The position numbers and the translations under genes were made by a program. Shown here in pieces: positions 1-64,000 of a DNA stretch of 64,000 bases. The stretch covers positions 1-64,000 of the IMG/VR virus record IMGVR_UViG_3300033145_003080; one strand, 5' to 3'. The number at the start of each line of letters is the position of its first letter. The first letter of the stretch is position 1. The DNA comes from a virus. The notes beneath the pieces were generated by a model. That model did no database searches, was not told the origin of the DNA, and saw only the letters and a list, made by a program, of their open reading frames with translations.

Positions 1-153
1 ATTCATAGGACGAGAGGTGTTGTGATAGGTTCGATAAGAAGTCTGAAAAAAAGCGCTATTGCTTTGAGAACTAAATGGGATAATAATTTTTGCGTGTCCT
101 ATAATAAAACCAAACTGCTGCAAAGGACTAATGGTTTGATCTATTCTTATTAG
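1..153 (+). CDS. iscB: IscB C-terminal fragment, cut by window start
   Basis: Frame 1 reads 50 residues to a TAG stop. It contains RGVVIGSIRSLKKSAIALR and ends GLIYSY, nearly the same as the C-terminal part of the complete IscB encoded on the minus strand at 15551-16753 (KGVVIGSIRSLKKACITLR...GLIY). Similarity between the two stops right after GLIY, which probably marks the end of the mobile element. Only the C-terminal target-interaction part is visible; the RuvC and HNH domains lie outside the window, so whether the gene is intact cannot be told. Confidence 0.85.
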   Translation: MHRTRGVVIGSIRSLKKSAIALRTKWDNNFCVSYNKTKLLQRTNGLIYSY

Positions 154-211
154 GGGAGAGAGCTTCTTGAAAATTTATAAGTTTTTATAAGTTTTCTAAA
201 CCAGGACAACT

Positions 212-242
212 AAAAAGGGTGGATTTTTTTTCTGCCCTTTTT
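212..242 (+). terminator. Intrinsic terminator after IscB fragment
   Basis: AAAAAGGG at 212-219 pairs with CCCTTTTT at 235-242, with a 15-base T-rich loop and a U-rich 3' arm. It separates the IscB element from the virion operon. Confidence 0.6.
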
Positions 243-248
243 CTATAA

Positions 249-277
249 TTGGTTAATAATGATTTTTTAACTATATT
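249..277 (+). promoter_or_regulatory. Putative late promoter
   Basis: TTGGTT (249-254), a 17-base spacer and TATATT (272-277), followed by ATGA. The same TATATTATGA ending recurs at 9346. It lies just after the IscB terminator and before the first virion gene, so it could drive the left virion operon. The -35 is only a partial match. Confidence 0.45.
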
Positions 278-372
278 ATGAGTAACACCTTATATAGCTT
301 TAACAAGCAGATTTGTATGTCACAAAAGATTACAAAAAATTTTTCATTCTATGAATTCAGGCCAGGTGATAT

Positions 373-513
373 ATGAAAAAAATCCTAATACGGGTGCTGA
401 GTGGGTGCATTTTGGTGCTGACCCTAGTTATTATTTTTCAAACAAAATTATTAACTTTATCAGAAGAAGTCCATTTCTGGTTAGTATGGATGGCGGAAAA
501 AGCTACCGAATAG
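373..513 (+). CDS. Small single-span membrane protein
   Basis: A 46-residue protein starting MKKILIRVLSG with one hydrophobic helix at about residues 12-24 (CILVLTLVIIF) and a charged tail. AGGTGA lies five bases before the ATG. The stop is TAG, and seven sense codons after it the next gene starts in the same frame. With the amber-suppressor tRNA in this window, a readthrough fusion is formally possible. No family recognised; spanin- or holin-accessory-like proteins are this size. Confidence 0.6.
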   Translation: MKKILIRVLSGCILVLTLVIIFQTKLLTLSEEVHFWLVWMAEKATE

Positions 514-534
514 CAAACCATTAAAAGGGTAAAT

Positions 535-2013
535 ATGGTTTTCGCATTTGTTGAGGTCATAAAGACCAAAGAGAATTGGTTTTATATTGAATGGGACATG
601 ACCCCTTCTCAGGGCGAGTCTACTGATGACTGGAGGTTCCAGATACACTGGAGCTTTGACCCAGCTTCAGGTTATATCCCGATAACTGATGAGCAGGACA
701 ATCCTATTGAAATAGATGGTGCTGTTGGCCCGTTGTCGTATATCCATGAGCATAATCAATATAATTTTAATAAAGACCGGTATTATAAAGTCCTCGCAAT
801 AGATAAGTTCCCTGCACCTACTACTGAAGCAATTGCCGTGTTTGGTCAGACTGAAGAAGAAGATCCTCTATTAATTTCTACTTTTGGATATATAAATGCG
901 GGAGCTGCCAGTGACGGCTTTTTCTCAGACATGGTATGGATAGGCATGTATAAAGATGGTATACATGAAACCATTAAGCATGCTGAAGATTTGTTATACA
1001 CGATGTATCAAGGAGAGCCATGCCTTGTTATAAAACGAAAAAGTTTTGGCGCGCGTTGCCCGACTTGTTGGTCAGTGAACCGCAGACAGACTATGCGATC
1101 TCATTGTGATACCTGTCATGGAACTGGATTCGTGATCGGTTATTATCAACCTATTCCTATTCAGATATCATTTGATTCAGATCCTCGAAAAACTGATAGC
1201 CAAAAAGAATGGGAAAATACTTATGACACAAAGCGTGCAAGGTTATGCAATTATCCATTATTAAGAGCAAAAGACCTAATCGTCAATACTGATGATTATA
1301 AACGGTATGTTGTCACCCATGTTGAAACAACGAAATTGCCTAAATTAAGCGAGAGCTCGATTGTTCTTTCAAAGCAAAATTATACCCTCAGTCAATTGCC
1401 TACGCTGGAAGAGCTTAACCCGGACGACAACGAATATTTTATCGATGTAGACGGCATACCGGAGGTTCCGGGTAGTGAAGATGGTGGGTCAGGAAGTGGC
1501 ACTCCATATTTCAATGACCATATGCCTGTTTCTGTTGATGCGCCTATTATTATAACTGACGAACAACAACATCTTGCTCTTGATATAAACACAGATGATT
1601 TTGTGGTTGAAGATGGTAAGTTAAAATTAAAATACAGCTCTGGTGCAATTGGAATTGATACATTTATCTCTGCTGAAATAATAGCGACACCATTAAGGGT
1701 ATGTGCAATAAATGATGATGGTGAGGTAATTGTTGCTGACTATACAAATATAACCCATCTTAACAGAGTGGTAGGGATCAGTTTAAATGTCGCAAGTATA
1801 GGAACCGAAATAATGGTTCAAAAAATGGGTGTTCTGTCAAATCTGAGTTGGAATTGGGACATTGGAGAAAGTATTTTCTTTGATGGTGCTGGAAATTTAA
1901 CCCAAACACCACAAACACCAGGAATTGGTTTTTTTATGATAATAGCAAAACCTTTATTAACAACATCAATTGATATATTATTGAGAAGCCCTGTAATAAG
2001 AGCTGTACCATAA
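535..2013 (+). CDS. Virion structural protein with zinc ribbon
   Basis: A 492-residue protein whose N-terminal half carries a four-cysteine knuckle (C175/C178 and C191/C194, the second as CDTCHGTG), followed by an acidic Gly/Ser linker near residue 310. The C-terminal third (from about 335) is beta-rich and resembles the shared C-terminal module of metagenomic phage appendage proteins (repeating G-x-V, W-x-W, IG-x-F patterns). AAGGG precedes the start. Its place at the head of the virion operon suggests a baseplate, neck or appendage component; the exact role is inferred. Confidence 0.6.
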   Translation: MVFAFVEVIKTKENWFYIEWDMTPSQGESTDDWRFQIHWSFDPASGYIPITDEQDNPIEIDGAVGPLSYIHEHNQYNFNKDRYYKVLAIDKFPAPTTEAIAVFGQTEEEDPLLISTFGYINAGAASDGFFSDMVWIGMYKDGIHETIKHAEDLLYTMYQGEPCLVIKRKSFGARCPTCWSVNRRQTMRSHCDTCHGTGFVIGYYQPIPIQISFDSDPRKTDSQKEWENTYDTKRARLCNYPLLRAKDLIVNTDDYKRYVVTHVETTKLPKLSESSIVLSKQNYTLSQLPTLEELNPDDNEYFIDVDGIPEVPGSEDGGSGSGTPYFNDHMPVSVDAPIIITDEQQHLALDINTDDFVVEDGKLKLKYSSGAIGIDTFISAEIIATPLRVCAINDDGEVIVADYTNITHLNRVVGISLNVASIGTEIMVQKMGVLSNLSWNWDIGESIFFDGAGNLTQTPQTPGIGFFMIIAKPLLTTSIDILLRSPVIRAVP

Positions 2014-2046
2014 AAAGAAATTTCATCTTAAGGGGTATTTAATATA

Positions 2047-2226
2047 ATGGCTGAAATTAATATTTTGTCTATCAGGCCGTTGGATTATCGTGAAGGTTTT
2101 GATGTGACTGTTGAGATGGTTGCAGACGATGGGCGTGTGGGAAATAAAACTTTTTTTTGTTCTTGAAGGTAGTTCATTTTATATTGAAGATTTAGAAATT
2201 CCAGAAGGGATAGGTTTTAGTATCTA
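2047..2226 (+). pseudogene. Small virion-operon gene split by a frame shift
   Basis: The ATG at 2047 follows AAGGGG and opens a frame (MAEINILSIRPLDYREGF...) that ends at TGA after 39 codons, right after a run of eight T. Removing one T continues the frame as VLEGSSFYIEDLEIPEGIG to a TAA at 2224-2226 that directly abuts the next ATG. The clean junction shows that the second half is the real C-terminus of a protein of about 59 residues. Explanations are a homopolymer read error, slippage-based +1 recoding, or a decayed gene. Confidence 0.6.
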
Positions 2227-3747
2227 ATGCAATTAATTTGTAAAGTAGGCACACGGTATCCAGACCCGAATGACCCACGACATTTTACATCATGGCGTGA
2301 CGGTCAGATTATTGCGCATACTTATAATGGGCATGTTGCTCTGGGCACTTTACAGAGTAAGCACCATTGTATTATCCAAATTCCTAATGCCGACTATTGG
2401 AAATTAAGAGGTTCTACAGATTGGAAATCTACTAAACCAGCAGTAATGAATTTTAAAAAATATATATGCGGTGCCAATTTATCCGGAAAGTATAATTGGG
2501 AGTTGACCGATTCTGGTTTACATACGCCTAAACGTGAACGGGATTTCTTTGTTGATTATAAATGGTTAGTACAAGAGGGGTATATAACACAAGCACAATA
2601 TGAGGATATTTACAATCAAGATAAAGTTGCAGATATTCAGTTACCAATACTTGACTGGACAGATATTTTAAAGCATGAGGATATAGACACACATCTTGAC
2701 GATATTGGATTGCTTACAAAAGGTTCTGTGTCTGCGGGGACTTTCCAAATAGGTACAGGCGGCGGTGCTGATTATGCAACATGGGATTTGTTTTTTGCTG
2801 ATTGGGCTGCTCAAATGACCAATGATTTAAAAGGCGAAGGACAAGACGAAGAAACTGCGACTGCCCAATCAGCAGACATTTACATTGACACAAATGGATA
2901 CAAACTTACAATTACCACAGAGGTAGGTGCGGAAAATGGCGGAACATATAGTGGATGCAGGGTTAATTTTGGAACTTCTAACAAGTGGGAATTTGATGAA
3001 TCGAGCAACGGCACTTTTGATGATTTTGAAATATCGAAAATAGCAATGGATTGTACCGGTGGTAATAATTATGGTATAAGGTTATTTGATGGGGGGGATA
3101 ACGGTTCCTGGTTAGCAAATAGAATGTATATCAAGGGTGGCTCTACGGATTTGGCGGGTTTGTATGTTTATTATCAGACAACTAATGTGACTGTTCGTAA
3201 CAATATTTTACACGGTTTTGGTGATGGGGATGGTTCTGTAAACGCCGGTTTGTTTTTAAATCTTAGCAATGCTGAAAGTACAAGTAATTATTACTTTTAT
3301 AATAATACATGTTGTAAAAATTATAATAATTTTCGACAATATTCATCGGATTTATCTAACTCTCCCACAATAATTACTAAAAATAATTTATGTCAGGGAA
3401 ATTTAGGTGGTAGTGATTATCTTGATGCTGGTGCAGGGTTTGGTACCACGGCAAAAAATTATGGTGAATCAGACAGTCCGGATGCATTGACAGAAAACTT
3501 CCATGATGGCACATCCAATTTTACTAATTATGATGGAAACGATTATACAATGGCCTCCGGCGGAGACGCAATAACCACTCTGAAAGCCGGTGAAGATTTA
3601 ACCGGGATTTTTACAGATTCTATTGCTGGCAGGACACGACAGGCAGCCACATTTTTTATTGGGGCTGATTGGATTGAAACGGAAGTTGGCGGTCTATCAA
3701 TACCAGTAGCAATGCACCATTACACAAAAAACATAGGAAGTAGATAA
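2227..3747 (+). CDS. Beta-helix virion protein (tail spike/appendage)
   Basis: A 506-residue protein. Residues 1-165 form an N-terminal module. From about 175 (GTGGGADYATWDLFFADW) it has the entry motif typical of phage pectate-lyase-like beta-helices, followed by Asn- and Gly-rich rungs (NNILHGFGDGDG, YFYNNTC, ITKNNLC). This fold is common in receptor-binding or glycan-degrading spikes, but no catalytic site is evident. The start abuts the TAA of the upstream small gene, and the stop overlaps the next gene by one base (TAATG), so the three are translationally coupled. Confidence 0.6.
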   Translation: MQLICKVGTRYPDPNDPRHFTSWRDGQIIAHTYNGHVALGTLQSKHHCIIQIPNADYWKLRGSTDWKSTKPAVMNFKKYICGANLSGKYNWELTDSGLHTPKRERDFFVDYKWLVQEGYITQAQYEDIYNQDKVADIQLPILDWTDILKHEDIDTHLDDIGLLTKGSVSAGTFQIGTGGGADYATWDLFFADWAAQMTNDLKGEGQDEETATAQSADIYIDTNGYKLTITTEVGAENGGTYSGCRVNFGTSNKWEFDESSNGTFDDFEISKIAMDCTGGNNYGIRLFDGGDNGSWLANRMYIKGGSTDLAGLYVYYQTTNVTVRNNILHGFGDGDGSVNAGLFLNLSNAESTSNYYFYNNTCCKNYNNFRQYSSDLSNSPTIITKNNLCQGNLGGSDYLDAGAGFGTTAKNYGESDSPDALTENFHDGTSNFTNYDGNDYTMASGGDAITTLKAGEDLTGIFTDSIAGRTRQAATFFIGADWIETEVGGLSIPVAMHHYTKNIGSR

Positions 3748-6700
3748 TGGATTTAAGAGCAAATACAGCGGTTGACGTTTTGATAGGTCCTTTTGTAGAT
3801 AAAACAGATGGTAATACTACTGAAGATGGTTTGACTTTGCCACAAGCTGAAATAAAATTATCTAAGAATGGTCAGGCATTAACCCAGAAAAATGATAATA
3901 CAACAGCAGCGTTTGACGATGACGGCTATTACAATTGTGAACTTGATAGTACTGATACTGATACAGAAGGCAATTTGGTATTGATTGTTCACCAATCTGC
4001 GAATGCATTGCCGGTGAGACATGAATATAATGTACTTTCCGAGGCTGCATGGGATAGTCTGTATATTGCTAAAGACGACGGCTTTATGGATATTAATATC
4101 AAAACTGTAGGACGTGCTGATACTCAGGAAACCGAAGCAAACAATCTTAAAGCTGCATGTAGTAATTACTCTGTTACAAGGGGGTTGACAGGTACAGCAG
4201 TACCCGCCGCCGTCTCTGATGCAGCTGGAGGTTTGGTAATTAGTGATGCCGGTGGACTTGATTTAGATGTTGCGCTCAAAAGGGGTATGTTCTGTGGCGG
4301 AGAAGTTTATGTTGATGCTGGTGGGACAAATAGCACAACGTGGCCGTATGGTACACCTACTTATCCTACAGATACCATTGCAAATGGGAAGACTATAGCT
4401 GATGCAAATAGTTTAGATAAGTTTGTTATTCACGGTGATCTTACTATGTCAGCAGCTATGGAGAACTATACCTTTTTCGGTCATGGTCATATGGAAGTTG
4501 CCCATCGAATTAATATTGATAGCCAAAGTGTTGAACATTCAGTTTTTAATGAATTGGTTATTCAAGGGACTATGACTAATGTAACTGGCATTCTCAATAT
4601 AACACGCTTTACCGAATGTCAATTGTGGGCGTTGTCTGATATTCATGGCCTTGCTATTGGCGGCGCACTTCTTGGTGCGTGTTCGATTCTGGATGGTGGT
4701 ATAGCAATATTTAACGATGTAGGTTGTGGTGCCTTGGCAGCATGTACCCTTACACTTCAAGCGCCTGCTATTTGTATTATTGCAAACATGAAAGGCGTTT
4801 TGACGCTTGCCGGAATGGATGGTGGTACATGTAATATTTCAATGCAAAATGGTTCCATACTTACAATAGACAATACCAACAGTGCCGGGACTATTAATAT
4901 TACAGGAACAGGTTCAATCACAGATAATAGTCAAGGTGGATGCACAGTTAATATAACAAAACCTGAAGTTGATACCGTGGAAGTTGGTGGAACATCACAG
5001 ACAGCAAATGATAATGGTGCAGATATAAATACTTTAATTACAAATGTGGGTACTCCTGCAAATATAGATTCCGGTGGTGCTACTCTTTCGGATAATCTTA
5101 AAAAGATTGCAGATGATAATAGTGGGGCAACATTTGATGCTACAAATGACAGTCTTAACAAAGTAAGAATACATATAGGTGATGGAACAAATCTTACAGA
5201 AGCAGGAGGAACAGGAGATCACCTATCTGCTCTTCCTAACCAAACTATGAACATTACCGGTAGTTTATCTGGTTCAGTCGGTAGCGTAAGTGGTGATGTT
5301 GGTGGAGATGTAAAAGGGAAGGTTGATGGTACTGTAACTGGGAAAACTCCTGCTGAAGCCGGTGATGTTATGAACCTTGCTGCTGATGCTATAAAATCGA
5401 CTTCTTACGATGAAAGTTCAGCTTTTCCAATTAAATCAAATGATGCCGGAGCTACTCAGATTGCAAGAGTTGGGGCAGATGGTGATACTTTAGAAACTTT
5501 AAGTGATCAAATCGATTTACAAGCTACCGCAACAGCGCTATCTACACATGATGGAAAATTAGATATTGTTGATGCAAATGTTGACGATCTGTATGAGTCT
5601 CATATTATTCTTAAAACAACAATCGAATCAGCAAACCGGAATCCAACTAATTTACAAATGGCGGCCGGTATTCCTGGTGATAATCAATATAACGGGCTAA
5701 CCGCTGTTTTTCAGGATGGAAATGATGATTGGTACGCAAGGCCAATAACAGATTATGCAGAAATAAATAATGTGATTACATGGTCATTGGCAACTGAACT
5801 AGATCCAAAGGATGGTGGAACAATCTATATAGTTGCTGCACCCGCCGCGGCCGCTGCAGGTGGCGGAGATGCAACGGAAGCAAAACAAAATACCATGATT
5901 GCTAAACTTCTCGCATACGTTCGGTTGATGACGCGTAGTGATGCTGCGGTAGAAACAGACGCTGCAGTTGAATTAACAGCCATAAACGCTGATGAAGGAG
6001 CGGGGGCGGGTGATTACTCATCACAAACACATTCTCAGGAAGCTATTATAGATACAGGAAACGCATCTTGGACAACCGGAGGGGCTGGTTCTCTATCTAC
6101 TATTATTAATGTTCAACCTCTAATTCCATATAATATAGACCTGGCGAATACGGCTGTTTATCGAATGGGTTTGATGTTGATTAATAGTCTCGATGATTTG
6201 CCGAGCACCGCTGAAATAACACCAGGAACCATTTCAATTGATAGAAAGGCTATTGGTGATACTACGTGGAGTTCTATTATATCTGATACAGCAATGTCAG
6301 AAATAGCCGGTTTGGTTTATTATGATGAAGTTTTTGATTCTGGTTCGAATTATGCAGAAGGCGATTCAATAAAAATCACAATGAAGAATGTTAAAATTAC
6401 AGTAGATGCTAATGATCATGAAATTATAGGATCGGCTGGAAGGGTCTTTTATACCTCGATAAAGCAAACGATGGTAGGCACCAATAATGCAAATACAACA
6501 GTTCCTGATCCCGCTGGTACTGCCGCCACTTTGCATACTACTACTGATGGGAAGGTTGACACGGTACAAGCTGATCTTGATATAATAACTGGATCTGACG
6601 GTGCAATCTTAGCCACCACACAGCCCAATTATGCACCCTCAAAAGCCGGTGATAATATGAACCTTGTAGATGATGCAATAACAGCCTCTAAATATGATGA

Positions 6701-7832
6701 AACTACTGCATTTCCTGTAAAGTCAAACGATTCAGGCTCAACTGAAATCGCCCGTACTGGCATCGATGGAGATACTTTGGAAACTTTAAGTGATCAAATC
6801 GATTTACAGGCAACTTCAGCAGGATTGTCAACCCATGATGGAAAGCTTGATACTGCACAGAACGATCTTGACATAATAACCGGCATAGATGGTGCAACAT
6901 TAGCAGCTTTACAGCCCAACTACGCGCCTTCAAAAGCTGGTGATAATATGAATCTTGCTGATGATGCGATTACAGCTTCTAAATACGATGAGACCACTGC
7001 GTATCCTATAGCATCTGTTGATAGTGGTGTTACTGAAATTGCAAGGACCGGGGCTGATAGCGACACTCTTGAAACTTTAAGTGATCAAATCGATTTGCAA
7101 GCTACTTCTGCCGCACTTTCTACACATGATACAAAGCTGGATATTGTTGATGCAAATGTTGATGATTTGTATGCTTCTCATATTATTCTTAAGACGACAA
7201 TTGAATCAGCTAACAGAAATCCAACTAATTTACAAATGGCCACTGGTATCCCTGATGATAATCAATATAACGGATTAACAGCAATTTTTCAGGATGGAAA
7301 TGATGAATGGTATGCAAGGCCGATAACAGACTATGCAGAAACGGACAATGTAATAACATGGTCATTGCCGACTGATGCAGACCCCAAAGATGGCGGGACA
7401 ATTTACATAATCGCTGCACCTGCAGCGGCTGCTGCTGGTGGTGGCGATGCGACAGAGGCTAAACAAGATGTTATGATTGCCAAGCTTCTTGCATATGTTA
7501 GGCTGATAGCACGTAGCGACGCTGCGGTAGAAACTGATGCAGCAGTTGAATTAACAGCTATAAACGCTGATGAGGGGTCAGGTGCCGGTGATTTTTCAAG
7601 CCAAGTTGATTCGCAAGAAGCTATTAGTGATGATGTTGGTGATATTATAATTGACATACTCGCCATGACCATCGATGGGACTGCTACGTTTGAAGTAGCA
7701 ATGAAACAGATATTGGCTTATTGCGGCAATGATATGACCAGGTCTGGAGATGCGTATACTTATAGGAATTATGATGACGATGCTGATACTATGGTAATAA
7801 CAGGATCTGATTCAGGAAGAGTACGTTCATAA
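3747..7832 (+). CDS. Long fibre-like virion protein with internal repeats
   Basis: A 1361-residue protein. The N-terminal 100 residues (LRANTAVDVLIGPFVDKTDG) match a module common at the start of phage fibre or appendage proteins. A Gly/Ala-rich beta region follows, then repeated blocks with LETLSDQIDLQATS, NPTNLQMA and YARPITDYAE, spaced by Ala-rich linkers (APAAAAAGGGDATEAKQ). The repeats suggest a trimeric shaft built by domain duplication. It shares one base with the upstream stop. No enzymatic motif recognised. Confidence 0.6.
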   Translation: MDLRANTAVDVLIGPFVDKTDGNTTEDGLTLPQAEIKLSKNGQALTQKNDNTTAAFDDDGYYNCELDSTDTDTEGNLVLIVHQSANALPVRHEYNVLSEAAWDSLYIAKDDGFMDINIKTVGRADTQETEANNLKAACSNYSVTRGLTGTAVPAAVSDAAGGLVISDAGGLDLDVALKRGMFCGGEVYVDAGGTNSTTWPYGTPTYPTDTIANGKTIADANSLDKFVIHGDLTMSAAMENYTFFGHGHMEVAHRINIDSQSVEHSVFNELVIQGTMTNVTGILNITRFTECQLWALSDIHGLAIGGALLGACSILDGGIAIFNDVGCGALAACTLTLQAPAICIIANMKGVLTLAGMDGGTCNISMQNGSILTIDNTNSAGTINITGTGSITDNSQGGCTVNITKPEVDTVEVGGTSQTANDNGADINTLITNVGTPANIDSGGATLSDNLKKIADDNSGATFDATNDSLNKVRIHIGDGTNLTEAGGTGDHLSALPNQTMNITGSLSGSVGSVSGDVGGDVKGKVDGTVTGKTPAEAGDVMNLAADAIKSTSYDESSAFPIKSNDAGATQIARVGADGDTLETLSDQIDLQATATALSTHDGKLDIVDANVDDLYESHIILKTTIESANRNPTNLQMAAGIPGDNQYNGLTAVFQDGNDDWYARPITDYAEINNVITWSLATELDPKDGGTIYIVAAPAAAAAGGGDATEAKQNTMIAKLLAYVRLMTRSDAAVETDAAVELTAINADEGAGAGDYSSQTHSQEAIIDTGNASWTTGGAGSLSTIINVQPLIPYNIDLANTAVYRMGLMLINSLDDLPSTAEITPGTISIDRKAIGDTTWSSIISDTAMSEIAGLVYYDEVFDSGSNYAEGDSIKITMKNVKITVDANDHEIIGSAGRVFYTSIKQTMVGTNNANTTVPDPAGTAATLHTTTDGKVDTVQADLDIITGSDGAILATTQPNYAPSKAGDNMNLVDDAITASKYDETTAFPVKSNDSGSTEIARTGIDGDTLETLSDQIDLQATSAGLSTHDGKLDTAQNDLDIITGIDGATLAALQPNYAPSKAGDNMNLADDAITASKYDETTAYPIASVDSGVTEIARTGADSDTLETLSDQIDLQATSAALSTHDTKLDIVDANVDDLYASHIILKTTIESANRNPTNLQMATGIPDDNQYNGLTAIFQDGNDEWYARPITDYAETDNVITWSLPTDADPKDGGTIYIIAAPAAAAAGGGDATEAKQDVMIAKLLAYVRLIARSDAAVETDAAVELTAINADEGSGAGDFSSQVDSQEAISDDVGDIIIDILAMTIDGTATFEVAMKQILAYCGNDMTRSGDAYTYRNYDDDADTMVITGSDSGRVRS
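5350..7608 (+). repeat. Direct repeats inside the fibre gene
   Basis: A block of about 680 bases at 5350-6030 recurs at about 6928-7608, offset by 1578 bases (526 codons, in frame). A shorter third copy of its first part lies at about 6636-6850. The conserved core GAAACTTTAAGTGATCAAAT occurs near 5491, 6779 and 7071. The repeats are diverged mostly at third positions, so they are under protein-level selection. Confidence 0.75.
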
Positions 7833-7845
7833 TTGGGAATAATAA

Positions 7846-8064
7846 ATGTCGCTTTTAGGTCCAAGATCAATAGTAGTTGGTGGATGGTTTGGTGCTGATG
7901 GTGTATCGGCACCTGACATTAATGTCATAGTAGATGGTTGGTTTTCTCCATTAATTTCTGATATAAAAGCTATATTTATTAATGACGATGGAAATTATGA
8001 AGAAGTTGGCGTTCCATTATTAGGGCTAGGTGGAGATGGCCGTTTCATAGAAGTGGATCCTTAA
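7846..8064 (+). CDS. Small beta-rich virion-operon protein
   Basis: A 72-residue protein, MSLLGPRSIVVGGWFGADG..., with alternating hydrophobic/glycine strands and repeated GWF motifs (residues 13-15 and 31-33). GGGAATAATAA precedes the ATG, 13 bases after the fibre gene. It may be a small fibre-associated or tip protein; no family recognised. Confidence 0.55.
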   Translation: MSLLGPRSIVVGGWFGADGVSAPDINVIVDGWFSPLISDIKAIFINDDGNYEEVGVPLLGLGGDGRFIEVDP

Positions 8065-8135
8065 AATATTATATTTATAAAATAATAATCATAAAAAAGT
8101 TAAAAGCATAATTAATCTTCCCCGTTCAGGGAAAA

Positions 8136-8546
8136 ATGGAAGACATTATGAATGAGTCTATGGACAGGGAACTGGGTGAAATTCAACAAAAGTTAGAAAA
8201 TACTTCTGGTAACCTTAAAAACGTAAGGGATGACTTAACCAGGCTGTTTCAAAATATAGAACAAGGTGGAAAAGATACCCTCAGGGAAATGTCTAGGGTC
8301 GAAAATAAAATCAATATTCACGTAGAGACTGACAAAAAAGAAATTATCAAAAATGATATCATCGATTTGGAAAAAAAAGTTAGAGAAAATGAAAAAGCGA
8401 TAAATAAAGAAAATCGCGAAAGAGCTGTTTTTGAAAAGGAAATTAAAACCGGAGTACGGTTTACTAAATACATGGCGGGAATACTCGGTATACTCGCTAC
8501 TATATTAAGTACTATCGCAGCTGCATTTGCATATTTCAAAGGATGA
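8136..8546 (+). CDS. Coiled-coil protein with C-terminal membrane anchor (XhlA-like)
   Basis: A 136-residue protein. Residues 1-105 are charged heptad-type coiled coil, and residues 112-133 form one membrane helix (AGILGILATILSTIAAAFAYF). Coiled coil plus a C-terminal TM is the layout of XhlA/haemolysin-type phage lysis accessory proteins, but it is also seen in other phage membrane tethers. A second in-frame ATG (codon 5) is an alternative start. Confidence 0.55.
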   Translation: MEDIMNESMDRELGEIQQKLENTSGNLKNVRDDLTRLFQNIEQGGKDTLREMSRVENKINIHVETDKKEIIKNDIIDLEKKVRENEKAINKENRERAVFEKEIKTGVRFTKYMAGILGILATILSTIAAAFAYFKG

Positions 8547-8550
8547 TAAC

Positions 8551-9297
8551 ATGAGAGTAGCAATTATAGAAGGCGATGATGAATTTAGATATTATCTAAA
8601 AGAAGCGTTGAGTAAAGAAAACAATAAGGAATGGCAAATTTTATTTTTTAATGACACTCCTGATTTTGGAAAAGTTGAAATCAAAATATTTAATACCATC
8701 ATCGTCTCGCATACACTAAGGACAATGGAAGGTGTAGAGCTCCTACAGTCAATCCATGATAAGACAGATGCCGATTTATACCTTATATGTGACTCTGTTG
8801 ATTGTATATCGAAAACGAATTTGTCGCATGATTATATAAAAGGTGTAATCAAAAAAGATCCACAAATGATAATCAATAAGCTTAAATATCTCGAAACGAA
8901 ATGCAGGCTTAACCGAATGATTGCGGTAGAAGATGAGAACATGAATAGGGTTGTAGTCAGTGCTAATGGTTATTCTTTTGAGATCAATAATAATATTGCA
9001 TTTATAGAAATAAAGAGGATTCTGTCTGAAGAAAGTAAAAACGGTTTAGTAAAAAAGATCGACGAATCTAATGTTGACAATGCTATCGTTTCATATCCAG
9101 ATAGAGATTATATCGAAACAATGCATTGTAGTCAGATTTTCGATATTTATAAAGCAATATTCAATCATGGTGGGAAAATGGTTTTTTGTAACACGAATAA
9201 TAAAAGCGTTGACGCACTTCACGAATGTAAGATAGATCTAATAATGCCTATTTTCGATGATCGAGAAAAGGCAATTGAATTTTTTTTGCATACTTAA
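8551..9297 (+). CDS. Pseudo-receiver/STAS fusion protein
   Basis: A 248-residue protein. The N-terminus (MRVAIIEGDDEFRYYLKEAL) looks like a response-regulator receiver domain: acidic pocket EGDDE at the end of beta1, S in LICDS, K in GVIKKDP. Where the phospho-accepting Asp should stand (IIVSHTLRTMEGVELL) there is Ser/His, so phosphorylation is unlikely. The C-terminal about 105 residues (YSFEINNNIAFIEIKRIL ... KMVFCNTNNKSVDALHECKI) resemble a STAS/anti-sigma-antagonist domain. I chose the ATG at 8551 because AAGGAT lies eight bases upstream. A sensor or partner-switch role is inference. Confidence 0.5.
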   Translation: MRVAIIEGDDEFRYYLKEALSKENNKEWQILFFNDTPDFGKVEIKIFNTIIVSHTLRTMEGVELLQSIHDKTDADLYLICDSVDCISKTNLSHDYIKGVIKKDPQMIINKLKYLETKCRLNRMIAVEDENMNRVVVSANGYSFEINNNIAFIEIKRILSEESKNGLVKKIDESNVDNAIVSYPDRDYIETMHCSQIFDIYKAIFNHGGKMVFCNTNNKSVDALHECKIDLIMPIFDDREKAIEFFLHT

Positions 9298-9322
9298 TTT
9301 TAATGATTTTAAGAGCTTATCT

Positions 9323-9351
9323 TTGCCTTTCGCACCTTTTAGACTTATATT
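9323..9351 (+). promoter_or_regulatory. Putative late promoter for the tail operon
   Basis: TTGCCT (9323-9328), 17 bases, TATATT (9346-9351), followed by ATGAATAG. Same TATATTATGA ending as the site at 272. It sits in the only gap before the tail-completion, sheath and tube genes. Confidence 0.5.
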
Positions 9352-9388
9352 ATGAATAGGACGGCTCTTTGAAATCATGTGGTAAACT

Positions 9389-10312
9389 ATGCCAGTACCT
9401 TTATTAAATTTTCCACTTTCTGCGGTTGTTGATGGTATATTAAGTTATACTAAATGGCTATTCGCAAACGAATTAATAACACCACCAGCATATCGTTATT
9501 CTGAAGAAGATAGGGCAAGCAAAATAAGAATAAGTGCACCATTTGTTATCGACAATGAAAAGCCTATGAGCTCTCCTTTTATAGTGGTTGAAAGAGGGAC
9601 ATTTGCTTTTCAAAATAGTATAATCGATAATTTGAAAGAAGCAACCCCTAATACCTTCGAGACAAAAAAAAGAGTTGACATAATGGATGGTTATGTCAAT
9701 GTAATTGTTGGCTCACGATCAGCAGGAGAGGCTTCAAGTATAGCAAATTTTTTAGCTATTAATTATCAGGCAGATCGGCACGGTATTGCTTCTAATTTAA
9801 AGTTTGTAAGGAATTTTAATTATGTTGATGTCGGCCCTGAAATACCGGTATTTAAAGATGCCGAAGTAAAAAGGTGGGAAGTAACTTTACGAATGGCGGT
9901 ATCTATGCAGTTTGGATGGTGTACCGTTCTACGTGAACCTGAATTGTGGACTAAAGTATCCATATACGCTATAAACTCTGATTGGGGCAGTACATCAAAC
10001 ACTGGGATAGTTGCAGAAGGTCTCGACACATTAACCGACGCAAATGCTAATTTTGGATTTCTTGAGGCAAATGATCCGAGACTTATTGAAAAAGAGCTGC
10101 AAGAAGGGTATTATTATATTAACTTCACGGGTAACCCACAACACTACCCAATTGCAGAAATTACGGATCCGAATACATTAAAACTTCTTACGCATGATGT
10201 GGATAATAACCCGGTTCCATACTCAGCGCCTGAAAGCGCTGTTGATTTAGAATATGAATTGTATTGGAATTGTGTACATATACGCGGGGATATTCCGAAC
10301 AATAATACTTAA
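9389..10312 (+). CDS. Probable tail-completion/terminator protein
   Basis: A 307-residue protein directly upstream of sheath and tube, the usual place of a tail terminator or neck protein. The middle has an alpha/beta pattern (VDIMDGYVNVIVGSRSAGEA ... FNYVDVGPEIPVF ... RWEVTLRMAVSMQFGW) reminiscent of tail-completion folds. The C-terminal 100 residues form an extra beta domain. The Shine-Dalgarno is weak (GTGGTAAAC). Function is inferred from position and fold pattern. Confidence 0.5.
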   Translation: MPVPLLNFPLSAVVDGILSYTKWLFANELITPPAYRYSEEDRASKIRISAPFVIDNEKPMSSPFIVVERGTFAFQNSIIDNLKEATPNTFETKKRVDIMDGYVNVIVGSRSAGEASSIANFLAINYQADRHGIASNLKFVRNFNYVDVGPEIPVFKDAEVKRWEVTLRMAVSMQFGWCTVLREPELWTKVSIYAINSDWGSTSNTGIVAEGLDTLTDANANFGFLEANDPRLIEKELQEGYYYINFTGNPQHYPIAEITDPNTLKLLTHDVDNNPVPYSAPESAVDLEYELYWNCVHIRGDIPNNNT

Positions 10313-10327
10313 GCAAGGAGAGTTAAA

Positions 10328-12892
10328 ATGAGCGCATATCAAGGACCGCATGTTGCAGTCACACAGCAGTTTGTTACCAGCCCTGGTGCAATTGCTATAG
10401 AGGACTTGCCTTCGGTAGACGTTGGTACAGCCTTCGATGTTTTTGAAAAAGAACAGATCGGTTCATCATATGGTATCGTTGACAGAGAGCTTGGTTGGGG
10501 TGCAGATAAAGTTATTTTCGATAAAGATGTGATTAACCAGAGGGCTTTTGATTTTTATCCCGTAAAAGGTTTTGCAAATTCTCCGTTCGGGAATATAGAC
10601 CTCGAACTGTTGGGCGCGAACCTTTCAAGTGTTGGGGTAACGCTGGTAAGGGATAAGACGTATAAAGTTCCGGACACTGAAAAGGTGGCAGGGGCATGTG
10701 AGGGAATAGTTCCTTACTATAAAAGAATTTTAACTACTGGCGATGTACAAATACTGGCGTCTGATTTGAGAACAGTCGTTATTGTAGGCGGGACTGTAGT
10801 AACAGCTCAAATCAAACCTGGTCAGAATGTGTATGTTACCACAGACGGCGGGACAAACTGGGTACTTGTTGGTGTTGTAGGTTCGATTGGAAATGATGAG
10901 ACAAAAATTCGTCTCGCGGCTCCATATTCAGCACCTATCACCACTGGTGATGGTATAGTCGTTGGTGCGGCATCAAATGTTCTTGAAGATATTCCAAATA
11001 CACTGTATGATGCAACCGCCGATTTCATCACTACGAAAATAAAGGTTGGAGATATTGTCTATATTTCCAGCTTAGCTATCGCAGCCTCGGTCGCCAATCC
11101 TATTGCCGCCTCAGTTGTTTCAATTATTGACAAAAATACTTTGAAATTCAATACCGTCACACTTGCCGCTGGTCGGGTCGATTATAACTATCTTCAATAT
11201 CAGGATTTCACCGAAACCCCCGGCTCAACCCTTCAGCTTTATACTTATTGGATTGAGCGTTATTGTGGTTTTTCACAGAACTACGGTATCAAAACGCTTA
11301 ATACTGGTGCCGGCGTTGCTGTTACAAAGGTAAGCGCCAGTGTATTTAAAGTAGTCGCATCAGACTTTCCTATTGTTAATGAGGGTGATGTGTTCATCGT
11401 TACTACGGCGAATGTTGCTGACGGTGATGAGGAACGTGATGTAACTCCAGGGTTCCGTCCTTACAGAATCCAAACTATTACTCTTACCGATGCCGGCGTC
11501 AACTACGAAATAACTGTTGATGGAACAATTTATCTGTCTGGCACCTCTCCTGAAACTGAATATTCTGGCAGTGAATATGTTAGTATCTGGTCACCAAAAG
11601 TTGAAACTGCAATACTCGGTGATTTTCGTGCAGTCCGGGAAGAAGAGCTCGGCGTTGTAAAACGCATCACTAGTGTTGAAGATATTGTGACTGCCTGGTC
11701 AAAAGATGGTGAAATTAGTGTTCATAATGAGCTCGCCATGATGGCCTTGATAACATTTGCTCTTAACCGTGGCAAGGTAATGTACGGTGTGAATGTTGAT
11801 GCGACTGAATCTAATCTTACAGCACAGTACACTGATGCTTTTGACGAGCTTAAATTGTACGATGTATACAGCCATGCTCTTGGAACCGATGATGCCGGTG
11901 TTAACGCAGTTGCTGGACCTTATGCTGATGGCCAGTCTGAGCCTTATGAGGCTCATGAAAGAACTGTTATTATGGTTTATGATGAGGATGATGTTTATCT
12001 CATGGGTACCGATACCGGTTCTGTTGCAGTAGATGGTGTTATAACAACAGATGGTGTTTTTGACCCTATAGCCTCCGGCCTTACTGTTGGTGATATTGTC
12101 AAGATTTATGATTCCAGTGGTGATTATGTTACTGAAGCCGCTGTTATCGTAACCCCTTCTGCACCCACCACAATTGAAACAGATTATTCAGGTGTTGTTC
12201 TCGGCGCAGGTCATGCTTTCAGGTTTCTAAGTGGTCGTAAAGATGATCAGGCAGTGCGTATAGGTGCAATTGATTACGGCAACCGGCGCGCAGCAGTTAT
12301 CTGGCCAGGATGGTTCCAAGCTGAATTCGGTGGAGAAACATATACGCTTCCTCCGTATTACATTTCTGCTGCAATTGCAGGTATGGATGGTGGGATAAAA
12401 GTTTCTCAGTCGTTCACCAATTTCAATTTTAGTATTCCTGGATTATCGAACATCCAACTTAACACCAATCACTATTTCAGAAAGCTTCAACTTGATGAAA
12501 TTGGTAACGGTGGGGTTGATATCATGATTCAGGATACTCGTATCAGCCAGTCTATCAAATCGAGACACGATCTCACATCAAATATGGATGCGGTGGAATA
12601 TCGTGAACGTTCGATAACCAAACAGGCTGATGTGGCAGCGAAGACAATCCGTAATGCAATTAGCCCGTATGTTGGTAAATACAACCTCACACCTGATCTC
12701 TTCAGATTTCTTGGTCAGGTCTGCTCTATAGTAAGCACCAAACTGGTTAAAGGTGGAATTATTGCACGGCTTGCAGTACTGAAAATCAAGCGTGATGAAG
12801 TAATTTCTGATAAAATTAATATCACGATGATAGCAACTGTTTTTGTTGCCGGTAATTACTATGACGTAACATTGATTGTCATTTCACGATAA
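10328..12892 (+). CDS. Contractile tail sheath protein
   Basis: An 854-residue protein. The C-terminal region has the sheath hallmarks: YTLPPYYISAAIAGM (matching the LPPS-Y-AAAVAGL pattern), QSFTNFNFSIPGL, and a final domain with KTIRNAISPYVGKYN and KINITMIATVFVAGNYYDV. Long beta insertions in the middle (about 130-560) make it larger than the usual 400-700 residues, as in jumbo phages. AAGGAGAG precedes the ATG. Adjacent to the tail tube gene, it defines the phage as having a contractile tail. Confidence 0.85.
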   Translation: MSAYQGPHVAVTQQFVTSPGAIAIEDLPSVDVGTAFDVFEKEQIGSSYGIVDRELGWGADKVIFDKDVINQRAFDFYPVKGFANSPFGNIDLELLGANLSSVGVTLVRDKTYKVPDTEKVAGACEGIVPYYKRILTTGDVQILASDLRTVVIVGGTVVTAQIKPGQNVYVTTDGGTNWVLVGVVGSIGNDETKIRLAAPYSAPITTGDGIVVGAASNVLEDIPNTLYDATADFITTKIKVGDIVYISSLAIAASVANPIAASVVSIIDKNTLKFNTVTLAAGRVDYNYLQYQDFTETPGSTLQLYTYWIERYCGFSQNYGIKTLNTGAGVAVTKVSASVFKVVASDFPIVNEGDVFIVTTANVADGDEERDVTPGFRPYRIQTITLTDAGVNYEITVDGTIYLSGTSPETEYSGSEYVSIWSPKVETAILGDFRAVREEELGVVKRITSVEDIVTAWSKDGEISVHNELAMMALITFALNRGKVMYGVNVDATESNLTAQYTDAFDELKLYDVYSHALGTDDAGVNAVAGPYADGQSEPYEAHERTVIMVYDEDDVYLMGTDTGSVAVDGVITTDGVFDPIASGLTVGDIVKIYDSSGDYVTEAAVIVTPSAPTTIETDYSGVVLGAGHAFRFLSGRKDDQAVRIGAIDYGNRRAAVIWPGWFQAEFGGETYTLPPYYISAAIAGMDGGIKVSQSFTNFNFSIPGLSNIQLNTNHYFRKLQLDEIGNGGVDIMIQDTRISQSIKSRHDLTSNMDAVEYRERSITKQADVAAKTIRNAISPYVGKYNLTPDLFRFLGQVCSIVSTKLVKGGIIARLAVLKIKRDEVISDKINITMIATVFVAGNYYDVTLIVISR

Positions 12893-12939
12893 GCGATGCT
12901 CAATTAAAATAGAAGTATTAATTAAAGGAGGAAATTCAC

Positions 12940-13743
12940 ATGCCACCTATCGTAGATTTGCAGGAATATATAGACCATTCAGGCGGATGGGATTGGGAAG
13001 ACGCCCATGTATCTCAGGCTTACATTTCCCCTCAAGGTATTGACACAAAAGAATCGATTGCAATAAATGATATTGTTGAATCGGGAACCGTTCTTATCGC
13101 TGCAGGTCCATCAGACCTGGATAAAGCAGTGGAAGACCCTGATGGTTTTAGGGTTGTACCTATCGGCCTTATCGAAACAGCACAGATAAGTATGAATAAA
13201 CCGTTAAGCCGGATATTTGAAATCGGCTCGAAACTCAGCTATATCATACCCGGTCGTACCGTTGGTGGGATAAGCCTTAGCAGAGTATTCTTTGATGGCC
13301 CAAGCCTTTTGAAGGCTATCTATATGGGTGAGGTAAAGTCCGACTTTGCCACACAGGATAAAAAATTCGCCAAATTTGTATCGAACCCTTATTATATTAA
13401 TGGTGACGAAACTTATCAGAAATTCGCTAATATCGGTTCTGGTAACCTGGCGATGAACCTTGCTTCGTCTTTTTTTGAACAACCTATTGGTCTTGCGTTT
13501 TATTTTAAAGATCAACAGGATGATGTGGTAGGACAAACCTATTTTGAAGGATGTCGCGTCAGCACATTGAATATGGGTATATCTGCGAATATGAATGTGC
13601 TTACCGAATCTATCAATATGGAATTTATACGTTGCAGGCCTATCAACACTGCTGCATCGATAGACTATGTGAAGGGGGAAAATTTAGCTGATCTCAATAT
13701 TATTTCTGAACAGACGAATTGGGATTCCAGCGTTATTACATAA
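12940..13743 (+). CDS. Tail tube protein
   Basis: A 267-residue protein right after the sheath gene, with the strong ribosome site AAAGGAGG. It contains the tube-like block MNKPLSRIFEIGSKLSYIIP and GISLSRVFFDGPSLL, a beta-hairpin pattern seen in myovirus tube proteins, followed by a second strand-rich half. It would polymerise into the inner tube inside the sheath. The gene is followed by a bidirectional terminator. Confidence 0.8.
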   Translation: MPPIVDLQEYIDHSGGWDWEDAHVSQAYISPQGIDTKESIAINDIVESGTVLIAAGPSDLDKAVEDPDGFRVVPIGLIETAQISMNKPLSRIFEIGSKLSYIIPGRTVGGISLSRVFFDGPSLLKAIYMGEVKSDFATQDKKFAKFVSNPYYINGDETYQKFANIGSGNLAMNLASSFFEQPIGLAFYFKDQQDDVVGQTYFEGCRVSTLNMGISANMNVLTESINMEFIRCRPINTAASIDYVKGENLADLNIISEQTNWDSSVIT

Positions 13744-13765
13744 TAATACTACCTTTCTAATAGTT

Positions 13766-13801
13766 AAAAAAAAGAGAGCTTGAAATGGCTCTCTTTTTTT
13801 T
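13766..13801. terminator. Bidirectional intrinsic terminator
   Basis: AAGAGAGC (13772-13779) pairs with GCTCTCTT (13788-13795). A-run upstream and T-run downstream make it work on both strands. It ends the virion operon on the plus strand and the long noncoding transcript on the minus strand. Confidence 0.8.
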
Positions 13802-13803
13802 CC

Positions 13804-14685
13804 TCTAACTAAATTTCGAACATTATTCTAATCAACCCAAAACACAACCTCAAGGTGGCGGCTTGTACCGGAATTGCAGATCTCATCGGGGGTCGGTATT
13901 GTCCCCATGAAATGGGTTTTCGTAATTTGTCGAAGCAACAAATTGTAGAAATCTTAGAGGAAAATGAAACTCCAACTTAAATATAGCTAAACTTTGCTTT
14001 GAGACGCAACCCCGAAAGAGCGAGCAGAATTCGTCCGCGGGCCGTCATCTTCAGCAGACGCTTCAAAGACCATCGGGTCCCAGTCATCATCGCGTCGACC
14101 ACTCAGTGGTATTTTTTGCCTTGACGATACATCAAGTGTAAAATCTTGGAGTTAAATATACGAATTAAAAATAAGAAGGTGTGGAGATCGCTCCCCACAC
14201 CTCTTGCAGTAACGGCTCTAGCTGCAACTTGTCTCTGGATAATAAAAAAAGTTTTTTTATTTTCCGGAGACCTCCAATGGTCGCTGAAGCAGCGATGTAT
14301 CTTAGAACCTTCTGGAAAAGGAATTTCTCAAACTAAAGTTCGAATCGTTTGGCGAGGTACGGCTTCCCTTCGGCGCCTAAATGATAACACTTCAACTCCA
14401 GGTCGGGTCCCAGACGCAGATTTCCAAATCGATTGATCGGGAAAGTTGGATCCCCGCGGCAGCCAGCAGCTTCCGGATTCCGGGTGGATCCGAGCCAAAC
14501 CACCACCCCATAACGTGTCGTGTTTTGATTTGCTCTCAGCAAATCAACGACCAGTCTGAAGCGAACTCCGCTCCAGAGCGAGCTTCATGGCTGAGTATGG
14601 GGTGGTATAAGTAAACGCTGACGAAACGTCAACGCATTTATATCCTTTGAGAAAAAAAGGGGTAAAAATTAATTAACCCATTCAC
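13804..14685 (-). ncRNA. Giant structured noncoding RNA candidate (about 0.9 kb)
   Basis: No convincing gene, higher GC than its surroundings, and packed with complementary arms: ACCACCCCATA/TATGGGGTGGT closing a domain at about 14501-14607 that encloses GATTTGCT/AGCAAATC and GAAGC/GCTTC stems; a stem of about 19 bp GTCTC..GAGAC with A7/T7 arms near 14232-14272; AGGTGT/ACACCT near 14176-14203; TGACG/CGTCA near 14620; CCCAT/ATGGG near 13903; AATTTGT/ACAAATT near 13923. A phage-type promoter at 14693-14720 points into it and a terminator ends it. Size, ornateness and phage context recall GOLLD and ROOL RNAs; membership is untested. Confidence 0.6.
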
Positions 14686-14720
14686 TATAATAGTTATTTC
14701 AATTTTTAGCTTAAAATAAC
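14686..14720 (-). promoter_or_regulatory. Phage-type promoter for the long ncRNA
   Basis: On the minus strand GTTATT (14715-14720), exactly 16 bases, AATAAC (14693-14698), then TATTATAG. This fits the window-wide promoter pattern, including spacing. It overlaps the 3' end of the thioredoxin gene and fires towards 14685. Confidence 0.6.
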
Positions 14721-15014
14721 ATCTGTGTATTTCTTTTCTTTTTTCAAACCCTGCACCATACCGCAAACCTTTCCTTTTTCAAACACAATTACTGTAGGTA
14801 AGTATGTGATTGAATATTGCGCCGCAAGGTTATAATTTTCAATTGCATCTATTTTAAAAAAATTAATATTTTCAGTTTTTTTCATTATCCTTTTCAAAAC
14901 GGGTTCTATTGTTTTGCAATGCCAACATAATTTGCTAGAAAAAAGAACAACAACCCGTTTGTCGCTTTGTAACACTTCTCTTATGAAAGTGCAATTCGCT
15001 ATTTCTTTCATCAT
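14706..15014 (-). CDS. Thioredoxin-like protein (CWHC active site)
   Basis: A 102-residue protein of single-domain thioredoxin size. The redox motif is C30-W-H-C33 rather than CGPC, the cis-proline is P73 in YLPTVIVF, and the strand VVVLFSSKLC leads into the motif. It probably supplies reductant to ribonucleotide reductase or another phage enzyme. The start overlaps the upstream gene's stop by ATGA. A promoter for the neighbouring ncRNA lies over its last codons. Confidence 0.85.
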   Translation of the reverse strand: MMKEIANCTFIREVLQSDKRVVVLFSSKLCWHCKTIEPVLKRIMKKTENINFFKIDAIENYNLAAQYSITYLPTVIVFEKGKVCGMVQGLKKEKKYTDVILS

Positions 15015-15551
15015 GTGCTCTGAAATATATCTTCAAGCATACCAGTCACTTCTTCTTTTACCGTTTTGGCTTTGCGTTTGGTTCCGGGAAAGAACTCTTT
15101 CATATATTTAGTTTCATTATTGCAATTAGGGCATGGTTTTCCGGTATCATCCCATGCACTACAGTAATCGCATCTCGACCTTCCGATACGTTCATCATCA
15201 ACGATTTCTTCAATATCGTTTTGATATATTCTTAATCCAACATTTGTTATATTGGCTATCGGCTTTGTGTTTAGCTGCTCTTTAAATAAATGTTCGGTAT
15301 CAATTTCAACCCACTGACCATTTATTAATTTAAGCTTTTCTGCGTAACTGCCAGAATATTTATTATGGCAATTTTCTTTCAGCCTTACTTTCAACCGGGT
15401 CCTCCTTTTCAATATCGTCGTAATATATTTTCTCAACCACGACTGGTGTTTCTTTATCACTATTCAAAGCATTGACGTTGTTGACAAAATGAGTAAATTT
15501 TTCAATAAAATCGATAGGGATAGACAGGAGGATATTAATCCTACCTTTCAT
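15011..15551 (-). pseudogene. Zinc-ribbon gene split by a +1 frame shift
   Basis: An ATG at 15551 overlaps the IscB stop (TAATG) and opens MKGRINILLSIPIDFIEKF..., ending at TAA at 15363 after 62 codons. The remainder continues in the +1 frame to 15011, with KLKLINGQWVEIDTEHLFKE and a four-cysteine knuckle CDYC...CPNC. The upstream part of the second frame (before about 15365) looks non-protein-like, so one gene of about 180 residues with a one-base shift is more likely than two overlapping genes. Function unknown. Confidence 0.5.
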
Positions 15552-16753
15552 TATCCAAGCCCCACGTTATAAAACTGAATTCTACAATATATTAAACCTT
15601 TCGGTCTCCACAATAATACACTTTTATTGTAGGAAGCCTGAAAATTATTATCAAAACTCGTCCTAAGTGTTATACACGCTTTTTTAAGACTTCTTATAGA
15701 ACCAATAACAACACCCTTTGTCCTATTAGACACTTTAATAATATCGTAATGTTTAAAACCATTCTTTTCAAAACATGTTTTTGTAGGATTGCTCTCCCAT
15801 ACCTTTGCTCTTTTTGGTATTATATTATAAATATCACTTTTGTATTCACTTGCACCAACCATTGCTGATGCATCGTGATAATGCTCTTTTTTTAATCCTA
15901 ATTTTTTTCTTGTCTTTGCAGTCATCCAACCAAAACATATCTTTACTATTCCAAATCTTTTTTTTAATTCATTAAATAAATACCATTTACCTTGTTGAAG
16001 GTGAGCCTGATATTTAAAGTGTTTAGGTTTTCTATTAAGTACCCAGGTGTCATTATGGAGATCTGTATGACACGTTTTACATAAAGTGATTCCATTGCTA
16101 ACCCTGTTTGTTCCCCCTTTTAATTTTGTATTTATGTGATGCGCTTGCAATTCATTTTTACACCTACAATGTTGACAGACATAATTGTCTCTCCATAAAA
16201 CCTTTTGTCTCCAATTGTTCCCTTCATACTCAGATAACTGATACTCTTTTCCTGTTAACTTATAACCAGCGCTAATTGAAGATATGTCAAACTGCCCCTG
16301 CTCAACAACACACTTAGTTATATTTAATCTCTTTTTAATATCATCAACTACCCTCAGAATTGATTCTTTCTTCTGTTTAATTGTCGGTGGCAACCAACCC
16401 TTTTTACCTCTATTTAAAAACCTTGCTTTACGGTGTCTTAAATTTCTTGATCTTCTTGCTTTTCGGTATTGCGCCCTCTGAAGCATTTTTCTTGAAACAT
16501 CCTGCCTTAATTGAATATTACCAGCAAATACTATTTTATTACCATGAGCTACTGATATTCCAACTATTTTCGCACCGTCATCAATTCCAACTTTAAATTC
16601 CCCAACAGGATTTTTAATTTCTTTATTCAATTGAATTGTAAAAGGTTCAACAGAATACACTTTAGCCCTACCGTTCTTCAGTAAAAGCCTGGCCCTTGCT
16701 CCATTCGTTGGAAGCAAAGGCTTGCCTCTACTGTCAATTACAAAAATAGACAT
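15551..16753 (-). CDS. iscB: IscB RNA-guided nuclease (complete)
   Basis: A 400-residue protein with all IscB parts in order: PLMP-type N-terminus (GKPLLPTNGARARLLLKNGR), RuvC-I D58 in VGIDDGAKIVGI, Arg-rich bridge helix (residues 90-115), RuvC-II E151 in CVVEQGQFDIS, HNH domain with CQHC (193-196), H205-H206 and CKTCH (225-229), RuvC-III HYHDASA (H293/D294), and a C-terminal target-interaction part. All catalytic residues are present, so it is predicted active. IscB nicks or cuts DNA guided by an omegaRNA usually encoded just upstream, and such a leader is present. The last residues after GLIY read into flanking DNA. Confidence 0.92.
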   Translation of the reverse strand: MSIFVIDSRGKPLLPTNGARARLLLKNGRAKVYSVEPFTIQLNKEIKNPVGEFKVGIDDGAKIVGISVAHGNKIVFAGNIQLRQDVSRKMLQRAQYRKARRSRNLRHRKARFLNRGKKGWLPPTIKQKKESILRVVDDIKKRLNITKCVVEQGQFDISSISAGYKLTGKEYQLSEYEGNNWRQKVLWRDNYVCQHCRCKNELQAHHINTKLKGGTNRVSNGITLCKTCHTDLHNDTWVLNRKPKHFKYQAHLQQGKWYLFNELKKRFGIVKICFGWMTAKTRKKLGLKKEHYHDASAMVGASEYKSDIYNIIPKRAKVWESNPTKTCFEKNGFKHYDIIKVSNRTKGVVIGSIRSLKKACITLRTSFDNNFQASYNKSVLLWRPKGLIYCRIQFYNVGLG

Positions 16754-16985
16754 TTAAGCTATCTCCTTTTAAGGTTACAGTGTTCTCGACAAAGACCGCC
16801 TGTTCTTTATATAAGCCCTTTCGAACATTCTCCAGAGCCATTAGAGCCTCAAGCTGAACAAACTCAAGGGTAACTATTCTTTCGAATAAACAGAAGTCGT
16901 AGCTGTAATATTTCACCCATAACAGTGGACTTAATTCCCAGCTTAGCCTTAAAGCTGTTCTATCAAAATCTGATAGATTTTAGTA
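16754..16985 (-). ncRNA. omegaRNA-like leader of IscB (HEARO type)
   Basis: About 230 bases directly upstream of iscB with no convincing gene (the 60-codon frame inside lacks protein character). It contains paired arms such as TCTATCA/TGATAGA (16959-16977), TTAGTAAA/TTTACTAA (16980-17007), a GTTCGAAAG turn near 16820 and an AAGGAGATAG ribosome site next to iscB. omegaRNAs are encoded immediately 5' of iscB, so position and structure agree. The guide would be the flanking sequence at the far (17000) end. Exact ends are not determined. Confidence 0.6.
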
Positions 16986-17003
16986 AATCTTTATAAATTT
17001 TTA

Positions 17004-17282
17004 CTAACTGTTATGAAGCCTTTCTGTTGTTTGTTCAAGATTTGGTTTTGATAATAATTCTATTAACTCTTTATATGACAAAGGCCTTCCTTTCTCTGTA
17101 AGATGTTCAATATCTCCAGCGCCAATAAAATAGCCTAATGGTAAATTCATTATTATATGGGCGAGCTTTTCCCGCGTTGCATTGTAATAATATTTTTTCA
17201 GAAAAATATAAAGGAACTCTTTAAATTTTGGCTCTACTAAAGAGTCGAAATTCGCCATTAACTCATCAATGTGTTGTGACAC
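17004..17282 (-). CDS. Hypothetical protein
   Basis: A 92-residue, mostly helical protein (MSQHIDELMANFDSLVEPKF...). It starts with GTG overlapping the upstream TAG (TAGTG), showing that TAG serves as a true stop there. It ends with tandem TAG TAA at the edge of the IscB element, so the element probably inserted just downstream without breaking it. No family recognised. Confidence 0.6.
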   Translation of the reverse strand: MSQHIDELMANFDSLVEPKFKEFLYIFLKKYYYNATREKLAHIIMNLPLGYFIGAGDIEHLTEKGRPLSYKELIELLSKPNLEQTTERLHNS

Positions 17283-17590
17283 TATTTTTCCTTATTTTTC
17301 TTCTGTCGAAAAACCGGTATTCTAGTCTGGCATGTCGGACATACAATAGATGCGTTCTCATTATCATACAGTGCAAGCCATACATTTTTACACAGGTGAC
17401 AACGGACGTGTTTGGTAAGATATCCTGCTTTTGTGTACTTCTGCAGTCTGATTTCCTTTTTGATTGCCTCTATAATATTGGCAGTTACGATGTCGTCCAC
17501 ACGAAGTTCCCTTGCACGCTTTTCTTCATATGCTTTAAGCATCGCCGTCATAAGGCTTATATCAGAGTTTGTTTCAAAAAAAATTAACAT
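17282..17590 (-). CDS. Small zinc-ribbon protein
   Basis: A 102-residue protein with a helical N-terminal half (AYEEKRARELRVDDIV) and a C-terminal zinc ribbon CHLC...CPTC, ending in a Lys-rich tail. It could bind nucleic acid. Stop TAG overlaps the GTG of the next gene. A short TTG-started frame of 20 codons with AAGGAG lies just upstream and overlaps its start, a possible leader peptide. Confidence 0.6.
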   Translation of the reverse strand: MLIFFETNSDISLMTAMLKAYEEKRARELRVDDIVTANIIEAIKKEIRLQKYTKAGYLTKHVRCHLCKNVWLALYDNENASIVCPTCQTRIPVFRQKKNKEK

Positions 17591-17658
17591 AATAAATCCT
17601 AACGCTTACCTTGCTTTTGGATCTTTTGCTGCAAACCAAAATTACTCCTTACTTTATA

Positions 17659-17686
17659 GTTATTACAACAAATCTGCAAATATCAC
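17659..17686 (-). promoter_or_regulatory. Phage-type promoter
   Basis: GTGATA (17681-17686), 16 bases, AATAAC (17659-17664), then TATAAAG. It follows the terminator at 17690-17726 and precedes the 17590 gene. Confidence 0.6.
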
Positions 17687-17689
17687 AGA

Positions 17690-17726
17690 TAAAAATATAG
17701 GTAGCAGGATTTTTCCCACTACCTAT
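17690..17726 (-). terminator. Intrinsic terminator
   Basis: ATAGGTAG/CTACCTAT stem (17697-17704 with 17719-17726), with ATTTTTATC after it on the minus strand. It ends transcription coming from the proline-rich gene. Confidence 0.65.
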
Positions 17727-17766
17727 AATATACAATAAAATATTGAAAATTACACTAAGTCTTATT

Positions 17767-18351
17767 TTAAGACCCTTCTCCTGTGTCAGGAGCCGCTCCT
17801 GTGTTGTCATCTTTTGCATCAGACTTTTGATCACCCGGTGTCTTTTTCTCAGCCTCATCATCAGCATTGTCCGATTTTACAATAGACAACGGCGTCTCTT
17901 TGCTTGGTGTTGGTTGTTGAGACGACGTTTGTGGTAATTGGGATTTCTCTAACGGTTCCGGGCACCCTTCTTGTTGAGGACCTGTGTTTTGTGGCGGTTC
18001 GTACGGCGGCAATGGTGGTTGGGTTGTCATCTCTGGTGGTATCTGCGGCGCTCCTGGCGGCTGCGCCGGAAGAGGTGTCTGTGGTGGAGGATAATCCTGC
18101 GGCGATTGTGGCGCCTGCGAAAGATCAGGAGGTCTAGTTGACTGCTGCGGTTGTTGCATTGGCTGTGGTATCGTTTGTTGTGGGCTAGATGCAATTTTTA
18201 CACTGAATGCTTGTGCACCCTGCTGATTCAATGAAAATTCGAATCCAGGAGTGTACATACGGACCGTTTCCGCCTTGTAGCTCAATGGGTGTATAAATAG
18301 AGACCCCCATCTGACAATTAAATCATCACGGATATCAATGATAATTCTCAC
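17767..18351 (-). CDS. Proline/glutamine-rich low-complexity protein
   Basis: A 194-residue protein. The first 55 residues form a small beta domain (MRIIIDIRDDLIVRWGSLFI...). Residues 58-160 are almost only Pro/Gln/Thr/Ser (PPPQTPLPAQPPGAP), and the last 35 are acidic. It is probably disordered, possibly a tether or virion-surface protein. Base composition over the repeat is GC-richer than its neighbours because of Pro codons. Confidence 0.6.
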   Translation of the reverse strand: MRIIIDIRDDLIVRWGSLFIHPLSYKAETVRMYTPGFEFSLNQQGAQAFSVKIASSPQQTIPQPMQQPQQSTRPPDLSQAPQSPQDYPPPQTPLPAQPPGAPQIPPEMTTQPPLPPYEPPQNTGPQQEGCPEPLEKSQLPQTSSQQPTPSKETPLSIVKSDNADDEAEKKTPGDQKSDAKDDNTGAAPDTGEGS

Positions 18352-18378
18352 TGACCCTCCTTCTGTTGGTTAAAAAAG

Positions 18379-18696
18379 TTAATTAATAAAAAATACATTA
18401 ACGGTATGCAAATGGTAATACAAAACTCTTTTTTGGTCTTCGAGCTCCTTCCCACGTAAATGATAATGTTGCTTTTCTATATGCGCAGCCTTCATTTGTT
18501 CACATTTCTTCTTAGCCTTTTTTTCACTACCGATGACAACGGCCTCTACCGAATCATTACAACATATCACATGAATTGGTTTTGATAGTATTTCGTTAAG
18601 CTTTAATTTAAGCATGTTCCATCTATGCGCCCAGCCAGCACCTTTTACTGGATATCTTTCTTCAATCTTCTCAAATAATTTATCAACAGGTTTCAT
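18379..18696 (-). CDS. Hypothetical basic protein
   Basis: A 105-residue protein with a helical amphipathic N-terminus (MKPVDKLFEKIEERYP), a strand CCNDSVEAVVIG, then a Lys-rich helix. It lies 29 bases after the ligase stop in the same direction. No family recognised. Confidence 0.55.
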   Translation of the reverse strand: MKPVDKLFEKIEERYPVKGAGWAHRWNMLKLKLNEILSKPIHVICCNDSVEAVVIGSEKKAKKKCEQMKAAHIEKQHYHLRGKELEDQKRVLYYHLHTVNVFFIN

Positions 18697-18724
18697 ACTA
18701 TCCCTTTCTAAAAAAAGGAACCGG

Positions 18725-20404
18725 TTAATAACCGGCCCCTTTGTCTAAATGCCATTCAGCCAGCCTGGCTGCCCTGCCCTCGTGGCCCTTTCGGGAATCC
18801 ACTTTCGCCACCATCCCAATAAGTGCGTTACCTCTATTTAGAAGTTCAATGAATTCATTTTCTTTGCCAAGTTGCCCAGGACCAAGTTTGAACCCTTTAC
18901 CTGAATCAAGAGATTTAAACCAAATTGCTCCTGATGGCTTCCCTTTCGGACCCCATCCTAAAGCAACGTATGTCACCTCCCAATCGTGAGCTTCGCCCCA
19001 AAACCTCTGTTTATGACCTTCATTGATACTCTTTCCTTCTGGAACACCAACTAAACCTTCAATCCCTTTATTTATCTGTATCGCAACAAGTTCTGGTAAA
19101 TTTATAAACTCACTTAAATCTGCAAACGTTTCCTGCAATTTACGATTTTCAAAGAAAGCAAGATCAAATACCGGCTTGCCTTCCCATCGGTCGATACGAT
19201 ACATTCTGAAATCAGGAATAATATTCATTGGTCGAATCTTATCAGAATTAAGAACCCCACCGGTTTCAGCAGCAGTGAGATACCTGTTTCTTCTAAACCA
19301 GCCGGCCGGATTAAGCGGATTGAACTTTCTTTTAAACATCAGCTCACCAATTCCTCGAGGATGAGCTTTATGCCTTATTCTGAATAACTCCGGAACTTTG
19401 CCAGAATATTGTATTCGGTCACCAGTTACAATACTCACTCGAGGTGACCACCAGGTCGTCTCTTTCTCTATAGTATCGAAATAAGCACTGGCACCATCAT
19501 ATTTTTTAGTCACAGTACAAGGATCCACGTTCTTTTTAAATGTTTTAATATCCTTGTCAGTTTTAAGGTACAATCTATCTTCAAAAGAAGGAGACATTTT
19601 CTTTATTACACCCCAAGTCACTATAGGTGCTTTTTTCTTATCCCCTGGAAACAGTTTATGTAAATAAAGCAACCTGTGCTTGTTAAGAATCGGACAATAC
19701 ATCTTAATCGTTTTTCCAATACCATTATCAACAGACATTATTTCAACCGGTTCGTTAATAATAACTTGTCTGGTCAGACCTGCGCCATATCCTTTAATAC
19801 CAGACTCACCAATGTTCCATGACGTCTCAGCGTTTGTAATAGAATGATCAAAGCTCTGAGCCATTCTTGAATTATTCATTACCTCTTCCCTGAGTAAATT
19901 CAGAATTGCAAATCTGCTCTTTGCAGTAAGCCCACCATCTTTATCAAACTTAATATCATTCATAATCGGTTTGCTACCAAGATTTATTACTAAGCTCAGA
20001 TGGCCTATATGGATATCAAGATGGGGATTCGTAGCCTGATGAAATACAATCCTCATATGTTTTACGACTCGTTTATTCTGATCAATCTCATCTTCGATCC
20101 ATGTTTTGCCACCCATGCCGTTGATTTTGATGATAGGTCGCCTGATAACCATAGCCCGTTTGTAAGTTGGTATTATTACTTTCTTGACATTGCCAAATAC
20201 AGCATCTTTTATAGTACTGCATGAAAACATACGGACAACATCATCCAGAGATTTCGCTTCAGAATATTTTTTGATTGTAGGGATGTACATAAATGCTTTA
20301 AATATCCATTTAACCTTTGTCATCTTCAACACTTTAGGCCAAGCTGGATTAACCCATTGATAAAGGTCTTTGCCTCTGACCAACCCTTTCGCCAGCCGTT
20401 TCAT
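18725..20404 (-). CDS. ATP-dependent DNA ligase-like nucleotidyltransferase
   Basis: A 559-residue protein. Adenylation motif I is K301-Y-D-G (TKKYDGASAY), motif III-type GE at about 353-354, FDLAFF at about 413, motif IV EGLVGV at about 449 and a strand motif WEVTYVALG at about 475. The 290-residue N-terminal part is large for a phage ligase and contains NPHLDIHIGHLSLVI, weakly like the phosphoesterase strand of LigD-type proteins. It would seal nicks. I chose ATG 20404 because GGAG lies seven bases upstream; an ATG two codons earlier is too close to the GGAG. Confidence 0.7.
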   Translation of the reverse strand: MKRLAKGLVRGKDLYQWVNPAWPKVLKMTKVKWIFKAFMYIPTIKKYSEAKSLDDVVRMFSCSTIKDAVFGNVKKVIIPTYKRAMVIRRPIIKINGMGGKTWIEDEIDQNKRVVKHMRIVFHQATNPHLDIHIGHLSLVINLGSKPIMNDIKFDKDGGLTAKSRFAILNLLREEVMNNSRMAQSFDHSITNAETSWNIGESGIKGYGAGLTRQVIINEPVEIMSVDNGIGKTIKMYCPILNKHRLLYLHKLFPGDKKKAPIVTWGVIKKMSPSFEDRLYLKTDKDIKTFKKNVDPCTVTKKYDGASAYFDTIEKETTWWSPRVSIVTGDRIQYSGKVPELFRIRHKAHPRGIGELMFKRKFNPLNPAGWFRRNRYLTAAETGGVLNSDKIRPMNIIPDFRMYRIDRWEGKPVFDLAFFENRKLQETFADLSEFINLPELVAIQINKGIEGLVGVPEGKSINEGHKQRFWGEAHDWEVTYVALGWGPKGKPSGAIWFKSLDSGKGFKLGPGQLGKENEFIELLNRGNALIGMVAKVDSRKGHEGRAARLAEWHLDKGAGY

Positions 20405-20819
20405 TATCATCTCCAATCTTCTTCTCAAGTAATGTTACCAGTATAAGAATTATTATTACCGACATTACCGGCACAACCATTGTTGATTCAAAAAATGCTG
20501 GAAGCATTATAAAAGTCGGAAATTCACCTATTATATGGGAAAGCCCTACTGATGCCAGTGTCAATATTACGACCGCTTCCCAATTATCAGCAATGTCCTT
20601 CAATATCTTTTTACCTTCCTCCATTATAATTTTGGCAAAATCGACTGATCTCCTTTTAATCAACTCCCAATTCTCTTTACGACCTTCATCAGTTTTTAGA
20701 TTTGCTGCAAATTCGTATGTAGCAAAGGACACATCAATCACAATCTCAATCGACCGGTCGGCGATTTTCATTGCCAATTCAGCAGCAATGTTGTATTTTT
20801 CTCTCAATTTAAACTCCAT
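20349..20819 (-). CDS. Membrane protein with helical N-terminal domain
   Basis: A 156-residue protein. Residues 1-80 are charged helices. Two hydrophobic segments (about 82-110 VVILTLASVGLSHII..., 112-133 STMVVPVMSVIIILILVTLL) are followed by a short hydrophilic tail that overlaps the ligase start. GGAGGATAAA precedes the ATG, and the unit is driven by the promoter at 20861. Function unknown. Confidence 0.6.
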   Translation of the reverse strand: MEFKLREKYNIAAELAMKIADRSIEIVIDVSFATYEFAANLKTDEGRKENWELIKRRSVDFAKIIMEEGKKILKDIADNWEAVVILTLASVGLSHIIGEFPTFIMLPAFFESTMVVPVMSVIIILILVTLLEKKIGDDNETAGERVGQRQRPLSMG

Positions 20820-20860
20820 TTTATCCTCCTTATTTGTAAATAATTATCTTTCACTATATA

Positions 20861-20888
20861 GTTATACCAAATAATAGTCATTAATAAC
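20861..20888 (-). promoter_or_regulatory. Phage-type promoter
   Basis: GTTATT (20883-20888), 16 bases ending TTTGG, TATAAC (20861-20866), then TATATAG. It starts directly after a terminator U-tract and reads into the membrane-protein/ligase unit. Confidence 0.75.
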
Positions 20889-20889
20889 T

Positions 20890-20916
20890 AAAAAAAAGGC
20901 AGAGAAACCCTGCCTT
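20890..20916 (-). terminator. Intrinsic terminator
   Basis: GGCAG/CTGCC stem followed by eight T on the minus strand, ending the 20915-21145 gene. Confidence 0.8.
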
Positions 20917-21145
20917 ATTCTATCATAATCAAACCAACTTTTTTAAAGAGCCATGAAAGCCAGCCCGTTTTCAACTTTACTAATTTGTGTCCTTTTCTCT
21001 GACACACCCAGCATGGTGAAAATGACCCGTTATTCATTTCGAACACAGCGTGCTCTTTACCGCATACTGCACATGGCTTCACAGAAATTATGTATGTCCA
21101 TCTTCGTTTTCTTCTTTTACTTCGAGACATAGGTCGATAATACAT
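20915..21145 (-). CDS. Small zinc-ribbon protein
   Basis: Up to 76 residues with CAVC...CWVC spaced by 18 residues, an Arg/Lys-rich N-terminus (MSRSKRRKRRW) and a hydrophobic WLSWLFKKVGLI C-terminus. The start may be the second Met (21130), because the first lies inside the upstream gene. Probably nucleic-acid binding. Confidence 0.55.
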   Translation of the reverse strand: MYYRPMSRSKRRKRRWTYIISVKPCAVCGKEHAVFEMNNGSFSPCWVCQRKGHKLVKLKTGWLSWLFKKVGLIMIE

Positions 21146-21285
21146 TCAGGAACGCCATGTTCGAATTGTGTTTTGCCAGCAAGTTCGAGGGCGACTTTCT
21201 TCGCTGTTTCTTCATCGTCTGCTGTTACACGAAACTCTTCCATGGCAGTAGCTGCTTTTACTACTGAAATATCAAAATCCGGCAC
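21088..21285 (-). CDS. Small acidic alpha/beta protein
   Basis: A 65-residue protein, MPDFDISVVKAATAMEEFRV..., with a strand, an ADDEETAKKVALELA helix and a second strand. It is close to the layout of small phage/plasmid DpnD-PcfM-like proteins. AAGGAGG precedes the ATG. It is the first gene after the promoter at 21325 and overlaps the next gene by 58 bases. Confidence 0.55.
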   Translation of the reverse strand: MPDFDISVVKAATAMEEFRVTADDEETAKKVALELAGKTQFEHGVPECIIDLCLEVKEENEDGHT

Positions 21286-21324
21286 TGCAACCTCCTTGTT
21301 TAAAAATAATTATATCTAACTATA

Positions 21325-21352
21325 GATATACCATAAATGGGATGATAATAAC
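21325..21352 (-). promoter_or_regulatory. Phage-type promoter
   Basis: GTTATT (21347-21352), 16 bases ending ATGG, TATATC (21325-21330), then TATAG. It lies directly after the T-run of the terminator at 21353-21393. Confidence 0.7.
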
Positions 21353-21393
21353 TAAAAAAAAGATAGCTGGCATAATAACGGCCAGACTATCTC
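21353..21393 (-). terminator. Intrinsic terminator
   Basis: AGATAGtCTGGC pairs with GCCAGCTATCT across a nine-base loop, followed by eight T on the minus strand. Confidence 0.8.
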
Positions 21394-21454
21394 TTTTCAT
21401 TTTTAATTACTGTCGAAGAAATGATAATAAAACACTTCATCAATCCTTTACTTG

Positions 21455-21826
21455 TTAACTCCCACCTTTATCCCAGTTGCGGGTCATTTTAACAAATCTA
21501 CCATATTGATCACCGGTAAGCGCCCGCACCATTTGGTCAAGGGCGTACGCTTTATGGTGTGCTCCATCAGCAGTACCATAATCCATTGCTATTCTGAGAG
21601 CTTTGATAATTCTACCAGTTGGCTCTCCTATCTTAAACGGATCAATGCCGAGCGCATCAATACACCCAGCAAAACATATACCAGTGCGATCGCACTCAAG
21701 GCAATCAGGCGGTTCTTCATTATTAAAACTCTTTTGCTCGGCTGCCATATCAGCGGCATCACGACGTTTTTCGAACTCATGGTCGTTTTGGGAATCCTTT
21801 TGCCCATTAGTTAACTTCTCGCTCAT
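21455..21826 (-). CDS. Hypothetical protein with cysteine cluster
   Basis: A 123-residue protein. Central CLECDRTGICFAGC gives four cysteines that could bind a metal. The C-terminal half (MDYGTADGAHHKAYALDQMV) matches a type of phage protein with a conserved HHKxWxxDQMxR-like motif. It overlaps the upstream gene by ATGA. Confidence 0.55.
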   Translation of the reverse strand: MSEKLTNGQKDSQNDHEFEKRRDAADMAAEQKSFNNEEPPDCLECDRTGICFAGCIDALGIDPFKIGEPTGRIIKALRIAMDYGTADGAHHKAYALDQMVRALTGDQYGRFVKMTRNWDKGGS

Positions 21827-22191
21827 GCTGTAACCTCCACATCAGGTCTTTTATCCTTTGCCAGTTTGTCCTGCATGAGACGCTCTGCTATCAAGGCTTC
21901 AAGCAAGTGAAGATAATTCTGAGCGTCGCCGATTTTATCATCAATCCACTTCTGGTCGATGTAATCATATTCACCCAGCCCAATATCACGAATAGCATCA
22001 AATATAGCTATATTATGTTTCTCAACCATTCCATGCAATGCCAGTTCTGGCGTTTCATGTTTACGCATCGCAGCTTCTTTGAATTGGTGTAATCGGTCCT
22101 CACGGCCGTATCTTCTACCTTTACTGGAAAGGATAGCTAAGTTCTTCTCCATTCGCTTTTTTACAAGAGCGTCAAAAGTGGCGTAGTCCAA
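21823..22191 (-). CDS. Hypothetical helical protein
   Basis: A 122-residue, all-helical protein with KGRRYGREDRLHQFKEAA and a central WIDDKIGDAQNYLHLLEALI block. This pattern is common in phage proteins paired with the preceding type of gene, suggesting a conserved two-gene module. The stop directly abuts the ATGA of the next gene. Confidence 0.55.
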   Translation of the reverse strand: MDYATFDALVKKRMEKNLAILSSKGRRYGREDRLHQFKEAAMRKHETPELALHGMVEKHNIAIFDAIRDIGLGEYDYIDQKWIDDKIGDAQNYLHLLEALIAERLMQDKLAKDKRPDVEVTA

Positions 22192-22572
22192 TTATCCTCC
22201 TTTTACTTTTCGATAATGTTTCAAAATATCTTTGAGTGAATTCATCCCAGTTTTGGCGACGAATCCAACAATTTCATCAAAATAATCCATACCTTTATGC
22301 AAGAGTGTCTCAGATGTAACTGCGCACCCCTGTTTAGGATCATGGTACAGCTCGTAATACTCATTACCATCCATAAAGAAGTGGTCGGTACTTGATGACC
22401 TGATAACAAATAGGTGGTGCTTATCAATATATTTACGATAGTCAACCCAATCGACTACAGGGTCACCAGTATTAAACTTGACAGTTTTCTTCCCGACACG
22501 TAGGTCAAACGATTTGTATGATGACTGCTTCGGCTCATCATAATCTACTAATAGAAATCCTTGTTGGTTCAT
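22192..22572 (-). CDS. Hypothetical protein
   Basis: A 126-residue alpha/beta protein. Its start overlaps the upstream stop by ATGA and its stop touches the next ribosome site, so it is translationally coupled. The aromatic-rich middle (HHLFVIRSSSTDHFFMDGNE) has no recognised motif. Confidence 0.5.
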   Translation of the reverse strand: MNQQGFLLVDYDEPKQSSYKSFDLRVGKKTVKFNTGDPVVDWVDYRKYIDKHHLFVIRSSSTDHFFMDGNEYYELYHDPKQGCAVTSETLLHKGMDYFDEIVGFVAKTGMNSLKDILKHYRKVKGG

Positions 22573-22934
22573 GGCATTCTGGCATGCTCTGGAATTTCAT
22601 GCACCACACCATCACAACCTGGGTAAGGACATGCTTTATGAATATCTTCACTAAACCCAACACAATCCTTTGCGCATTTTCCGCAGGTAAGAATTTTGTA
22701 TCCGCACACATCTTTAGACTTTGTTGAAGTAAAAACCTCCTCAATACACTTTTCTCTTCTGGTTATTTCGCCACCATCACCAATCCGCGGTCCGGTTGAT
22801 TTGCATTTAGTAGTACATTGTAGAAAATACTCAATCTCTTCATTATTGCTTACATATTCGCGACTCAAACTCATCGTCTCACCGCAGTATAAACAATAAT
22901 ATTTAACTGTGCCTTTTTTCTTTATTAATGCCAT
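22569..22934 (-). CDS. Multi-cysteine zinc-ribbon protein
   Basis: A 121-residue protein with three cysteine pairs (CLYC, CGKC, CPYPGC) plus CTTKC, indicating two zinc ribbons. The last one, CPYPGCDGVVHEIPEHA, is typical of small phage Zn proteins. AAGGAGG precedes the ATG. Confidence 0.6.
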   Translation of the reverse strand: MALIKKKGTVKYYCLYCGETMSLSREYVSNNEEIEYFLQCTTKCKSTGPRIGDGGEITRREKCIEEVFTSTKSKDVCGYKILTCGKCAKDCVGFSEDIHKACPYPGCDGVVHEIPEHARMP

Positions 22935-22943
22935 CTATCCTCC

Positions 22944-23510
22944 TTACCTAATTCTAAACATCGGTTTTATCCACGGTTCATCAACGAGGCGAAAGAACTC
23001 CTCCTCGGTCGGAACCGGTATTATTACGTCAGTACCTTCCCAGCGGAGATATCCGCCCTTTGATTCCATTCCGACCTTCTTGGTTTCTTTATCAATCATT
23101 CGTTTTGAGTATTCAACCGGACCGGTCCGAAACATAACCATCAGACCGTAGTTATCTCGAGTAACCATGTATAGATTAATTATAACATCATACTCAGGAT
23201 GGAGTCGCTGAGTATATTTACCTTTCTCAGGATCACCCTTCATCTTCAACCATAAGTTAACCAACTTGATAAAACCACCAGTGCGGGTGGGCCCGAAATT
23301 AAGAAGATCGGTCTGTATAGTTATTAATTTCGGGACACAGACAATAGAAATGCTATCCCCCTTACTCCGATCGCGCCTGAGCCAGTCAACAACACAGATG
23401 CCCTTCTCTTCGCAGTGAGGAAAAAGATCCATACATATCGCAGTTGCGATCTTCTCTCCTTCTGCTTTTAGAATACAACCATCATTTGACTTCAATAGTG
23501 TCTTTTGCAT
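22944..23510 (-). CDS. Hypothetical protein
   Basis: A 188-residue protein starting MQKTLLKSNDG. The ATG is preceded by AAGGGGG. It contains CVVDWLRRDRSKGDSISIVC and PVEYSKRMIDKETKKVGMES. The start region is nearly identical in DNA to the start of the next gene upstream (repeat 23490-23511 versus 23857-23878), so the two gene boundaries arose by local duplication. No family recognised. Confidence 0.5.
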   Translation of the reverse strand: MQKTLLKSNDGCILKAEGEKIATAICMDLFPHCEEKGICVVDWLRRDRSKGDSISIVCVPKLITIQTDLLNFGPTRTGGFIKLVNLWLKMKGDPEKGKYTQRLHPEYDVIINLYMVTRDNYGLMVMFRTGPVEYSKRMIDKETKKVGMESKGGYLRWEGTDVIIPVPTEEEFFRLVDEPWIKPMFRIR

Positions 23511-23877
23511 CACTATCCCCCTTCGGCCATTCAAAATCAGATGGAGTCTCAGGTTCTTTCCTATCTGCAAAAAAAGAAAGGCAATATCCATGAGGGTCAT
23601 ATCCCATCAACATCATCGCATTCTCTACATCCCCCTGTATGTCAGCATAGAAAAAGAACTCCTTTTTATCCCATGTGCGCGTTCTGATTCCAGTGTCAGA
23701 AAGTACGTGTACTTCATCAGGGATGCCATCGGTTCTCTTCTCTAAAGTGGGCATACTCTTCTGCCCGAGAAACAATCCTTCGTCCCCGGCGGTCCCGATA
23801 AGCTCCTTCCTATCTTCTTCGCTTATTGTCTGTTGGTAAGCCAGTATCTCCACTATCTTCAATAGTGTTCTTTGCAT
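23482..23877 (-). CDS. Hypothetical protein
   Basis: A 131-residue protein starting MQRTLLKIVEILAYQQ, with GGAGG six bases before the ATG. It ends DSDAKDTIEVK, and these last codons overlap the first codons of the next gene. The upstream gene ends in the related DDAKNTIED, so both junctions share the same overlapping-frame design. Confidence 0.5.
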   Translation of the reverse strand: MQRTLLKIVEILAYQQTISEEDRKELIGTAGDEGLFLGQKSMPTLEKRTDGIPDEVHVLSDTGIRTRTWDKKEFFFYADIQGDVENAMMLMGYDPHGYCLSFFADRKEPETPSDFEWPKGDSDAKDTIEVK

Positions 23878-24145
23878 CGTCATCCTCCTTTTCCCAAATG
23901 TGATCAAGTCCAGCAAGGGCTCGTTTCATACAGGTTTTACAAATACCTTTCTTGCCAACGTTTCCGCGCCAGATAGAAAAGGATTCACCATCATCCCTAT
24001 TTGCGGCATACCTACACATTGGACCTTCAACATCACCAAACGTACCCTGGTACAAATGTGCGAGCGGTGGGTGTGGGTAATCCCTGCCAAGGCCGGCTAT
24101 ATATCCTTTAGGGACTTTATATTTATCATAAACTCTCTCTGCCAA
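23810..24145 (-). CDS. Small cysteine-containing hypothetical protein
   Basis: A 111-residue protein containing GPMCRYAANRDDGESFSIWR and KGICKTCMKRALAG; CKTC plus the upstream C may form a metal site. The C-terminus overlaps the following gene by 68 bases. Confidence 0.5.
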   Translation of the reverse strand: MAERVYDKYKVPKGYIAGLGRDYPHPPLAHLYQGTFGDVEGPMCRYAANRDDGESFSIWRGNVGKKGICKTCMKRALAGLDHIWEKEDDDAKNTIEDSGDTGLPTDNKRRR

Positions 24146-24146
24146 T

Positions 24147-24710
24147 TTATCCTCCCAGCCTATCTTTCATTATTGTGGCTACTTCGTCCATGTTACTACC
24201 ATCATAACGAATGACCTGAAGATGATAGTATTTTTCGTTGTAATTATGCGCAGGCATAATGACAAGACCCCGCGGTCTCCATTTCAACCATTTCTCTATA
24301 TGTTCAGGCCAATCGTCTACTAAAACTTTACCATAAATGAGCCCTTTGTCTCGAGTGATTGTGACATCAACATTATCAGTATTTTGATTTATCCACATTT
24401 TCTTACCCATCCACGACTTGGGATTTTTTCTTGGACCCTGTGTTAATATCATTCTTTTATAACCAAGGTGCCCCGCTAACGTCCAGATATCAAATCCTAG
24501 TTCTAACCTTTTAAGACTCGTCCACCAGCTTGTTTTGGAAAGTATTAAATCTCTCCGCGCCTTTAAATAATCAGGAAGAGTATTTCTTCCAAATTCAACA
24601 TATGGAGGTTCTAAGGGCGACTCTAACGCTTCCATACTATCACGCAATGCGGTCTCATAATCACATAACGTTCCATCCATATCAAACAAAGCAATATCTT
24701 CTGGTTTCAT
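24147..24710 (-). CDS. HAD-family phosphatase (5'(3')-nucleotidase-like)
   Basis: A 187-residue protein with all HAD motifs: motif I DMDGTLCDYE (D10, D12), motif II MILTQGP (T), motif III K in RDKGLIYGK and motif IV VLVDDWPEH (DD). Size and motif layout fit 5'(3')-deoxyribonucleotidases, which act in nucleotide recycling during infection; other small phosphatases cannot be excluded. A nested hairpin lies upstream of its start. Confidence 0.85.
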   Translation of the reverse strand: MKPEDIALFDMDGTLCDYETALRDSMEALESPLEPPYVEFGRNTLPDYLKARRDLILSKTSWWTSLKRLELGFDIWTLAGHLGYKRMILTQGPRKNPKSWMGKKMWINQNTDNVDVTITRDKGLIYGKVLVDDWPEHIEKWLKWRPRGLVIMPAHNYNEKYYHLQVIRYDGSNMDEVATIMKDRLGG

Positions 24711-24732
24711 AATATTTCCTTTTATATAAAGT

Positions 24733-24797
24733 GGGTGGCGGTTGCCTGGTGATGTCAGACCGGAGGATAAAAGGCCAAAACATCACGCCGCCACCCT
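24733..24797 (-). other. Nested hairpin between genes
   Basis: GGGTGGCGG pairs with CCGCCACCC (9 bp), and inside it GTGATGT pairs with ACATCAC, leaving an interrupted inner arm containing TCCTCC (complement of a ribosome site). No long T-run follows, so it may be a processing or translation-control element rather than a terminator. Confidence 0.6.
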
Positions 24798-24804
24798 TCC
24801 GGAA

Positions 24805-25032
24805 TTACTCCTGCAAATCAAACCCAATCATTTCAGCAATACCATACATACTGTCATCGCATTCGTGATAAATTTTATTTATCTTGTCAGCTTCTGCCAT
24901 TTCATAGCTTGTCTCAGTAGCCAAGAGGGTCCGCATTGAATTGACCACACCAATCATCTCTTCAGGTGTTTTCTTTAATTCTTCGCCACACCTCATACAT
25001 TTAAACACTAACTTCATTTTCTTTTTTGTCAT
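24805..25032 (-). CDS. Small protein with CxxC
   Basis: 75 residues from the ATG at 25032 (GGAG seven bases upstream). KCMRCGEELKKTPEE near the N-terminus provides one cysteine pair and IYHECDD one more Cys. Mostly helical. Function unknown. Confidence 0.5.
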   Translation of the reverse strand: MTKKKMKLVFKCMRCGEELKKTPEEMIGVVNSMRTLLATETSYEMAEADKINKIYHECDDSMYGIAEMIGFDLQE

Positions 25033-25046
25033 AGCCAATCTCCATT

Positions 25047-25285
25047 TTAAAGCGAATCGATAAATGCTTGAGTTTTTGCAACCAGGCTTTGAAAATTATC
25101 AGCTTCTATATTTTGCAAGCCTTTGTACCTCCACGGGCAAATCGAATTCTTGCCTCATACTCAATAGGCCTTGTCTCATCAAAAATATTTTTACTTATTT
25201 CGAACGTAATTGATTTGATATTTTTCTTTTTGAATGGATCTTTAAATTCAACAATCCCTGTTGCTGCGTTTATTAAATTAGGCAT
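25047..25285 (-). pseudogene. Small gene split by a one-base deletion
   Basis: From the ATG at 25285 (or a GTG two codons earlier, five bases after GGAGG) the frame reads MPNLINAATGIVEFKDPF... and meets TAG at 25106 after ARGGTKACKI. Adding one base near 25133 instead continues as RWRYKGLQNIEADNF...QAFIDSL to TAA at 25047, which reads as a natural C-terminus ending just before the next ribosome site. The gene is probably about 79 residues long and is interrupted here. Confidence 0.45.
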
Positions 25286-25292
25286 CTCCACG

Positions 25293-25523
25293 TTATCCTC
25301 CAGGAAAAAGTACTTCATTTAAATCTGGGATTTTATTACCATCAGCAAGCATTTGAAGATGGTATATACATACGTGATAATGAACAATGTTTACACACTG
25401 GATTGTGAAAAACGGTGATGCAAATGTCGTATTGTTCATCATGTAACACACACTTATAAGTAAATTTTCTTCGTTAAGCAGATAGCTCAATTCAGTATTC
25501 TTATCATGGATTCTATATTCCAC
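25293..25523 (-). CDS. Hypothetical protein
   Basis: A 76-residue beta-rich protein (MEYRIHDKNTELSYLLNEEN...). Its stop lies inside the ribosome-site region of the next gene (CCTGGAGGATAA), a tight coupling. No motif recognised. Confidence 0.5.
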   Translation of the reverse strand: MEYRIHDKNTELSYLLNEENLLISVCYMMNNTTFASPFFTIQCVNIVHYHVCIYHLQMLADGNKIPDLNEVLFPGG

Positions 25524-25719
25524 AATATCCTCCTTTACGTTTGCGTTTCAAGGCAGGCAAGCCTTGTTCAACGAACTTTCGTACATTTGACCTTTGGTCT
25601 TTCTTTTTAAAAATAGTACCCTGAGTGCTTATGAATTTACACTTAGGGCAAATAAAGCCCGGGAAGTGGCAAAATACCACCCCCGAGCGCATTTCTGTAT
25701 TACATTCAGGGCATATCAT
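25513..25719 (-). CDS. Small zinc-ribbon protein
   Basis: About 68 residues from Met at 25719, with MICPEC...FICPKC forming a classic four-cysteine ribbon, then a basic tail (KKKDQRSNVRKF, LKRKRKGGY). The start is uncertain because AAGGAG lies 12 bases away; a TTG at 25746 is the alternative. Probably binds nucleic acid. Confidence 0.6.
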   Translation of the reverse strand: MICPECNTEMRSGVVFCHFPGFICPKCKFISTQGTIFKKKDQRSNVRKFVEQGLPALKRKRKGGYCGI

Positions 25720-25723
25720 AACA

Positions 25724-26038
25724 TTATTTAGCTCCTTCAAACTCAAGTATCCAAATATTGTTATTATTTATCTCTTCCTTCTCATGCTGGACTATGTTCC
25801 AATCCTTATATATCTCAGGTTCCCCGGCATGATTAAGTAAGAATGATGAATCCTCTCCCTCCTGAAGCATTAAACAGAAAAAGGGAGCTTGGCCTTTATA
25901 TTTCAACAACCACTCATAAACGGTCAGCAGATCAGCACACACAGTCTCTTGTTTCGGTACTGGTATATTAACCTTCATTTGAGATGTTGGTCTTTTATAA
26001 CCGATTACTTTTCCAATGATATCTTTGATTTTAGGCAT
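25724..26038 (-). CDS. Hypothetical protein
   Basis: A 104-residue alpha/beta protein with EWLLKYKGQAPFFCLMLQEG in the middle and a strand NNIWILEFEGA at the end. Stop TAA overlaps the ribosome-site region of the zinc-ribbon gene. No family recognised. Confidence 0.5.
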   Translation of the reverse strand: MPKIKDIIGKVIGYKRPTSQMKVNIPVPKQETVCADLLTVYEWLLKYKGQAPFFCLMLQEGEDSSFLLNHAGEPEIYKDWNIVQHEKEEINNNNIWILEFEGAK

Positions 26039-26065
26039 TTTGGCTTATCCTCCAAAATAGCGGGG

Positions 26066-26266
26066 TTATATGATGAAAGACCCATCTTTCGAATGGGTCT
26101 CAGTAAATGTATTTAAGAATTTACAAAACTCACCCGTTGCAGCTAAAACCGATATAATATTCTGGATAGGCATTTGAGTCGATTCGCTTATTTCTATAGC
26201 ATTGACAACTTCCTGAAATATTATATCAACCTTATCCTTCAACACTTCTAATTCATTTTTTACCAT
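26066..26266 (-). CDS. Hypothetical helical protein
   Basis: A 66-residue, all-helical protein (MVKNELEVLKDKVDIIFQEV...), acidic, possibly coiled coil. It lies in a run of small co-directional genes. No motif seen. Confidence 0.5.
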   Translation of the reverse strand: MVKNELEVLKDKVDIIFQEVVNAIEISESTQMPIQNIISVLAATGEFCKFLNTFTETHSKDGSFII

Positions 26267-26280
26267 GTATACTCCGATTG

Positions 26281-26691
26281 TTATCTGAGAGACGGAACGC
26301 CAATCTTCTTTTGCCTCCTGGTTGCCTCAAGTATCGGCATGTTGGCTTCAGTAGGAATATAAATCGTTTCAGAAGTACCATCATGCAAACCTTTAACCCA
26401 CAACCATTGAATGTATGGTGTAGTCAATTGTTTATCGATAATAGCAACCGCCCTGGCTGTTCCATGAGCGCGGATGGTATCCTCTGCAAGTCTATGTGTC
26501 GCCGCCCCTTTTCCAGCTTCAGCTTCCTCGATTATTATCATCCTGTCATATTTTGCTTCTTCCAATGCAGCCTTTCCCTTTAACGTTTTTGAATACACTG
26601 TATATTTAGGTATACCCCACATTGCAAACGCAATAAGTAATATTGATAAAATCGTATAAAGAGTATACTGCAAAACCTTATTGTTTATCAT
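26281..26691 (-). CDS. Membrane-anchored SPFH/band-7-like protein
   Basis: A 136-residue protein with one N-terminal TM helix (LYTILSILLIAFAMWGI), then a helical segment rich in Ala/Glu/Lys (GKAALEEAKYDR), and a C-terminus GTSETIYIPTEANMPILEA, the phrase found at the end of band-7/SPFH proteins. The usual beta SPFH core is missing, so it is a reduced version. It may organise membrane complexes or modulate FtsH-type proteases. Confidence 0.5.
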   Translation of the reverse strand: MINNKVLQYTLYTILSILLIAFAMWGIPKYTVYSKTLKGKAALEEAKYDRMIIIEEAEAGKGAATHRLAEDTIRAHGTARAVAIIDKQLTTPYIQWLWVKGLHDGTSETIYIPTEANMPILEATRRQKKIGVPSLR

Positions 26692-26739
26692 CAGATTTCC
26701 TTTCTCCTAATTTTAGGACGTTTTAGTAAGTATTAGTAA

Positions 26740-27024
26740 CTATTGATATACAGCTTCGACAATACCATCGACAGCCTGTTTGAAAAACTCTTTCATAGCC
26801 GTTTTCTGATCATAATTGCGATCAGCCACTTTAAGCATCCACGGATATGTATATACTATTTTGAGAAGAGCCATAAGCTCTGGAGACGGGGCAGCTGCTT
26901 TCTCAGCTCTCTTTATTGCTCCGTGCTCCAGGTCCAGGGCATGTTCAAGTTGTGCATCAGTAACTCCAAGATCTTTTCTGATAGCAGCTATCAAAGTTTT
27001 TACTTTACGATATTTCATCTTCAT
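26740..27024 (-). CDS. Probable helix-turn-helix (Cro/CI-like) protein
   Basis: A 94-residue, all-helical protein. LIAAIRKDLGVTDAQLEHAL followed by a second helix and PSPELMALLKIVYTYPWML has the helix order of small Cro/CI-type DNA-binding proteins. A transcriptional role in the early genes is plausible but not shown. Confidence 0.5.
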   Translation of the reverse strand: MKMKYRKVKTLIAAIRKDLGVTDAQLEHALDLEHGAIKRAEKAAAPSPELMALLKIVYTYPWMLKVADRNYDQKTAMKEFFKQAVDGIVEAVYQ

Positions 27025-27460
27025 CCTCCATATGGACAGGTTGCTGGTGATTTGGGCCTTCTACATATTTCATATTTGCAGCGAAATGGAACACATAATC
27101 ATCAGCTGCCAAACGATCGGTTACATGGACTGGATTGGTTTCATAGTCCCCCTTAAATCCACATGGGCCTTGACCCCATTGATTAACATCCCCTCTTACT
27201 CCAATCCAATTGCCGATACAATACTCTGCAATAAATGTTGATGGTATTAAAGCATCCCTGTAGTCCTTAACAGAGGCAATATAACCACAGGAAGGACATA
27301 TAAATTTCCACTTATTCATATCAGAAGTTTTAAATATCAACTCGCCCATTAGCTTCCAGTTTTCGTGAGATATGATTATCTTACGCCTGGCATTAAATCC
27401 AAATCTACCAACAAGTTTCCGGGCCTGTTCAGGAACGTATAATGGTGGCTTATTATCCAA
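27005..27460 (-). CDS. VVA0879-like phage protein with Zn site
   Basis: A 151-residue protein. The block WKFICPSCGYIASVKDYRD, then EYCIGNW, PCGFKGDYETNPVHV, matches the pattern of a widespread phage protein family (VVA0879 type) with CxxC and spaced cysteines. It ends in the acidic EDEDEIS, overlapping the next gene by 20 bases. Function of the family is unknown. Confidence 0.55.
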   Translation of the reverse strand: MDNKPPLYVPEQARKLVGRFGFNARRKIIISHENWKLMGELIFKTSDMNKWKFICPSCGYIASVKDYRDALIPSTFIAEYCIGNWIGVRGDVNQWGQGPCGFKGDYETNPVHVTDRLAADDYVFHFAANMKYVEGPNHQQPVHMEDEDEIS

Positions 27461-27781
27461 TTATCCCTCCACGGTTATTTTGACACGACGACATTTACGA
27501 TAAGCACGTTTTCTAAATTCGTCAGCTTTTTCCCACTTATCATAATTCGTCAAGTCTTTTACTTTTTTCTTTAATAATTTAGCCAGCTTCTCTTTTCTAA
27601 AATTAGCACCATCAGCGAAATATCTGAAACAACTTTTATCAGGATCGCAGTGCTTCTTTTTCCATTTTGGGTGGCAGGTGTCAGTATTTGCCCCATCAAT
27701 TTTCCCATCACAAAGTTTCAGTAGATTTTTACCGGTTGAAATTGAATAGCAGTAAACCGTTACTTTTTTCCGCCGACTCAT
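27461..27781 (-). CDS. Basic cysteine-rich hypothetical protein
   Basis: A 106-residue protein that starts with SRRKKVTVYCYS and has six cysteines (CYS, LCDG, TCHP, HCDPD, SCFRYF, RKCRR) and a high Lys/Arg content, suggesting metal- or nucleic-acid binding. It directly abuts the downstream start. Confidence 0.5.
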   Translation of the reverse strand: MSRRKKVTVYCYSISTGKNLLKLCDGKIDGANTDTCHPKWKKKHCDPDKSCFRYFADGANFRKEKLAKLLKKKVKDLTNYDKWEKADEFRKRAYRKCRRVKITVEG

Positions 27782-27789
27782 AACACCTC

Positions 27790-28143
27790 CTAGACGTCAG
27801 GGTACTTTTGTTTTAACCTCGCCAGCTCAGCGAGCTCTTTCTCCTCTGCTTCTTTCTCCTCATCATGCTTATCAACATGTCTTTTGAATTCTTTCAGGTC
27901 TGATATACTGACAGGCTGTGATTTCTCTACCTCAAGAATGAGAATCGATTGGACCTTATCAAGCCCACATAAGAATTCAGAGCTATCTTCCAAATCTTTA
28001 GCAGGAGCAAGCATGAGTTTTACCATTTCCTGCGCACCAGCCATGTCAACACAACCTTCAAGCCGCATCCAGTTTTTATTACAACCGATGCTATGATCGC
28101 AACCCTCCCCGACACCTACTACTAAAACCCAAAACTGATTCAT
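27790..28143 (-). CDS. Hypothetical protein
   Basis: A 117-residue alpha/beta protein. Residues 30-45 read CVDMAGAQEMVKLMLA, and a charged coiled-coil tail runs from about 85 (DKHDEEKEAEEKELAELARL). No family recognised. Confidence 0.5.
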   Translation of the reverse strand: MNQFWVLVVGVGEGCDHSIGCNKNWMRLEGCVDMAGAQEMVKLMLAPAKDLEDSSEFLCGLDKVQSILILEVEKSQPVSISDLKEFKRHVDKHDEEKEAEEKELAELARLKQKYPDV

Positions 28144-28175
28144 TGATCCTCCTCATTAATTTTACGTAAAAATCT

Positions 28176-28457
28176 CTACACTCCAAGGTCGATTTGAAGA
28201 ACATCGTCATCCTTAAGTGATTCAATCTTCTGCAAGATGCTTGCGTAATGGCTGATTTTCTCGATATCGTCCCCATCTTCCATATCATAACCATGTTTTT
28301 CCTCGTTCAGCCAATCATGCTCGAGAAGTTCCTTCTTCTCCACAACATACGGATCTTCATCCGGCAAATCCCCTTCATCTTCAAGAAAGGTATAAAGGGC
28401 AGTGACCTCTTCGTCATTCAACTCAGGGTCGTAACGCACAAACTCAAGTTTTTTCAT
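28176..28457 (-). CDS. Small strongly acidic protein
   Basis: A 93-residue protein with about one third Asp/Glu (FLEDEGDLPDEDPY, YDMEDGDDIEK). Very acidic small phage proteins often act as DNA mimics or host-protein inhibitors, but nothing specific is visible here. The overlapping frame at 28091-28294 lacks protein character. Confidence 0.5.
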   Translation of the reverse strand: MKKLEFVRYDPELNDEEVTALYTFLEDEGDLPDEDPYVVEKKELLEHDWLNEEKHGYDMEDGDDIEKISHYASILQKIESLKDDDVLQIDLGV

Positions 28458-28500
28458 TTACGTTTACTCCTCTTTTTTTAAAGTAATCAAGTTATTCTGT

Positions 28501-28887
28501 TTATTTTTTCTCCTTACGGACAAGCTTCGATAAATCAAGTGGAACTTTTTCATGCCAATCAGATGGTCCATCCTTATGCACAATAATGTTCCACATAATC
28601 CAGAAATTGAGAGTCCAGAATAAAAAATTCAACTCTATATGAAACGATTTCCAACTCCTGTTCCATCCACTGTGAACGCCTTGAGGCCAAGTTCTGATAC
28701 CAAACCCCATACCTCTATAAATAAAGTGTTTACCAAGAAAGAAACCTTTCGTAGTAATATACAGATTGTACATACCATTCTTTATCGGCCTCCATTGTAT
28801 TTTATACCATCCCGGATCTTTTTCAGGCCACATTTCTTTTAGAGGTCGCAGTTTTTTAAGAAATTCATAATCACAACTTACAGTCAC
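28501..28887 (-). CDS. Aromatic-rich hypothetical protein
   Basis: A 128-residue protein, unusually rich in Trp, Phe and Tyr (WNRSWKSFHIELNFLFWTLNF...), with one hydrophobic stretch near residues 82-100 that could touch membrane. It ends basic (VRKEKK). No family recognised. Confidence 0.5.
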   Translation of the reverse strand: MTVSCDYEFLKKLRPLKEMWPEKDPGWYKIQWRPIKNGMYNLYITTKGFFLGKHFIYRGMGFGIRTWPQGVHSGWNRSWKSFHIELNFLFWTLNFWIMWNIIVHKDGPSDWHEKVPLDLSKLVRKEKK

Positions 28888-28890
28888 CTC

Positions 28891-29259
28891 CTAATCTACT
28901 CGAGTGAGCTTGTCATTCTTTTTACATTGGGGGCACCATGGGGCCGATACCCCTATTTTGTCAGATGTCGGCGTGCCGTAACACGGGCCTACATATCCAC
29001 AATGGCCACATTTGTACTTATTTTTTACACTCTCAGGATTTTTATTATCATTTCTAATAGCAAAATCACTCGAAGTCCATTCGCAGACTTCTCCATTAAC
29101 ATCGGGTATATTAACAGGCTTGGTATTACATTTTACTGCGATCTCAAGCTCTTCACCAATACCAGCATAATCGATAATAATAAGAGCTTTGCTGTTATGG
29201 GCCTCAACAGCAGTTTGCACATCTTCCATATTTAATAACCCATGTGTGTGAAAAAACAT
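28891..29259 (-). CDS. Zinc-ribbon protein
   Basis: 122 residues from the ATG at 29259, chosen because GGAGGGGG lies just upstream. The C-terminal part holds CGHCGYVGPCYG and CPQCKK, a zinc ribbon. The N-terminal half is alpha/beta (VEAHNSKALIIIDYAGIGEE). A longer frame to 29418 exists but overlaps another likely gene. Confidence 0.55.
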   Translation of the reverse strand: MFFHTHGLLNMEDVQTAVEAHNSKALIIIDYAGIGEELEIAVKCNTKPVNIPDVNGEVCEWTSSDFAIRNDNKNPESVKNKYKCGHCGYVGPCYGTPTSDKIGVSAPWCPQCKKNDKLTRVD

Positions 29260-29300
29260 TAACCCCCTCCTTCCGGTTTGAATTGGTTTTCGAATCCTCC

Positions 29301-29478
29301 TTATTTTTCTCGTGTCATTCCCCACAAAGTATCCCTGATCAGTTTGTGAATATTCCAAAAATATTCTGCGTATATGGACAAAACTGCTATCCAAACGCGC
29401 AATATAATAGCGATCCACTTTATACGATTGTTATACCAGTTTTATCCATAAGATAACCAGCTCTATATGACTACTCAT
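29301..29478 (-). pseudogene. Small membrane-type gene split by a +1 frame shift
   Basis: The ATG at 29478 overlaps the upstream stop (ATGA) and opens MSSHIELVILWIK, ending at TAA after 15 codons. Skipping one base continues as WYNNRIKWIAIILRVWIAVL...LWGMTREK to TAA at 29301, followed by GGAGG. The combined product of about 58 residues has one membrane helix. A phage-type promoter match (29430-29457) lies in the same stretch. Confidence 0.4.
29430..29457 (-). promoter_or_regulatory. Phage-type promoter inside a split gene
   Basis: GTTATC (29452-29457), 16 bases ending CTGG, TATAAC (29430-29435). It matches the consensus fully but lies within a probable coding stretch and has no terminator before it, so it may be an internal promoter or chance. 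Confidence 0.45.
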
Positions 29479-29825
29479 TGCGCAGCCTCCTCTCCTGGAA
29501 AAGCTTCTCCGAGCGCGCCATGCACTTCGCCCTCAATTGAGGTCTCCGGCTCTGTATCCCTGTCGTGTAAAATTCCCGGTTTAAGAGGAGCGAAACTCAT
29601 TGCACTTAAATCTGGCATAAGAGCCGCATCCACACTTGCATCACAAAACATGCTCCTCAACGGCGGTATTGGTGCTGGAATACCAAGAAACGTTATATCA
29701 GTGGGGCATAATATCGCCAACCTCCTGCTTTTTATATTTTCAGCAATAACAACTATCTTGCCGTCATGCTGATACAGTCCATGGAAATAAAAGCTATTAC
29801 CATGATCGTCTCTACATTTTTTCAT
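29475..29825 (-). CDS. Hypothetical protein
   Basis: A 116-residue protein. The N-terminal 50 residues form a small beta barrel-like pattern (SFYFHGLYQHDGKIVVIAEN), followed by a Pro/Ala-rich, probably disordered C-terminus ending EAFPGEEAAQ. Ends with ATGA overlap. No family recognised. Confidence 0.5.
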   Translation of the reverse strand: MKKCRDDHGNSFYFHGLYQHDGKIVVIAENIKSRRLAILCPTDITFLGIPAPIPPLRSMFCDASVDAALMPDLSAMSFAPLKPGILHDRDTEPETSIEGEVHGALGEAFPGEEAAQ

Positions 29826-29828
29826 TTA

Positions 29829-30200
29829 TTATGCCCTCTTTATTATTTCACAATTACAATCAATATTACGGCTATCGCAGAAATGTTTAATCCATATCCA
29901 TTCCACCTTTTCAGTCGTCAATCTTTCGAACGTTATAACTTTATCACCATAAGCATCCTGCAACATGCTGTTCCTGTTGACAAAAAAAAACCTGTTATTA
30001 TACATATCAACAGTAAATAAGACAGTGTCTGATACAAATAATAATCGATACAACAGGTTGAATCCCGGGTGATATTTTCCCTCTGTTTTAATAAGAACAT
30101 TTCCATACGGATTTAATTGAGATATTTTCTCTTTTGTCAAGCCTATTTGCTGCAGGTCTTTATCGTTTCTCAGGATGATTGAGATTCTATACGCTACCAT
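29829..30200 (-). CDS. Hypothetical protein, paralogue 1 of 3
   Basis: 123 residues from the ATG at 30200 (GGAG eight bases upstream). Pattern: LQQIGLTKEKISQL near the start and FCDSRNIDCNCEII at the end. The same frame of motifs (L-x-x-G-x-T, then D-[SK]-[RK]-[NR]-I-x-x near the end) recurs weakly in the next two genes, suggesting tandem duplication with strong divergence. Confidence 0.5.
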   Translation of the reverse strand: MVAYRISIILRNDKDLQQIGLTKEKISQLNPYGNVLIKTEGKYHPGFNLLYRLLFVSDTVLFTVDMYNNRFFFVNRNSMLQDAYGDKVITFERLTTEKVEWIWIKHFCDSRNIDCNCEIIKRA

Positions 30201-30550
30201 ATATCGTTCTCCCAAGTGTAACCAATGCGTTTATCTTTGCAATGTTCTGCAAATTGATTAAATATTCTAGGAACAAAAGTACCGATTAAATGAATATTAT
30301 TTGGATATTTTAGCTCAAATCTATATACCATACCATTAACCATAACTGGAAAACCTTTATAGTTCACGCAAGCTAATAAACCAAGTAACTGATATTCATT
30401 CTCATACGGAATCACGCTATTATCGATATATTTCAAATCATTTCCGTATCTTATATGCAGATTGTCCCTAATAACCTCTTTGGTAATATTTAAAGCCTGC
30501 ACATTACCCGTATTGCTCAGACCCATGATCAATCTAATTTTGTCAATCAT
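30194..30550 (-). CDS. Hypothetical protein, paralogue 2 of 3
   Basis: 118 residues from the ATG at 30550 (AAGGACAG upstream). Contains ALNITKEVIRDNL and ends EHCKDKRIGYTWENDIW. It is the most diverged of the three tandem genes and overlaps the next start by seven bases. Confidence 0.5.
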   Translation of the reverse strand: MIDKIRLIMGLSNTGNVQALNITKEVIRDNLHIRYGNDLKYIDNSVIPYENEYQLLGLLACVNYKGFPVMVNGMVYRFELKYPNNIHLIGTFVPRIFNQFAEHCKDKRIGYTWENDIW

Positions 30551-30569
30551 ACATCTGTCCTTTCTTGGG

Positions 30570-31025
30570 TTATATGATTTTATAATAAATATTTTTACTA
30601 TCAAAGTATTCACGAGAAATGTACAGTTCTTTAGTACTGCAATTTCTAGTTAAATTTATCTTTTGTATACCATTGATACTATCATTATAATATGCGGTTT
30701 CTCCTGTACAATTAAACATGTATGGTGTTATATTAGGGCCATCTATATATATCGGAATTGATGGAACCGCTATCTCTTCACCCGAAGTTTGGTCAATACC
30801 TATTACTAAAAGCCACAATCCATTAAACAAAGTTCGTTTCATAAAGAAATGATCGCTGAATAAGCTTTCATAACTCTCTTTCATTTGTATAATTAATTGT
30901 CTGGTTATACCCAGTGACAGTAAATCATCACTGCCACTGATTATAACCTGCATTGAATAAAACTCCCGGCCCCGGCGCACATATGGATCGTATAGCCCGG
31001 CAAACCGGGAATTAAGTACTGACAT
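30570..31025 (-). CDS. Hypothetical protein, paralogue 3 of 3
   Basis: A 151-residue protein whose ATG overlaps the DUF932-like gene's stop (TAATG). LLSLGITRQLIIQMKESYES in the N-terminal third and REYFDSKNIYYKII at the end echo the two genes downstream. No known family. Confidence 0.5.
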   Translation of the reverse strand: MSVLNSRFAGLYDPYVRRGREFYSMQVIISGSDDLLSLGITRQLIIQMKESYESLFSDHFFMKRTLFNGLWLLVIGIDQTSGEEIAVPSIPIYIDGPNITPYMFNCTGETAYYNDSINGIQKINLTRNCSTKELYISREYFDSKNIYYKII

Positions 31026-31792
31026 TATATATTATCCAGGAAATGATCCGAGACAGAGTTGCCAACTGATATTGAATTAAATCCCCTCATTTCATGAGAT
31101 GCGACATAAGTCATAGCGGTATACAATCCAAAGAGAGTTGCCTGCTCAATATGCTCAATAACGCTTCCCCATTTTGATTTGGGAATTGTTGTGCTTCTAT
31201 ATGCAGCCTGGATGTCTTTGGTGGTTGCCGTTGCTTCTGTCATCTCCTGCAGCCTCGGTGCAATTGCAATAAGCTTCTCAGCTCCGACAGATATGTTTTC
31301 AACTGCATCATCAATCAGGAACGTTTCTTTGTCGCTATGGTAAATTGCGAAATAACCAAACCGGTTACGGGAAATGAACTGGTTCATACAATGATAATCG
31401 CAAGCAAACATTTCCAAGCCGAATTTACTACTGCCATCATAGGCGTTTCTCATCATCATACCCAGGTGGATCTGATGCTCTCCATTATTTTCCTGATGCG
31501 TATTAATCTGGGTTATTGGATCGATAGTAATAAAATAATGCGCGTACTTTCTACCATCCCAGATTAATTTTAATTCACGCCATTCACGGCCCGAACGACT
31601 TCTGATGTCATCACCGACATCTCTGGCAATTGAATTCTTTATCAAATGCCAGTCCTTATGCAGTATTCCTGCGAGTTCCCACTCGCCATCATCATTCTGT
31701 ACTCGAATACCTACTTTCGAGACAGCATCTCCGCCGACCTCTACCGGTTCCTGGCGAACTTCCGCAAACGGATTGGAGAAAATTCCTTTCAT
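31025..31792 (-). CDS. DUF932-like phage/plasmid protein
   Basis: A 255-residue protein. Motifs typical of DUF932 proteins: KVGIRVQNDDGEWELAGILH, YAHYFITID, MMMRNAYDGSSKFGLEMFAC (N-x-Y-D-G-S pattern) and CMNQFISRN. DUF932 proteins are common in phages and plasmids, sometimes near recombination or anti-restriction genes, with unknown function. AAAGGA precedes the ATG; first complete gene after the promoter at 31847. Confidence 0.65.
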   Translation of the reverse strand: MKGIFSNPFAEVRQEPVEVGGDAVSKVGIRVQNDDGEWELAGILHKDWHLIKNSIARDVGDDIRSRSGREWRELKLIWDGRKYAHYFITIDPITQINTHQENNGEHQIHLGMMMRNAYDGSSKFGLEMFACDYHCMNQFISRNRFGYFAIYHSDKETFLIDDAVENISVGAEKLIAIAPRLQEMTEATATTKDIQAAYRSTTIPKSKWGSVIEHIEQATLFGLYTAMTYVASHEMRGFNSISVGNSVSDHFLDNI

Positions 31793-31846
31793 ACAATCCT
31801 TTCTTCGAAGAAAAGTTAAAAAATAATAATTAGTGTATACATTATA

Positions 31847-31874
31847 GTAATTCCAGAATAGTTGATTTGATAAC
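31847..31874 (-). promoter_or_regulatory. Phage-type promoter
   Basis: GTTATC (31869-31874), 16 bases ending TCTGG, AATTAC (31847-31852), then TATAATG. Directly after the T-run of a terminator. The 34 bases from the U-tract to TCTGG are identical to the promoter at 32853, pointing to recent duplication. Confidence 0.7.
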
Positions 31875-31877
31875 AGC

Positions 31878-31904
31878 TAAAAAAAAGCGCAAGTTAACTG
31901 CGCT
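31878..31904 (-). terminator. Terminator containing a stop codon in its loop
   Basis: AGCGCA/TGCGCT stem, then eight T on the minus strand. The loop GTTAACT carries the TAA stop of the 31894 gene. Confidence 0.75.
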
Positions 31905-32314
31905 CTTCTTTGCTATCAATGATTTCATTAACATGTTTTATAGCATTTTGTGTAAGCTCAGCGACACTATCAGATATCAAAGTCAAATCGATCTTTGGAA
32001 ATAATTTTGCAGTCTCAATGATCATCATTCTGGCAACATCTTCCGGCCTTTCAATTTTTTCGAAATCAATATTTTGAGCAACGGTGGATGATATAAGATT
32101 AAACAATACATCACATTCAGCGTATTCTATCTCATGCCCAATAATATTCTCTATGGCTGCTTTAATTGAATCAAACAATTTCGCCTGTTTCTTTACAATT
32201 TTGAAACTATCTATAAAAAATTCCATTGACGCACCAATCTCAGGCAATACAGTGCATAACCGTTTAATATTCTCTTCACGAGCTTTGGATATATTCAGAA
32301 TAATTCTTATGCAT
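31894..32314 (-). pseudogene. Helical protein gene split by a +1 frame shift
   Basis: The ATG at 32314 (GGGAG upstream) opens MHKNYSEYIQ and meets TGA after 12 codons. One base skipped near 32287 joins it to an open frame KAREENIKRLCTVLPEIGAS... running to TAA at 31896. The joined protein would have about 139 residues, helical, with ERPEDVARMMIIETA. Without the shift the only in-frame start is a TTG at 32247 with no ribosome site, so the split reading fits better. Confidence 0.5.
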
Positions 32315-32359
32315 AATGTCTCCCGTTATGAATGAATAGTTATTTCCTTTACTATTATA

Positions 32360-32387
32360 CTTATACCAAATTTTCGGGTTTTCTAAC
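32360..32387 (-). promoter_or_regulatory. Phage-type promoter
   Basis: GTTAGA (32382-32387), 16 bases ending TTTGG, TATAAG (32360-32365), then TATAATAG. It lies just after the Nudix gene stop and drives the split helical gene. Confidence 0.7.
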
Positions 32388-32829
32388 CATCCAGAATACC
32401 CAACCAGAGTCTCGTAACATCAGACAGGTCAGGCAGTTTGAATATATCCTTAATCGTCATGAACAGTTGCTCACTGTGCTTCTCAGGTTCTTTATTCTCA
32501 AGCGTACCAGTGTACTCCAACGCCTGAAAGATATGACTGTGCGTATGGACTATAACGTCATTCTTTTTATATACGAACATCCTGTCTTTTAGGAATACAG
32601 TCCTTGTTATAGTCAAACCGGTTTCCTCAAGCATCTCAAGACGAATTGTTTCATCAAGAGAGCTTCCCGGCATAACCTTGCCGGCAGGAATCGTCCATTT
32701 ACCAATCTTAACGTGTTTCTGCATTAGAACTTTCTCGCAACTCCTGTCCTTAATAACGACAGCAACGCCAGAGTGATCTATAAGATCCTCTGCGGTGTAT
32801 AACTCACTGTACGAAACCCTATGTATCAT
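32383..32829 (-). CDS. Nudix hydrolase with altered Nudix box
   Basis: A 148-residue protein. The Nudix box runs from G50 to L72 (AGKVMPGSSL ... EMLEETGL). The metal-binding E65, E68, E69 and G71 are present, but the first Glu is S56 and the usual Arg before E65 is L64. Upstream strand VAVVIKDRSCEKVLMQK fits the fold. It may clean up modified nucleotides or process RNA caps; the altered box leaves activity open. Confidence 0.8.
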   Translation of the reverse strand: MIHRVSYSELYTAEDLIDHSGVAVVIKDRSCEKVLMQKHVKIGKWTIPAGKVMPGSSLDETIRLEMLEETGLTITRTVFLKDRMFVYKKNDVIVHTHSHIFQALEYTGTLENKEPEKHSEQLFMTIKDIFKLPDLSDVTRLWLGILDG

Positions 32830-32852
32830 ATAACGACCCCATTCTCCTTATA

Positions 32853-32880
32853 GCAATTCCAGAATAGTTGATTTGATAAC
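32853..32880 (-). promoter_or_regulatory. Phage-type promoter
   Basis: GTTATC (32875-32880), 16 bases ending TCTGG, AATTGC (32853-32858), then TATAAGGAG. The ribosome-site-like AAGGAG overlaps its downstream edge. Near-identical to the promoter at 31847. Confidence 0.65.
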
Positions 32881-32911
32881 AGCTAAAAAAACGCAGTGTT
32901 ACCTGCGTTTC
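32881..32911 (-). terminator. Terminator containing a stop codon in its loop
   Basis: AAACGCAG/CTGCGTTT around the loop GTAACA, followed by a T-run on the minus strand. The TAA of the 32899 gene lies at the loop. Confidence 0.75.
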
Positions 32912-33099
32912 TCTTTCCTCTTTTCCTTTATTCTGCGATACAAATCGATGGTAAACTTTTGATTATCTCTACCCATACCATCCCAACCTTTTTTGGCTTG
33001 TTCATAAGCTTCATCGATATTGACCACACCCTGAAGAAATTTAATCGCTTCGATTCCTTCTTCTTCAGTATATCCTTCTACAGCTTTTGTTTCAGACAT
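32899..33099 (-). CDS. Small helical protein
   Basis: A 66-residue protein, MSETKAVEGYTEEEGIEAIKF..., helical and charged, ending KEKRKEKRR. AAGGAGGGTAGT precedes the ATG, and the upstream gene's TAA sits just before this ribosome site. No family recognised. Confidence 0.55.
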   Translation of the reverse strand: MSETKAVEGYTEEEGIEAIKFLQGVVNIDEAYEQAKKGWDGMGRDNQKFTIDLYRRIKEKRKEKRR

Positions 33100-33109
33100 A
33101 CTACCCTCC

Positions 33110-33265
33110 TTATTTTTTCTTTTTTATTACTGCTCTTTTCTTTATCCTGATTGTTTGAATAGTTTTAATTGGTATATTATAATCAGGATGGAATTTTTTA
33201 GCTTGAGTTTGCAAAAACTCATGTACTTTCCTTTTACGATTACTGCGTTCAACAATACATGCCAT
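33110..33265 (-). CDS. Small very basic protein
   Basis: A 51-residue protein, MACIVERSNRKRKVHEFLQT..., ending IRIKKRAVIKKKK. GGAGGGCATT lies right before the ATG. About one third Lys/Arg suggests nucleic-acid binding. First gene of the unit driven by the promoter at 33315. Confidence 0.6.
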   Translation of the reverse strand: MACIVERSNRKRKVHEFLQTQAKKFHPDYNIPIKTIQTIRIKKRAVIKKKK

Positions 33266-33314
33266 AATGCCCTCCAGGCAAAAGGGTTGATAATTATCTC
33301 TTACAACTACTATA

Positions 33315-33342
33315 CTTATACCAGATTATCGGATTTTCTAAC
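33315..33342 (-). promoter_or_regulatory. Phage-type promoter
   Basis: GTTAGA (33337-33342), 16 bases ending TCTGG, TATAAG (33315-33320), then TATAGTAG. It follows the compound terminator at 33352. Confidence 0.75.
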
Positions 33343-33351
33343 GCTTTGATA

Positions 33352-33423
33352 GCTAAAAAAAGCCCTATCTCATAGTCAAGTGGTGTCGCCGCCGAGAGAC
33401 ACCGTCCATTATAGAGATTGGGC
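33352..33423 (-). terminator. Compound (two-stem) terminator overlapping a gene end
   Basis: Outer arms GCCCaATCTC/GAGATaGGGC enclose an inner GGTGTC/GACACC hairpin, followed by seven T on the minus strand. The stop codon (TAA at 33409-33411) of the upstream gene lies inside the structure. Confidence 0.7.
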
Positions 33424-34233
33424 TTCTAAAGCTTTCTGTATCACTTCTTTAATAAAAGTAGGATTTTCAATCCGATCACATTTGCAGTTTATCACACCAG
33501 AGAATGATGTTATTACATCGCGATTGTAAATATCTGGCTTATACCACTTGATTGGCTTTATCATTTCGGGAGACAAAAACGTTTTAGCTATGAATACGTC
33601 TCCAAAATCCTCAAGAACCAGTATGCCAACGTTCGCATTTAAATGATAATAATTTTCATGCCTGCCATACTCGAGATCTCCAGATAATGTCATTCCAGAT
33701 AAAATATCAACACTAGTTGCCGGGCCATTAAGCGATTCCTCTAATTTCTTAGCCAGATGGTCGTAAAGAATAGGACCTATCCGCTCTTCAAACCTTTCAA
33801 GGCAATGCTCAGTAAAGAATATGTTTCCACAGCAGCTATGATAGTACGAGCCATACAGCTTACCCTGACCGGCAACTGTAAATACACGGTCGAGGTTGGT
33901 ATTGAAATACATAGTTTTATTAACGTTGTTGATTTTAAAATGTGTAAGACTGACCCAACGGCCATATTTATTGCGAACTCTCCTGGTAACCTCATCCTTA
34001 ATCTTCTTTTCTTTACGTAAGCTGATTCGCTTTTTTGCGAAGCTTTTACCAAGGATTTTATCACATGCATTGGTGAATATAAGATTCATCATAGCATCGT
34101 TATATGGTTCAAAAGAGACTGTTTCGAAATGTTCGTTGAGTAGGGCGAGATAAACCTGCTCCTGTTCTTTGTTACGTTTTATGGAACTTTTTCTTTTCGT
34201 TATACACCTCCTTAATAATAAGGAAAATCCCAT
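33409..34233 (-). CDS. Hypothetical protein
   Basis: Up to 274 residues. The first 12 codons overlap the preceding small gene and contain its strong AAGGAGG site, after which no ATG, GTG or TTG in this frame lies at a proper distance, so the start is unresolved. Residues 60-100 are basic. The central HCLERFEERIGPILYDHLAK and strand-rich ENYYHLNANVGILVLEDF follow the pattern of phage proteins of unknown function. CKC near the end. Confidence 0.55.
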   Translation of the reverse strand: MGFSLLLRRCITKRKSSIKRNKEQEQVYLALLNEHFETVSFEPYNDAMMNLIFTNACDKILGKSFAKKRISLRKEKKIKDEVTRRVRNKYGRWVSLTHFKINNVNKTMYFNTNLDRVFTVAGQGKLYGSYYHSCCGNIFFTEHCLERFEERIGPILYDHLAKKLEESLNGPATSVDILSGMTLSGDLEYGRHENYYHLNANVGILVLEDFGDVFIAKTFLSPEMIKPIKWYKPDIYNRDVITSFSGVINCKCDRIENPTFIKEVIQKALEAQSL

Positions 34234-34325
34234 TCGAGCCTGGTGAATTTAGGCACCCAGCGTTCGTGAAGTTGCAGCTGCACGGCTGGAGGATTATTCT
34301 GTCCTTTTAAAATGAGATTTTCCAA
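34212..34325 (-). CDS. Small ORF in frame after a TAA stop
   Basis: A TTG-started frame of 37 residues (ENLILKGQNNPPAVQLQLHE...WDFPYY) ending in TAA that leads straight into AAGGAGG. It is in the same frame as the upstream 34368 gene, with about 14 more open codons back to that gene's TAA. It may be the true C-terminus of that gene after a nonsense change, or a small independent gene. No ribosome site is seen. Confidence 0.35.
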   Translation of the reverse strand: MENLILKGQNNPPAVQLQLHERWVPKFTRLEWDFPYY

Positions 34326-34367
34326 TTTATGGTTGTTTGTACTATTGACTTCTGATTGAAAATAACG

Positions 34368-34907
34368 TTAAAAAACGGGAACTAGTTTGCGGTTCAAGAG
34401 ACACGGCTGATTACCACAAACCCAATCAGTACAAGACTCACATTGCTTATCAAATTCCCACTCAGAACAAATTACACCCCTTCCGTTTTGTAAATCCTCC
34501 CTATTATCCTGAGAATTGCTAATAACCGAAATAGAAATATTCTGATTAACATATCGATCAAGCAAATCACAGAGAAAGATGCCATCCACTTGATTATCGA
34601 AACTTCTTTTACCCCCTTTAGCACCTTGAAGTATATAACAGGGTACACGTTTGCCACATTCACCTGTAAAACCTTTCCAAAGCAAGCCACTGATAACCAT
34701 AAACATTTCTCCAATGGCATCTATTTGTCTGCCAGGCACTGTTGCTCGCGTTTCAACTTTCTGGGATTTGCGAGCTTTTTCAAGAATATGCTTGGCATCA
34801 ACCAGGGTTACAAATTCAACCGGCACATCATTGAATTCTAATTTAAACACAGTGTACCCTTCCCACTTCTTATCATTTTGACAAAGCGGGTGTTTAAATT
34901 CACTCAT
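34368..34907 (-). CDS. Hypothetical protein with C-terminal cysteine cluster
   Basis: 179 residues from the ATG at 34907 (GGAGG eight bases upstream). N-terminal alpha/beta part (VFKLEFNDVPVEFVTLVDAK), and a C-terminus with CSEWEFDKQCESCTDWVC plus one more Cys that could bind zinc. After its TAA the same frame stays open to 34212. Confidence 0.55.
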   Translation of the reverse strand: MSEFKHPLCQNDKKWEGYTVFKLEFNDVPVEFVTLVDAKHILEKARKSQKVETRATVPGRQIDAIGEMFMVISGLLWKGFTGECGKRVPCYILQGAKGGKRSFDNQVDGIFLCDLLDRYVNQNISISVISNSQDNREDLQNGRGVICSEWEFDKQCESCTDWVCGNQPCLLNRKLVPVF

Positions 34908-35100
34908 AAAGCAATCCTCCTTTTTTTCCTGATTTTGGCGGATCTTCCATTGGTATAACTCCAATAAGCTCACCTATTACCGTTCCTTTATTCTCAGCAT
35001 CCGCCACTTTCTGTGCTTCTGCCCACGTTTCCGCTTCAACCCTGTAACCATACATTTCAAGTGTTATGTGACAGAACTTATTAGTACACCATGTTTTCAC
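34900..35100 (-). CDS. Small hypothetical protein, GTG start
   Basis: A 66-residue protein. The GTG at 35100 overlaps the upstream TGA (GTGA) and follows GGAGG by seven bases; the longer ATG starts lie inside the upstream gene. It contains WCTNKFCHITLEMYGYRVEA and an Ala/Glu helix. Confidence 0.55.
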   Translation of the reverse strand: MKTWCTNKFCHITLEMYGYRVEAETWAEAQKVADAENKGTVIGELIGVIPMEDPPKSGKKGGLLYE

Positions 35101-35528
35101 ACTACCCCCTCCGTTTCCCATTGTGCATTCATTATTTTTATAATTTCGGGGGTACAATCTTCCTGCCCAACCCTTTCTAAAAACTCTTTCATACCATCAG
35201 ATACAGGTCCACATACTACCCAAGCATGACGATGTTGTACTTCTTTAAGCGCCCACTGAATTGCCGGTGATTTTTTCGGCAATCGTTCCTTTACAAATTT
35301 ACCATGCTCTCCACAAAAATATGAAGCTAACACAGCAATCACTTTTGAAAGACGATACTCTTCTTCATAAAGATTCTGATATTCGTCCGCAAAATTCACA
35401 CATTCGCCAATGGGCGCTTTAGATGCGTGTTTTTTGAAAAAATTTAGCATTTGGTCACGCTTAACCTTTGTCTTTCGGACATCTTCCACTTTTACCTCCT
35501 TAGTCGAAATTTTTACCCCCTTGTCCAT
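35097..35528 (-). CDS. Hypothetical helical protein
   Basis: A 143-residue protein with a basic N-terminus (STKEVKVEDVRKTKVKRDQM), then a helical domain with HASKAPIGECVNFADEYQNL and QHRHAWVVCGPVSDG. Coupled to the following gene by GTGA. No family recognised. Confidence 0.5.
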   Translation of the reverse strand: MDKGVKISTKEVKVEDVRKTKVKRDQMLNFFKKHASKAPIGECVNFADEYQNLYEEEYRLSKVIAVLASYFCGEHGKFVKERLPKKSPAIQWALKEVQHRHAWVVCGPVSDGMKEFLERVGQEDCTPEIIKIMNAQWETEGVV

Positions 35529-35529
35529 A

Positions 35530-36390
35530 TTATTTCACCTTGTATGGTTTAGATATAATCTCAGACAATTCAGGCCCTTTCCAATATGGCATGATCCATT
35601 GATATCTTCGCAATTTACGACCCACACCATAAACCTGATGCGTCCAATGGCCACGGACAAGAAACCTTTTATCTAAATTCCACTTTTTTACATGGCGTTT
35701 AGGTGTAAAGCGGCTTGGTGGTCTAAGTCGTATAAACTCCCTTGTAACCTTCTTACCTTTACTAACTTTGTATTTTTTCCTCACAACTGACTGGGTGTCA
35801 TATGCATCTCTTCCTGGCTCATTAATATACAGCACTGAATTTATAAATATATTCAGTACTTTCGGCACCAACTCTTTAACTCTATGATATTTTGATCCCA
35901 CCTCATTTTCCGCCCAATCTCTCCATGAAGATGAGCTTTTTATCGAAATATCAAACCAACCTATAGTTTCAACACCCTTACCATTAACTGGGTATATTGG
36001 CATTATTAGAGAATCAGATTCCCTATCATCATTAAGCTGATAATGGTTTGTTGCCAGGATCGCCTTATCACTCATATACATAACACTGAATATATCTACG
36101 TTATCCTCATCATCATCATCAGTCAGGATATTAGTATTAAATAATCTCAAGTCTCCTTCAATTATAAAATTGTTAAATGGCATATTGATATCGGCCAACT
36201 TAAAATCTAGTGGCACATCAGTATTAACAAACGCCTCTATTAAATCTTTTGATAAAATAAAGGTTTTCATACCAGTCTTTTTCCATATATCAATAAGCGC
36301 CAAAAATGAAGCATATGGCCGATACTGCCCGTCAGAACCATTTGTTATTATAAAATCTTCAAGAACTCTAATTCTTTTTAATAAATTCAT
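35530..36390 (-). CDS. Paralogue A, C-terminus like AcrVA2-type proteins
   Basis: A 286-residue protein. It shares with the next gene the motifs FILSKDLIEAF, LYINEPGR, and the C-terminal VRGHWTHQVYGVGRKLRRY followed by PYWKGPELSEI. A C-terminal RGHW-x-x-Q-x-x-G-x-GR phrase followed by WI-x-P is, from memory, characteristic of a widespread mobile-element family that includes homologues of the anti-CRISPR AcrVA2; whether these two inhibit anything is unknown. Start ATG 36390 chosen by alignment with the paralogue. Confidence 0.5.
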   Translation of the reverse strand: MNLLKRIRVLEDFIITNGSDGQYRPYASFLALIDIWKKTGMKTFILSKDLIEAFVNTDVPLDFKLADINMPFNNFIIEGDLRLFNTNILTDDDDEDNVDIFSVMYMSDKAILATNHYQLNDDRESDSLIMPIYPVNGKGVETIGWFDISIKSSSSWRDWAENEVGSKYHRVKELVPKVLNIFINSVLYINEPGRDAYDTQSVVRKKYKVSKGKKVTREFIRLRPPSRFTPKRHVKKWNLDKRFLVRGHWTHQVYGVGRKLRRYQWIMPYWKGPELSEIISKPYKVK

Positions 36391-36392
36391 AA

Positions 36393-37289
36393 TCACTCCA
36401 CCTTATATGTTTTTGATACAATCTCAGATAATTCCGGACCTTTCCAGTATGGCAATATCCATATTCTTTTTCTAAATGCACGTCCCTTACCGTATGCCTG
36501 CCTTGTCCAGTGACCTCTTACTGTAAACCGTTTCTCTATTTTTCTTCCCGTTCCACTATTCAGTATTGACAAGTAACGTTTCGGTGGTTTAAGTAAAATA
36601 TACTGACTCTTTACCGTTCTCTTCTGACCTTTTATTTTATATTTAGAATGACCAACTGATTCAGTATCTTCTTTTTTTCTTCCAGGCTCGTTGATATACA
36701 TTATTGCATTGAAAAAGATATTAATAGATCGCTGAGCCTCCGGTATCGTAACTACACCCCTATACTGGTTAGGCTTTTTTGATTTTTCACATGCCGATTC
36801 AATCGATTCGTTATTGAGGAGATTAACCCACATGTGATCAAGACCAAATCCATCAAGACCAGGAGATAGGCCCGAAATGGATACATCCCAGGCAACATCG
36901 TTTTTAATCTCCCCATTCCTTGTTACAAGAAGTGTCTCATTATGAGTTATAGCATTACTATTTATAAATAATAAAGCGTGCACATCAGCATTATCATTTT
37001 CACGTATATTAACTTGAAATAGAGGTTTCTCACCTTCGATAAGAAATGTATCGAACGGATAGTGAAATTCTCCAGGTGTGATATCCATTGGGACATCTGT
37101 CAATGCAAATGCGTCAATTAGCTCTTTTGAAAGACGAAATGTTTTTGCACCTAATCCTAACCATAACTGTAATTTTGTATACAGCGCAGTAAAGTCATAT
37201 GTTACATCTTCAACGGCCTGGCTTGATGGAGTATACTTCATTGAATTGATAAGCTCTTTTGTTTCCTCCATTCTTTTAAATATATTCAC
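36393..37289 (-). CDS. Paralogue B, C-terminus like AcrVA2-type proteins
   Basis: A 298-residue protein. The GTG at 37289 has AGGAGG five bases upstream, and its first residues (NIFKRM) align with MNLLKRI of paralogue A, supporting this start. Shared C-terminus VRGHWTRQAYGKGRAFRKR and PYWKGPELSEIVSKTYKV. The tandem arrangement with a TGA next to the downstream start indicates duplication in place followed by divergence (roughly a third identical). Confidence 0.5.
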   Translation of the reverse strand: MNIFKRMEETKELINSMKYTPSSQAVEDVTYDFTALYTKLQLWLGLGAKTFRLSKELIDAFALTDVPMDITPGEFHYPFDTFLIEGEKPLFQVNIRENDNADVHALLFINSNAITHNETLLVTRNGEIKNDVAWDVSISGLSPGLDGFGLDHMWVNLLNNESIESACEKSKKPNQYRGVVTIPEAQRSINIFFNAIMYINEPGRKKEDTESVGHSKYKIKGQKRTVKSQYILLKPPKRYLSILNSGTGRKIEKRFTVRGHWTRQAYGKGRAFRKRIWILPYWKGPELSEIVSKTYKVE

Positions 37290-37370
37290 ATTATCCTCCT
37301 GATTAAAAAAGTGTCTGCGCATGGAAGCTACCATCACTTTTGTTTCTTCAATTTTTCTGAATATGTTTCA

Positions 37371-37715
37371 TTACCCACTCTCCTCTTTTGCCAACTCATC
37401 CTTCAAAAGTTCTACCAGCTTTTTAAAATCAATATAAAGCAGAGTACTTGCATCACCAGACTCACCTCCAACACAAATAAGCTTTTCTTTTACCCATTTG
37501 TTTTTAATATATTCTCTTAACTTATGTGTATTACCTGGTATCTTAGGCTCATATAATAGGGGGTGGTTACCTTCCACTATTACACCGTCATCCGAGATTC
37601 CCCAGCACACATCGTCTGAGATGCTGTGCAGCCCTTCCGCTCTATAATTAACATTTGCACGCTGGTGATTAGATGGCAAATTAAAAAATTTAGACAATCT
37701 CTTTAAAAAGCTCAC
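37371..37715 (-). CDS. Hypothetical protein
   Basis: A 114-residue protein that starts with GTG (GGGAGG ten bases upstream), overlapping the previous gene. Basic N-terminus (SFLKRLSKFFNLPSNHQR), then beta strands with ICVGGESGDASTLLYIDFKK. No family recognised. Confidence 0.5.
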   Translation of the reverse strand: MSFLKRLSKFFNLPSNHQRANVNYRAEGLHSISDDVCWGISDDGVIVEGNHPLLYEPKIPGNTHKLREYIKNKWVKEKLICVGGESGDASTLLYIDFKKLVELLKDELAKEESG

Positions 37716-38067
37716 GGCTACTCACCTCCCTGCCAAGTTTTTGGTATTCTGCCAAATCCAACTGAATCCAAACAAGGTCGCACTCATTATCTTTTATAAG
37801 CGCTGTCATTGTTTCTATTAAGTTTTTGTATATTTCCTCTCTTTTCGACCTGCGTATGCCATAAGCCTCTTCGACATAATCAAATACATAAGCTTTAGTT
37901 TTATTATCGTAATACATATCATATAACAAACTTATTGAATTTTCTTTCTCAAAAATAAATCTGCCATAATAACTTTCAACAGCGCAAGTGTATATCCCGG
38001 CCTCAAGACCAGATAGTTTTATTACGAAGGTTTTAACTTCAGTAATTTCATGATTAATGTCTCCCAT
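37690..38067 (-). CDS. Hypothetical protein
   Basis: A 125-residue alpha/beta protein (EVKTFVIKLSGLEAGIYTCA...). CAGGAGGATAAA precedes the ATG right after a terminator hairpin, which could also hold the ribosome site. No motif recognised. Confidence 0.5.
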   Translation of the reverse strand: MGDINHEITEVKTFVIKLSGLEAGIYTCAVESYYGRFIFEKENSISLLYDMYYDNKTKAYVFDYVEEAYGIRRSKREEIYKNLIETMTALIKDNECDLVWIQLDLAEYQKLGREVSSRELFKEIV

Positions 38068-38083
38068 TTTATCCTCCTGATTA

Positions 38084-38107
38084 AAAAAAGCGCCTGGTCA
38101 GGGCGCT
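38084..38107 (-). terminator. Terminator containing a stop codon in its loop
   Basis: AGCGCC/GGCGCT stem around loop CTGACCA, followed by seven T on the minus strand; the loop contains the TGA of the 26-residue membrane peptide. Confidence 0.7.
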
Positions 38108-38178
38108 ATGGTATGCGCGAGGTTGAACATAAATAAAATTATGACAACCACGATAAATATAAAGATTTTCCACTTCAT
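38098..38178 (-). CDS. 26-residue membrane peptide
   Basis: MKWKIFIFIVVVIILFMFNL plus six more residues: a single hydrophobic helix. AAGGAG lies six bases before the ATG, and a terminator closes it, so it is a well-formed minimal gene. Such peptides can modulate host membrane proteins; no known relative recognised. Confidence 0.6.
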   Translation of the reverse strand: MKWKIFIFIVVVIILFMFNLAHTIAP

Positions 38179-38186
38179 TGTATACT

Positions 38187-38275
38187 CCTTAGAATAAAAA
38201 GAGACGGCCGGGATACATTGTACAGAAAATCCACCCAGGAACTGTACAATTGCTCAACCAGCCGTCGCCCTCATC
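38187..38275 (-). terminator. Compound hairpin with T-run
   Basis: Outer GACGGC/GCCGTC arms enclose a perfect ATTGTACAG/CTGTACAAT hairpin with a 16-base loop, followed by TCTCTTTTTATT on the minus strand. It ends the acidic small gene's transcript and precedes the membrane peptide. Confidence 0.65.
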
Positions 38276-38302
38276 ATTGCCCCTCCCCCAAAAAAGGGAG
38301 GT

Positions 38303-38476
38303 TTATATACCCAATAAGTGCGGATATTCACTACCACCATCGATGGAATCGTTAGAATGCGCCGTTCCACCAATATTTTCTTCACTACCGTCATCCAATT
38401 GATACTCTTCTTGGCCAGGCCGATAGTCCGGATCGCTAATAAATACTTCTTCACTATCATCTTCAGGAAAAGGCAT
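38303..38476 (-). CDS. Small acidic protein
   Basis: 57 residues from the ATG at 38476 (GGAGG five bases before). Rich in Asp/Glu/Ser/Gly (PFPEDDSEEVFISDPDY) and probably disordered. First gene after the promoter at 38556. Function unknown. Confidence 0.55.
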   Translation of the reverse strand: MPFPEDDSEEVFISDPDYRPGQEEYQLDDGSEENIGGTAHSNDSIDGGSEYPHLLGI

Positions 38477-38555
38477 ATCATCCTCCATACGTTTATATTA
38501 AATTTTACTTAATTTGTTCATAATAAAAAAATAATACCTATCCATTACTATTATG

Positions 38556-38583
38556 GTTATACCAAGAATGTGATTATTATAAC
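38556..38583 (-). promoter_or_regulatory. Phage-type promoter next to TnpB
   Basis: GTTATA (38578-38583), 16 bases ending CTTGG, TATAAC (38556-38561), then CATAATAG. The -35 shares bases with the hairpin after tnpB, so the TnpB element ends right at a phage promoter. Confidence 0.75.
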
Positions 38584-38598
38584 AGATAAAACTGTTAT
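38579..38598 (-). other. Hairpin at the 3' end of tnpB
   Basis: ATAACAG, six-base loop, CTGTTAT, four bases after the TnpB stop. Fits a TnpB-element right end or terminator; it partly coincides with the -35 of a phage promoter. Confidence 0.5.
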
Positions 38599-38601
38599 CT
38601 T

Positions 38602-39711
38602 TTAAGCATAAGCTAAAGTGTGTAACCCCACACTTAATATATTTTTTGCGGCATTGAGATCTCTATCAATACTTAATCCACATTTATAACACTCATATTG
38701 CCTAGTAGACAGTTTCATAACTTGTCTATTTCCACAATTAGAACAATCTTGAGTAGTGTAGGCTGGGTTTACCTTAATCACTGTTCGTCCGGCACTTTCA
38801 GCCTTGACAAACAATATATTAAGAAATAGACCCCACGCCGCATCGTTAATTGATTTTGATAATTTTGGCTTTTTACCTTTAATTACCATATTTTTTATAT
38901 TAAGATCTTCAACACATATTACATTATATTTATTTATTATATTTCGAGACAATTTGTGACAAAAATCTTTCCTTTGGCTCCCTACCTTTTCATACCGCAG
39001 TGCAACTGATTTTTTATTTTTTGATGTATTGTTTTTTGAAAAACGCCTTTGTATCTTAATTATTTTTTTTTCTTCTTCTTTAAAAAATCGAGGATTATTA
39101 ATCCTTTCACCGTTAGATAATACGGCAAATGTTTTTAACCCAACATCTATACCAATTTTATTATTAATTTTATGTAATTTGTTTATAGGGATATTGTTAC
39201 ATACAATCGAAACAAACCATTTTCCAGTTGGGGTTCTTTTAATAGTACATGTTTTAGGACTACCAAACATCTCTCTATGTTTTATTATTTTAATTAATCC
39301 TATTTTTGCAAGATTTATATGTGTGCTACCAACATTAAATGGTGATCCACTTTCTGGGCATTGAGGATAAGTAAAAGAATCATACCACCCAGTACCTTTA
39401 AACCTTGGGTGTCCTGGCTTTTCGCCTGACTTACATCTTCTAAAAAATGATTTAAAAGAAAGATCTACTCTAATAACAACATTTTGTAATACTTGTGAAT
39501 AAATACCTTTAATCGTTTGTCTATTTTTTTTAATTGATTTTAGACTATTCATTTGACTAAAACATGATATAGATTCTTTTTTATCTTTCCAAATACATAT
39601 TCTTTCAGACAATAAATGATTGTACAACCATCGACACTCTTCCAATATATTATTGAGGAAACGTTTTTGTTTGTTTGATGGGTATATTCTATATTTATAT
39701 GTTTTAAGCAT
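38602..39711 (-). CDS. tnpB: TnpB RNA-guided nuclease
   Basis: 369 residues from MLKTYKYRIYP, the usual TnpB start; an upstream Met at 39789 falls in the terminator. RuvC residues D189 (GIDVGLKTFA), E268 (VCVEDLNIKNM) and the DRDLNAAKN block (349-355), with a zinc finger CSNCG...CYKCG (C323, C326, C341, C344). No TnpA is nearby. A hairpin ATAACAG/CTGTTAT (38579-38598) follows the stop and may be the right end of the element or part of the reRNA. All catalytic residues are present, so it is predicted active. Confidence 0.92.
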   Translation of the reverse strand: MLKTYKYRIYPSNKQKRFLNNILEECRWLYNHLLSERICIWKDKKESISCFSQMNSLKSIKKNRQTIKGIYSQVLQNVVIRVDLSFKSFFRRCKSGEKPGHPRFKGTGWYDSFTYPQCPESGSPFNVGSTHINLAKIGLIKIIKHREMFGSPKTCTIKRTPTGKWFVSIVCNNIPINKLHKINNKIGIDVGLKTFAVLSNGERINNPRFFKEEEKKIIKIQRRFSKNNTSKNKKSVALRYEKVGSQRKDFCHKLSRNIINKYNVICVEDLNIKNMVIKGKKPKLSKSINDAAWGLFLNILFVKAESAGRTVIKVNPAYTTQDCSNCGNRQVMKLSTRQYECYKCGLSIDRDLNAAKNILSVGLHTLAYA

Positions 39712-39721
39712 ATTATTAATA

Positions 39722-39750
39722 TAGCATAAAATAATAAATATTGCAAAGTT
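39722..39750 (-). promoter_or_regulatory. Sigma70-type promoter of tnpB
   Basis: TTGCAA, 17 bases, TATATT with TGC just before (extended -10), ten bases upstream of the tnpB ATG. It differs from the phage consensus (N16, GTTATN), so it probably came with the element. GTTATTAG occurs nearby after the terminator. Confidence 0.55.
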
Positions 39751-39757
39751 ATTAGCT

Positions 39758-39802
39758 AAAAAAAAGAGTTGAACCTGTACAGCGTTCAACTCTTTGGTAT
39801 TG
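39758..39802 (-). terminator. Intrinsic terminator
   Basis: AGAGTTGAAC/GTTCAACTCT ten-base-pair stem, then eight T on the minus strand. A second hairpin TTGAGGA/TCCTCAA lies just upstream of it. Confidence 0.8.
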
Positions 39803-39841
39803 AGGACCCACCCATTGGTTTAAATCCTCAATTCCGATATA

Positions 39842-39967
39842 TTACGATTCTGATTTGGCGTCGGATTTCTTTTCTTCCTTCTCGCGTTTCTTGAATATCT
39901 TCGGAAGGAAAATCGTTCCGAGTACACCAACAGCCGTGCCGGCTGCATACTTAAGAAGCTCTTTCAT
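39842..39967 (-). CDS. Small membrane-edge protein
   Basis: 41 residues, MKELLKYAAGTAVGVLGTIF..., with a short hydrophobic helix and a very charged tail (KKREKEEKKSDAKSES). GGAGG lies just upstream of the ATG. Closed by the strong terminator at 39758. Confidence 0.6.
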   Translation of the reverse strand: MKELLKYAAGTAVGVLGTIFLPKIFKKREKEEKKSDAKSES

Positions 39968-40019
39968 TTGAGCCTCCTTTCTCCTCATTTGGTGAGGGCT
40001 GTTTATATCTTACACTATA

Positions 40020-40047
40020 CTTATACCAGATTACGAACCAAAATCAC
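40020..40047 (-). promoter_or_regulatory. Phage-type promoter
   Basis: GTGATT (40042-40047), 16 bases ending TCTGG, TATAAG (40020-40025), then TATAGTG. Upstream of the 41-residue gene. Confidence 0.7.
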
Positions 40048-40052
40048 GCCAT

Positions 40053-40454
40053 TTACAGCTCTTCCAGCATTTTCTCAATTTCTTCGACGGAATGGTCCTC
40101 GAGAGCTTCACCCTTCTTCTTCTCAAGAAGCTCCATAAGCCTCTGCTTCTTGGCCTTTGTCAGTATGGCCTTCTCAACCCTGTTAGCATAATTAACCTTG
40201 TGGTCCCTGATATGCTCAAGAATACCGAGCCTTATTTTTAATGAAGGGTCTACTTCGGAGCCCTCTACAACAACAAATGCTTCATTACCCTCATTATCCC
40301 TCACAGCATTTGTCATGGCTTTACCAACAACATCAATCGACAGATTGCCTTCTTTAGCTGTTAACGGAAGATCCCAAAGGTCCTCTGTAGAAAGGTTGCC
40401 TTTGGGTGTTTCGAATCTGAGCTTCTTACGGCTCGCGTAAGCAAATATGTCCAT
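40053..40454 (-). CDS. Conserved phage protein of unknown function
   Basis: A 133-residue protein. MDIFAYASRKKLRFETPKGN and LSTEDLWDLPLTA match the opening of a protein family common in phages, and the C-terminal helices (AKKQRLMELLEKKKGEALED) fit too. It often accompanies the type of large protein encoded just upstream. Role unknown. Confidence 0.6.
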   Translation of the reverse strand: MDIFAYASRKKLRFETPKGNLSTEDLWDLPLTAKEGNLSIDVVGKAMTNAVRDNEGNEAFVVVEGSEVDPSLKIRLGILEHIRDHKVNYANRVEKAILTKAKKQRLMELLEKKKGEALEDHSVEEIEKMLEEL

Positions 40455-40464
40455 TACACACTCC

Positions 40465-42483
40465 TTAAAAGTTTATTTTAATAGTACGAGAAAAACTCCC
40501 GGATAACTTACACAGGACAGAACTGCTTTTGGTACTCGAAAAACCCAGGCCGCTCAATTGATTATCAGACTCTTCGGCCTTAAGCTTCGAACCAAGTACC
40601 TCAAACACCTTCCGGTGCTCAGTTAACTCATTACTGAGGAATTCATTGAAAAATCCCCTGGCTTTTTTCTCATTTTTACATCCATCGAGAATGAAAAATA
40701 CATGACGGTTACCGGTCTTATGCCCATCCCAGTGATTAGGAGAATTCATAATCATAGAAACCTTATGGAACTGATGGGTTGGTATGTTCCATACAGTTTT
40801 ACTGACTGTTGTGGATGGTAGCGATTTGGTAATCGTAATACCTTCTTTTCTTGAAAAGGTAAATATAGCGACCTCAACCCTTCCAGCCCCAGATACACGC
40901 TTGCTATAATGGAACTTATGAATATCCCCATCATATTCCATTTCAGCATCAAATCCGACATCGACATCTTCACGAGGAGAATAATTCTCTACGAAAAATA
41001 TGTATGTGCCCTCCTGCATTTTTGCCCTGTTGGTATACACGATATGCTCAACAGCTTCCCTTGATCCGTTGTCGCCTACATTCATATCAACATCCTGCTT
41101 ACCTGATGACGGATGGGTAATATTCCTATTGGAATAATAGATATGATTACCATTAGGCTCTTCAAGGTGTATATCAAGATCATCATAATTAAACCATCCA
41201 AGAGTAAGGCCCAAAACCCCACTAATATTTCCACCGGCCTTCTTAACTCTTTCCCTCATAGAGTCAGCAACCTCTCCATTGTAAGCCCAGGAGAAATTGT
41301 TATGCCATCGAAAAATACTCTTCGTACCAAGTTGCATCGGTGCGATCAGGCTCATGAGATTATTTATATGCCTGTTTTCAAACATTAGCTCAACAGTATC
41401 GACGTTTGGAAGAATATCTTTTATAAAATTATCAATACCAATCTCTTCCACCTTGCTAAACTTTTTTGCATCGACAGCAACCTCACTCTCAAGAACATCA
41501 AGTGCCCCCATCGATTTCTTGGCCTCACGATCAGCAAAGATAACATTATTGACAGTGATATCATCAACGATCGCGAATCTCCTCTGGAGAGAGTTCTCAA
41601 TACCGAGCTCGGCAACTTTCTTCTGTGCCTCAGCTATCATCCCTTTGGTGATCAATGCAGTTGGCCTTTTATAATTCTCCGGAGCCACCTTCGATTCGAA
41701 CATACGTACAGCATCATCAAGCTCTACATTATTAGATATATCAACAAGCAATGTTCCAATGACAGAATTTCTCATTCTGGATGAACCACCAAGCCTGAGT
41801 GATGTTGTCCAGCAATAAATATCGAGATCTTCTTCCAGAACTAAATCGAACTTCTTTTTTTCAGCAATAAAAAGCTCAACTGTATCCTTATGCTCTTCAC
41901 CGCGATATAGCGAATTTTGCTCAATAAGGTCAAGACATGTTTCCGCCGCAGATAATGATATTTCATTCATCGCCTTCAAGTACATCTCCTTATTAGTTCT
42001 CAGGCTGGATAAGACGGTACCTATCTCATCATTCGGTTTAACAACATCTGCAGGGAGTTTTAAAAAAAAATGTCCCCACCGCATAGTTTCACCATCGTCG
42101 AGCATTTGGGTATTATAATCAGTACCGACAGTGTTTTGGTAATAGAAGAATGCATCCCTGATCGGTTTTGATTTTACTACATTTGACAATTCGTTAGCAA
42201 CAACCTTATAGGGCCCGTCTATTTCGATATCCCATATTGATACTAACTTATTGTCAACTATAGAAACTACGTGTCCACATGCTCTTATGAAATGCTTGCA
42301 TGATTGACAGTCGTATTCAACACGCTCTCTGAACATTTTATTTATTCCTTCAGGGAAGCTTCCGAGATAGGTGTTCCACAACGTGTCTTTCTCAACATTT
42401 ACGACAAATAATTTTTGATTCCTCATAGAATCAAATTGTTTTTGAACCGCAAGTTTAAAATCTTTAAAATTTAATCCTTCCAT
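40465..42483 (-). CDS. Large conserved phage protein
   Basis: A 672-residue protein. The N-terminal region has a C-x2-C...C knuckle (CQSCKHFIRACGHVV) followed by KLVSIWDIE. The middle is helical, and the C-terminal third is beta-rich with FNYDDLDIHLEEPNGNHIYY, a DLD-x-H phrase known from extracellular or calcium-binding beta domains. It forms a module with the 133-residue gene. Enzymatic function not evident. Confidence 0.6.
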   Translation of the reverse strand: MEGLNFKDFKLAVQKQFDSMRNQKLFVVNVEKDTLWNTYLGSFPEGINKMFRERVEYDCQSCKHFIRACGHVVSIVDNKLVSIWDIEIDGPYKVVANELSNVVKSKPIRDAFFYYQNTVGTDYNTQMLDDGETMRWGHFFLKLPADVVKPNDEIGTVLSSLRTNKEMYLKAMNEISLSAAETCLDLIEQNSLYRGEEHKDTVELFIAEKKKFDLVLEEDLDIYCWTTSLRLGGSSRMRNSVIGTLLVDISNNVELDDAVRMFESKVAPENYKRPTALITKGMIAEAQKKVAELGIENSLQRRFAIVDDITVNNVIFADREAKKSMGALDVLESEVAVDAKKFSKVEEIGIDNFIKDILPNVDTVELMFENRHINNLMSLIAPMQLGTKSIFRWHNNFSWAYNGEVADSMRERVKKAGGNISGVLGLTLGWFNYDDLDIHLEEPNGNHIYYSNRNITHPSSGKQDVDMNVGDNGSREAVEHIVYTNRAKMQEGTYIFFVENYSPREDVDVGFDAEMEYDGDIHKFHYSKRVSGAGRVEVAIFTFSRKEGITITKSLPSTTVSKTVWNIPTHQFHKVSMIMNSPNHWDGHKTGNRHVFFILDGCKNEKKARGFFNEFLSNELTEHRKVFEVLGSKLKAEESDNQLSGLGFSSTKSSSVLCKLSGSFSRTIKINF

Positions 42484-42571
42484 ATTGTTAACCTATCCTT
42501 GTTAAATTAGTATGAATTATAAAAGTAAAGGGCTATTACGCCCTTTAATATGAATTAATCTCTACAAAATG

Positions 42572-42599
42572 GTTATACCAGAATAGGATTGGTTATAAC
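42572..42599 (-). promoter_or_regulatory. Phage-type promoter
   Basis: GTTATA (42594-42599), 16 bases ending TCTGG, TATAAC (42572-42577). Drives the large 672-residue gene and its partner. Confidence 0.75.
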
Positions 42600-42607
42600 G
42601 AAATAAG

Positions 42608-42642
42608 AAAAACTTTCACTTTTACAAAAACTTTTTCTTGAT
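42608..42642 (-). terminator. Weak A/T terminator overlapping a stop codon
   Basis: AAGAAAAA/TTTTTCTT arms around a loop that contains the TAA of the 42622 gene; weak stem with U-rich 3' side. Confidence 0.45.
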
Positions 42643-42864
42643 TTTGCGGTAATAAGGAGGTAAGGTCACCCCACACGCTAAATGCTTTGCCCCACAATGA
42701 AGGCAAAGCTTACCAATTAGCCGAAGCGACCATGGGTACACTTTAGATATAGATCTACAGAATGGGCATTTAATAAATTCATGTTTACTATCAGTATCGA
42801 TTTTATATCTATCATGTACCAAAGAAGCTTGATAAAAGTGGAGTACCAAATTGCGGAGATTCAT
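42622..42864 (-). CDS. Small zinc-ribbon protein
   Basis: An 80-residue protein with CPFC...CLHCG plus C in LACG, and a basic C-terminus (YYRKIKKKFL). GGAGG lies eight bases before the ATG. Overlaps the upstream gene by 53 bases. Confidence 0.55.
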   Translation of the reverse strand: MNLRNLVLHFYQASLVHDRYKIDTDSKHEFIKCPFCRSISKVYPWSLRLIGKLCLHCGAKHLACGVTLPPYYRKIKKKFL

Positions 42865-43333
42865 CTGAATCGCCTCCTAATGGGTAAAATTTATTGTTCA
42901 ATATGTAAAACCTATTGCCCGAATCACTGTCACCAGAAATTGCCAACCCACCATCAGCATTTGAACCAGTAATAGACGACATACTACATTCAGAAGAACC
43001 AAAATCAACACCCGTAAATATTCCATCCATATACCGTCTGAATCTTTCATTTACAGGATTCATTAACATTTCGCCAGGAAGCATGTCATTATTTCTATTT
43101 GTCCGACGGGCCGTTCTGTTCCCTGAATGGTTTGCATAACCTTCTGCAAGGGGTGGTTTACAAAATTCTGCAAGGTACTCATTTGCAAAAACAGGCGTAC
43201 CTGCCTCATCAAGAAAGTCTGCAAATTCTTTCCATAATCCACCCCAACTGTTGAGTCCAATTCCGTTCACCATTCTATCTTTGCGAACAAAACCAACATC
43301 TGATTCAACCCAATTTTTGAGAATTGTTTCCAT
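42812..43333 (-). CDS. Hypothetical protein
   Basis: A 173-residue protein. N-terminal helices (METILKNWVESDVGFVRKDR), then Asn/Arg-rich NRTARRTNRNNDMLPGEMLM and a Ser/Gly/Asp-rich C-terminus, probably disordered. CAGGAG precedes the ATG directly after the helicase stop. Confidence 0.5.
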   Translation of the reverse strand: METILKNWVESDVGFVRKDRMVNGIGLNSWGGLWKEFADFLDEAGTPVFANEYLAEFCKPPLAEGYANHSGNRTARRTNRNNDMLPGEMLMNPVNERFRRYMDGIFTGVDFGSSECSMSSITGSNADGGLAISGDSDSGNRFYILNNKFYPLGGDSDESPQFGTPLLSSFFGT

Positions 43334-43335
43334 AG

Positions 43336-44925
43336 TTACTCCTGGATAGCATCAATAAAATATCTAGGAAAAAACCTTTTGTTTCGGATAAGAAAACCTC
43401 TGAAAGCTGAATCTAATATGTAAATATGGCACCAATCGTCTTTATGACGAACACCGCGGCCGGTTACCTGCACAAGTGTTAAAGCAGCTTTCCATACATA
43501 CCATCCCGGGTCTATCTCCTTCCTCCGTTTAATCTGAGGATCTCCAAGAAATGCAAATGGAATCTTCGCAACTATAATAAATCGGGCAAGATCGTCTTTT
43601 AAATCAATTCCCTCACTGAGCGATGGCGATATCATCACCTTCGGCTGTTTATGGGTAATAAAATAAGACAATGCCTGGCCCCGGTCACCGCCATCATGAC
43701 CAATTAATCGGCTTTTATACTTAGGTTCTATTTTATCATTAATATACCTTGATATTTTAAAACTATGAGTATAAATTAGTCCTTTATGGTCCTTGTGCAC
43801 ATCCATTATGTCAGAGATGTCTTTCGTAATAAAGGGGAGGGTCTCTTCTATATTGGTATAACTCATCGAACCGGTATTAATAAAGAATATTTTACGCCCA
43901 TCCGGAGGAAACGTGGAAGGAACCCGGTAGAATACAGCCTCCCCTTCCGGTATGCCAAGGTTCTTGCAAAAATTTACCTTATCCAATATAGTGGCAGACA
44001 TCAACATATGCTTATCACCATAATTAAATAAAAGCTCTTTTGCGTATGGGGCTACCGTGACCGGTTTGAAAAATATCTGATCATGGTCACTATTATTTTT
44101 ATCCCTCTTTAGGTCATGAATCCACTCATTCTCATTAGAAGTCTCGAAGAACTTTTTTATCTTCAATATCTGCGTTTCAAGCCGAGTGTTTATATTATGC
44201 AGGCGCTTAATACTTTCGATGATAGTGTCGCCACCAGAATTGGCATTTTGGAATTTTATTTTCAATTCACCAATAGCACTTTCATTCGATACCACCTCTC
44301 CGGCAAATAATTCAGATAACTGCTTGAGCCATGAATGATAATCTTCAACCTTTTCGTAATCCGGAATGTCAGATATCGAACCAAGTTTTCTTAAATATTT
44401 CGATGTAAACTTTATTTCAACAAAGTTCATTAACTCTTTATCGACACCGTGAGCTTCATCATAAATTATCATGTTTACTGGTGGAAATATCTTCGCATAA
44501 TAGGTCGCATATAAAAAATAGGTATAATTCATCAGTGCGATTTTTGAATTCAAAGCTATTTTCTTTGCAGTCTCATATGGACACGAACTCGGATCCGGAC
44601 ACCTACCAACTGTGCAAAAACCATCATCACACGTGCTGTCTTCCATCTGTTCGCATGGATAATTACTCCTACCCATCAATTCGGCAAAGTCAGGAGAGCC
44701 ATAATCGTGAACATACTGAGTCTGCAAAACTTTTTGAGATGTTAATAAGTACGAAGGTGCAAAATGCATACCCATCGTAATCGCCATAGGTGATTTGCCA
44801 GATCCGCATGGTGCTTCTAAAATTATATATTTAGAACCGTCATTATAAGCCTTTTCCATCGTGAGGATGGTTGGTTTTTGGAATTGACGGTAAGTGTCGT
44901 GCGGGAAATGTGTTAAAATAGTCAA
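43336..44925 (-). CDS. DinG/XPD-type superfamily 2 DNA helicase
   Basis: A 529-residue protein with Walker A APCGSGKS (38-45), DEAH at 156-159 (IYDEAH), motif LMSATILD, SPSLSEGIDLKDD and motif VI VQVTGRGVRHKDDW. Between motifs Ia and II are cysteines at 91, 99, 104, 109 and 115, placed where DinG/XPD helicases bind an iron-sulphur cluster. A 5'-3' helicase for recombination or replication repair is the family expectation. Confidence 0.85.
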   Translation of the reverse strand: MTILTHFPHDTYRQFQKPTILTMEKAYNDGSKYIILEAPCGSGKSPMAITMGMHFAPSYLLTSQKVLQTQYVHDYGSPDFAELMGRSNYPCEQMEDSTCDDGFCTVGRCPDPSSCPYETAKKIALNSKIALMNYTYFLYATYYAKIFPPVNMIIYDEAHGVDKELMNFVEIKFTSKYLRKLGSISDIPDYEKVEDYHSWLKQLSELFAGEVVSNESAIGELKIKFQNANSGGDTIIESIKRLHNINTRLETQILKIKKFFETSNENEWIHDLKRDKNNSDHDQIFFKPVTVAPYAKELLFNYGDKHMLMSATILDKVNFCKNLGIPEGEAVFYRVPSTFPPDGRKIFFINTGSMSYTNIEETLPFITKDISDIMDVHKDHKGLIYTHSFKISRYINDKIEPKYKSRLIGHDGGDRGQALSYFITHKQPKVMISPSLSEGIDLKDDLARFIIVAKIPFAFLGDPQIKRRKEIDPGWYVWKAALTLVQVTGRGVRHKDDWCHIYILDSAFRGFLIRNKRFFPRYFIDAIQE

Positions 44926-45010
44926 AACTTTTTATCCTCCTGTAAATTATTTGAATTTGTTTAATATCATTTGTCATTTGGCACCATAATTTATTCACTC
45001 TCTTTATTTA

Positions 45011-45205
45011 TTAATAGTTACCCGCTAGCTTTATTAGTTGGCGTAGAAAATTGCCTCCATAGCGTTCCGGGCGTGCCCCACAACAGGAGTTAGCGACATA
45101 TAATATAAGCCCGTATACAGGCTGTCCATTATTAATAGTCACCGGCTGGTGCGTTCTCCACATCCATCCACAAGAATTGAACTCGTTAACACGCCCTATA
45201 ACCAT
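45011..45205 (-). CDS. Small hypothetical protein
   Basis: A 64-residue protein (MVIGRVNEFNSCGWMWRTHQ...), with CC at 41-42 and a basic C-terminal helix. AGGA lies ten bases from the ATG, so translation is plausible but the site is weak. Confidence 0.45.
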   Translation of the reverse strand: MVIGRVNEFNSCGWMWRTHQPVTINNGQPVYGLILYVANSCCGARPERYGGNFLRQLIKLAGNY

Positions 45206-45233
45206 AAAAGCAATTTCCTATATTAACCAATAA

Positions 45234-45803
45234 TTACTCATCAGCAGAACTAATATCTCTGAAATGGTCCTGATGTTTTTCTTCACCATGGTTACCTAAC
45301 TGTTCAAGAACTTCTCCAAAATTACCGTAGAACCTTTCTCCGCATAGTTTACAATCACCATAACCATTTTCAACAGTCTGGCCGACCATATTAATTATAT
45401 CAACCATTGTTTCTCTGGCTTCTTTTGTAGGTCCTTTGCGGATTATTTTAAATATAGGAAAGTGTTTATCAACCGTATCTCCAGAAACCTGTTCCCACAT
45501 TTCTTGATTAATCCTTGCCGGCATTGTCCATCCACAATCACCACCACTATGGCACGCATAAGTGCCACCAGGATGTTCTGTAAACCGCTCATAATAAACC
45601 TCATCACTACCACATTTTGGACACTTCTCAGGATGTGGATGCATAGTTTCTAGTCCGACCCACGGGTTACCTCCCTTTGCCCATCCAACTTTGAATTTCG
45701 TATTTTTACAATACGCATGCAGCGCAAGCGATACATTATCCGGATTCAACCATAACGGATCATCCGGCGTATCATATTCAATTATAATCGCTATTTTAGG
45801 CAT
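45234..45803 (-). CDS. Protein with two zinc-finger motifs
   Basis: A 189-residue protein. A first ribbon CPKC...C...C (KCPKCGSDEVYY, YACHSGGDCGW) lies in the middle. A second, C2H2-like, lies near the C-terminus (CKLCGERFYGNFGEV...H...H). A nucleic-acid-binding role is likely. No known full-length family. Confidence 0.6.
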   Translation of the reverse strand: MPKIAIIIEYDTPDDPLWLNPDNVSLALHAYCKNTKFKVGWAKGGNPWVGLETMHPHPEKCPKCGSDEVYYERFTEHPGGTYACHSGGDCGWTMPARINQEMWEQVSGDTVDKHFPIFKIIRKGPTKEARETMVDIINMVGQTVENGYGDCKLCGERFYGNFGEVLEQLGNHGEEKHQDHFRDISSADE

Positions 45804-45849
45804 AAAGTTCCCTTGTTATTATTTATAAAAAACGATAATGTATTAATCG

Positions 45850-46404
45850 CTAATTTTCTTTTTTCTTAGCATCTTTGTAATACTGCGGCTCAAGTGTCGG
45901 CTCTTCAGTGTGTGCCTCTACACCGCTGTTCAGTCTGAGAAAATTACCCGAGCCGATTGATGGCCCGTTTGGTAGGTGAACGAATTCGACACAACCATCT
46001 ATCTTTTCGTCCAAGGCTAATGGAATTAGCCAATTTAAATTGTATATACATGACCCGTCGATACAGAATCCTATATCTCCTCGGCCGCGTATATTGCTTT
46101 TTACTATTGTTTCGGTCTCTACAGTCTTAGCATCCTTGAATGCTTTACAATCAGCTGCTGTATAAAACGATACACTGAAATTTACATTATCTGTTATAAC
46201 AGCGAATTTCCTCCAATCTTCATAATGAACACCAGCCTCTTCTTCAAACTCGCGTATCATGGCATTTAATTCACACTCTCCACCTTTCACCTTGCCCCCT
46301 ACACCATTTAATGCCCCGAGCTGCCATGCTGGTTTTTGTTTTCTAATGAGTACAACATTACTCATCAGCTGATTAAACATAAATCCGACTACATAATTTT
46401 TCAT
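45850..46404 (-). CDS. Nudix hydrolase
   Basis: A 184-residue protein with a full Nudix box: G37, E43, R51-E52, E55-E56, G58 (GGKVKGGECELNAMI then REFEEEAGV). N-terminal strand VVGFMFNQLMSNVVLIRKQ binds substrate in this fold. About 65 extra C-terminal residues are unlike typical MutT. Substrate unknown; nucleotide clean-up or NAD/ADP-ribose turnover are options. Confidence 0.88.
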   Translation of the reverse strand: MKNYVVGFMFNQLMSNVVLIRKQKPAWQLGALNGVGGKVKGGECELNAMIREFEEEAGVHYEDWRKFAVITDNVNFSVSFYTAADCKAFKDAKTVETETIVKSNIRGRGDIGFCIDGSCIYNLNWLIPLALDEKIDGCVEFVHLPNGPSIGSGNFLRLNSGVEAHTEEPTLEPQYYKDAKKKEN

Positions 46405-46413
46405 ATACCTTCT

Positions 46414-47136
46414 TTACTTTATTAACTTAATTCCTTCTCGATATTTCTCTTTTGTTCTTTTGTTCACTCTCAATGGCGTTTCTACAGCCTTTTCAACTGA
46501 CCATCCGCAATCATTAATTCTTACAGATAGTGTTTTTGGTGATATGTTAATTACATCAGCCAAATCTGGAAGTGTATAATTTTTACCTTTATAATTTAAA
46601 ATTTTATTAAATCTGGTATTTCTTGATTGTTCTTTTTGTGTTGCCCATCGGCAATTTGATGGCTCATAATTACCACTATTATTAACTCTATCTATTGTGT
46701 GGTTGTTACTTGACGGGAAGCCCATGTCGTATATGAAATTCATAAACTTTTTAGAATTAAATTTTATACTATTTTTATCAGCCCATCTATTACAAATTGA
46801 TATACCTCTCCCACCATAATTAATCCAACTGTCATCTTTTTTATCAAAACACCTTCTAAGCATACTATTATATCTAGTATATAATTTATGATTTGTAAAT
46901 CTGTGTGTTGAGCGATTTGTTAAAAGCTTACTTTTATAACAGCCACATGATTTTGTATGGCCAGATGCCAAATTGCATTTTTTAACTTTTATAATAGCGC
47001 CACATTTACACATACATATAAATTTACTTGGTATATATTTTTTATTTCCTGACGCATACCTCTCTCCGGTATATACTGGTTTAATGTATTTAATTAATTT
47101 AAGATACCCAATAGTATCACCAATCTTAAAATTCAA
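46414..47136 (-). CDS. HNH/AP2-type homing endonuclease
   Basis: A 240-residue protein. N-terminal zinc part (CMCKCGAIIKVKKCNLASGH...CGC), then YGGRGISICNRW and TIDRVNNSGNYEPSNCRWA, the signature of phage HNH-like homing endonucleases, then a C-terminal DNA-binding repeat (YTLPDLADVINISPKTLSVR). A free-standing selfish gene between a Nudix gene and an acidic protein gene, with lower GC than its neighbours. Confidence 0.85.
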   Translation of the reverse strand: MNFKIGDTIGYLKLIKYIKPVYTGERYASGNKKYIPSKFICMCKCGAIIKVKKCNLASGHTKSCGCYKSKLLTNRSTHRFTNHKLYTRYNSMLRRCFDKKDDSWINYGGRGISICNRWADKNSIKFNSKKFMNFIYDMGFPSSNNHTIDRVNNSGNYEPSNCRWATQKEQSRNTRFNKILNYKGKNYTLPDLADVINISPKTLSVRINDCGWSVEKAVETPLRVNKRTKEKYREGIKLIK

Positions 47137-47159
47137 GGTTATTCCTTTCTTTTATATAT

Positions 47160-47222
47160 TAAAAAAACAGGGAGGCGGCTCGTGTGACCGTTTCCCCATT
47201 CCCACTAGAAAGAAGATAGTCC
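47160..47222 (-). terminator. Probable compound terminator
   Basis: AGGGA/TCCCT arms enclosing a CGG/CCG stem, then seven T on the minus strand, between the acidic protein gene and the homing endonuclease. Confidence 0.45.
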
Positions 47223-47227
47223 CTAAC

Positions 47228-48133
47228 CTATTTTCTTCTCCACTTGCCATTAATATACTCAAATATCATTTTGTCTTTATAACTGATTGTCGGAGCACCT
47301 GCTACTATTTCGACAATTTTATATCCCTGCGGAAGAGGCATGAGATATTTATCACCATTCACACTGGCAATAACTGTTTCTATATCAAGAAAATAATCGC
47401 GGATCTCAACATTAACCATCCCCTGGCCACGAACTTTTTCATATGATGCTGTAAAACCGGCAACCTCATACATTTCACTGCGATCAATTTGAACCTGCCC
47501 GCCTGGTTTAAGTTGTTCACCTTCCGGCTTCCCCCTGCTATGGAATTGATTACCAGTGGTTCTGTTCCGTGCTATTCCACCTTCCTGTGGAGTGTCTGAT
47601 CTGGCATCCTGGGTCTGTTCAGTATCAAATCCAGGTTTTTGTGACTGGGATAAAACCTGTGCTTCGACCGTTTTATTCAAATCAATACCGGTACCTTCTT
47701 CTATTGCCGGAAACGAGGTTTCACCTTTGGGTTCTTCCCCCTCTGTTGCGTCATCTACAATAGGAATATCTTCCACTACCGGTTCGGCAACAGCATCTTC
47801 AAGACTCGGTCCGACTTTTTTATCCTCATCCTCGTCAGCCATCTGCTTAAGCAGTTCGTCAGCCGGCGGGACAACAGGTTCATCTTCCCCGGGCGGCGCC
47901 GGCGTTGTGAGCTCTACCGCATCATCGCTCGGCAGCTCAACATCAGATTCATCGATCATACCGTCATCAGCTTCCTGCGTGGCCTCCTGCTGATCCTGAC
48001 TATCATCAGGGTGCGGCTGCTTTTCCTGCACATCATCATCATCTTTTTCATTCTCTGCAGGCTGATTGCTCTCCGGAGGTGTATATTCTCCCTCACCATC
48101 CAGATGTGGTTCACCAGCATTTAAATCGTTCAA
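47228..48133 (-). CDS. Acidic disordered protein with C-terminal beta domain
   Basis: A 301-residue protein. Residues 1-200 are Asp/Glu/Pro/Gln-rich and repetitive (ENEKDDDDVQEKQPHPDDSQ). The last 90 form a small beta domain (VNVEIRDYFLDIETVIASVN...). The acidic part has markedly higher GC than neighbouring genes. Possibly a DNA-mimic or a tether; function unknown. Overlaps the upstream gene by ATGA. Confidence 0.55.
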   Translation of the reverse strand: MNDLNAGEPHLDGEGEYTPPESNQPAENEKDDDDVQEKQPHPDDSQDQQEATQEADDGMIDESDVELPSDDAVELTTPAPPGEDEPVVPPADELLKQMADEDEDKKVGPSLEDAVAEPVVEDIPIVDDATEGEEPKGETSFPAIEEGTGIDLNKTVEAQVLSQSQKPGFDTEQTQDARSDTPQEGGIARNRTTGNQFHSRGKPEGEQLKPGGQVQIDRSEMYEVAGFTASYEKVRGQGMVNVEIRDYFLDIETVIASVNGDKYLMPLPQGYKIVEIVAGAPTISYKDKMIFEYINGKWRRK

Positions 48134-48471
48134 GAGTTCTCCTTCTTTACAATTTGTTGAATATCAATCCATACATTTGGCATTTCATCAACCAATATAG
48201 GATTTTTTACTATTATATAAATGGGAAATTCAAGAGTGATAATTCCAGTTCGATCGACGAACCCAACTTCACAGTCTTTACTCAGACTCTTTCTAAGTAT
48301 AATAAGTAATTCTTCATTATTTATTATATCTTCATGCGATTTAACATGATACTCGCTCTTAAGGCTTCCGTTCAGATAAACTATCCTGACATCAAATCCG
48401 TGGAACGACTCATACCCATAGGTAATATTTTCTGGATTAACTTTCAATTTCTTGCCGAATGGATGGTCCAT
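48130..48471 (-). CDS. Hypothetical protein
   Basis: A 113-residue alpha/beta protein (GYESFHGFDVRIVYLNGSLK...). Starts inside the preceding small gene and ends in ATGA coupling. No motif recognised. Confidence 0.5.
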   Translation of the reverse strand: MDHPFGKKLKVNPENITYGYESFHGFDVRIVYLNGSLKSEYHVKSHEDIINNEELLIILRKSLSKDCEVGFVDRTGIITLEFPIYIIVKNPILVDEMPNVWIDIQQIVKKENS

Positions 48472-48649
48472 CCCCTGTCCCTCCTAATTCAATACAAAAC
48501 TGTTCGGGTTTTTCGATATATGCATTTGCAAAAGCAGATAGAACGAGCTGCATGGATTTATGGTTCTGTTTCTTCACAGTCTGTTTAAACTCTCTCCTTT
48601 TACCCCGGGGAAGTTTTAAATTTACTGTGACAATATCATTATCAGTCAT
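48437..48649 (-). CDS. Ribbon-helix-helix-like DNA-binding protein
   Basis: A 70-residue protein. A short strand IVTVNLKLPRGKRREFKQTV followed by two helices (KSMQLVLSAFANAYI) has the Arc/MetJ ribbon-helix-helix layout. Likely a small phage repressor or regulator. Confidence 0.55.
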   Translation of the reverse strand: MTDNDIVTVNLKLPRGKRREFKQTVKKQNHKSMQLVLSAFANAYIEKPEQFCIELGGTGDGPSIRQEIES

Positions 48650-48746
48650 ACTTCACCTGCTGGTATATGGAAAAAATACAGATAAAATCTACATTTCTTA
48701 ATATACTACAATTTCTTAAAAAAAACTAATACTTTTTCATATATTT

Positions 48747-49550
48747 TTACCCAGTACTTTCAACCACCTCGGCAGGCTCAACTTTTTCTTTATCATCCAG
48801 CAGCTCAACATGGCCAATACTATCTATTCTAATCATATGGCTGAGGTTCTGACCTTCACACATCAAAATATATTTATTATTAACATTTAAACGATCAAAT
48901 TCACCGACATATGTATTACCATCAGTCTCAAAGATCCTGTAAAACTCACCAGTTTTCATCTGAACACCCTTAATGGTGGTAATATACTCATATTGTCGAT
49001 CGTTTTTCGTTGCAGGTATAATATTAGCAATATCATTAACATTAATTCTGCTACTCACATTGCCCGCCCACGAGACCACTTGGTCTGCCACTTCATCGTA
49101 ATGATGGAATATACCATTAAACCAACCGTTGTCTTTTAATTGTATTTCATATATTTCACCCTGAACCATATGGGTACCAAACATAGTGATTTCAGCAACA
49201 AACCCACTACCGGTTGCCCTTTCTCCATCTTCTTCATCATCTTCACAATCTTGATAATGATCACCCCTTCCTCCATACCTCCTCCTCACCATTTCACGGT
49301 CATCCATTTCCTCCTGCACCATTTCACGTTTCCATGGAATATATGCGAGCAATACAGTTATCACCGGACAATCATCAGGACAGTCACACTGCCCTCCCAG
49401 ACAGCAGGCGTCTTGTCTGATATTGTTCCCCGCTCCCATTTGGTCATTTTCTAATTCAGCAATATCATCATAATGGGGACATGGCAAATTTCTTAATTCT
49501 TCGAATATTTTGCGCGCCCCTTCCGGAACGGCGTTACCTTTTAAAAACAA
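48747..49550 (-). CDS. Hypothetical protein, TTG start
   Basis: A 267-residue protein. The TTG at 49550 directly follows the upstream TAA and has AAAGGGGG eight bases before it. Cys-rich N-terminal region (DACCLGGQCDCPDDCPV) could bind metal. Two similar beta units follow (GEIYEIQLKDNGWFNGIFHH and GEFYRIFETDGNTYVGEFDR), an internal duplication of a small barrel. Function unknown. Confidence 0.55.
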   Translation of the reverse strand: MFLKGNAVPEGARKIFEELRNLPCPHYDDIAELENDQMGAGNNIRQDACCLGGQCDCPDDCPVITVLLAYIPWKREMVQEEMDDREMVRRRYGGRGDHYQDCEDDEEDGERATGSGFVAEITMFGTHMVQGEIYEIQLKDNGWFNGIFHHYDEVADQVVSWAGNVSSRINVNDIANIIPATKNDRQYEYITTIKGVQMKTGEFYRIFETDGNTYVGEFDRLNVNNKYILMCEGQNLSHMIRIDSIGHVELLDDKEKVEPAEVVESTG

Positions 49551-49949
49551 TTATTTCCCCCTTTTTTTTCTCATAAAGTTTATAGTGCCAATTTTAAATA
49601 CTTCAGCGACATCTTTTATATTCCATCCCATTTTGTGGATGCTACCAATCACCCCGTCGATAAAATCATACAATTTAGTCCTAAGTTCATCAATCGGCCT
49701 TCCATGCCTGATAAACCGACGTATTAATTCACTGAAATCATATGGATCTATTTTTTCATTCAATTCGAGATAGTAATCAGCCATTATTTCAGCAACTGTT
49801 TTATCATCAATCTCAAAACACTGGCCCACGATGTTTCTTAATTTAGCTGCCAGGGCCATACTTATTCTTGTGCGATAGATCTTACCGACTATTTGCCTAA
49901 TACATTTGCAGGAATAGTCATAAGGGTATAGCTTTTCATTTTTTTTCAA
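49551..49949 (-). CDS. Hypothetical helical protein
   Basis: A 132-residue, all-helical protein with YDFSELIRRFIRHGRPIDEL and a C-terminal helix pair MGWNIKDVAEVFKIGTINFM that looks like a helix-turn-helix. First gene downstream of the AT-rich regulatory region and its sigma54-like and sigma70-like promoters. Confidence 0.5.
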   Translation of the reverse strand: MKKNEKLYPYDYSCKCIRQIVGKIYRTRISMALAAKLRNIVGQCFEIDDKTVAEIMADYYLELNEKIDPYDFSELIRRFIRHGRPIDELRTKLYDFIDGVIGSIHKMGWNIKDVAEVFKIGTINFMRKKRGK

Positions 49950-50071
49950 CTCAAACTCCTCATTTAAGCGATTAAAAATTTATGGATTACTTTACAAAGT
50001 GGCAAGGATTTACGAAAAATCAATGCCTTATTTTTCAGTATTTCTTGACGAAATAAGTGGTTTCATGTACC

Positions 50072-50088
50072 TGCAAGAATTGTGCCAA
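50072..50088 (-). promoter_or_regulatory. Sigma54-type (-24/-12) promoter
   Basis: On the minus strand TTGGCAC, five bases, TTGCA, giving GG and GC exactly ten bases apart as RpoN promoters need. It points to the 49949 gene about 120 bases away. A host activator would be needed. Confidence 0.5.
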
Positions 50089-50191
50089 ACTCATTTTAAG
50101 CGTTTAACAAAATCTAGATCCCATGATGACATAAAGTGCAAGTAAAGCTTGCGGGTTTGTCACTATAGATTTGGTGTAAACCCATTTTTCT

Positions 50192-50237
50192 TGTAACACT
50201 TTGGTTACACGATACATGAAAGTATTCATTTTGTCAA
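50192..50237 (-). promoter_or_regulatory. Sigma70-type promoter with operator palindrome
   Basis: TTGACA (50232-50237), 17 bases, TATCGT (50209-50214). The inverted repeat TGTAAC-N6-GTTACA (50192-50209) touches the -10, a good place for a repressor. It reads into a leader of about 250 bases before the 49949 gene. Confidence 0.55.
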
Positions 50238-50239
50238 GC

Positions 50240-50500
50240 CATATATAAAGATAAGTTATTATTATATATATATATATATTTTTATATATATAATATAATA
50301 TTATATAATACATTGATATATAATTAATTATATAATTAATTGATTAATTATGTTCTATAAACATATAGAGATTGAATAATTAATTTTAAAAAATATAATT
50401 TAATGACAAATATGCAAGTAAAAAGGGTGTTTATATCAATAAGGGTATTTCCCTTACGTATATGTAAAAAAATTGGAACACAGTTATTTTTAGTTTAAGG
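50240..50500. other. Very AT-rich gene-free stretch
   Basis: About 260 bases of nearly pure A/T with TATATATATA and repeated TAATTAAT/ATATAATTAAT blocks. No gene on either strand. It could be an easily melted replication start or a bent promoter region; nothing proves either. Confidence 0.5.
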
Positions 50501-50596
50501 ATTTTTACTCCGGCTAGAGGATAGCCGGTAATAAGTAATATATATCAAATCAAAATCCTGTGCAAGCTTTTTCTTTTAAGATATTCCAGTTAACCA

Positions 50597-50897
50597 TTAG
50601 TAGACAGCCTCAATCTCTCCTACCTGGACCTCAACCATATCACCGCCCCTCACACCGACATTTAAAGCCGGGGTATTGGCAATGGTACCTATCAATGTAC
50701 CTTCAACTGTCTTTTCAGATATAAGCACCCAGAGACGCTCCAGTTGGCCGGTATCAAACATCTTCAAAAGACCTTTTCACATAAATACCGATAAAATCAT
50801 CGACGGGCCAGAACCGGTATTTCTGATTAGGCTTTGGTACACAATTACCGCGGACCAGTGCTATATTACTAATATGTTCTTTTTTATTCACTTCCAT
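50597..50897 (-). pseudogene. DUF2314-like gene split by a +1 frame shift
   Basis: The first frame, from the ATG at 50897 (or GTG at 50891), reads ...CVPKPNQKYRFWPVDDFIGI...KRSFEDV and stops at TGA. The +1 frame continues FDTGQLERLWVLISEK...GTIANTPALNVGVRGGD to TAA at 50597. The two halves together match the layout of DUF2314-type small proteins (W-V-x-[VI] strand, then G-T-I-x-N-x-P). The stop context GTT TGA resembles the CTT TGA used for RF2 +1 shifting. Read error remains possible. Confidence 0.5.
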
Positions 50898-50967
50898 TCT
50901 CCATTTAAAAAAAAGGTGAGGAATTAAACGTTTCCCCACCTATATTTCATAAAAGGCATCTTTTGTA

Positions 50968-51378
50968 TCAAATTATCAAATCAGTAACACTTTTCAAATA
51001 CCACCAAATCCTGGTATTATTTTCTATAGAATCGTATTCAAGGGTTAGGGTATCAGTTACTTTGTAATAAGTTGTATCCCCGGGGATTTTATATATATAA
51101 TAAGCACGCAGGATAACATTCTGATGTTCAGGCAGTGTTACTTGATAGTAGCTATGGGAAGTATCCCCAATACAATGTATTGCAAAAGGCCTTTCGTCTA
51201 TTGTAAAAGTGTTTTCAAGTACCCATATGGTATAGGTGCATTTAATACCATTGGGGTAACTTTTCGTTCGATGAAATTTAATTTCGACGTTCTTTTCATC
51301 AGAAACGTCCATTCTTGGCGATACAGGATCGCATAAACAAAAACTTAGCACTAAGGCTGTTAATATAATTTTAAACAT
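50968..51378 (-). CDS. Exported protein with signal peptide
   Basis: 136 residues from Met at 51378. The N-terminus FKIILTALVLSFCLC is a signal sequence, possibly lipoprotein-like (Cys at the end of the hydrophobic core). The rest is a beta-sandwich-like chain (YYQVTLPEHQNVILRAYYIY). An envelope-located or superinfection-exclusion role is possible. Confidence 0.55.
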   Translation of the reverse strand: MFKIILTALVLSFCLCDPVSPRMDVSDEKNVEIKFHRTKSYPNGIKCTYTIWVLENTFTIDERPFAIHCIGDTSHSYYQVTLPEHQNVILRAYYIYKIPGDTTYYKVTDTLTLEYDSIENNTRIWWYLKSVTDLII

Positions 51379-51443
51379 AATCATTTCCAATCTTCTCTTT
51401 TGAGAATTTATTATTTTGCGGAAGCGGTTTAATTATCCTCTAT

Positions 51444-51800
51444 TTATATTTTATAAGCTCCCATCGCCTTAATTGGCGATATCCAGAATATTGATTTACA
51501 TTCTGAACATTTAATATTCATCGCCAAACCACCACTAGGGCCTTTTAGCATTGAATCGTGAGCACTGCATACCGGACACATCCTTTTCTCCTGGATAGTG
51601 ATCCAGGTATCGATTTTCTTTTTAACACCATCAACCCACTCTTTATTACCACTAACATTCGAAATCGATACACCTTCATAATTAATAGAAGTCTTTTTTT
51701 TAGAATTGAATATATTATGAATAATCATACGATACAGATAAAGAACCGTAATAGCTCCCATAACACATAATATAAACAACACCAGGTTCTCAGGCACCAC
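51444..51800 (-). CDS. Membrane-anchored zinc-ribbon protein
   Basis: A 118-residue protein. The TM helix spans about residues 6-24 (LVLFILCVMGAITVLYLY). The C-terminal ribbon has CPVC...CSEC with GPSGGLAMNIKCSECK, a phrase common in small phage Zn proteins. The ribbon would face the cytoplasm. Confidence 0.6.
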   Translation of the reverse strand: MVPENLVLFILCVMGAITVLYLYRMIIHNIFNSKKKTSINYEGVSISNVSGNKEWVDGVKKKIDTWITIQEKRMCPVCSAHDSMLKGPSGGLAMNIKCSECKSIFWISPIKAMGAYKI

Positions 51801-51810
51801 TTTATCCTCC

Positions 51811-52116
51811 TTATTTGAGTATTTTCCTTTTCAGGACCTGCACTTTATCCTGCAGTTTATCTAAATTTTCTCCGTGCTGGATGGATGAGATGTAGCCAAG
51901 AGTCGATTCAAGCACATTTGCGATATCCATCAAGATTTCTCTTTCCTTGAGATTGAACTTGCGCTCCTTCTTACACAGGGCTTTCTGTATTGAATTACCA
52001 AGCTTTACCGGTAATAGTTTAACACCACAAATCCATTTAATAGATGATAGTTCGCTAATAGTAGTGTTTACGTTCTTCGCTCCCGAAAGAATACTGACGA
52101 GCAAATATCTTCTCAT
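51811..52116 (-). CDS. Hypothetical helical protein
   Basis: A 101-residue protein, helical with a coiled-coil C-terminus (GENLDKLQDKVQVLKRKILK). N-terminal LLVSILSGAKNVNTTISEL. No family recognised. A 100-base gap downstream holds a GGGCCC-centred palindrome. Confidence 0.5.
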   Translation of the reverse strand: MRRYLLVSILSGAKNVNTTISELSSIKWICGVKLLPVKLGNSIQKALCKKERKFNLKEREILMDIANVLESTLGYISSIQHGENLDKLQDKVQVLKRKILK

Positions 52117-52216
52117 ATTTTACAATTCTCCTTTTTAGCAACGGTAAGGGGCCCTTCGGTTATACACCCTTAAGTAATTTTTTACCACATCAGAAGTGCC
52201 AGGTTTATAAATTGTC

Positions 52217-52672
52217 TCAATACCCCTCGCCAAAAACCCCTTCCATTAATTGGTTAAATTCCGTTTCAACATTAATTATTGCAGGATCTTCTTCGGTCAC
52301 ATGGGGCTGATCGCAACACAAACACCGCCGTTCCCATTTCAGATATGCACCATTACAACCGGCACATGGGATTTCAAGACAAAGCCCTCTAATGGCAATG
52401 ATCATATATTTTATTTTCTTCCAGAAGTCATAGGTGGTAGTAATTGGTATACGATCGCATATTATTATACTTTTGTTTGAATTCCCGAACGTGATATCAT
52501 AATTATGATATGAATAATATCTTCTATGTATTTTCCAGACAAATCTGTTAAAAGTGCTTGAATTAAATCTGGTACCAGTTTCCTGGAGACCATTTTCATT
52601 AACCACAGTGGCTATGAAGGTTCCACTATTAATATCGGAATGCATTATAGCATCAAATTTTATTTGTACCAA
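52217..52672 (-). CDS. Zinc-knuckle paralogue 1, TTG start
   Basis: A 151-residue protein. The TTG at 52672 has GGAGG six bases upstream and its VQIKFD aligns with MQITFD of the next gene. Conserved with it: CAGCNGAYLKWERRCLCC, near-terminal FNQLMEGVFG. The CxGCNG...CxxC block probably binds zinc. Confidence 0.55.
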   Translation of the reverse strand: MVQIKFDAIMHSDINSGTFIATVVNENGLQETGTRFNSSTFNRFVWKIHRRYYSYHNYDITFGNSNKSIIICDRIPITTTYDFWKKIKYMIIAIRGLCLEIPCAGCNGAYLKWERRCLCCDQPHVTEEDPAIINVETEFNQLMEGVFGEGY

Positions 52673-53096
52673 AAGCTTCCTCCATTAAATGGTTAAATGA
52701 TGTTGCAAGGTCTGGATTTAATATCTGTTCATATCTACAGCCGGAGCATCTTTTTCCTAAATAATACCGCCATATACCATTACAACCAACACATTCAACA
52801 TCAAACACTAGTCTGAACATTTGCATTAATTCATGACAGCTTTTCCAGAAATTGGATTTAGGTATGAAATCAACCATAATTACTTTATTAAAAGGTGCAT
52901 CAAGCATTGACACATCATATTCATAGGCGAAATTTCTATAAGAATACGTCTTATTGTATTTTTTTCTGACAACCCTGGCGAAGGATTCAACAATAGTCTC
53001 AGTAGCGAAAGTCTCTTTTGGATGAACAGCTTTTATCAGGAGAAATCCATATGGTTTCACACTGTGCTCAGCTGTATCAAAAGTAATTTGCATAAA
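52653..53096 (-). CDS. Zinc-knuckle paralogue 2
   Basis: 147 residues from the ATG at 53096 (AGGAGAGG upstream). CVGCNGIWRYYLGKRCSGC and C-terminal SFNHLMEEAFGTNK match the downstream neighbour, showing tandem duplication. Overlaps the neighbour's start by 20 bases. Function unknown. Confidence 0.55.
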   Translation of the reverse strand, partial: FMQITFDTAEHSVKPYGFLLIKAVHPKETFATETIVESFARVVRKKYNKTYSYRNFAYEYDVSMLDAPFNKVIMVDFIPKSNFWKSCHELMQMFRLVFDVECVGCNGIWRYYLGKRCSGCRYEQILNPDLATSFNHLMEEAFGTNKI

Positions 53097-53162
53097 ACCT
53101 CTCCTTGACAATAAATTAATTATGTCTGATATATTTAATTTTTCCACATATCCTTCTTTTTT

Positions 53163-53552
53163 TTAATGAGCTTCAGCGTCGCAACTGCTGATATTATTTA
53201 CTTCTGCATGGATATTATAGTAACGGTAATATGGACTTGCATTATCCAGATTAAATATGTAATGCATAAGCCGAACAATCTGGCCGTAGAATTTTAAATT
53301 CAATTTTTCCACCATCTCATATTGATCTGGAAAAAACTCATGAAGATGGATTGGAACGGTATTTTCAATCTCTCCGGTATATTGTGAGGCGATGGCCGAT
53401 ATATATTCGTTTATTGTATCATATTCATAATTATGAAGCGCTTCTGCAATAGAGTACTCACTGATATTGCCGAGCTGGGTTTTTGTTGGGAACACTTTTT
53501 TCCACAACTGGACAGCATCCTTTTTTTGTAATTCATCAAGCATTTTATTCAA
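53163..53552 (-). CDS. Hypothetical protein
   Basis: A 129-residue, mainly helical protein (DELQKKDAVQLWKKVFPTKT), with a C-terminus containing YYRYYNIHAEVNNISSCDAE. Overlaps the upstream gene by eight bases. No motif recognised. Confidence 0.5.
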   Translation of the reverse strand: MNKMLDELQKKDAVQLWKKVFPTKTQLGNISEYSIAEALHNYEYDTINEYISAIASQYTGEIENTVPIHLHEFFPDQYEMVEKLNLKFYGQIVRLMHYIFNLDNASPYYRYYNIHAEVNNISSCDAEAH

Positions 53553-53754
53553 GCCTTCCTTTGGGGGCTGTGGGATCTAATTTTTGAATCTTATCCATAA
53601 TTGTATTAAATTTTTTCGACAACCGGCCGATGCTGGGCCTGATTGTTAAAGCGAGAGAGGCACCACAGCTGAATTCATCAAGCTCTGAATTGTATGCTTT
53701 ATAAACCAACCGGGCTCTGTATTTTAACAGTTGTATTCTTATCGATTTTATCAT
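53545..53754 (-). CDS. Small basic hypothetical protein
   Basis: A 69-residue protein, MIKSIRIQLLKYRARLVYKA..., with an amphipathic basic helix, a short GASLALTIRP strand and a helix. Joined to its neighbours by ATGA overlaps. Confidence 0.5.
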   Translation of the reverse strand: MIKSIRIQLLKYRARLVYKAYNSELDEFSCGASLALTIRPSIGRLSKKFNTIMDKIQKLDPTAPKGRLE

Positions 53755-54125
53755 TTATCAACCCCTTCTATGGAGACAGTATTAATTAAACCCCCTTTGC
53801 AATATCCAATCCACTTCCCTTTATAATGAACGGTACCCTGGATTATATGAGATGGTATTTTGATAAGTTCGAAGAACCCGGCGTACCAATATTCGTTTTC
53901 TGCATCGATAATTGCAATGAAGTATTCTTTTTTAAAATATTCAACAATTAGAGAACGCAGTTGTTGGTTAGATTTTGTTTTTAAACCAACCTTACCCATG
54001 TGCCTTTGGGCTTCAGGGGCGAGATTCATCATAAACAACCCGGCAATAATTTTATCATTTAAAGCTTTCTTAAGGAGCTTGCACAGCCATTTGTTATACA
54101 TCTTTTTTCGCCATTCATTTTGCAC
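53751..54125 (-). CDS. Hypothetical protein, GTG start
   Basis: A 124-residue protein. The GTG at 54125 follows GGAGGATTATAA. N-terminal helices (CKLLKKALNDKIIAGLFMMN), then alpha/beta with YFIAIIDAENEYWYAGFFEL. No family recognised. Confidence 0.5.
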   Translation of the reverse strand: MQNEWRKKMYNKWLCKLLKKALNDKIIAGLFMMNLAPEAQRHMGKVGLKTKSNQQLRSLIVEYFKKEYFIAIIDAENEYWYAGFFELIKIPSHIIQGTVHYKGKWIGYCKGGLINTVSIEGVDK

Positions 54126-54166
54126 TTATAATCCTCCTTATTTTTATTTCAATCGCTTAAGTAAAA

Positions 54167-54550
54167 TTAATAATAATCAGTATCACAACATTCAATATTA
54201 CTCATTATCTTAGCAACTGTTTTCCAGTTATAATTAAAACTAGTCCCTAAATAAAACACAGACCTGGCAAGCATAATTAGATGGTCATCATAATATTCTT
54301 CAACATCACTCCTTATTTCTCTTTCACATTTAAAATATTTCTGAAGATGCTCTGGGGCTTCTTCTATTTTTTTAAGTGCACATTGACATTTGTATTCAAC
54401 AAAATCTTCAGTCCTATCCCACTCTCCAACATAACTTCTTGCAATACTAATTCTTGAGGCGATTTGCAAGACTGTGCCGTTTAGGGCTTTTTGATATAGA
54501 TCAATTGCAGCAAGACGATCAGCTCTGGTTATTGGTTGTTGTTCTGGCAT
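54167..54550 (-). CDS. Hypothetical helical protein
   Basis: A 127-residue, helical protein with a possible HTH-like NGTVLQIASRISIARSYVGE near residues 28-47 and an acidic C-terminus ending CCDTDYY. Shares one base with the upstream stop (TAATG type). Confidence 0.5.
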   Translation of the reverse strand: MPEQQPITRADRLAAIDLYQKALNGTVLQIASRISIARSYVGEWDRTEDFVEYKCQCALKKIEEAPEHLQKYFKCEREIRSDVEEYYDDHLIMLARSVFYLGTSFNYNWKTVAKIMSNIECCDTDYY

Positions 54551-54900
54551 TATTTATTTTCCCTGATATCACAGATTTCTTTTAATGTCTGGTGAGCATG
54601 ATCAGGTATATGGTTAAGCCATTTTTCAGCCCATTCCAGAACCAGAACAGCAAGCGCTTCCCTGTCCCGGGAAACTAATTTTATATTATCGATTTCAAAA
54701 TCGTTAAAGTGAAGTGTTTTGTGACATAGCTTTATCGAAACGCATGTTTGGCCGTTTTTTATACTTTCTATAGGTTCGCCAAACAGCGCGCATGAATCTT
54801 TACACTCTTTATTTTCTCCATCCGGACAGAATTGTTTCGTCATTTCTCCACGGACTTGAATTATTAAATTACCTTCATGATCAATTTTACCCTTCATACT
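54550..54900 (-). CDS. Hypothetical protein with cysteine pair
   Basis: 116 residues from the ATG at 54900 (GGAGGGAGT). N-terminal strands (KIDHEGNLIIQVRGE), then FCPDGENKECKDSCALFGEP with Cys residues possibly binding metal, then helices. First gene after the promoter at 54942. Confidence 0.5.
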   Translation of the reverse strand, partial: SMKGKIDHEGNLIIQVRGEMTKQFCPDGENKECKDSCALFGEPIESIKNGQTCVSIKLCHKTLHFNDFEIDNIKLVSRDREALAVLVLEWAEKWLNHIPDHAHQTLKEICDIRENK

Positions 54901-54941
54901 CCCTCCTTTAAAAAGAATATTGGCTAACACCATCTATAATT

Positions 54942-54969
54942 GTTATACCAGAATAAACATGATGATAAC
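54942..54969 (-). promoter_or_regulatory. Phage-type promoter
   Basis: GTTATC (54964-54969), 16 bases ending TCTGG, TATAAC (54942-54947), then ATTATAG. Directly after a terminator U-tract. Confidence 0.75.
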
Positions 54970-54984
54970 AGCTAAAAAAAATAA

Positions 54985-55026
54985 TTGTAAAATAAAAAAA
55001 ACCTCTTCATTTCTGAAGAGGTTTCA
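54985..55026 (-). terminator. Intrinsic terminator
   Basis: AAACCTCTTC/GAAGAGGTTT ten-base-pair stem with a six-base loop and a T-rich tail on the minus strand, ending the 55057 gene. Confidence 0.85.
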
Positions 55027-55056
55027 TTATTTTAAAAAAGCTTATTCTTAATACAC

Positions 55057-55497
55057 TTAGGCGCTTACCATGGGTAGCTTAAGCACGTTTAACGTGAATA
55101 TCCTTCCGGAACTTTTTATGTATTTAATATTTCCGCTATACAATTTACCACTATACAATTTATCACTTTTATCATTCTTAATAACAAATTTGAATTCACA
55201 ACAATTCATATCGTTTATAAATGATGTCCTCATTAAACCATCTGGATGTTCGATCCCATTGTAATTGCCTGGATGTTCAATTTTTCCAAATAGGGTCGCC
55301 TCTTCTGCGACGATGTAGAATTCTGAAAAAACAATATCAGTCAAAATAACATTGTCAACCTCGATGTCTATTGACCCCAGCTCAGTTGCTTTGTCAATAT
55401 TAACAGGGGGCTTGCTGAAACTTGATGTAGAAAACAATAATAGTACAATTAACCAGACGAACATACCAGACACACGAAAAATATTGTGCATGCCCAA
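55057..55497 (-). CDS. Exported protein with signal peptide
   Basis: A 146-residue protein. N-terminal signal segment MFVWLIVLLLFSTSSFSK with a likely cleavage after SFS, followed by a beta-rich domain with two adjacent LYSGK repeats and CC at about 103. Likely placed in the host envelope. Driven by the promoter at 55565. Confidence 0.6.
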   Translation of the reverse strand: MGMHNIFRVSGMFVWLIVLLLFSTSSFSKPPVNIDKATELGSIDIEVDNVILTDIVFSEFYIVAEEATLFGKIEHPGNYNGIEHPDGLMRTSFINDMNCCEFKFVIKNDKSDKLYSGKLYSGNIKYIKSSGRIFTLNVLKLPMVSA

Positions 55498-55564
55498 CCT
55501 CCTTTTGTTGAATTAAGAAAAAAATTAATGGATATAGATTTAATAGATATTACTTTATATAATT

Positions 55565-55592
55565 ATTATTCCACAATAAATCAAGAGATAAC
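55565..55592 (-). promoter_or_regulatory. Phage-type promoter
   Basis: GTTATC (55587-55592), 16 bases ending TGTGG, AATAAT (55565-55570), then TATATAAAG. Follows the small terminator at 55594. Confidence 0.6.
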
Positions 55593-55593
55593 A

Positions 55594-55620
55594 GTTAAAA
55601 AAGCAAAATCATTTTTGCCC
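55594..55620 (-). terminator. Terminator containing a stop codon in its loop
   Basis: GCAAAA/TTTTGC around ATGA, then six T on the minus strand; the TGA of the 55609 gene is in the loop. Confidence 0.65.
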
Positions 55621-56067
55621 TTTAATCCAATTTTCTGCCTTTTTCATCGCCTTTGCCTTACTTACGGCATTTCCCACCATGAATTGAAAAACCTTTATTA
55701 TGATATAACCCTTTGGGAGGTTCTCTATTACCTGGATGGTAGCAGTTTTTTTCTTTCCCTTCACAGCTTTGCCATGGCCTCTCGACAATTGAATTTGATA
55801 TGTCACATCGGCAATCATATCCGCTTCAAACCAGAATTTTTTACTCATACTCGTATCGAGGTCCGTGTTACTGTGGGCTGACAGGTCAACGAGGAATTTT
55901 GTGATTGTGCCGATACGTTTTGGGTCGTTGTGTGGCGGCATCCTTTTCATGAGCGGTTCTTTTCTTGCTTTGAGAACCGGACCGGTGAGATTATGAAGGT
56001 ATTCGGCGATACCTTTCATAGCTTTTACTTTAACGATTCGTCTTTTTTTCTTAACCATATCATTCAA
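55609..56067 (-). CDS. Basic hypothetical protein
   Basis: A 152-residue, Lys-rich protein (VKKKRRIVKVKAMKGIAEYL). Middle region FWFEADMIADVTYQIQLSRG, and C-terminal helix KAKAMKKAENWIK. Possibly nucleic-acid binding. Its stop codon lies in a terminator loop. Confidence 0.5.
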   Translation of the reverse strand: MNDMVKKKRRIVKVKAMKGIAEYLHNLTGPVLKARKEPLMKRMPPHNDPKRIGTITKFLVDLSAHSNTDLDTSMSKKFWFEADMIADVTYQIQLSRGHGKAVKGKKKTATIQVIENLPKGYIIIKVFQFMVGNAVSKAKAMKKAENWIKGQK

Positions 56068-56078
56068 CCTTTATCTCC

Positions 56079-56930
56079 TTATTTACAAACTATATCGAAA
56101 AACGCAGAATCAAGACGCTCATAGTCATTATTTGTTAAATTATGAACATTCAAAGTTTCAGCAAATTCTTTATACGCATCGAGATATTTTTGACAAAAAT
56201 CATCAAGGGCATGGATATGGGGACCTTTGCCGAGCTCTTCGCCATTCTTTTTCCGAAGAAGCAAACTAGCAACGGCTTTACTCACATCATTAAAACCACC
56301 CGAAGGCAACATTTCAGCAAATTTAATTAACCTATCGAATTCCATTGGAGGAACACTGGTATTTCTCATAATCCATTCACATACATAAAGAGGCCGGAGG
56401 ACGTACAGATATTTTTTAACTATCACATCACCCTCAACATTTATGATATATTGAGTAAAGTTTTTCCTTGCCATGTGTTCGTAGTGATAGATGCCCGCTT
56501 TCTTCTTAAAAAAATCAACTGCTAATCGTTTGACGGCAGAGATAACAAAGGGGCGTTCCATGTATACAATAGGAGAATAAAGCCATTCTGCCAAGGCTGG
56601 ATTTCCTTTTGATATCAGCTCCATTACTTTAGAAATATCAAATCCGACAAAATCAAGATCTTCCCTCTCGAGACTGCGAATAAAACTACTCGTTGCAATA
56701 TCGCCTTTATTCCGATCGATAACTTCACGACGTGGTTTTACTGTAAAATAAGCACCTGGCCTGCGTACGTAAATGAACCGGATATCATTATCACTATCTT
56801 CAGATGCAAAGCCCCAAGCTTTACTACCAGATTCGCAGGCGTAGATAATTTTGAAATTCTCTAAAATTTCGATTTCTTGTAATACTTCAAGAATTCGTTC
56901 TTTTTTAAATACTTCAATCGATCGGCTCAA
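56079..56930 (-). CDS. RlaP-type nucleotidyltransferase
   Basis: 283 residues from the TTG at 56930 (AAAGGAGG five bases upstream). The GSKAWGFASEDSDNDIRFIY motif (GS then D-x-D) is the pol-beta nucleotidyltransferase core of the YcgL/RlaP family. DFVGFDISKVMELISKGNPA and LAEWLYSPIVY are further family blocks. The substrate of this family is not established; in phages it is often near RNA or tRNA genes, as here. Confidence 0.8.
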   Translation of the reverse strand: MSRSIEVFKKERILEVLQEIEILENFKIIYACESGSKAWGFASEDSDNDIRFIYVRRPGAYFTVKPRREVIDRNKGDIATSSFIRSLEREDLDFVGFDISKVMELISKGNPALAEWLYSPIVYMERPFVISAVKRLAVDFFKKKAGIYHYEHMARKNFTQYIINVEGDVIVKKYLYVLRPLYVCEWIMRNTSVPPMEFDRLIKFAEMLPSGGFNDVSKAVASLLLRKKNGEELGKGPHIHALDDFCQKYLDAYKEFAETLNVHNLTNNDYERLDSAFFDIVCK

Positions 56931-56949
56931 TTGTACCTCCTTTATAAAT

Positions 56950-57062
56950 AAAAAAAAAGAGTGAGTGGGACGTTCCAAAGATCGAACAGACGAAGAAGCG
57001 GGTAGCCATTATCGCTGTTCGAAAGGGAAACCCTCCCGGAATTCCCACGCCCACTCACCCAG
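56950..57062 (-). ncRNA. Large compound terminator / structured RNA
   Basis: Outer GTGAGTGGG/CCCACTCAC arms enclose CGAACAG/CTGTTCG and GGGA/TCCC hairpins, and nine T follow on the minus strand. The inner loop contains GGCTACCCG, which recurs in the structured element at 57930-58012. Works at least as a terminator after the HNH gene. Confidence 0.6.
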
Positions 57063-57102
57063 TTAATTGGAATGCCTGGTAAATTTAAACACTAGATATT
57101 AA

Positions 57103-57762
57103 TTAATCATTTCTTTTTAACCACCGCTTTACAGTTGTGGGGCTAACACCATATTTGTCACCAGTTTTTTTATATCCAAAACTCCCAACACTTCTAATTA
57201 ATTTTTCTTTATCAATATTTTTTATTATACGCCTTTCTTTACTCTCACATTTAGTACACCGTGTGGATTCTTGTAAAATTTTTTTGCCACATTCACATCT
57301 TTTCTTTGGTAATTTTTTACACTTAATATTTCTTCCTGTAAAGGTTGGTAATTGACTATCACAATTTGGACAAACTAACCTTAAGTTTTTTTGTCTATTA
57401 TCATTTCTGACACCGTTTATGTGATCCATTATAAGTACAAGCGGTTTATTTTTCCATTTTTTTATTCCACAAATGTAACATTTATATTTTAATAGCCCTA
57501 AATTAATCAATCTTTTTTTTAGTCTTTTTCCTTTATATGTTGAATTTTTTACCATTATTTTATTTAAAGACATCGGGCTGGATCTACCACCATATCTCCG
57601 ACCTAAAAAATGGGGCCAAATTATCTTAAGATAGTTTATTCTTTTTTTTACAGAACAGGGGTTAGCATGTGGATTTAGACCCAACTCTCTCATTACAGCG
57701 GAGGTGGTAACATTGTTTTTAACAGCTTTTCTTAATTGTTCATCTGTCCAAGTTCTTTTCAT
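57103..57762 (-). CDS. HNH homing endonuclease
   Basis: A 219-residue protein. The core HNH block includes CYICGIKKW, LIMDHINGVRNDNR and LRLVCPNCDSQ. A second zinc ribbon (CECGKK...CTKC) and a C-terminal HTH (KKTGDKYGVSPTTVKRWL) provide DNA recognition, plus an N-terminal HTH-like WTDEQLRKAVKNNV. It sits directly downstream of a tRNA gene, a usual homing site. Confidence 0.88.
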   Translation of the reverse strand: MKRTWTDEQLRKAVKNNVTTSAVMRELGLNPHANPCSVKKRINYLKIIWPHFLGRRYGGRSSPMSLNKIMVKNSTYKGKRLKKRLINLGLLKYKCYICGIKKWKNKPLVLIMDHINGVRNDNRQKNLRLVCPNCDSQLPTFTGRNIKCKKLPKKRCECGKKILQESTRCTKCESKERRIIKNIDKEKLIRSVGSFGYKKTGDKYGVSPTTVKRWLKRND

Positions 57763-57823
57763 ATCTAATTATAATTAATGGCGAAGCAAAAGTCAAACAA
57801 GCCAACGCTCTACCATTAAATTC

Positions 57824-57897
57824 CCGCCCGTAAGAGAATCGAACTCTTTCAATTAAGGAATTTAGAGTTCCTCGCCTTCCCATTTGGCTAACGGGCG
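57824..57897 (-). tRNA. Amber suppressor tRNA, anticodon CUA
   Basis: Acceptor CGCCCGT/ACGGGCG (7 bp), D arm GCC-AAATGGGAA-GGC, anticodon arm AGGAA-CTCTAAA-TTCCT giving CUA at 34-36 with U33 and A37, T arm AAGAG-TTCGATT-CTCTT, discriminator G, no encoded CCA. All arms pair perfectly; only the variable region (7 bases) is slightly long. It should read UAG codons. The charged amino acid is unknown; G73 would suit glutamine. Confidence 0.85.
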
Positions 57898-57929
57898 TTT
57901 TATAAGGACAATGTCGGCCCCATTATTAC

Positions 57930-58012
57930 GCATGAGGTAGGACTGATTACACAACACTCTCCGAAGAGAATATTGCCGGCATCCTTCCGGGTAGCCACAG
58001 CCTGCCTCATGC
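57930..58012 (-). ncRNA. Three-way-junction structured RNA
   Basis: GCATGAGGCAGG pairs with CCTACCTCATGC (one G-U). Inside, CAATATTCTC/GAGAGTGTTG closes a UUCG loop, and GGC/GCC holds GGCTACCCG. It lies between tRNA genes and has no tRNA features. Shares GGCTACCCG with the element at 56950. Confidence 0.5.
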
Positions 58013-58023
58013 TAAGAAAAGTG

Positions 58024-58112
58024 GGAGTGATGTGGATTCGAACCACTGGCACCGGCACATACAGCATTTGAGCTGATCCTGTGTAAGGGGTTGAACACTC
58101 GTTCTATCACTC
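58024..58112 (-). tRNA. tRNA-like gene, non-canonical body
   Basis: Acceptor GAGTGAT/ATCACTC and T arm GTGG-TTCGAAT-CCAC are perfect. The rest (about 88 bases in total) does not fold into normal D and anticodon arms. CACA..CAGC-TCAAAT-GCTG..TGTG forms one long interrupted hairpin with a six-base loop; a seven-base reading of the loop would give CAA. May be a decayed class II tRNA or a tRNA mimic. Confidence 0.45.
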
Positions 58113-58124
58113 TCACCTTTTTTT

Positions 58125-58210
58125 TGGTGGCAGGAATAGGATTTGAACCTACCTGGCGAATTTCAGGAGCCGGCGGTTAACATGGGTCTACATAGTAGCC
58201 ACTTACTGCC
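58125..58210 (-). tRNA. tRNA-like gene with encoded CCA
   Basis: Acceptor GGCAGTA/TCCTGCC with one mismatch, A73, CCA encoded, T arm GTAGG-TTCAAAT-CCTAT. The 5' body contains a hairpin CTAC-TAT-GTAG instead of a normal D arm, and the possible anticodon arm GGCTC-CTGAAAT-TCGCC has two mismatches next to the loop (would read GAA). 86 bases long. Non-canonical. Confidence 0.45.
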
Positions 58211-58234
58211 AACGTTGGACTCCTTACACATATA

Positions 58235-58308
58235 TGGTGGCAGGGGTAGGATTTGAACCTACGCAAACCCGTGAAACCGGGCATGTCTTTGCGCTGCATC
58301 ACCCCGCC
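58235..58308 (-). tRNA. tRNA-like gene with encoded CCA, possible Glu (UUC)
   Basis: Acceptor GGCGGGG/CCCTGCC with one G-U pair, A73, CCA encoded, T arm GTAGG-TTCAAAT-CCTAC perfect. D arm has only ATG/CAT and no GG in its loop. Anticodon stem GCCCG/CGGGT leaves a six-base loop GTTTCA (UUC if read as in Glu tRNAs). CGCAAA and TTTGCG could pair to form one long hairpin instead. 74 bases. Confidence 0.5.
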
Positions 58309-58452
58309 GTAAATATTGAACTACTCTCCTTAAGCCAATGGTAGCTTACTGAATATTTTTCCATCGTCAATACATGCGATGGCAGTTAATTGATTATCTA
58401 TATCAGGCTCATTGAATCCGACGAATTGTTTTTCGCGGCGTCCGAGCTCTTC

Positions 58453-58641
58453 CTACCAGTACTCCAGTGCTGCGAGATGAGGAACCCCGAGACATATCAG
58501 GGTTTCATTGTTCCATTCCCGGTAAAGAGCGATATCACCTCTCAAAGAGTACTCTGCAAGCGCGTGGTTGCCCTGGACGAAGTTATACTTCGGCCCAAGA
58601 TCCTTACGCAGCAACAGGTATAGTTTCTTCGATTTTGACAT
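58453..58641 (-). CDS. PTH2-like small protein
   Basis: 62 residues from the ATG at 58641, overlapping the upstream gene by 38 bases. KLYLLLRKDLGPKYNFVQGN followed by HALAEYSL recalls the N-terminal half of PTH2-type peptidyl-tRNA hydrolases (R-x-DL, Q-x-x-HA), and WNNETLICLGVP the next strand. Shorter than PTH2 (about 115), as in many phage versions. Placement next to tRNA genes fits. Confidence 0.5.
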   Translation of the reverse strand: MSKSKKLYLLLRKDLGPKYNFVQGNHALAEYSLRGDIALYREWNNETLICLGVPHLAALEYW

Positions 58642-58930
58642 AGGTGTAATCCTGAATGATCTTTTTAACATGAAGCATATTTGCTTTATTTCCTTCACGA
58701 ACTTTCCGTTCACACTGTTCGTATGTTTTTCCACGAAGCATACAGTAAGCAAGATGCCGATGTCGAATTGCGAATTTAGATGTATGGATCTTAGACTGCA
58801 GATGTCCTGCAGGTTTCCGATCTTTCTGAGTAACCTTCGTGTCCTGTTTTAAAACCCGAAGCGCATTAGCTTCGAGTATTAACTCTTCCTTAAACTTCCT
58901 TGTTAAACATCTCTGTTCTATTGGCAACAT
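58604..58930 (-). CDS. Hypothetical basic helical protein
   Basis: A 108-residue, Lys/Arg-rich, helical protein (FKEELILEANALRVLKQDTK, IRHRHLAYCMLRGKTYEQCE). AAGGAG lies seven bases before the ATG. A palindrome lies about 45 bases upstream. Probably RNA- or DNA-binding; no family recognised. Confidence 0.5.
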   Translation of the reverse strand: MLPIEQRCLTRKFKEELILEANALRVLKQDTKVTQKDRKPAGHLQSKIHTSKFAIRHRHLAYCMLRGKTYEQCERKVREGNKANMLHVKKIIQDYTYVKIEETIPVAA

Positions 58931-58975
58931 TGTTATACTCCTTTAAAAAATTAAATAAAATACACTGAATTGCAT

Positions 58976-58991
58976 TATACTAAAGAGTATA
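58976..58991 (-). promoter_or_regulatory. Promoter/operator palindrome
   Basis: TATACT-CTTT-AGTATA with a TATAAT -10-like hexamer at its downstream edge on the minus strand, before the 58930 gene. Likely an operator for a dimeric regulator. Confidence 0.45.
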
Positions 58992-59194
58992 ACGGCGTTA
59001 GGGCGGTTTGCGTTTACGGGGATAAAGCTACGGTGGGTGTTGAGTAGTAATCTATAATGGTAACATATAATTTTTGCTCCTTGCTAATAATATACGTTTT
59101 GGTGAATGAAATTATTTAATTTTTTATAATATTTTAAAAAAGGTAGATAGCTCTGCACGCTCAAGGGCAATTGGGTTCTGCCACTGCACACGAA
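58992..59194. other. Gap without a convincing gene
   Basis: About 200 bases between the 58930 gene region and the 59620 gene. AAGGAG followed by an ATG occurs near 59075 but opens only ATG TTA CCA TTA TAG. The rest is AT-rich. No terminator stem of note. Confidence 0.4.
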
Positions 59195-59620
59195 TTAATG
59201 AGCTGTTTTTAAACATAGAGAATTTAACTCCTCTAAAATAACAGCTTCTTTTGCATTCAAATCTTGTATATTGGCATTCGGAAGAACTTTTCTTATTCTG
59301 ATTAATGTTACAAGAGCTTCGTATTCTTTAATTTTATCACCATTTTTTTCCGCCTTTGCCAACAATGCAATAACACTATCAATACTAACACTTCGGCTTT
59401 TATGATTATTCATCTCAGCCGTTAGGAAATCCCGCTTTTTATGATTATCTATCTCAGCCATTAGGGAATCCCGCTTTGTCCTTAACAAGTCGTTTCTGTC
59501 ACGAACTTTATAAAATGTATTGGTTAGTGTTAATTTTTTATTATAATGCTTTTTCTGTATTATAATAAAACCAAATGACAAAGCGATTACAATACACAAA
59601 GCTATAGATAATTTGTTCAT
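59195..59620 (-). CDS. Membrane-anchored coiled-coil protein with short repeat
   Basis: A 141-residue protein. N-terminal TM (ALCIVIALSFGFIIIQ), then charged coiled coil. A repeat RDSLMAEIDNHKK / RDFLTAEMNNHKS lies at about 50-76, present also as a DNA duplication near 59400-59465. Could be a spanin-type i-protein or a membrane tether. Confidence 0.55.
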   Translation of the reverse strand: MNKLSIALCIVIALSFGFIIIQKKHYNKKLTLTNTFYKVRDRNDLLRTKRDSLMAEIDNHKKRDFLTAEMNNHKSRSVSIDSVIALLAKAEKNGDKIKEYEALVTLIRIRKVLPNANIQDLNAKEAVILEELNSLCLKTAH

Positions 59621-59718
59621 ATTTTACCTTAAATTTTAAATTAATTGATTATCTTGATATCATTTTATCCTTTTACCAGACGAAAATGGATAAATTCTCA
59701 TACTCCGCACGTTAATAA

Positions 59719-60174
59719 TTATTTGGCTATATTAACCAATTTTTTTATAAAATTGATTTTTTTCTGAAGACCTTTAATTACTTCTTGATATTTTTCTATA
59801 GATATTTTAATGCCTTGTTCGTTAATAAATGTTTTGCAAATTTTTGAATTATTAAAGATCAAATCAATTTCTCCATCGTCGAATTTTAATATTATACCAG
59901 GTTGAATTTCTATAGACTCATGGCCCCAGCCTGGTCCCATAATCTCAATTATAGTTTTTTCAGCCGATCTGCCTTGGCAATGAATTCGAACCTCCAAATC
60001 ATTTGCATATCCAAACTTCCATTTTGTCATTCCAAGTATTTTGCTATCAAAAAGTTTTTTTATTTTTTTTTGCACTCCCTTTTTATACAATATGTTAATT
60101 TTTTTTTGAAGATTGTCTTCGCACCTGGTATGCCAATTTATTTTATTTTGTAATTTATCAATTTTTTCATCCAT
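59719..60174 (-). CDS. Hypothetical protein
   Basis: 151 residues from the ATG at 60174 (AAGGAG upstream). Coiled-coil N- and C-termini flank a beta domain (YANDLEVRIHCQGRSAEKTI). Lys-rich. Followed upstream by the terminator at 60187. No family recognised. Confidence 0.5.
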   Translation of the reverse strand: MDEKIDKLQNKINWHTRCEDNLQKKINILYKKGVQKKIKKLFDSKILGMTKWKFGYANDLEVRIHCQGRSAEKTIIEIMGPGWGHESIEIQPGIILKFDDGEIDLIFNNSKICKTFINEQGIKISIEKYQEVIKGLQKKINFIKKLVNIAK

Positions 60175-60186
60175 TAAATTCTCCTT

Positions 60187-60238
60187 ATAAAAAAAAAGCA
60201 TAGTAGTTCATGCCCAATTGTGATACTACTATACTTTT
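60187..60238 (-). terminator. Intrinsic terminator
   Basis: AGTATAGTAGT/ACTACTATGCT eleven-base-pair stem, 17-base loop, then nine T on the minus strand. Confidence 0.8.
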
Positions 60239-60351
60239 TAATGAATTATTAATTATCATGAATCTGTAACTTTACACTTTTTCACTTGACATCATAGATA
60301 TCAGCTTTTTGATTTCAATAGTTATTGTTGCGGTTATTTTTTTCATAATAA

Positions 60352-60954
60352 TTACCAATCGAATAAAGATAAATCCTCATACTCCGGACCATCCCTGTCT
60401 ATTTTGAGATACTGACACCCATTCTTCTTGGCAAGCTTAATAAGATGCTTAAATGCCTGGGAATATCCTTTATAATCGGGAAGGGCTAATTTCGGATCAA
60501 TCCAAACAACCCAGCCGTATTCAAATTTATACACTATCAATTTACGTATATGGTGTTCATCAATATTATCATTTGACCACTCCCAATCAACACCTTCTGA
60601 ATCCATTTTGCTGATATGGGATGTTGATACAATAAGGTATTTCTGTATCTCATATTGCGGGCCAGGATCTTTTTTGGGTTCTTTTGTGATAAGATCCTTT
60701 GCTTCTTTAACACGTTTTGTAACTTTACCAGTTCCTGCACACCAACCACACTTGTCTTTAAACCCATCCCGACAACCGCAAGGCACAAGAGAGGCGATAC
60801 ATGGACCAACTGAATAGGCGCCACCACTGCTATGTTCAAGTTTCCCTTGCCACAAAATGGAGGTCATAGCCATCACATTACCATAACCATACTCGTCGCA
60901 AATAGCTTTTATTTTTTGAGTTCCTTGTTTAGTATATTGTGGCATGGGACCCAT
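60352..60954 (-). CDS. Hypothetical protein with DnaJ-like cysteine motif
   Basis: A 200-residue protein. The central CGCRDGFKDKCGWCAGTGK has the CxxCxGxG flavour of DnaJ-type zinc repeats (one repeat plus extra Cys). C-terminal alpha/beta region with SQAFKHLIKLAKKNGCQYLK. AAAGGAGG precedes the ATG. Function unknown. Confidence 0.55.
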   Translation of the reverse strand: MGPMPQYTKQGTQKIKAICDEYGYGNVMAMTSILWQGKLEHSSGGAYSVGPCIASLVPCGCRDGFKDKCGWCAGTGKVTKRVKEAKDLITKEPKKDPGPQYEIQKYLIVSTSHISKMDSEGVDWEWSNDNIDEHHIRKLIVYKFEYGWVVWIDPKLALPDYKGYSQAFKHLIKLAKKNGCQYLKIDRDGPEYEDLSLFDW

Positions 60955-60969
60955 GCTACCTCCTTTTTT

Positions 60970-61803
60970 TTAAATATCATATTCCTTAGCAAAATTCAAA
61001 GCTTTTTTAAACGGACTATCAACAGCACCAAAATCAGCGGATAGTTGTATTACATTTGTAAATCGATATTTCAACAATCCGGCAAATTGACCAATCAACT
61101 CGAGATATTCATCTTGCTCATCAGGGGAAAATCCGTCATATTTTCCATTTTCGAATATAAATGATGAGCCAAAATGCTTACCGAGCTGATACCCTTCATA
61201 ACACACGCCGAATGTACCGGGTTTATTACCAAGCATCCCGGTTTTTAGTCTAACTATACTGCCTGGGAGCATTATTTGGTGCGGTACCTTTGAAATATTA
61301 TGCAAGCATTCTTTATGAATGATATGGCAATTTAAATTGCCAAGCTTTCCACATATCGGGCAAAGAATTGATGTGGCATCCTTCCGTTCAATGTTCCATC
61401 TTGCAACAAGTACATTAATATAATTAATTAAATCGTCTTGGGTTCCAGCTATAGCAGCCATTGCGAGATTATCCATTGAAGCAATGCTGTGGAGAGTATC
61501 ATGAATTTTACCATTCGTATACATCTTTTCTTTGATATATTCGATGGCCTCGCGGCTACCATCACAGTGAATCTCACCAGATTTAGGATTGATGTGGACA
61601 GTTACACTCATCCACGGTTTTGGATAAGATTCGGGATGTTCATTCAATATCTTTTTGGCATGCTCTACAATTGCTTTTTTAATATCAGCATAGTAAGGAT
61701 CGTGGCCGAAGAAACCTTGATCGATTTCTTCAAGTATTTTGGCGAGCATTTGATACGGGGATTGTATTTGTTGAATTTCTTCAATGTATTCCTTGTCAGA
61801 CAA
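60970..61803 (-). CDS. Hypothetical protein with zinc motif
   Basis: A 277-residue protein. N-terminal helical part, a middle with AMAAIAGTQDDLINYINVLV, then CPICGKLGNLNCHIIHKECL, a Cys/His cluster likely binding zinc, and a beta-rich C-terminus. No known family recognised. Confidence 0.5.
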   Translation of the reverse strand: MSDKEYIEEIQQIQSPYQMLAKILEEIDQGFFGHDPYYADIKKAIVEHAKKILNEHPESYPKPWMSVTVHINPKSGEIHCDGSREAIEYIKEKMYTNGKIHDTLHSIASMDNLAMAAIAGTQDDLINYINVLVARWNIERKDATSILCPICGKLGNLNCHIIHKECLHNISKVPHQIMLPGSIVRLKTGMLGNKPGTFGVCYEGYQLGKHFGSSFIFENGKYDGFSPDEQDEYLELIGQFAGLLKYRFTNVIQLSADFGAVDSPFKKALNFAKEYDI

Positions 61804-61999
61804 GGGGCTCCTCCTTTAAAAAGTTAGGACCATATTCATAAAACTCAGCATGCATCTTCTGCCACCTGTGGTACCTGACCATATCATTGCGAACGAGACA
61901 CCTTGTCAGGCCTATGCACAATCTTCGGGCACGTGATAGTGTTCTACACACGTTGTCTCGTTCTGGCTTTGGTAGATATTCGGTCCAGGTTTTTAACAC
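61796..61999 (-). CDS. Small basic protein, GTG start
   Basis: A 67-residue protein; the GTG at 61999 has GGAGG four to five bases upstream. Arg-rich helix (VCRTLSRARRLCIGLTRCLV). Overlaps the next gene by eight bases. Unknown. Confidence 0.5.
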   Translation of the reverse strand: MLKTWTEYLPKPERDNVCRTLSRARRLCIGLTRCLVRNDMVRYHRWQKMHAEFYEYGPNFLKEEPLV

Positions 62000-62020
62000 A
62001 CAACCTCCATTTAATATAGG

Positions 62021-62626
62021 TCATTTTAAATTAAGTTTTTTTATAACTTCTCTGCTAAATAGATTTAGATAAAAGTAGAACTCCCACTCTTCTTCGTAAT
62101 GGAAAACAAAATTCACATCACATCTTTCACAAATAGTAATACCATTTGTAGGTTCTAACCTTAGATCTGGATACAATGAGAATTTTTTAATATGGTGAGC
62201 TCTTAATCTTCCACCTTTATCTCCACAAATTTGACAAACAAAATCATCTCTTATAAAAATGTCTTTTCTCCAATTAAAATAATCAGAACTTTTCCTAATC
62301 CTCTCGTTTATTGTAGTTATTCCTCTAAAATTCCAAGGAATAGTACCTTTCCGCGACGGTGGAACTATTCCAAGCCTTTTATTTCTTTCTGATATTTCCT
62401 TACGATGTTTATCGGTAATTTTATATTCTTTTTTAGCTTTCATAAAAGTTTCAAAATTTTTTGGCATCTTGCCTTTTTTAGCTTCACTTTTACTCCTAAG
62501 AATATCTCTACAGTATTTAATCATAGTTCTTTGGCACACATTCTCTATAAAGCAAGTTTCTCTAACTGTTAAGCCACTTAAATATGTATTTCTCATTGAT
62601 TTAATTTTATCTTTTTTCAACATCAT
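62021..62626 (-). CDS. HNH homing endonuclease
   Basis: A 201-residue protein. The C-terminal HNH domain has FNWRKDIFIRDDFVCQICGD, LRAHHIKKFSLYPDLRLEPT and NGITICERCD. The N-terminal part is an HTH-like SGLTVRETCFIENVCQRTMI with NUMOD-type SERNKRLGIVPPSRKGTIPW. Free-standing selfish gene between two small-gene units. Confidence 0.88.
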   Translation of the reverse strand: MMLKKDKIKSMRNTYLSGLTVRETCFIENVCQRTMIKYCRDILRSKSEAKKGKMPKNFETFMKAKKEYKITDKHRKEISERNKRLGIVPPSRKGTIPWNFRGITTINERIRKSSDYFNWRKDIFIRDDFVCQICGDKGGRLRAHHIKKFSLYPDLRLEPTNGITICERCDVNFVFHYEEEWEFYFYLNLFSREVIKKLNLK

Positions 62627-62658
62627 AATAAAAGCCTTATTTTGCTTAAAAGATTAAA

Positions 62659-63522
62659 TTATAATTCCGGTAAGTAAATCATATCCCGATCCCAAGCGCC
62701 TAAAATGTGATAATAGAAACCAAATGGGGATTGGACAAGAAGAATTGGATCACGACTTTCATATTTCTTACTGAAATCTTTTGCATTAGCTATAACGTAG
62801 AATCGGGGCTTCTTATCACACAAAGCGACGACAGCATCGCTATAGCCAATCATAATCCTTGCAGCATCATCAGGCAGTTCAGGAACGAAGATGTCTGCTG
62901 GATGAAACTCAAGATGGATATATTTTTCAGTAAGTGTGTGAATATTTGCTTCATTCGTAGTATCCCGCTGTTCGAAGAACGTTTTGAATGTCATCTTTTT
63001 ATCTGGCTCATACTCATACTCGTCAAAACACTTCTTACGATTTTTGAGACAGAGAAGTAAGCCTTTAATATCACGTTCGGCACCACTATTTTGTATAAAA
63101 TCTTTCTTCGCTTCCAGAATGTGAATTTTATCATCAATCTCGTTAAGCGACCAGTTTGTTGGTGAGCGTTGCAGCTCTCCGATGACATCGATCGGCTTTA
63201 CTGATATGGCCCGTTTTGGGGTTTCTGCTGCAGGTGGCATACCACTTGAATCACCATTAACCCAGGCAGTAGATTCACGAGGAGTACCGACGAGAACATT
63301 GCCACCAAACTGATCCCCATTAAAACTGATCATATAATTATCATACATTTGACCCTCTGAACTCATTGGAACACCAGCCATCGCAACGGCGCCCCTCTTA
63401 TCAAGCTCAACGATTTTATCTGATGTTTTATTAAGGATCTTTTGGAAATGTAGAAATACAAAAAGTATAAAAACCAATAAAATTACAAGTGCAAATGCAA
63501 TACTGCCGATAACAACATCCAC
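62659..63522 (-). CDS. Membrane-anchored hypothetical protein, GTG start
   Basis: A 287-residue protein. The GTG at 63522 has GGAGG five bases upstream. N-terminal TM (IAFALVILLVFILFVFLHF), a linker with Gly/Ser, then an alpha/beta domain (KPRFYVIANAKDFSKKYESR). The last 80 residues could be a cytoplasmic domain. No motif recognised. Confidence 0.5.
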   Translation of the reverse strand: MDVVIGSIAFALVILLVFILFVFLHFQKILNKTSDKIVELDKRGAVAMAGVPMSSEGQMYDNYMISFNGDQFGGNVLVGTPRESTAWVNGDSSGMPPAAETPKRAISVKPIDVIGELQRSPTNWSLNEIDDKIHILEAKKDFIQNSGAERDIKGLLLCLKNRKKCFDEYEYEPDKKMTFKTFFEQRDTTNEANIHTLTEKYIHLEFHPADIFVPELPDDAARIMIGYSDAVVALCDKKPRFYVIANAKDFSKKYESRDPILLVQSPFGFYYHILGAWDRDMIYLPEL

Positions 63523-63579
63523 AATTACCTCCTTTTAGTTAATAAAAATCCACAGATTAGAATGGCGTCTCATCCGGTT

Positions 63580-64000
63580 CTATTCTTCTTCTGTAGACTG
63601 TGAAAATATTGTTTTAAAATTATGCTTTACATACTCCCTGATTTCAGCTGATATCTTTTTCGTGGGAACCTGACTTCCTTTACATGGAAAAAAGGGCAAT
63701 CGTTTTATATCTGTAAAACAGATTGATTGAGGTTTAGCACAGCTTGTACTCATTTCGGGGCCATGGCCATATTGAAAGTATTTCTTATCTTCTTCAGGCA
63801 TTATTTGATTAGTAGGACCGACAATCTCAGTTTTGGCAATACCAACAATACCACCTTTTGGAAGTTTAGTGATATCTATATTCAGTTTTTTATCAATCAT
63901 CCATGGAAGCATGAACCAATCTGGCCATGCTTTTTTGGGAGAATGTAATAAAACCCAATCACCGGGTTTCGGCAAGTGAACGTGCCAGCTCCTTGTTTTC
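63580..64000 (-). CDS. ASCH-domain protein, N-terminus beyond window
   Basis: 139 residues visible; the frame stays open to the window edge. KTRSWHVHLPKPGDWVLLHS is the ASCH-domain entry (E/K-T-R-S-W, then G-x-x-x-LLH-S). ASCH proteins bind or process RNA or modified nucleotides. A TTG at 63975 would be inside the domain, so the real start is outside. Confidence 0.7.
   Translation of the reverse strand, partial: KTRSWHVHLPKPGDWVLLHSPKKAWPDWFMLPWMIDKKLNIDITKLPKGGIVGIAKTEIVGPTNQIMPEEDKKYFQYGHGPEMSTSCAKPQSICFTDIKRLPFFPCKGSQVPTKKISAEIREYVKHNFKTIFSQSTEEE

Follow-up and report, generated by a model that had tools for sequence, protein, structure and literature searches.

A phage RNA organised as a tandem array of retron-like modules, probably templates used in trans by one reverse transcriptase

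The 64,000-nucleotide stretch of viral DNA analysed here (the window, positions 1 to 64,000 of the 149-kb IMG/VR record IMGVR_UViG_3300033145_003080, called G000 below) carries between 13.77 and 14.70 kb a real structured RNA of the minus strand, which is not a single fold but a tandem array of three canonical modules and one atypical module. These modules have the layout of retron template RNAs, and the best reading, which we hold with high confidence, is that of a phage retron in which a single reverse transcriptase (RT) serves many template RNAs in trans, the RNA of the window being a tandem array of such templates. Retrons are bacterial elements making hybrid RNA-DNA molecules; they are known as anti-phage systems in which one RT copies one adjacent RNA, and the usual definition places the msr, the msd and the RT in one cassette. 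The situation described here differs from that scheme in the number and in the placement of the templates.

An earlier note on this DNA had described positions 13804-14720 as a gene-free and GC-enriched stretch full of nested complementary arms and bounded by a promoter and a terminator. Our analysis agrees with this description: no gene-like open reading frame lies within the stretch, the GC content of its core is 0.46-0.56 against 0.28-0.40 in the immediate surroundings, a promoter-like motif and an intrinsic terminator are present at its two ends (Table 1) and the arms are real, organised as a repeated module and not as one fold. For the minus strand the folding energy is -298.3 kcal/mol, compared with a mean of -250.3 kcal/mol for dinucleotide shuffles (z -5.66, reached by 0 of 20 shuffles), and the plus strand also beats its dinucleotide shuffles, by less (z -4.02). 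The RNA was assigned to the minus strand because of its G.U pairs, for example the U.G step under the triloop, which is the commonest step at this place and is present in 23 of 50 modules. A phage sigma-70 region 3-like protein, encoded at L008 5831-6523 (+), may serve the conserved promoter-like motif.

Using as query the neighbouring gene at 12940-13743, presumed from its location to encode a virion protein, we retrieved two IMG/VR contigs, L002 (from record G002) and L003 (from G005), with a homologous stretch at the corresponding position; the copy of the RNA in L002 folds with a z of -8.9. When the window, L002 and L003 were aligned with the named structure, 94.7% of the cells were paired and 20 pairs had changed on both sides, against 8.4 in shuffled alignments and 1-6 with the partners slid, so that the covariation in homologues, a test set beforehand, was indeed observed. 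The protein-coding alternative was also looked for and a coding role was ruled out by the lack of a conserved frame and by the frequent indels between homologues. The proposal of the earlier note, an undescribed, structured phage RNA of about 0.9 kb that is encoded on the minus strand between a promoter-like element and a terminator of its own, is thus supported.

From 5' to 3', a module consists of a closing helix a1/a2 whose a1 strand ends in AA and is followed by a G, a short linker, a hairpin of 7-10 bp capped by a G(NNN)C triloop (UUU being the commonest loop), variable arms and, immediately ahead of a2, the sequence UCNAU..UUAG. Modules I, III and IV of the window conform to this layout. 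Module II has no AG directly ahead of a2, is not matched by the strict descriptor of the module and is degenerate in L002.

Table 1. Position of the features of the RNA in the window, and of the module arrays found in related records
Feature	Position	Strand	Remarks
Whole transcription unit, promoter-like element to terminator	13766..14699	-	Fold z -5.66; compensatory changes in L002 and L003
AT-rich inverted repeat ahead of the AATAACTATTATAG motif	~14692-14720
Promoter-like motif AATAACTATTATAG	14685..14698	-	Single copy in the 149-kb record; motif also at the corresponding place in G002, G005 and G016
Module I	14324..14654	-	Strict descriptor match
Module I, a1 TTTCTCAAA	14646-14654	-	Putative priming G at 14645
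Module I, hairpin, 9 bp, G(UUU)C triloop	14615..14635	-	4 of 9 pairs double-changed, three sequences
Module I, large arm ACCACCCCATA/TATGGGGTGGT with inner hairpins	14502..14606	-	4 of 11 pairs double-changed; all cells paired
Module I, a2 TTTGAGAAA	14324-14332	-	TTAG ahead of a2
Module II, atypical, closing helix GGTTCTA/TAGAGCC	14214..14309	-	3 of 7 helix pairs double-changed
Module II, hairpin	14281-14296	-	G(CUU)C triloop
Linker hairpin GGTGTGGGGA/TCTCCACACC, between modules II and III	14178..14201	-	In all three homologues; 86.7% of cells paired, zero double changes
Module III, a1 AACTCCAA, a2 TTGGAGTT	13968..14153	-	Strict descriptor match; TAAG ahead of a2
Module III, putative priming G	14145	-
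Module III, hairpin	14120-14136	-	G(UAU)C triloop
Module IV, a1 TTTTCCTCTAA, a2 TTAGAGGAAAA	13798..13964	-	Strict descriptor match; TTAG ahead of a2
Module IV, putative priming G	13953	-
Module IV, hairpin	13924-13944	-	G(CUU)C triloop; 4 of 9 pairs double-changed
Intrinsic terminator, bidirectional	13766..13801	-	Directly after a2 of module IV; from sequence; conserved in L002 and L003
Module array in G002	113910-115101
Module array in G005	63396-64400
Module array in G016	16283-18662
Module array in G014	74396-75610
Module array in G015	152530-154315

Wider protein scans brought in more divergent phages. In most of them, a gene-free stretch with a strong fold (z -5.9 to -10.1), often adjoining a thioredoxin-like gene, again lies next to the counterpart of the gene at 12940-13743. 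No clear sequence similarity was found between the folded stretches of these divergent phages and the RNA of the window; the module layout is common to seven divergent lineages at this locus, and the number of modules differs among relatives, with single modules also present elsewhere in the genomes. A nucleotide search of cultured phages with the RNA of the window yielded no similar DNA. An exact-motif scan of the genome contigs gave a single match, which was discarded as it lies inside a coding frame.

The strict descriptor finds four matches in the 149-kb record, three of them being modules of the array, with no other match inside the window, and one, elsewhere in the record, being doubtful. 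Over 1.77 Mb of the clade it gives 70 matches, where 20 dinucleotide shuffles give 11 on average (range 5-17), and two distantly related cultured phages (150 kb) give three. After setting aside the matches that look like chance, about 53 convincing modules remain in 11 records; they stand singly or in arrays (Table 1) and nearly all are intergenic. Scattered matches of a loose descriptor in some records, such as those at G000 20841 and in G011 and G010, were also taken for chance. As a positive control, the Ec86 RNA (a 100% match in 48 E. coli genomes) was picked up by a relaxed descriptor. The G following a1 is found in all 53 modules by requirement, since the strict descriptor demands it; when it is not required, it is present in 66% of the real matches against 40% in shuffles, and demanding the helix and the hairpin alone makes AA|G and UUAG|UU appear in the real matches and not in the shuffled ones. 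Within the fourteen bases ahead of a2, UCNAU..AG occurs in 37 of the 53 modules, where 3.1 would be expected. Among 50 distinct modules, 12 of 13 helix pairs are double-changed, with up to six pair types; the 100% pairing of the closing helix comes partly by construction, because these helices were chosen for their complementarity, but the diversity of pair types is not a product of that selection. A CCCGA motif shared by the cis and trans msd was considered and rejected for lack of enrichment, being present in 9 modules where 6.3 would be expected. Adjoining the second module array of G002, a gene at 112829-113896 encodes a conserved protein of about 356 amino acids (MLIKGLTH...RGKISTGYAP), with equivalents in G005, G007, G009 and G015.

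A retron-family RT, one per genome, is encoded in 10 of the 20 records, that is in 10 of the 19 relatives, including all six relatives longer than 120 kb; G001 and G004, which both bear the RT, look like near-copies. This RT matches the PADLOC model retron RT_XIII (7e-66) and the NCBIfam model retron_St85_RT (2e-62, a score below that model's own cut-off), and models of group II and DRT enzymes score far lower. Its nearest PDB structure is the Ec86 RT, with 27% identity, with which it has in common the YADD and NAxxH motifs, invariant in nine RTs of the clade. The VTG motif of region Y is replaced by (I/V/T/L)CG, and exceptions to VTG are known among retron RTs (PMC6868368). The RT gene is overlapped by a gene for a DHH-type phosphoesterase, the DHH domain being N-terminal, and the two form a conserved unit in the relatives (L158 297-2460, with equivalents L155-L164). 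In cultured phages, the DHH protein had no match and the retron-like RTs are distant and belong to other kinds of phage.

At a distance of 0.7-0.9 kb downstream of the RT and on the same strand, G003, G016, G006 and G001 carry an Ec86-like msr-msd with two hairpins, and similar two-hairpin RNAs are present in G002, G005 and G015; searching Rfam with this cis RNA and with the relatives of the window, at gathering and at permissive thresholds, returned nothing relevant. In G002 and G005 the array homologous to that of the window lies at least 33 kb from the RT, near which the separate cis RNA stands alone. G006 has the RT, and its 60-kb fragment contains no convincing array module.

In the window's own 149-kb record, neither the RT nor the DHH gene was found. 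This record is colinear with that of its closest relative, G002, except for a block of about 42 kb (G002 72.8-115.3 kb) present only in the latter, which holds the DHH gene at 89.5 kb, the RT at 90.6-91.6 kb and an array of four modules at 113.9-115.1 kb. The ends of G000 flank exactly this block and are inverted copies of one sequence resembling the 3' end of the IscB-type gene at 15551-16753, and because of these inverted copies the contig very probably broke at that repeat. From the arrangement in G002 we infer that the phage of the window also encodes the RT.

A review of retrons provides three rules with which the modules can be compared: the msr-msd transcript is closed by pairing of its 5' and 3' ends, the G priming DNA synthesis lies within the inner end of the 5' strand or immediately after it, and the msr stem to which the RT of Eco1 binds has 8 bp and a UUU loop (PMC6868368). 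The modules fit all three, with their paired ends, their G after a1 and their short triloop stem. The context of the putative priming G is mostly AGA, AGG or AGU (AAGA/AAGG/AAGU) and not the usual AGC; other exceptions, CAGA and ACGC, are known (PMC6868368). Compared with Retron Eco1 (Ec86), the likeness extends from the a1/a2 helix and the G after a1 to the 8-bp msr stem with its UUU triloop and the structured msd. The differences are that Ec86 has two msr hairpins, like the cis RNAs of the clade, whereas the modules of the array have one, that its priming context is TAGC against AAG(A/G/U) in the array, and that the array puts several modules in one transcript, far from the RT gene and with no known effector as a neighbour. 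Retron-Nex1 (Ne160), the only precedent we met for msr-msd copies without a nearby RT, also has repeated copies with no RT within a kilobase (PMC6868368), but these are duplicated bacterial repeats, whereas the modules described here have diverged strongly, are scattered over phage genomes and keep their positions from lineage to lineage. Retrons on phage-like elements are known from the retronphage phiR73 (Ec73) and other prophages (PMC6868368); these have one RT and one cis msr-msd, unlike the large uncultured tailed phages studied here with their many trans modules. The literature consulted, whose coverage was thin for subscription papers and preprints, yielded no phage carrying several msr-msd units in trans. 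The array fails the test of a contiguous msr-msd-RT cassette, and for this reason we do not class it among the canonical retrons; presumably it works like a retron template RNA placed in trans.

The following scenario can be proposed. A promoter at about 14690 would give one transcript containing modules I, II (the atypical one), III and IV and the terminator. In each module a1 and a2 would pair, the G right after a1 would provide the 2'-OH as the putative 2'-5' priming nucleotide, the triloop hairpin would be the stem-loop recognised by the RT, and the arms between this hairpin and a2 would form the template (msd), whose copying would start at the conserved UUAG beside a2 and proceed into the arms. 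The RT, encoded elsewhere in the genome beside the DHH phosphoesterase and close to a two-hairpin msr-msd of its own, would use the array and the other dispersed modules in trans, producing during infection a set of different branched RNA-DNA hybrids. Recognition of the modules by the RT in trans and msDNA synthesis from them are suggested by the module signature together with the RT family, and the DHH protein may process the products or be a partner of the system. Since retrons are defence systems, the most likely guess for the role, a speculative one, is a conflict with the defences of the host or of rival phages through decoy or sensor DNA. The complete picture, in which the clade runs a many-template retron made of one RT, a DHH partner, a cis msr-msd and some 5 to 10 divergent trans templates in arrays by virion or accessory genes, with hybrids that counter host or rival-phage defence, has in our opinion an even chance of being right.

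Among the alternatives, the one that survives best, although we consider it unlikely, is that these retron-shaped phage RNAs bind the RT or another protein without being copied, as decoys, regulators or degenerating relics of duplicated retrons. It would agree with the single msr hairpin and the non-AGC priming context, unlike those of known substrates, with the decay of module II and with the putative status of the DNA product of the array modules. But in about 50 modules the differences within a1/a2 are compensatory, and the sequence of the would-be start site is conserved in 37 of 53, and relics would lose just this pairing and this sequence. Much less probable is a single large ornate RNA forming a homo-oligomer, of the GOLLD or ROOL kind to which the earlier note likened the stretch: GOLLD and ROOL are large structured phage RNAs of similar size (PMC12286853), and the size, the phage origin and the strong fold of the RNA recall them. 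However, Rfam covariance models found no family for the RNA of the window at gathering scores, and the check proposed by the note (GOLLD, ROOL, OLE, HEARO, group I and II introns) gave no match even at permissive thresholds, with E up to 5. Unlike these RNAs, the RNA of the window is a modular tandem linked to a reverse transcriptase; it splits into independent closed modules, found elsewhere singly and in arrays of differing length, and in a relative (L003 7207-9110) a 1.9-kb element with a TnpB-like gene has inserted into an AU-rich linker without disrupting the modules on either side. Of the note's overall interpretation, the structured minus-strand RNA stands, therefore, and the single GOLLD/ROOL-like RNA does not. 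Finally, it is extremely improbable that the RNA serves as a guide (omegaRNA/reRNA) for the IscB or TnpB elements common in these phages, despite the RRXRR-HNH (IscB-type) gene at 15551-16753 (-), 0.85 kb upstream on the same strand, and the frequent TnpB-like genes, as there is no HEARO match and no consistent linkage, modules occur in relatives with no adjoining IscB gene (L043, L051, L054) and the layout appears to differ.

With the phage retron as the preferred reading, whole phages appear to own retron machinery whose template RNAs were multiplied, diversified and spread in trans. If this is true, such phages produce panels of branched single-stranded DNA themselves, and ways in which a phage might jam or mimic retrons and other DNA-sensing defences become testable; the clade would also offer many natural templates for one RT, useful for learning what a retron RT requires. 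Some of the large structured phage RNAs that have no family may likewise be retron arrays.

Several minor observations were made on the same genomes. Two tRNAs are encoded in the window. The one at 57824-57897 (-) was called as tRNA-Pyl; its anticodon is CUA, which makes it a likely amber suppressor. The other, at 58235-58308 (-), has an ambiguous anticodon. The same record carries a phage tmRNA with the tag ARQDIAVI (L007 16244-16644 (-), about 80.2-80.6 kb of the record), and the relative L040 has a tmRNA too, with tRNAs close to the RNA locus. The window also encodes, at 35530-36396 and 36393-37337 (-), tandem paralogous proteins with the conserved C-terminus RGHWT..YWKGPELSEI.SK.YKV, a homologue of which (L043 6354-7271 (-)) lies directly upstream of the L043 RNA.
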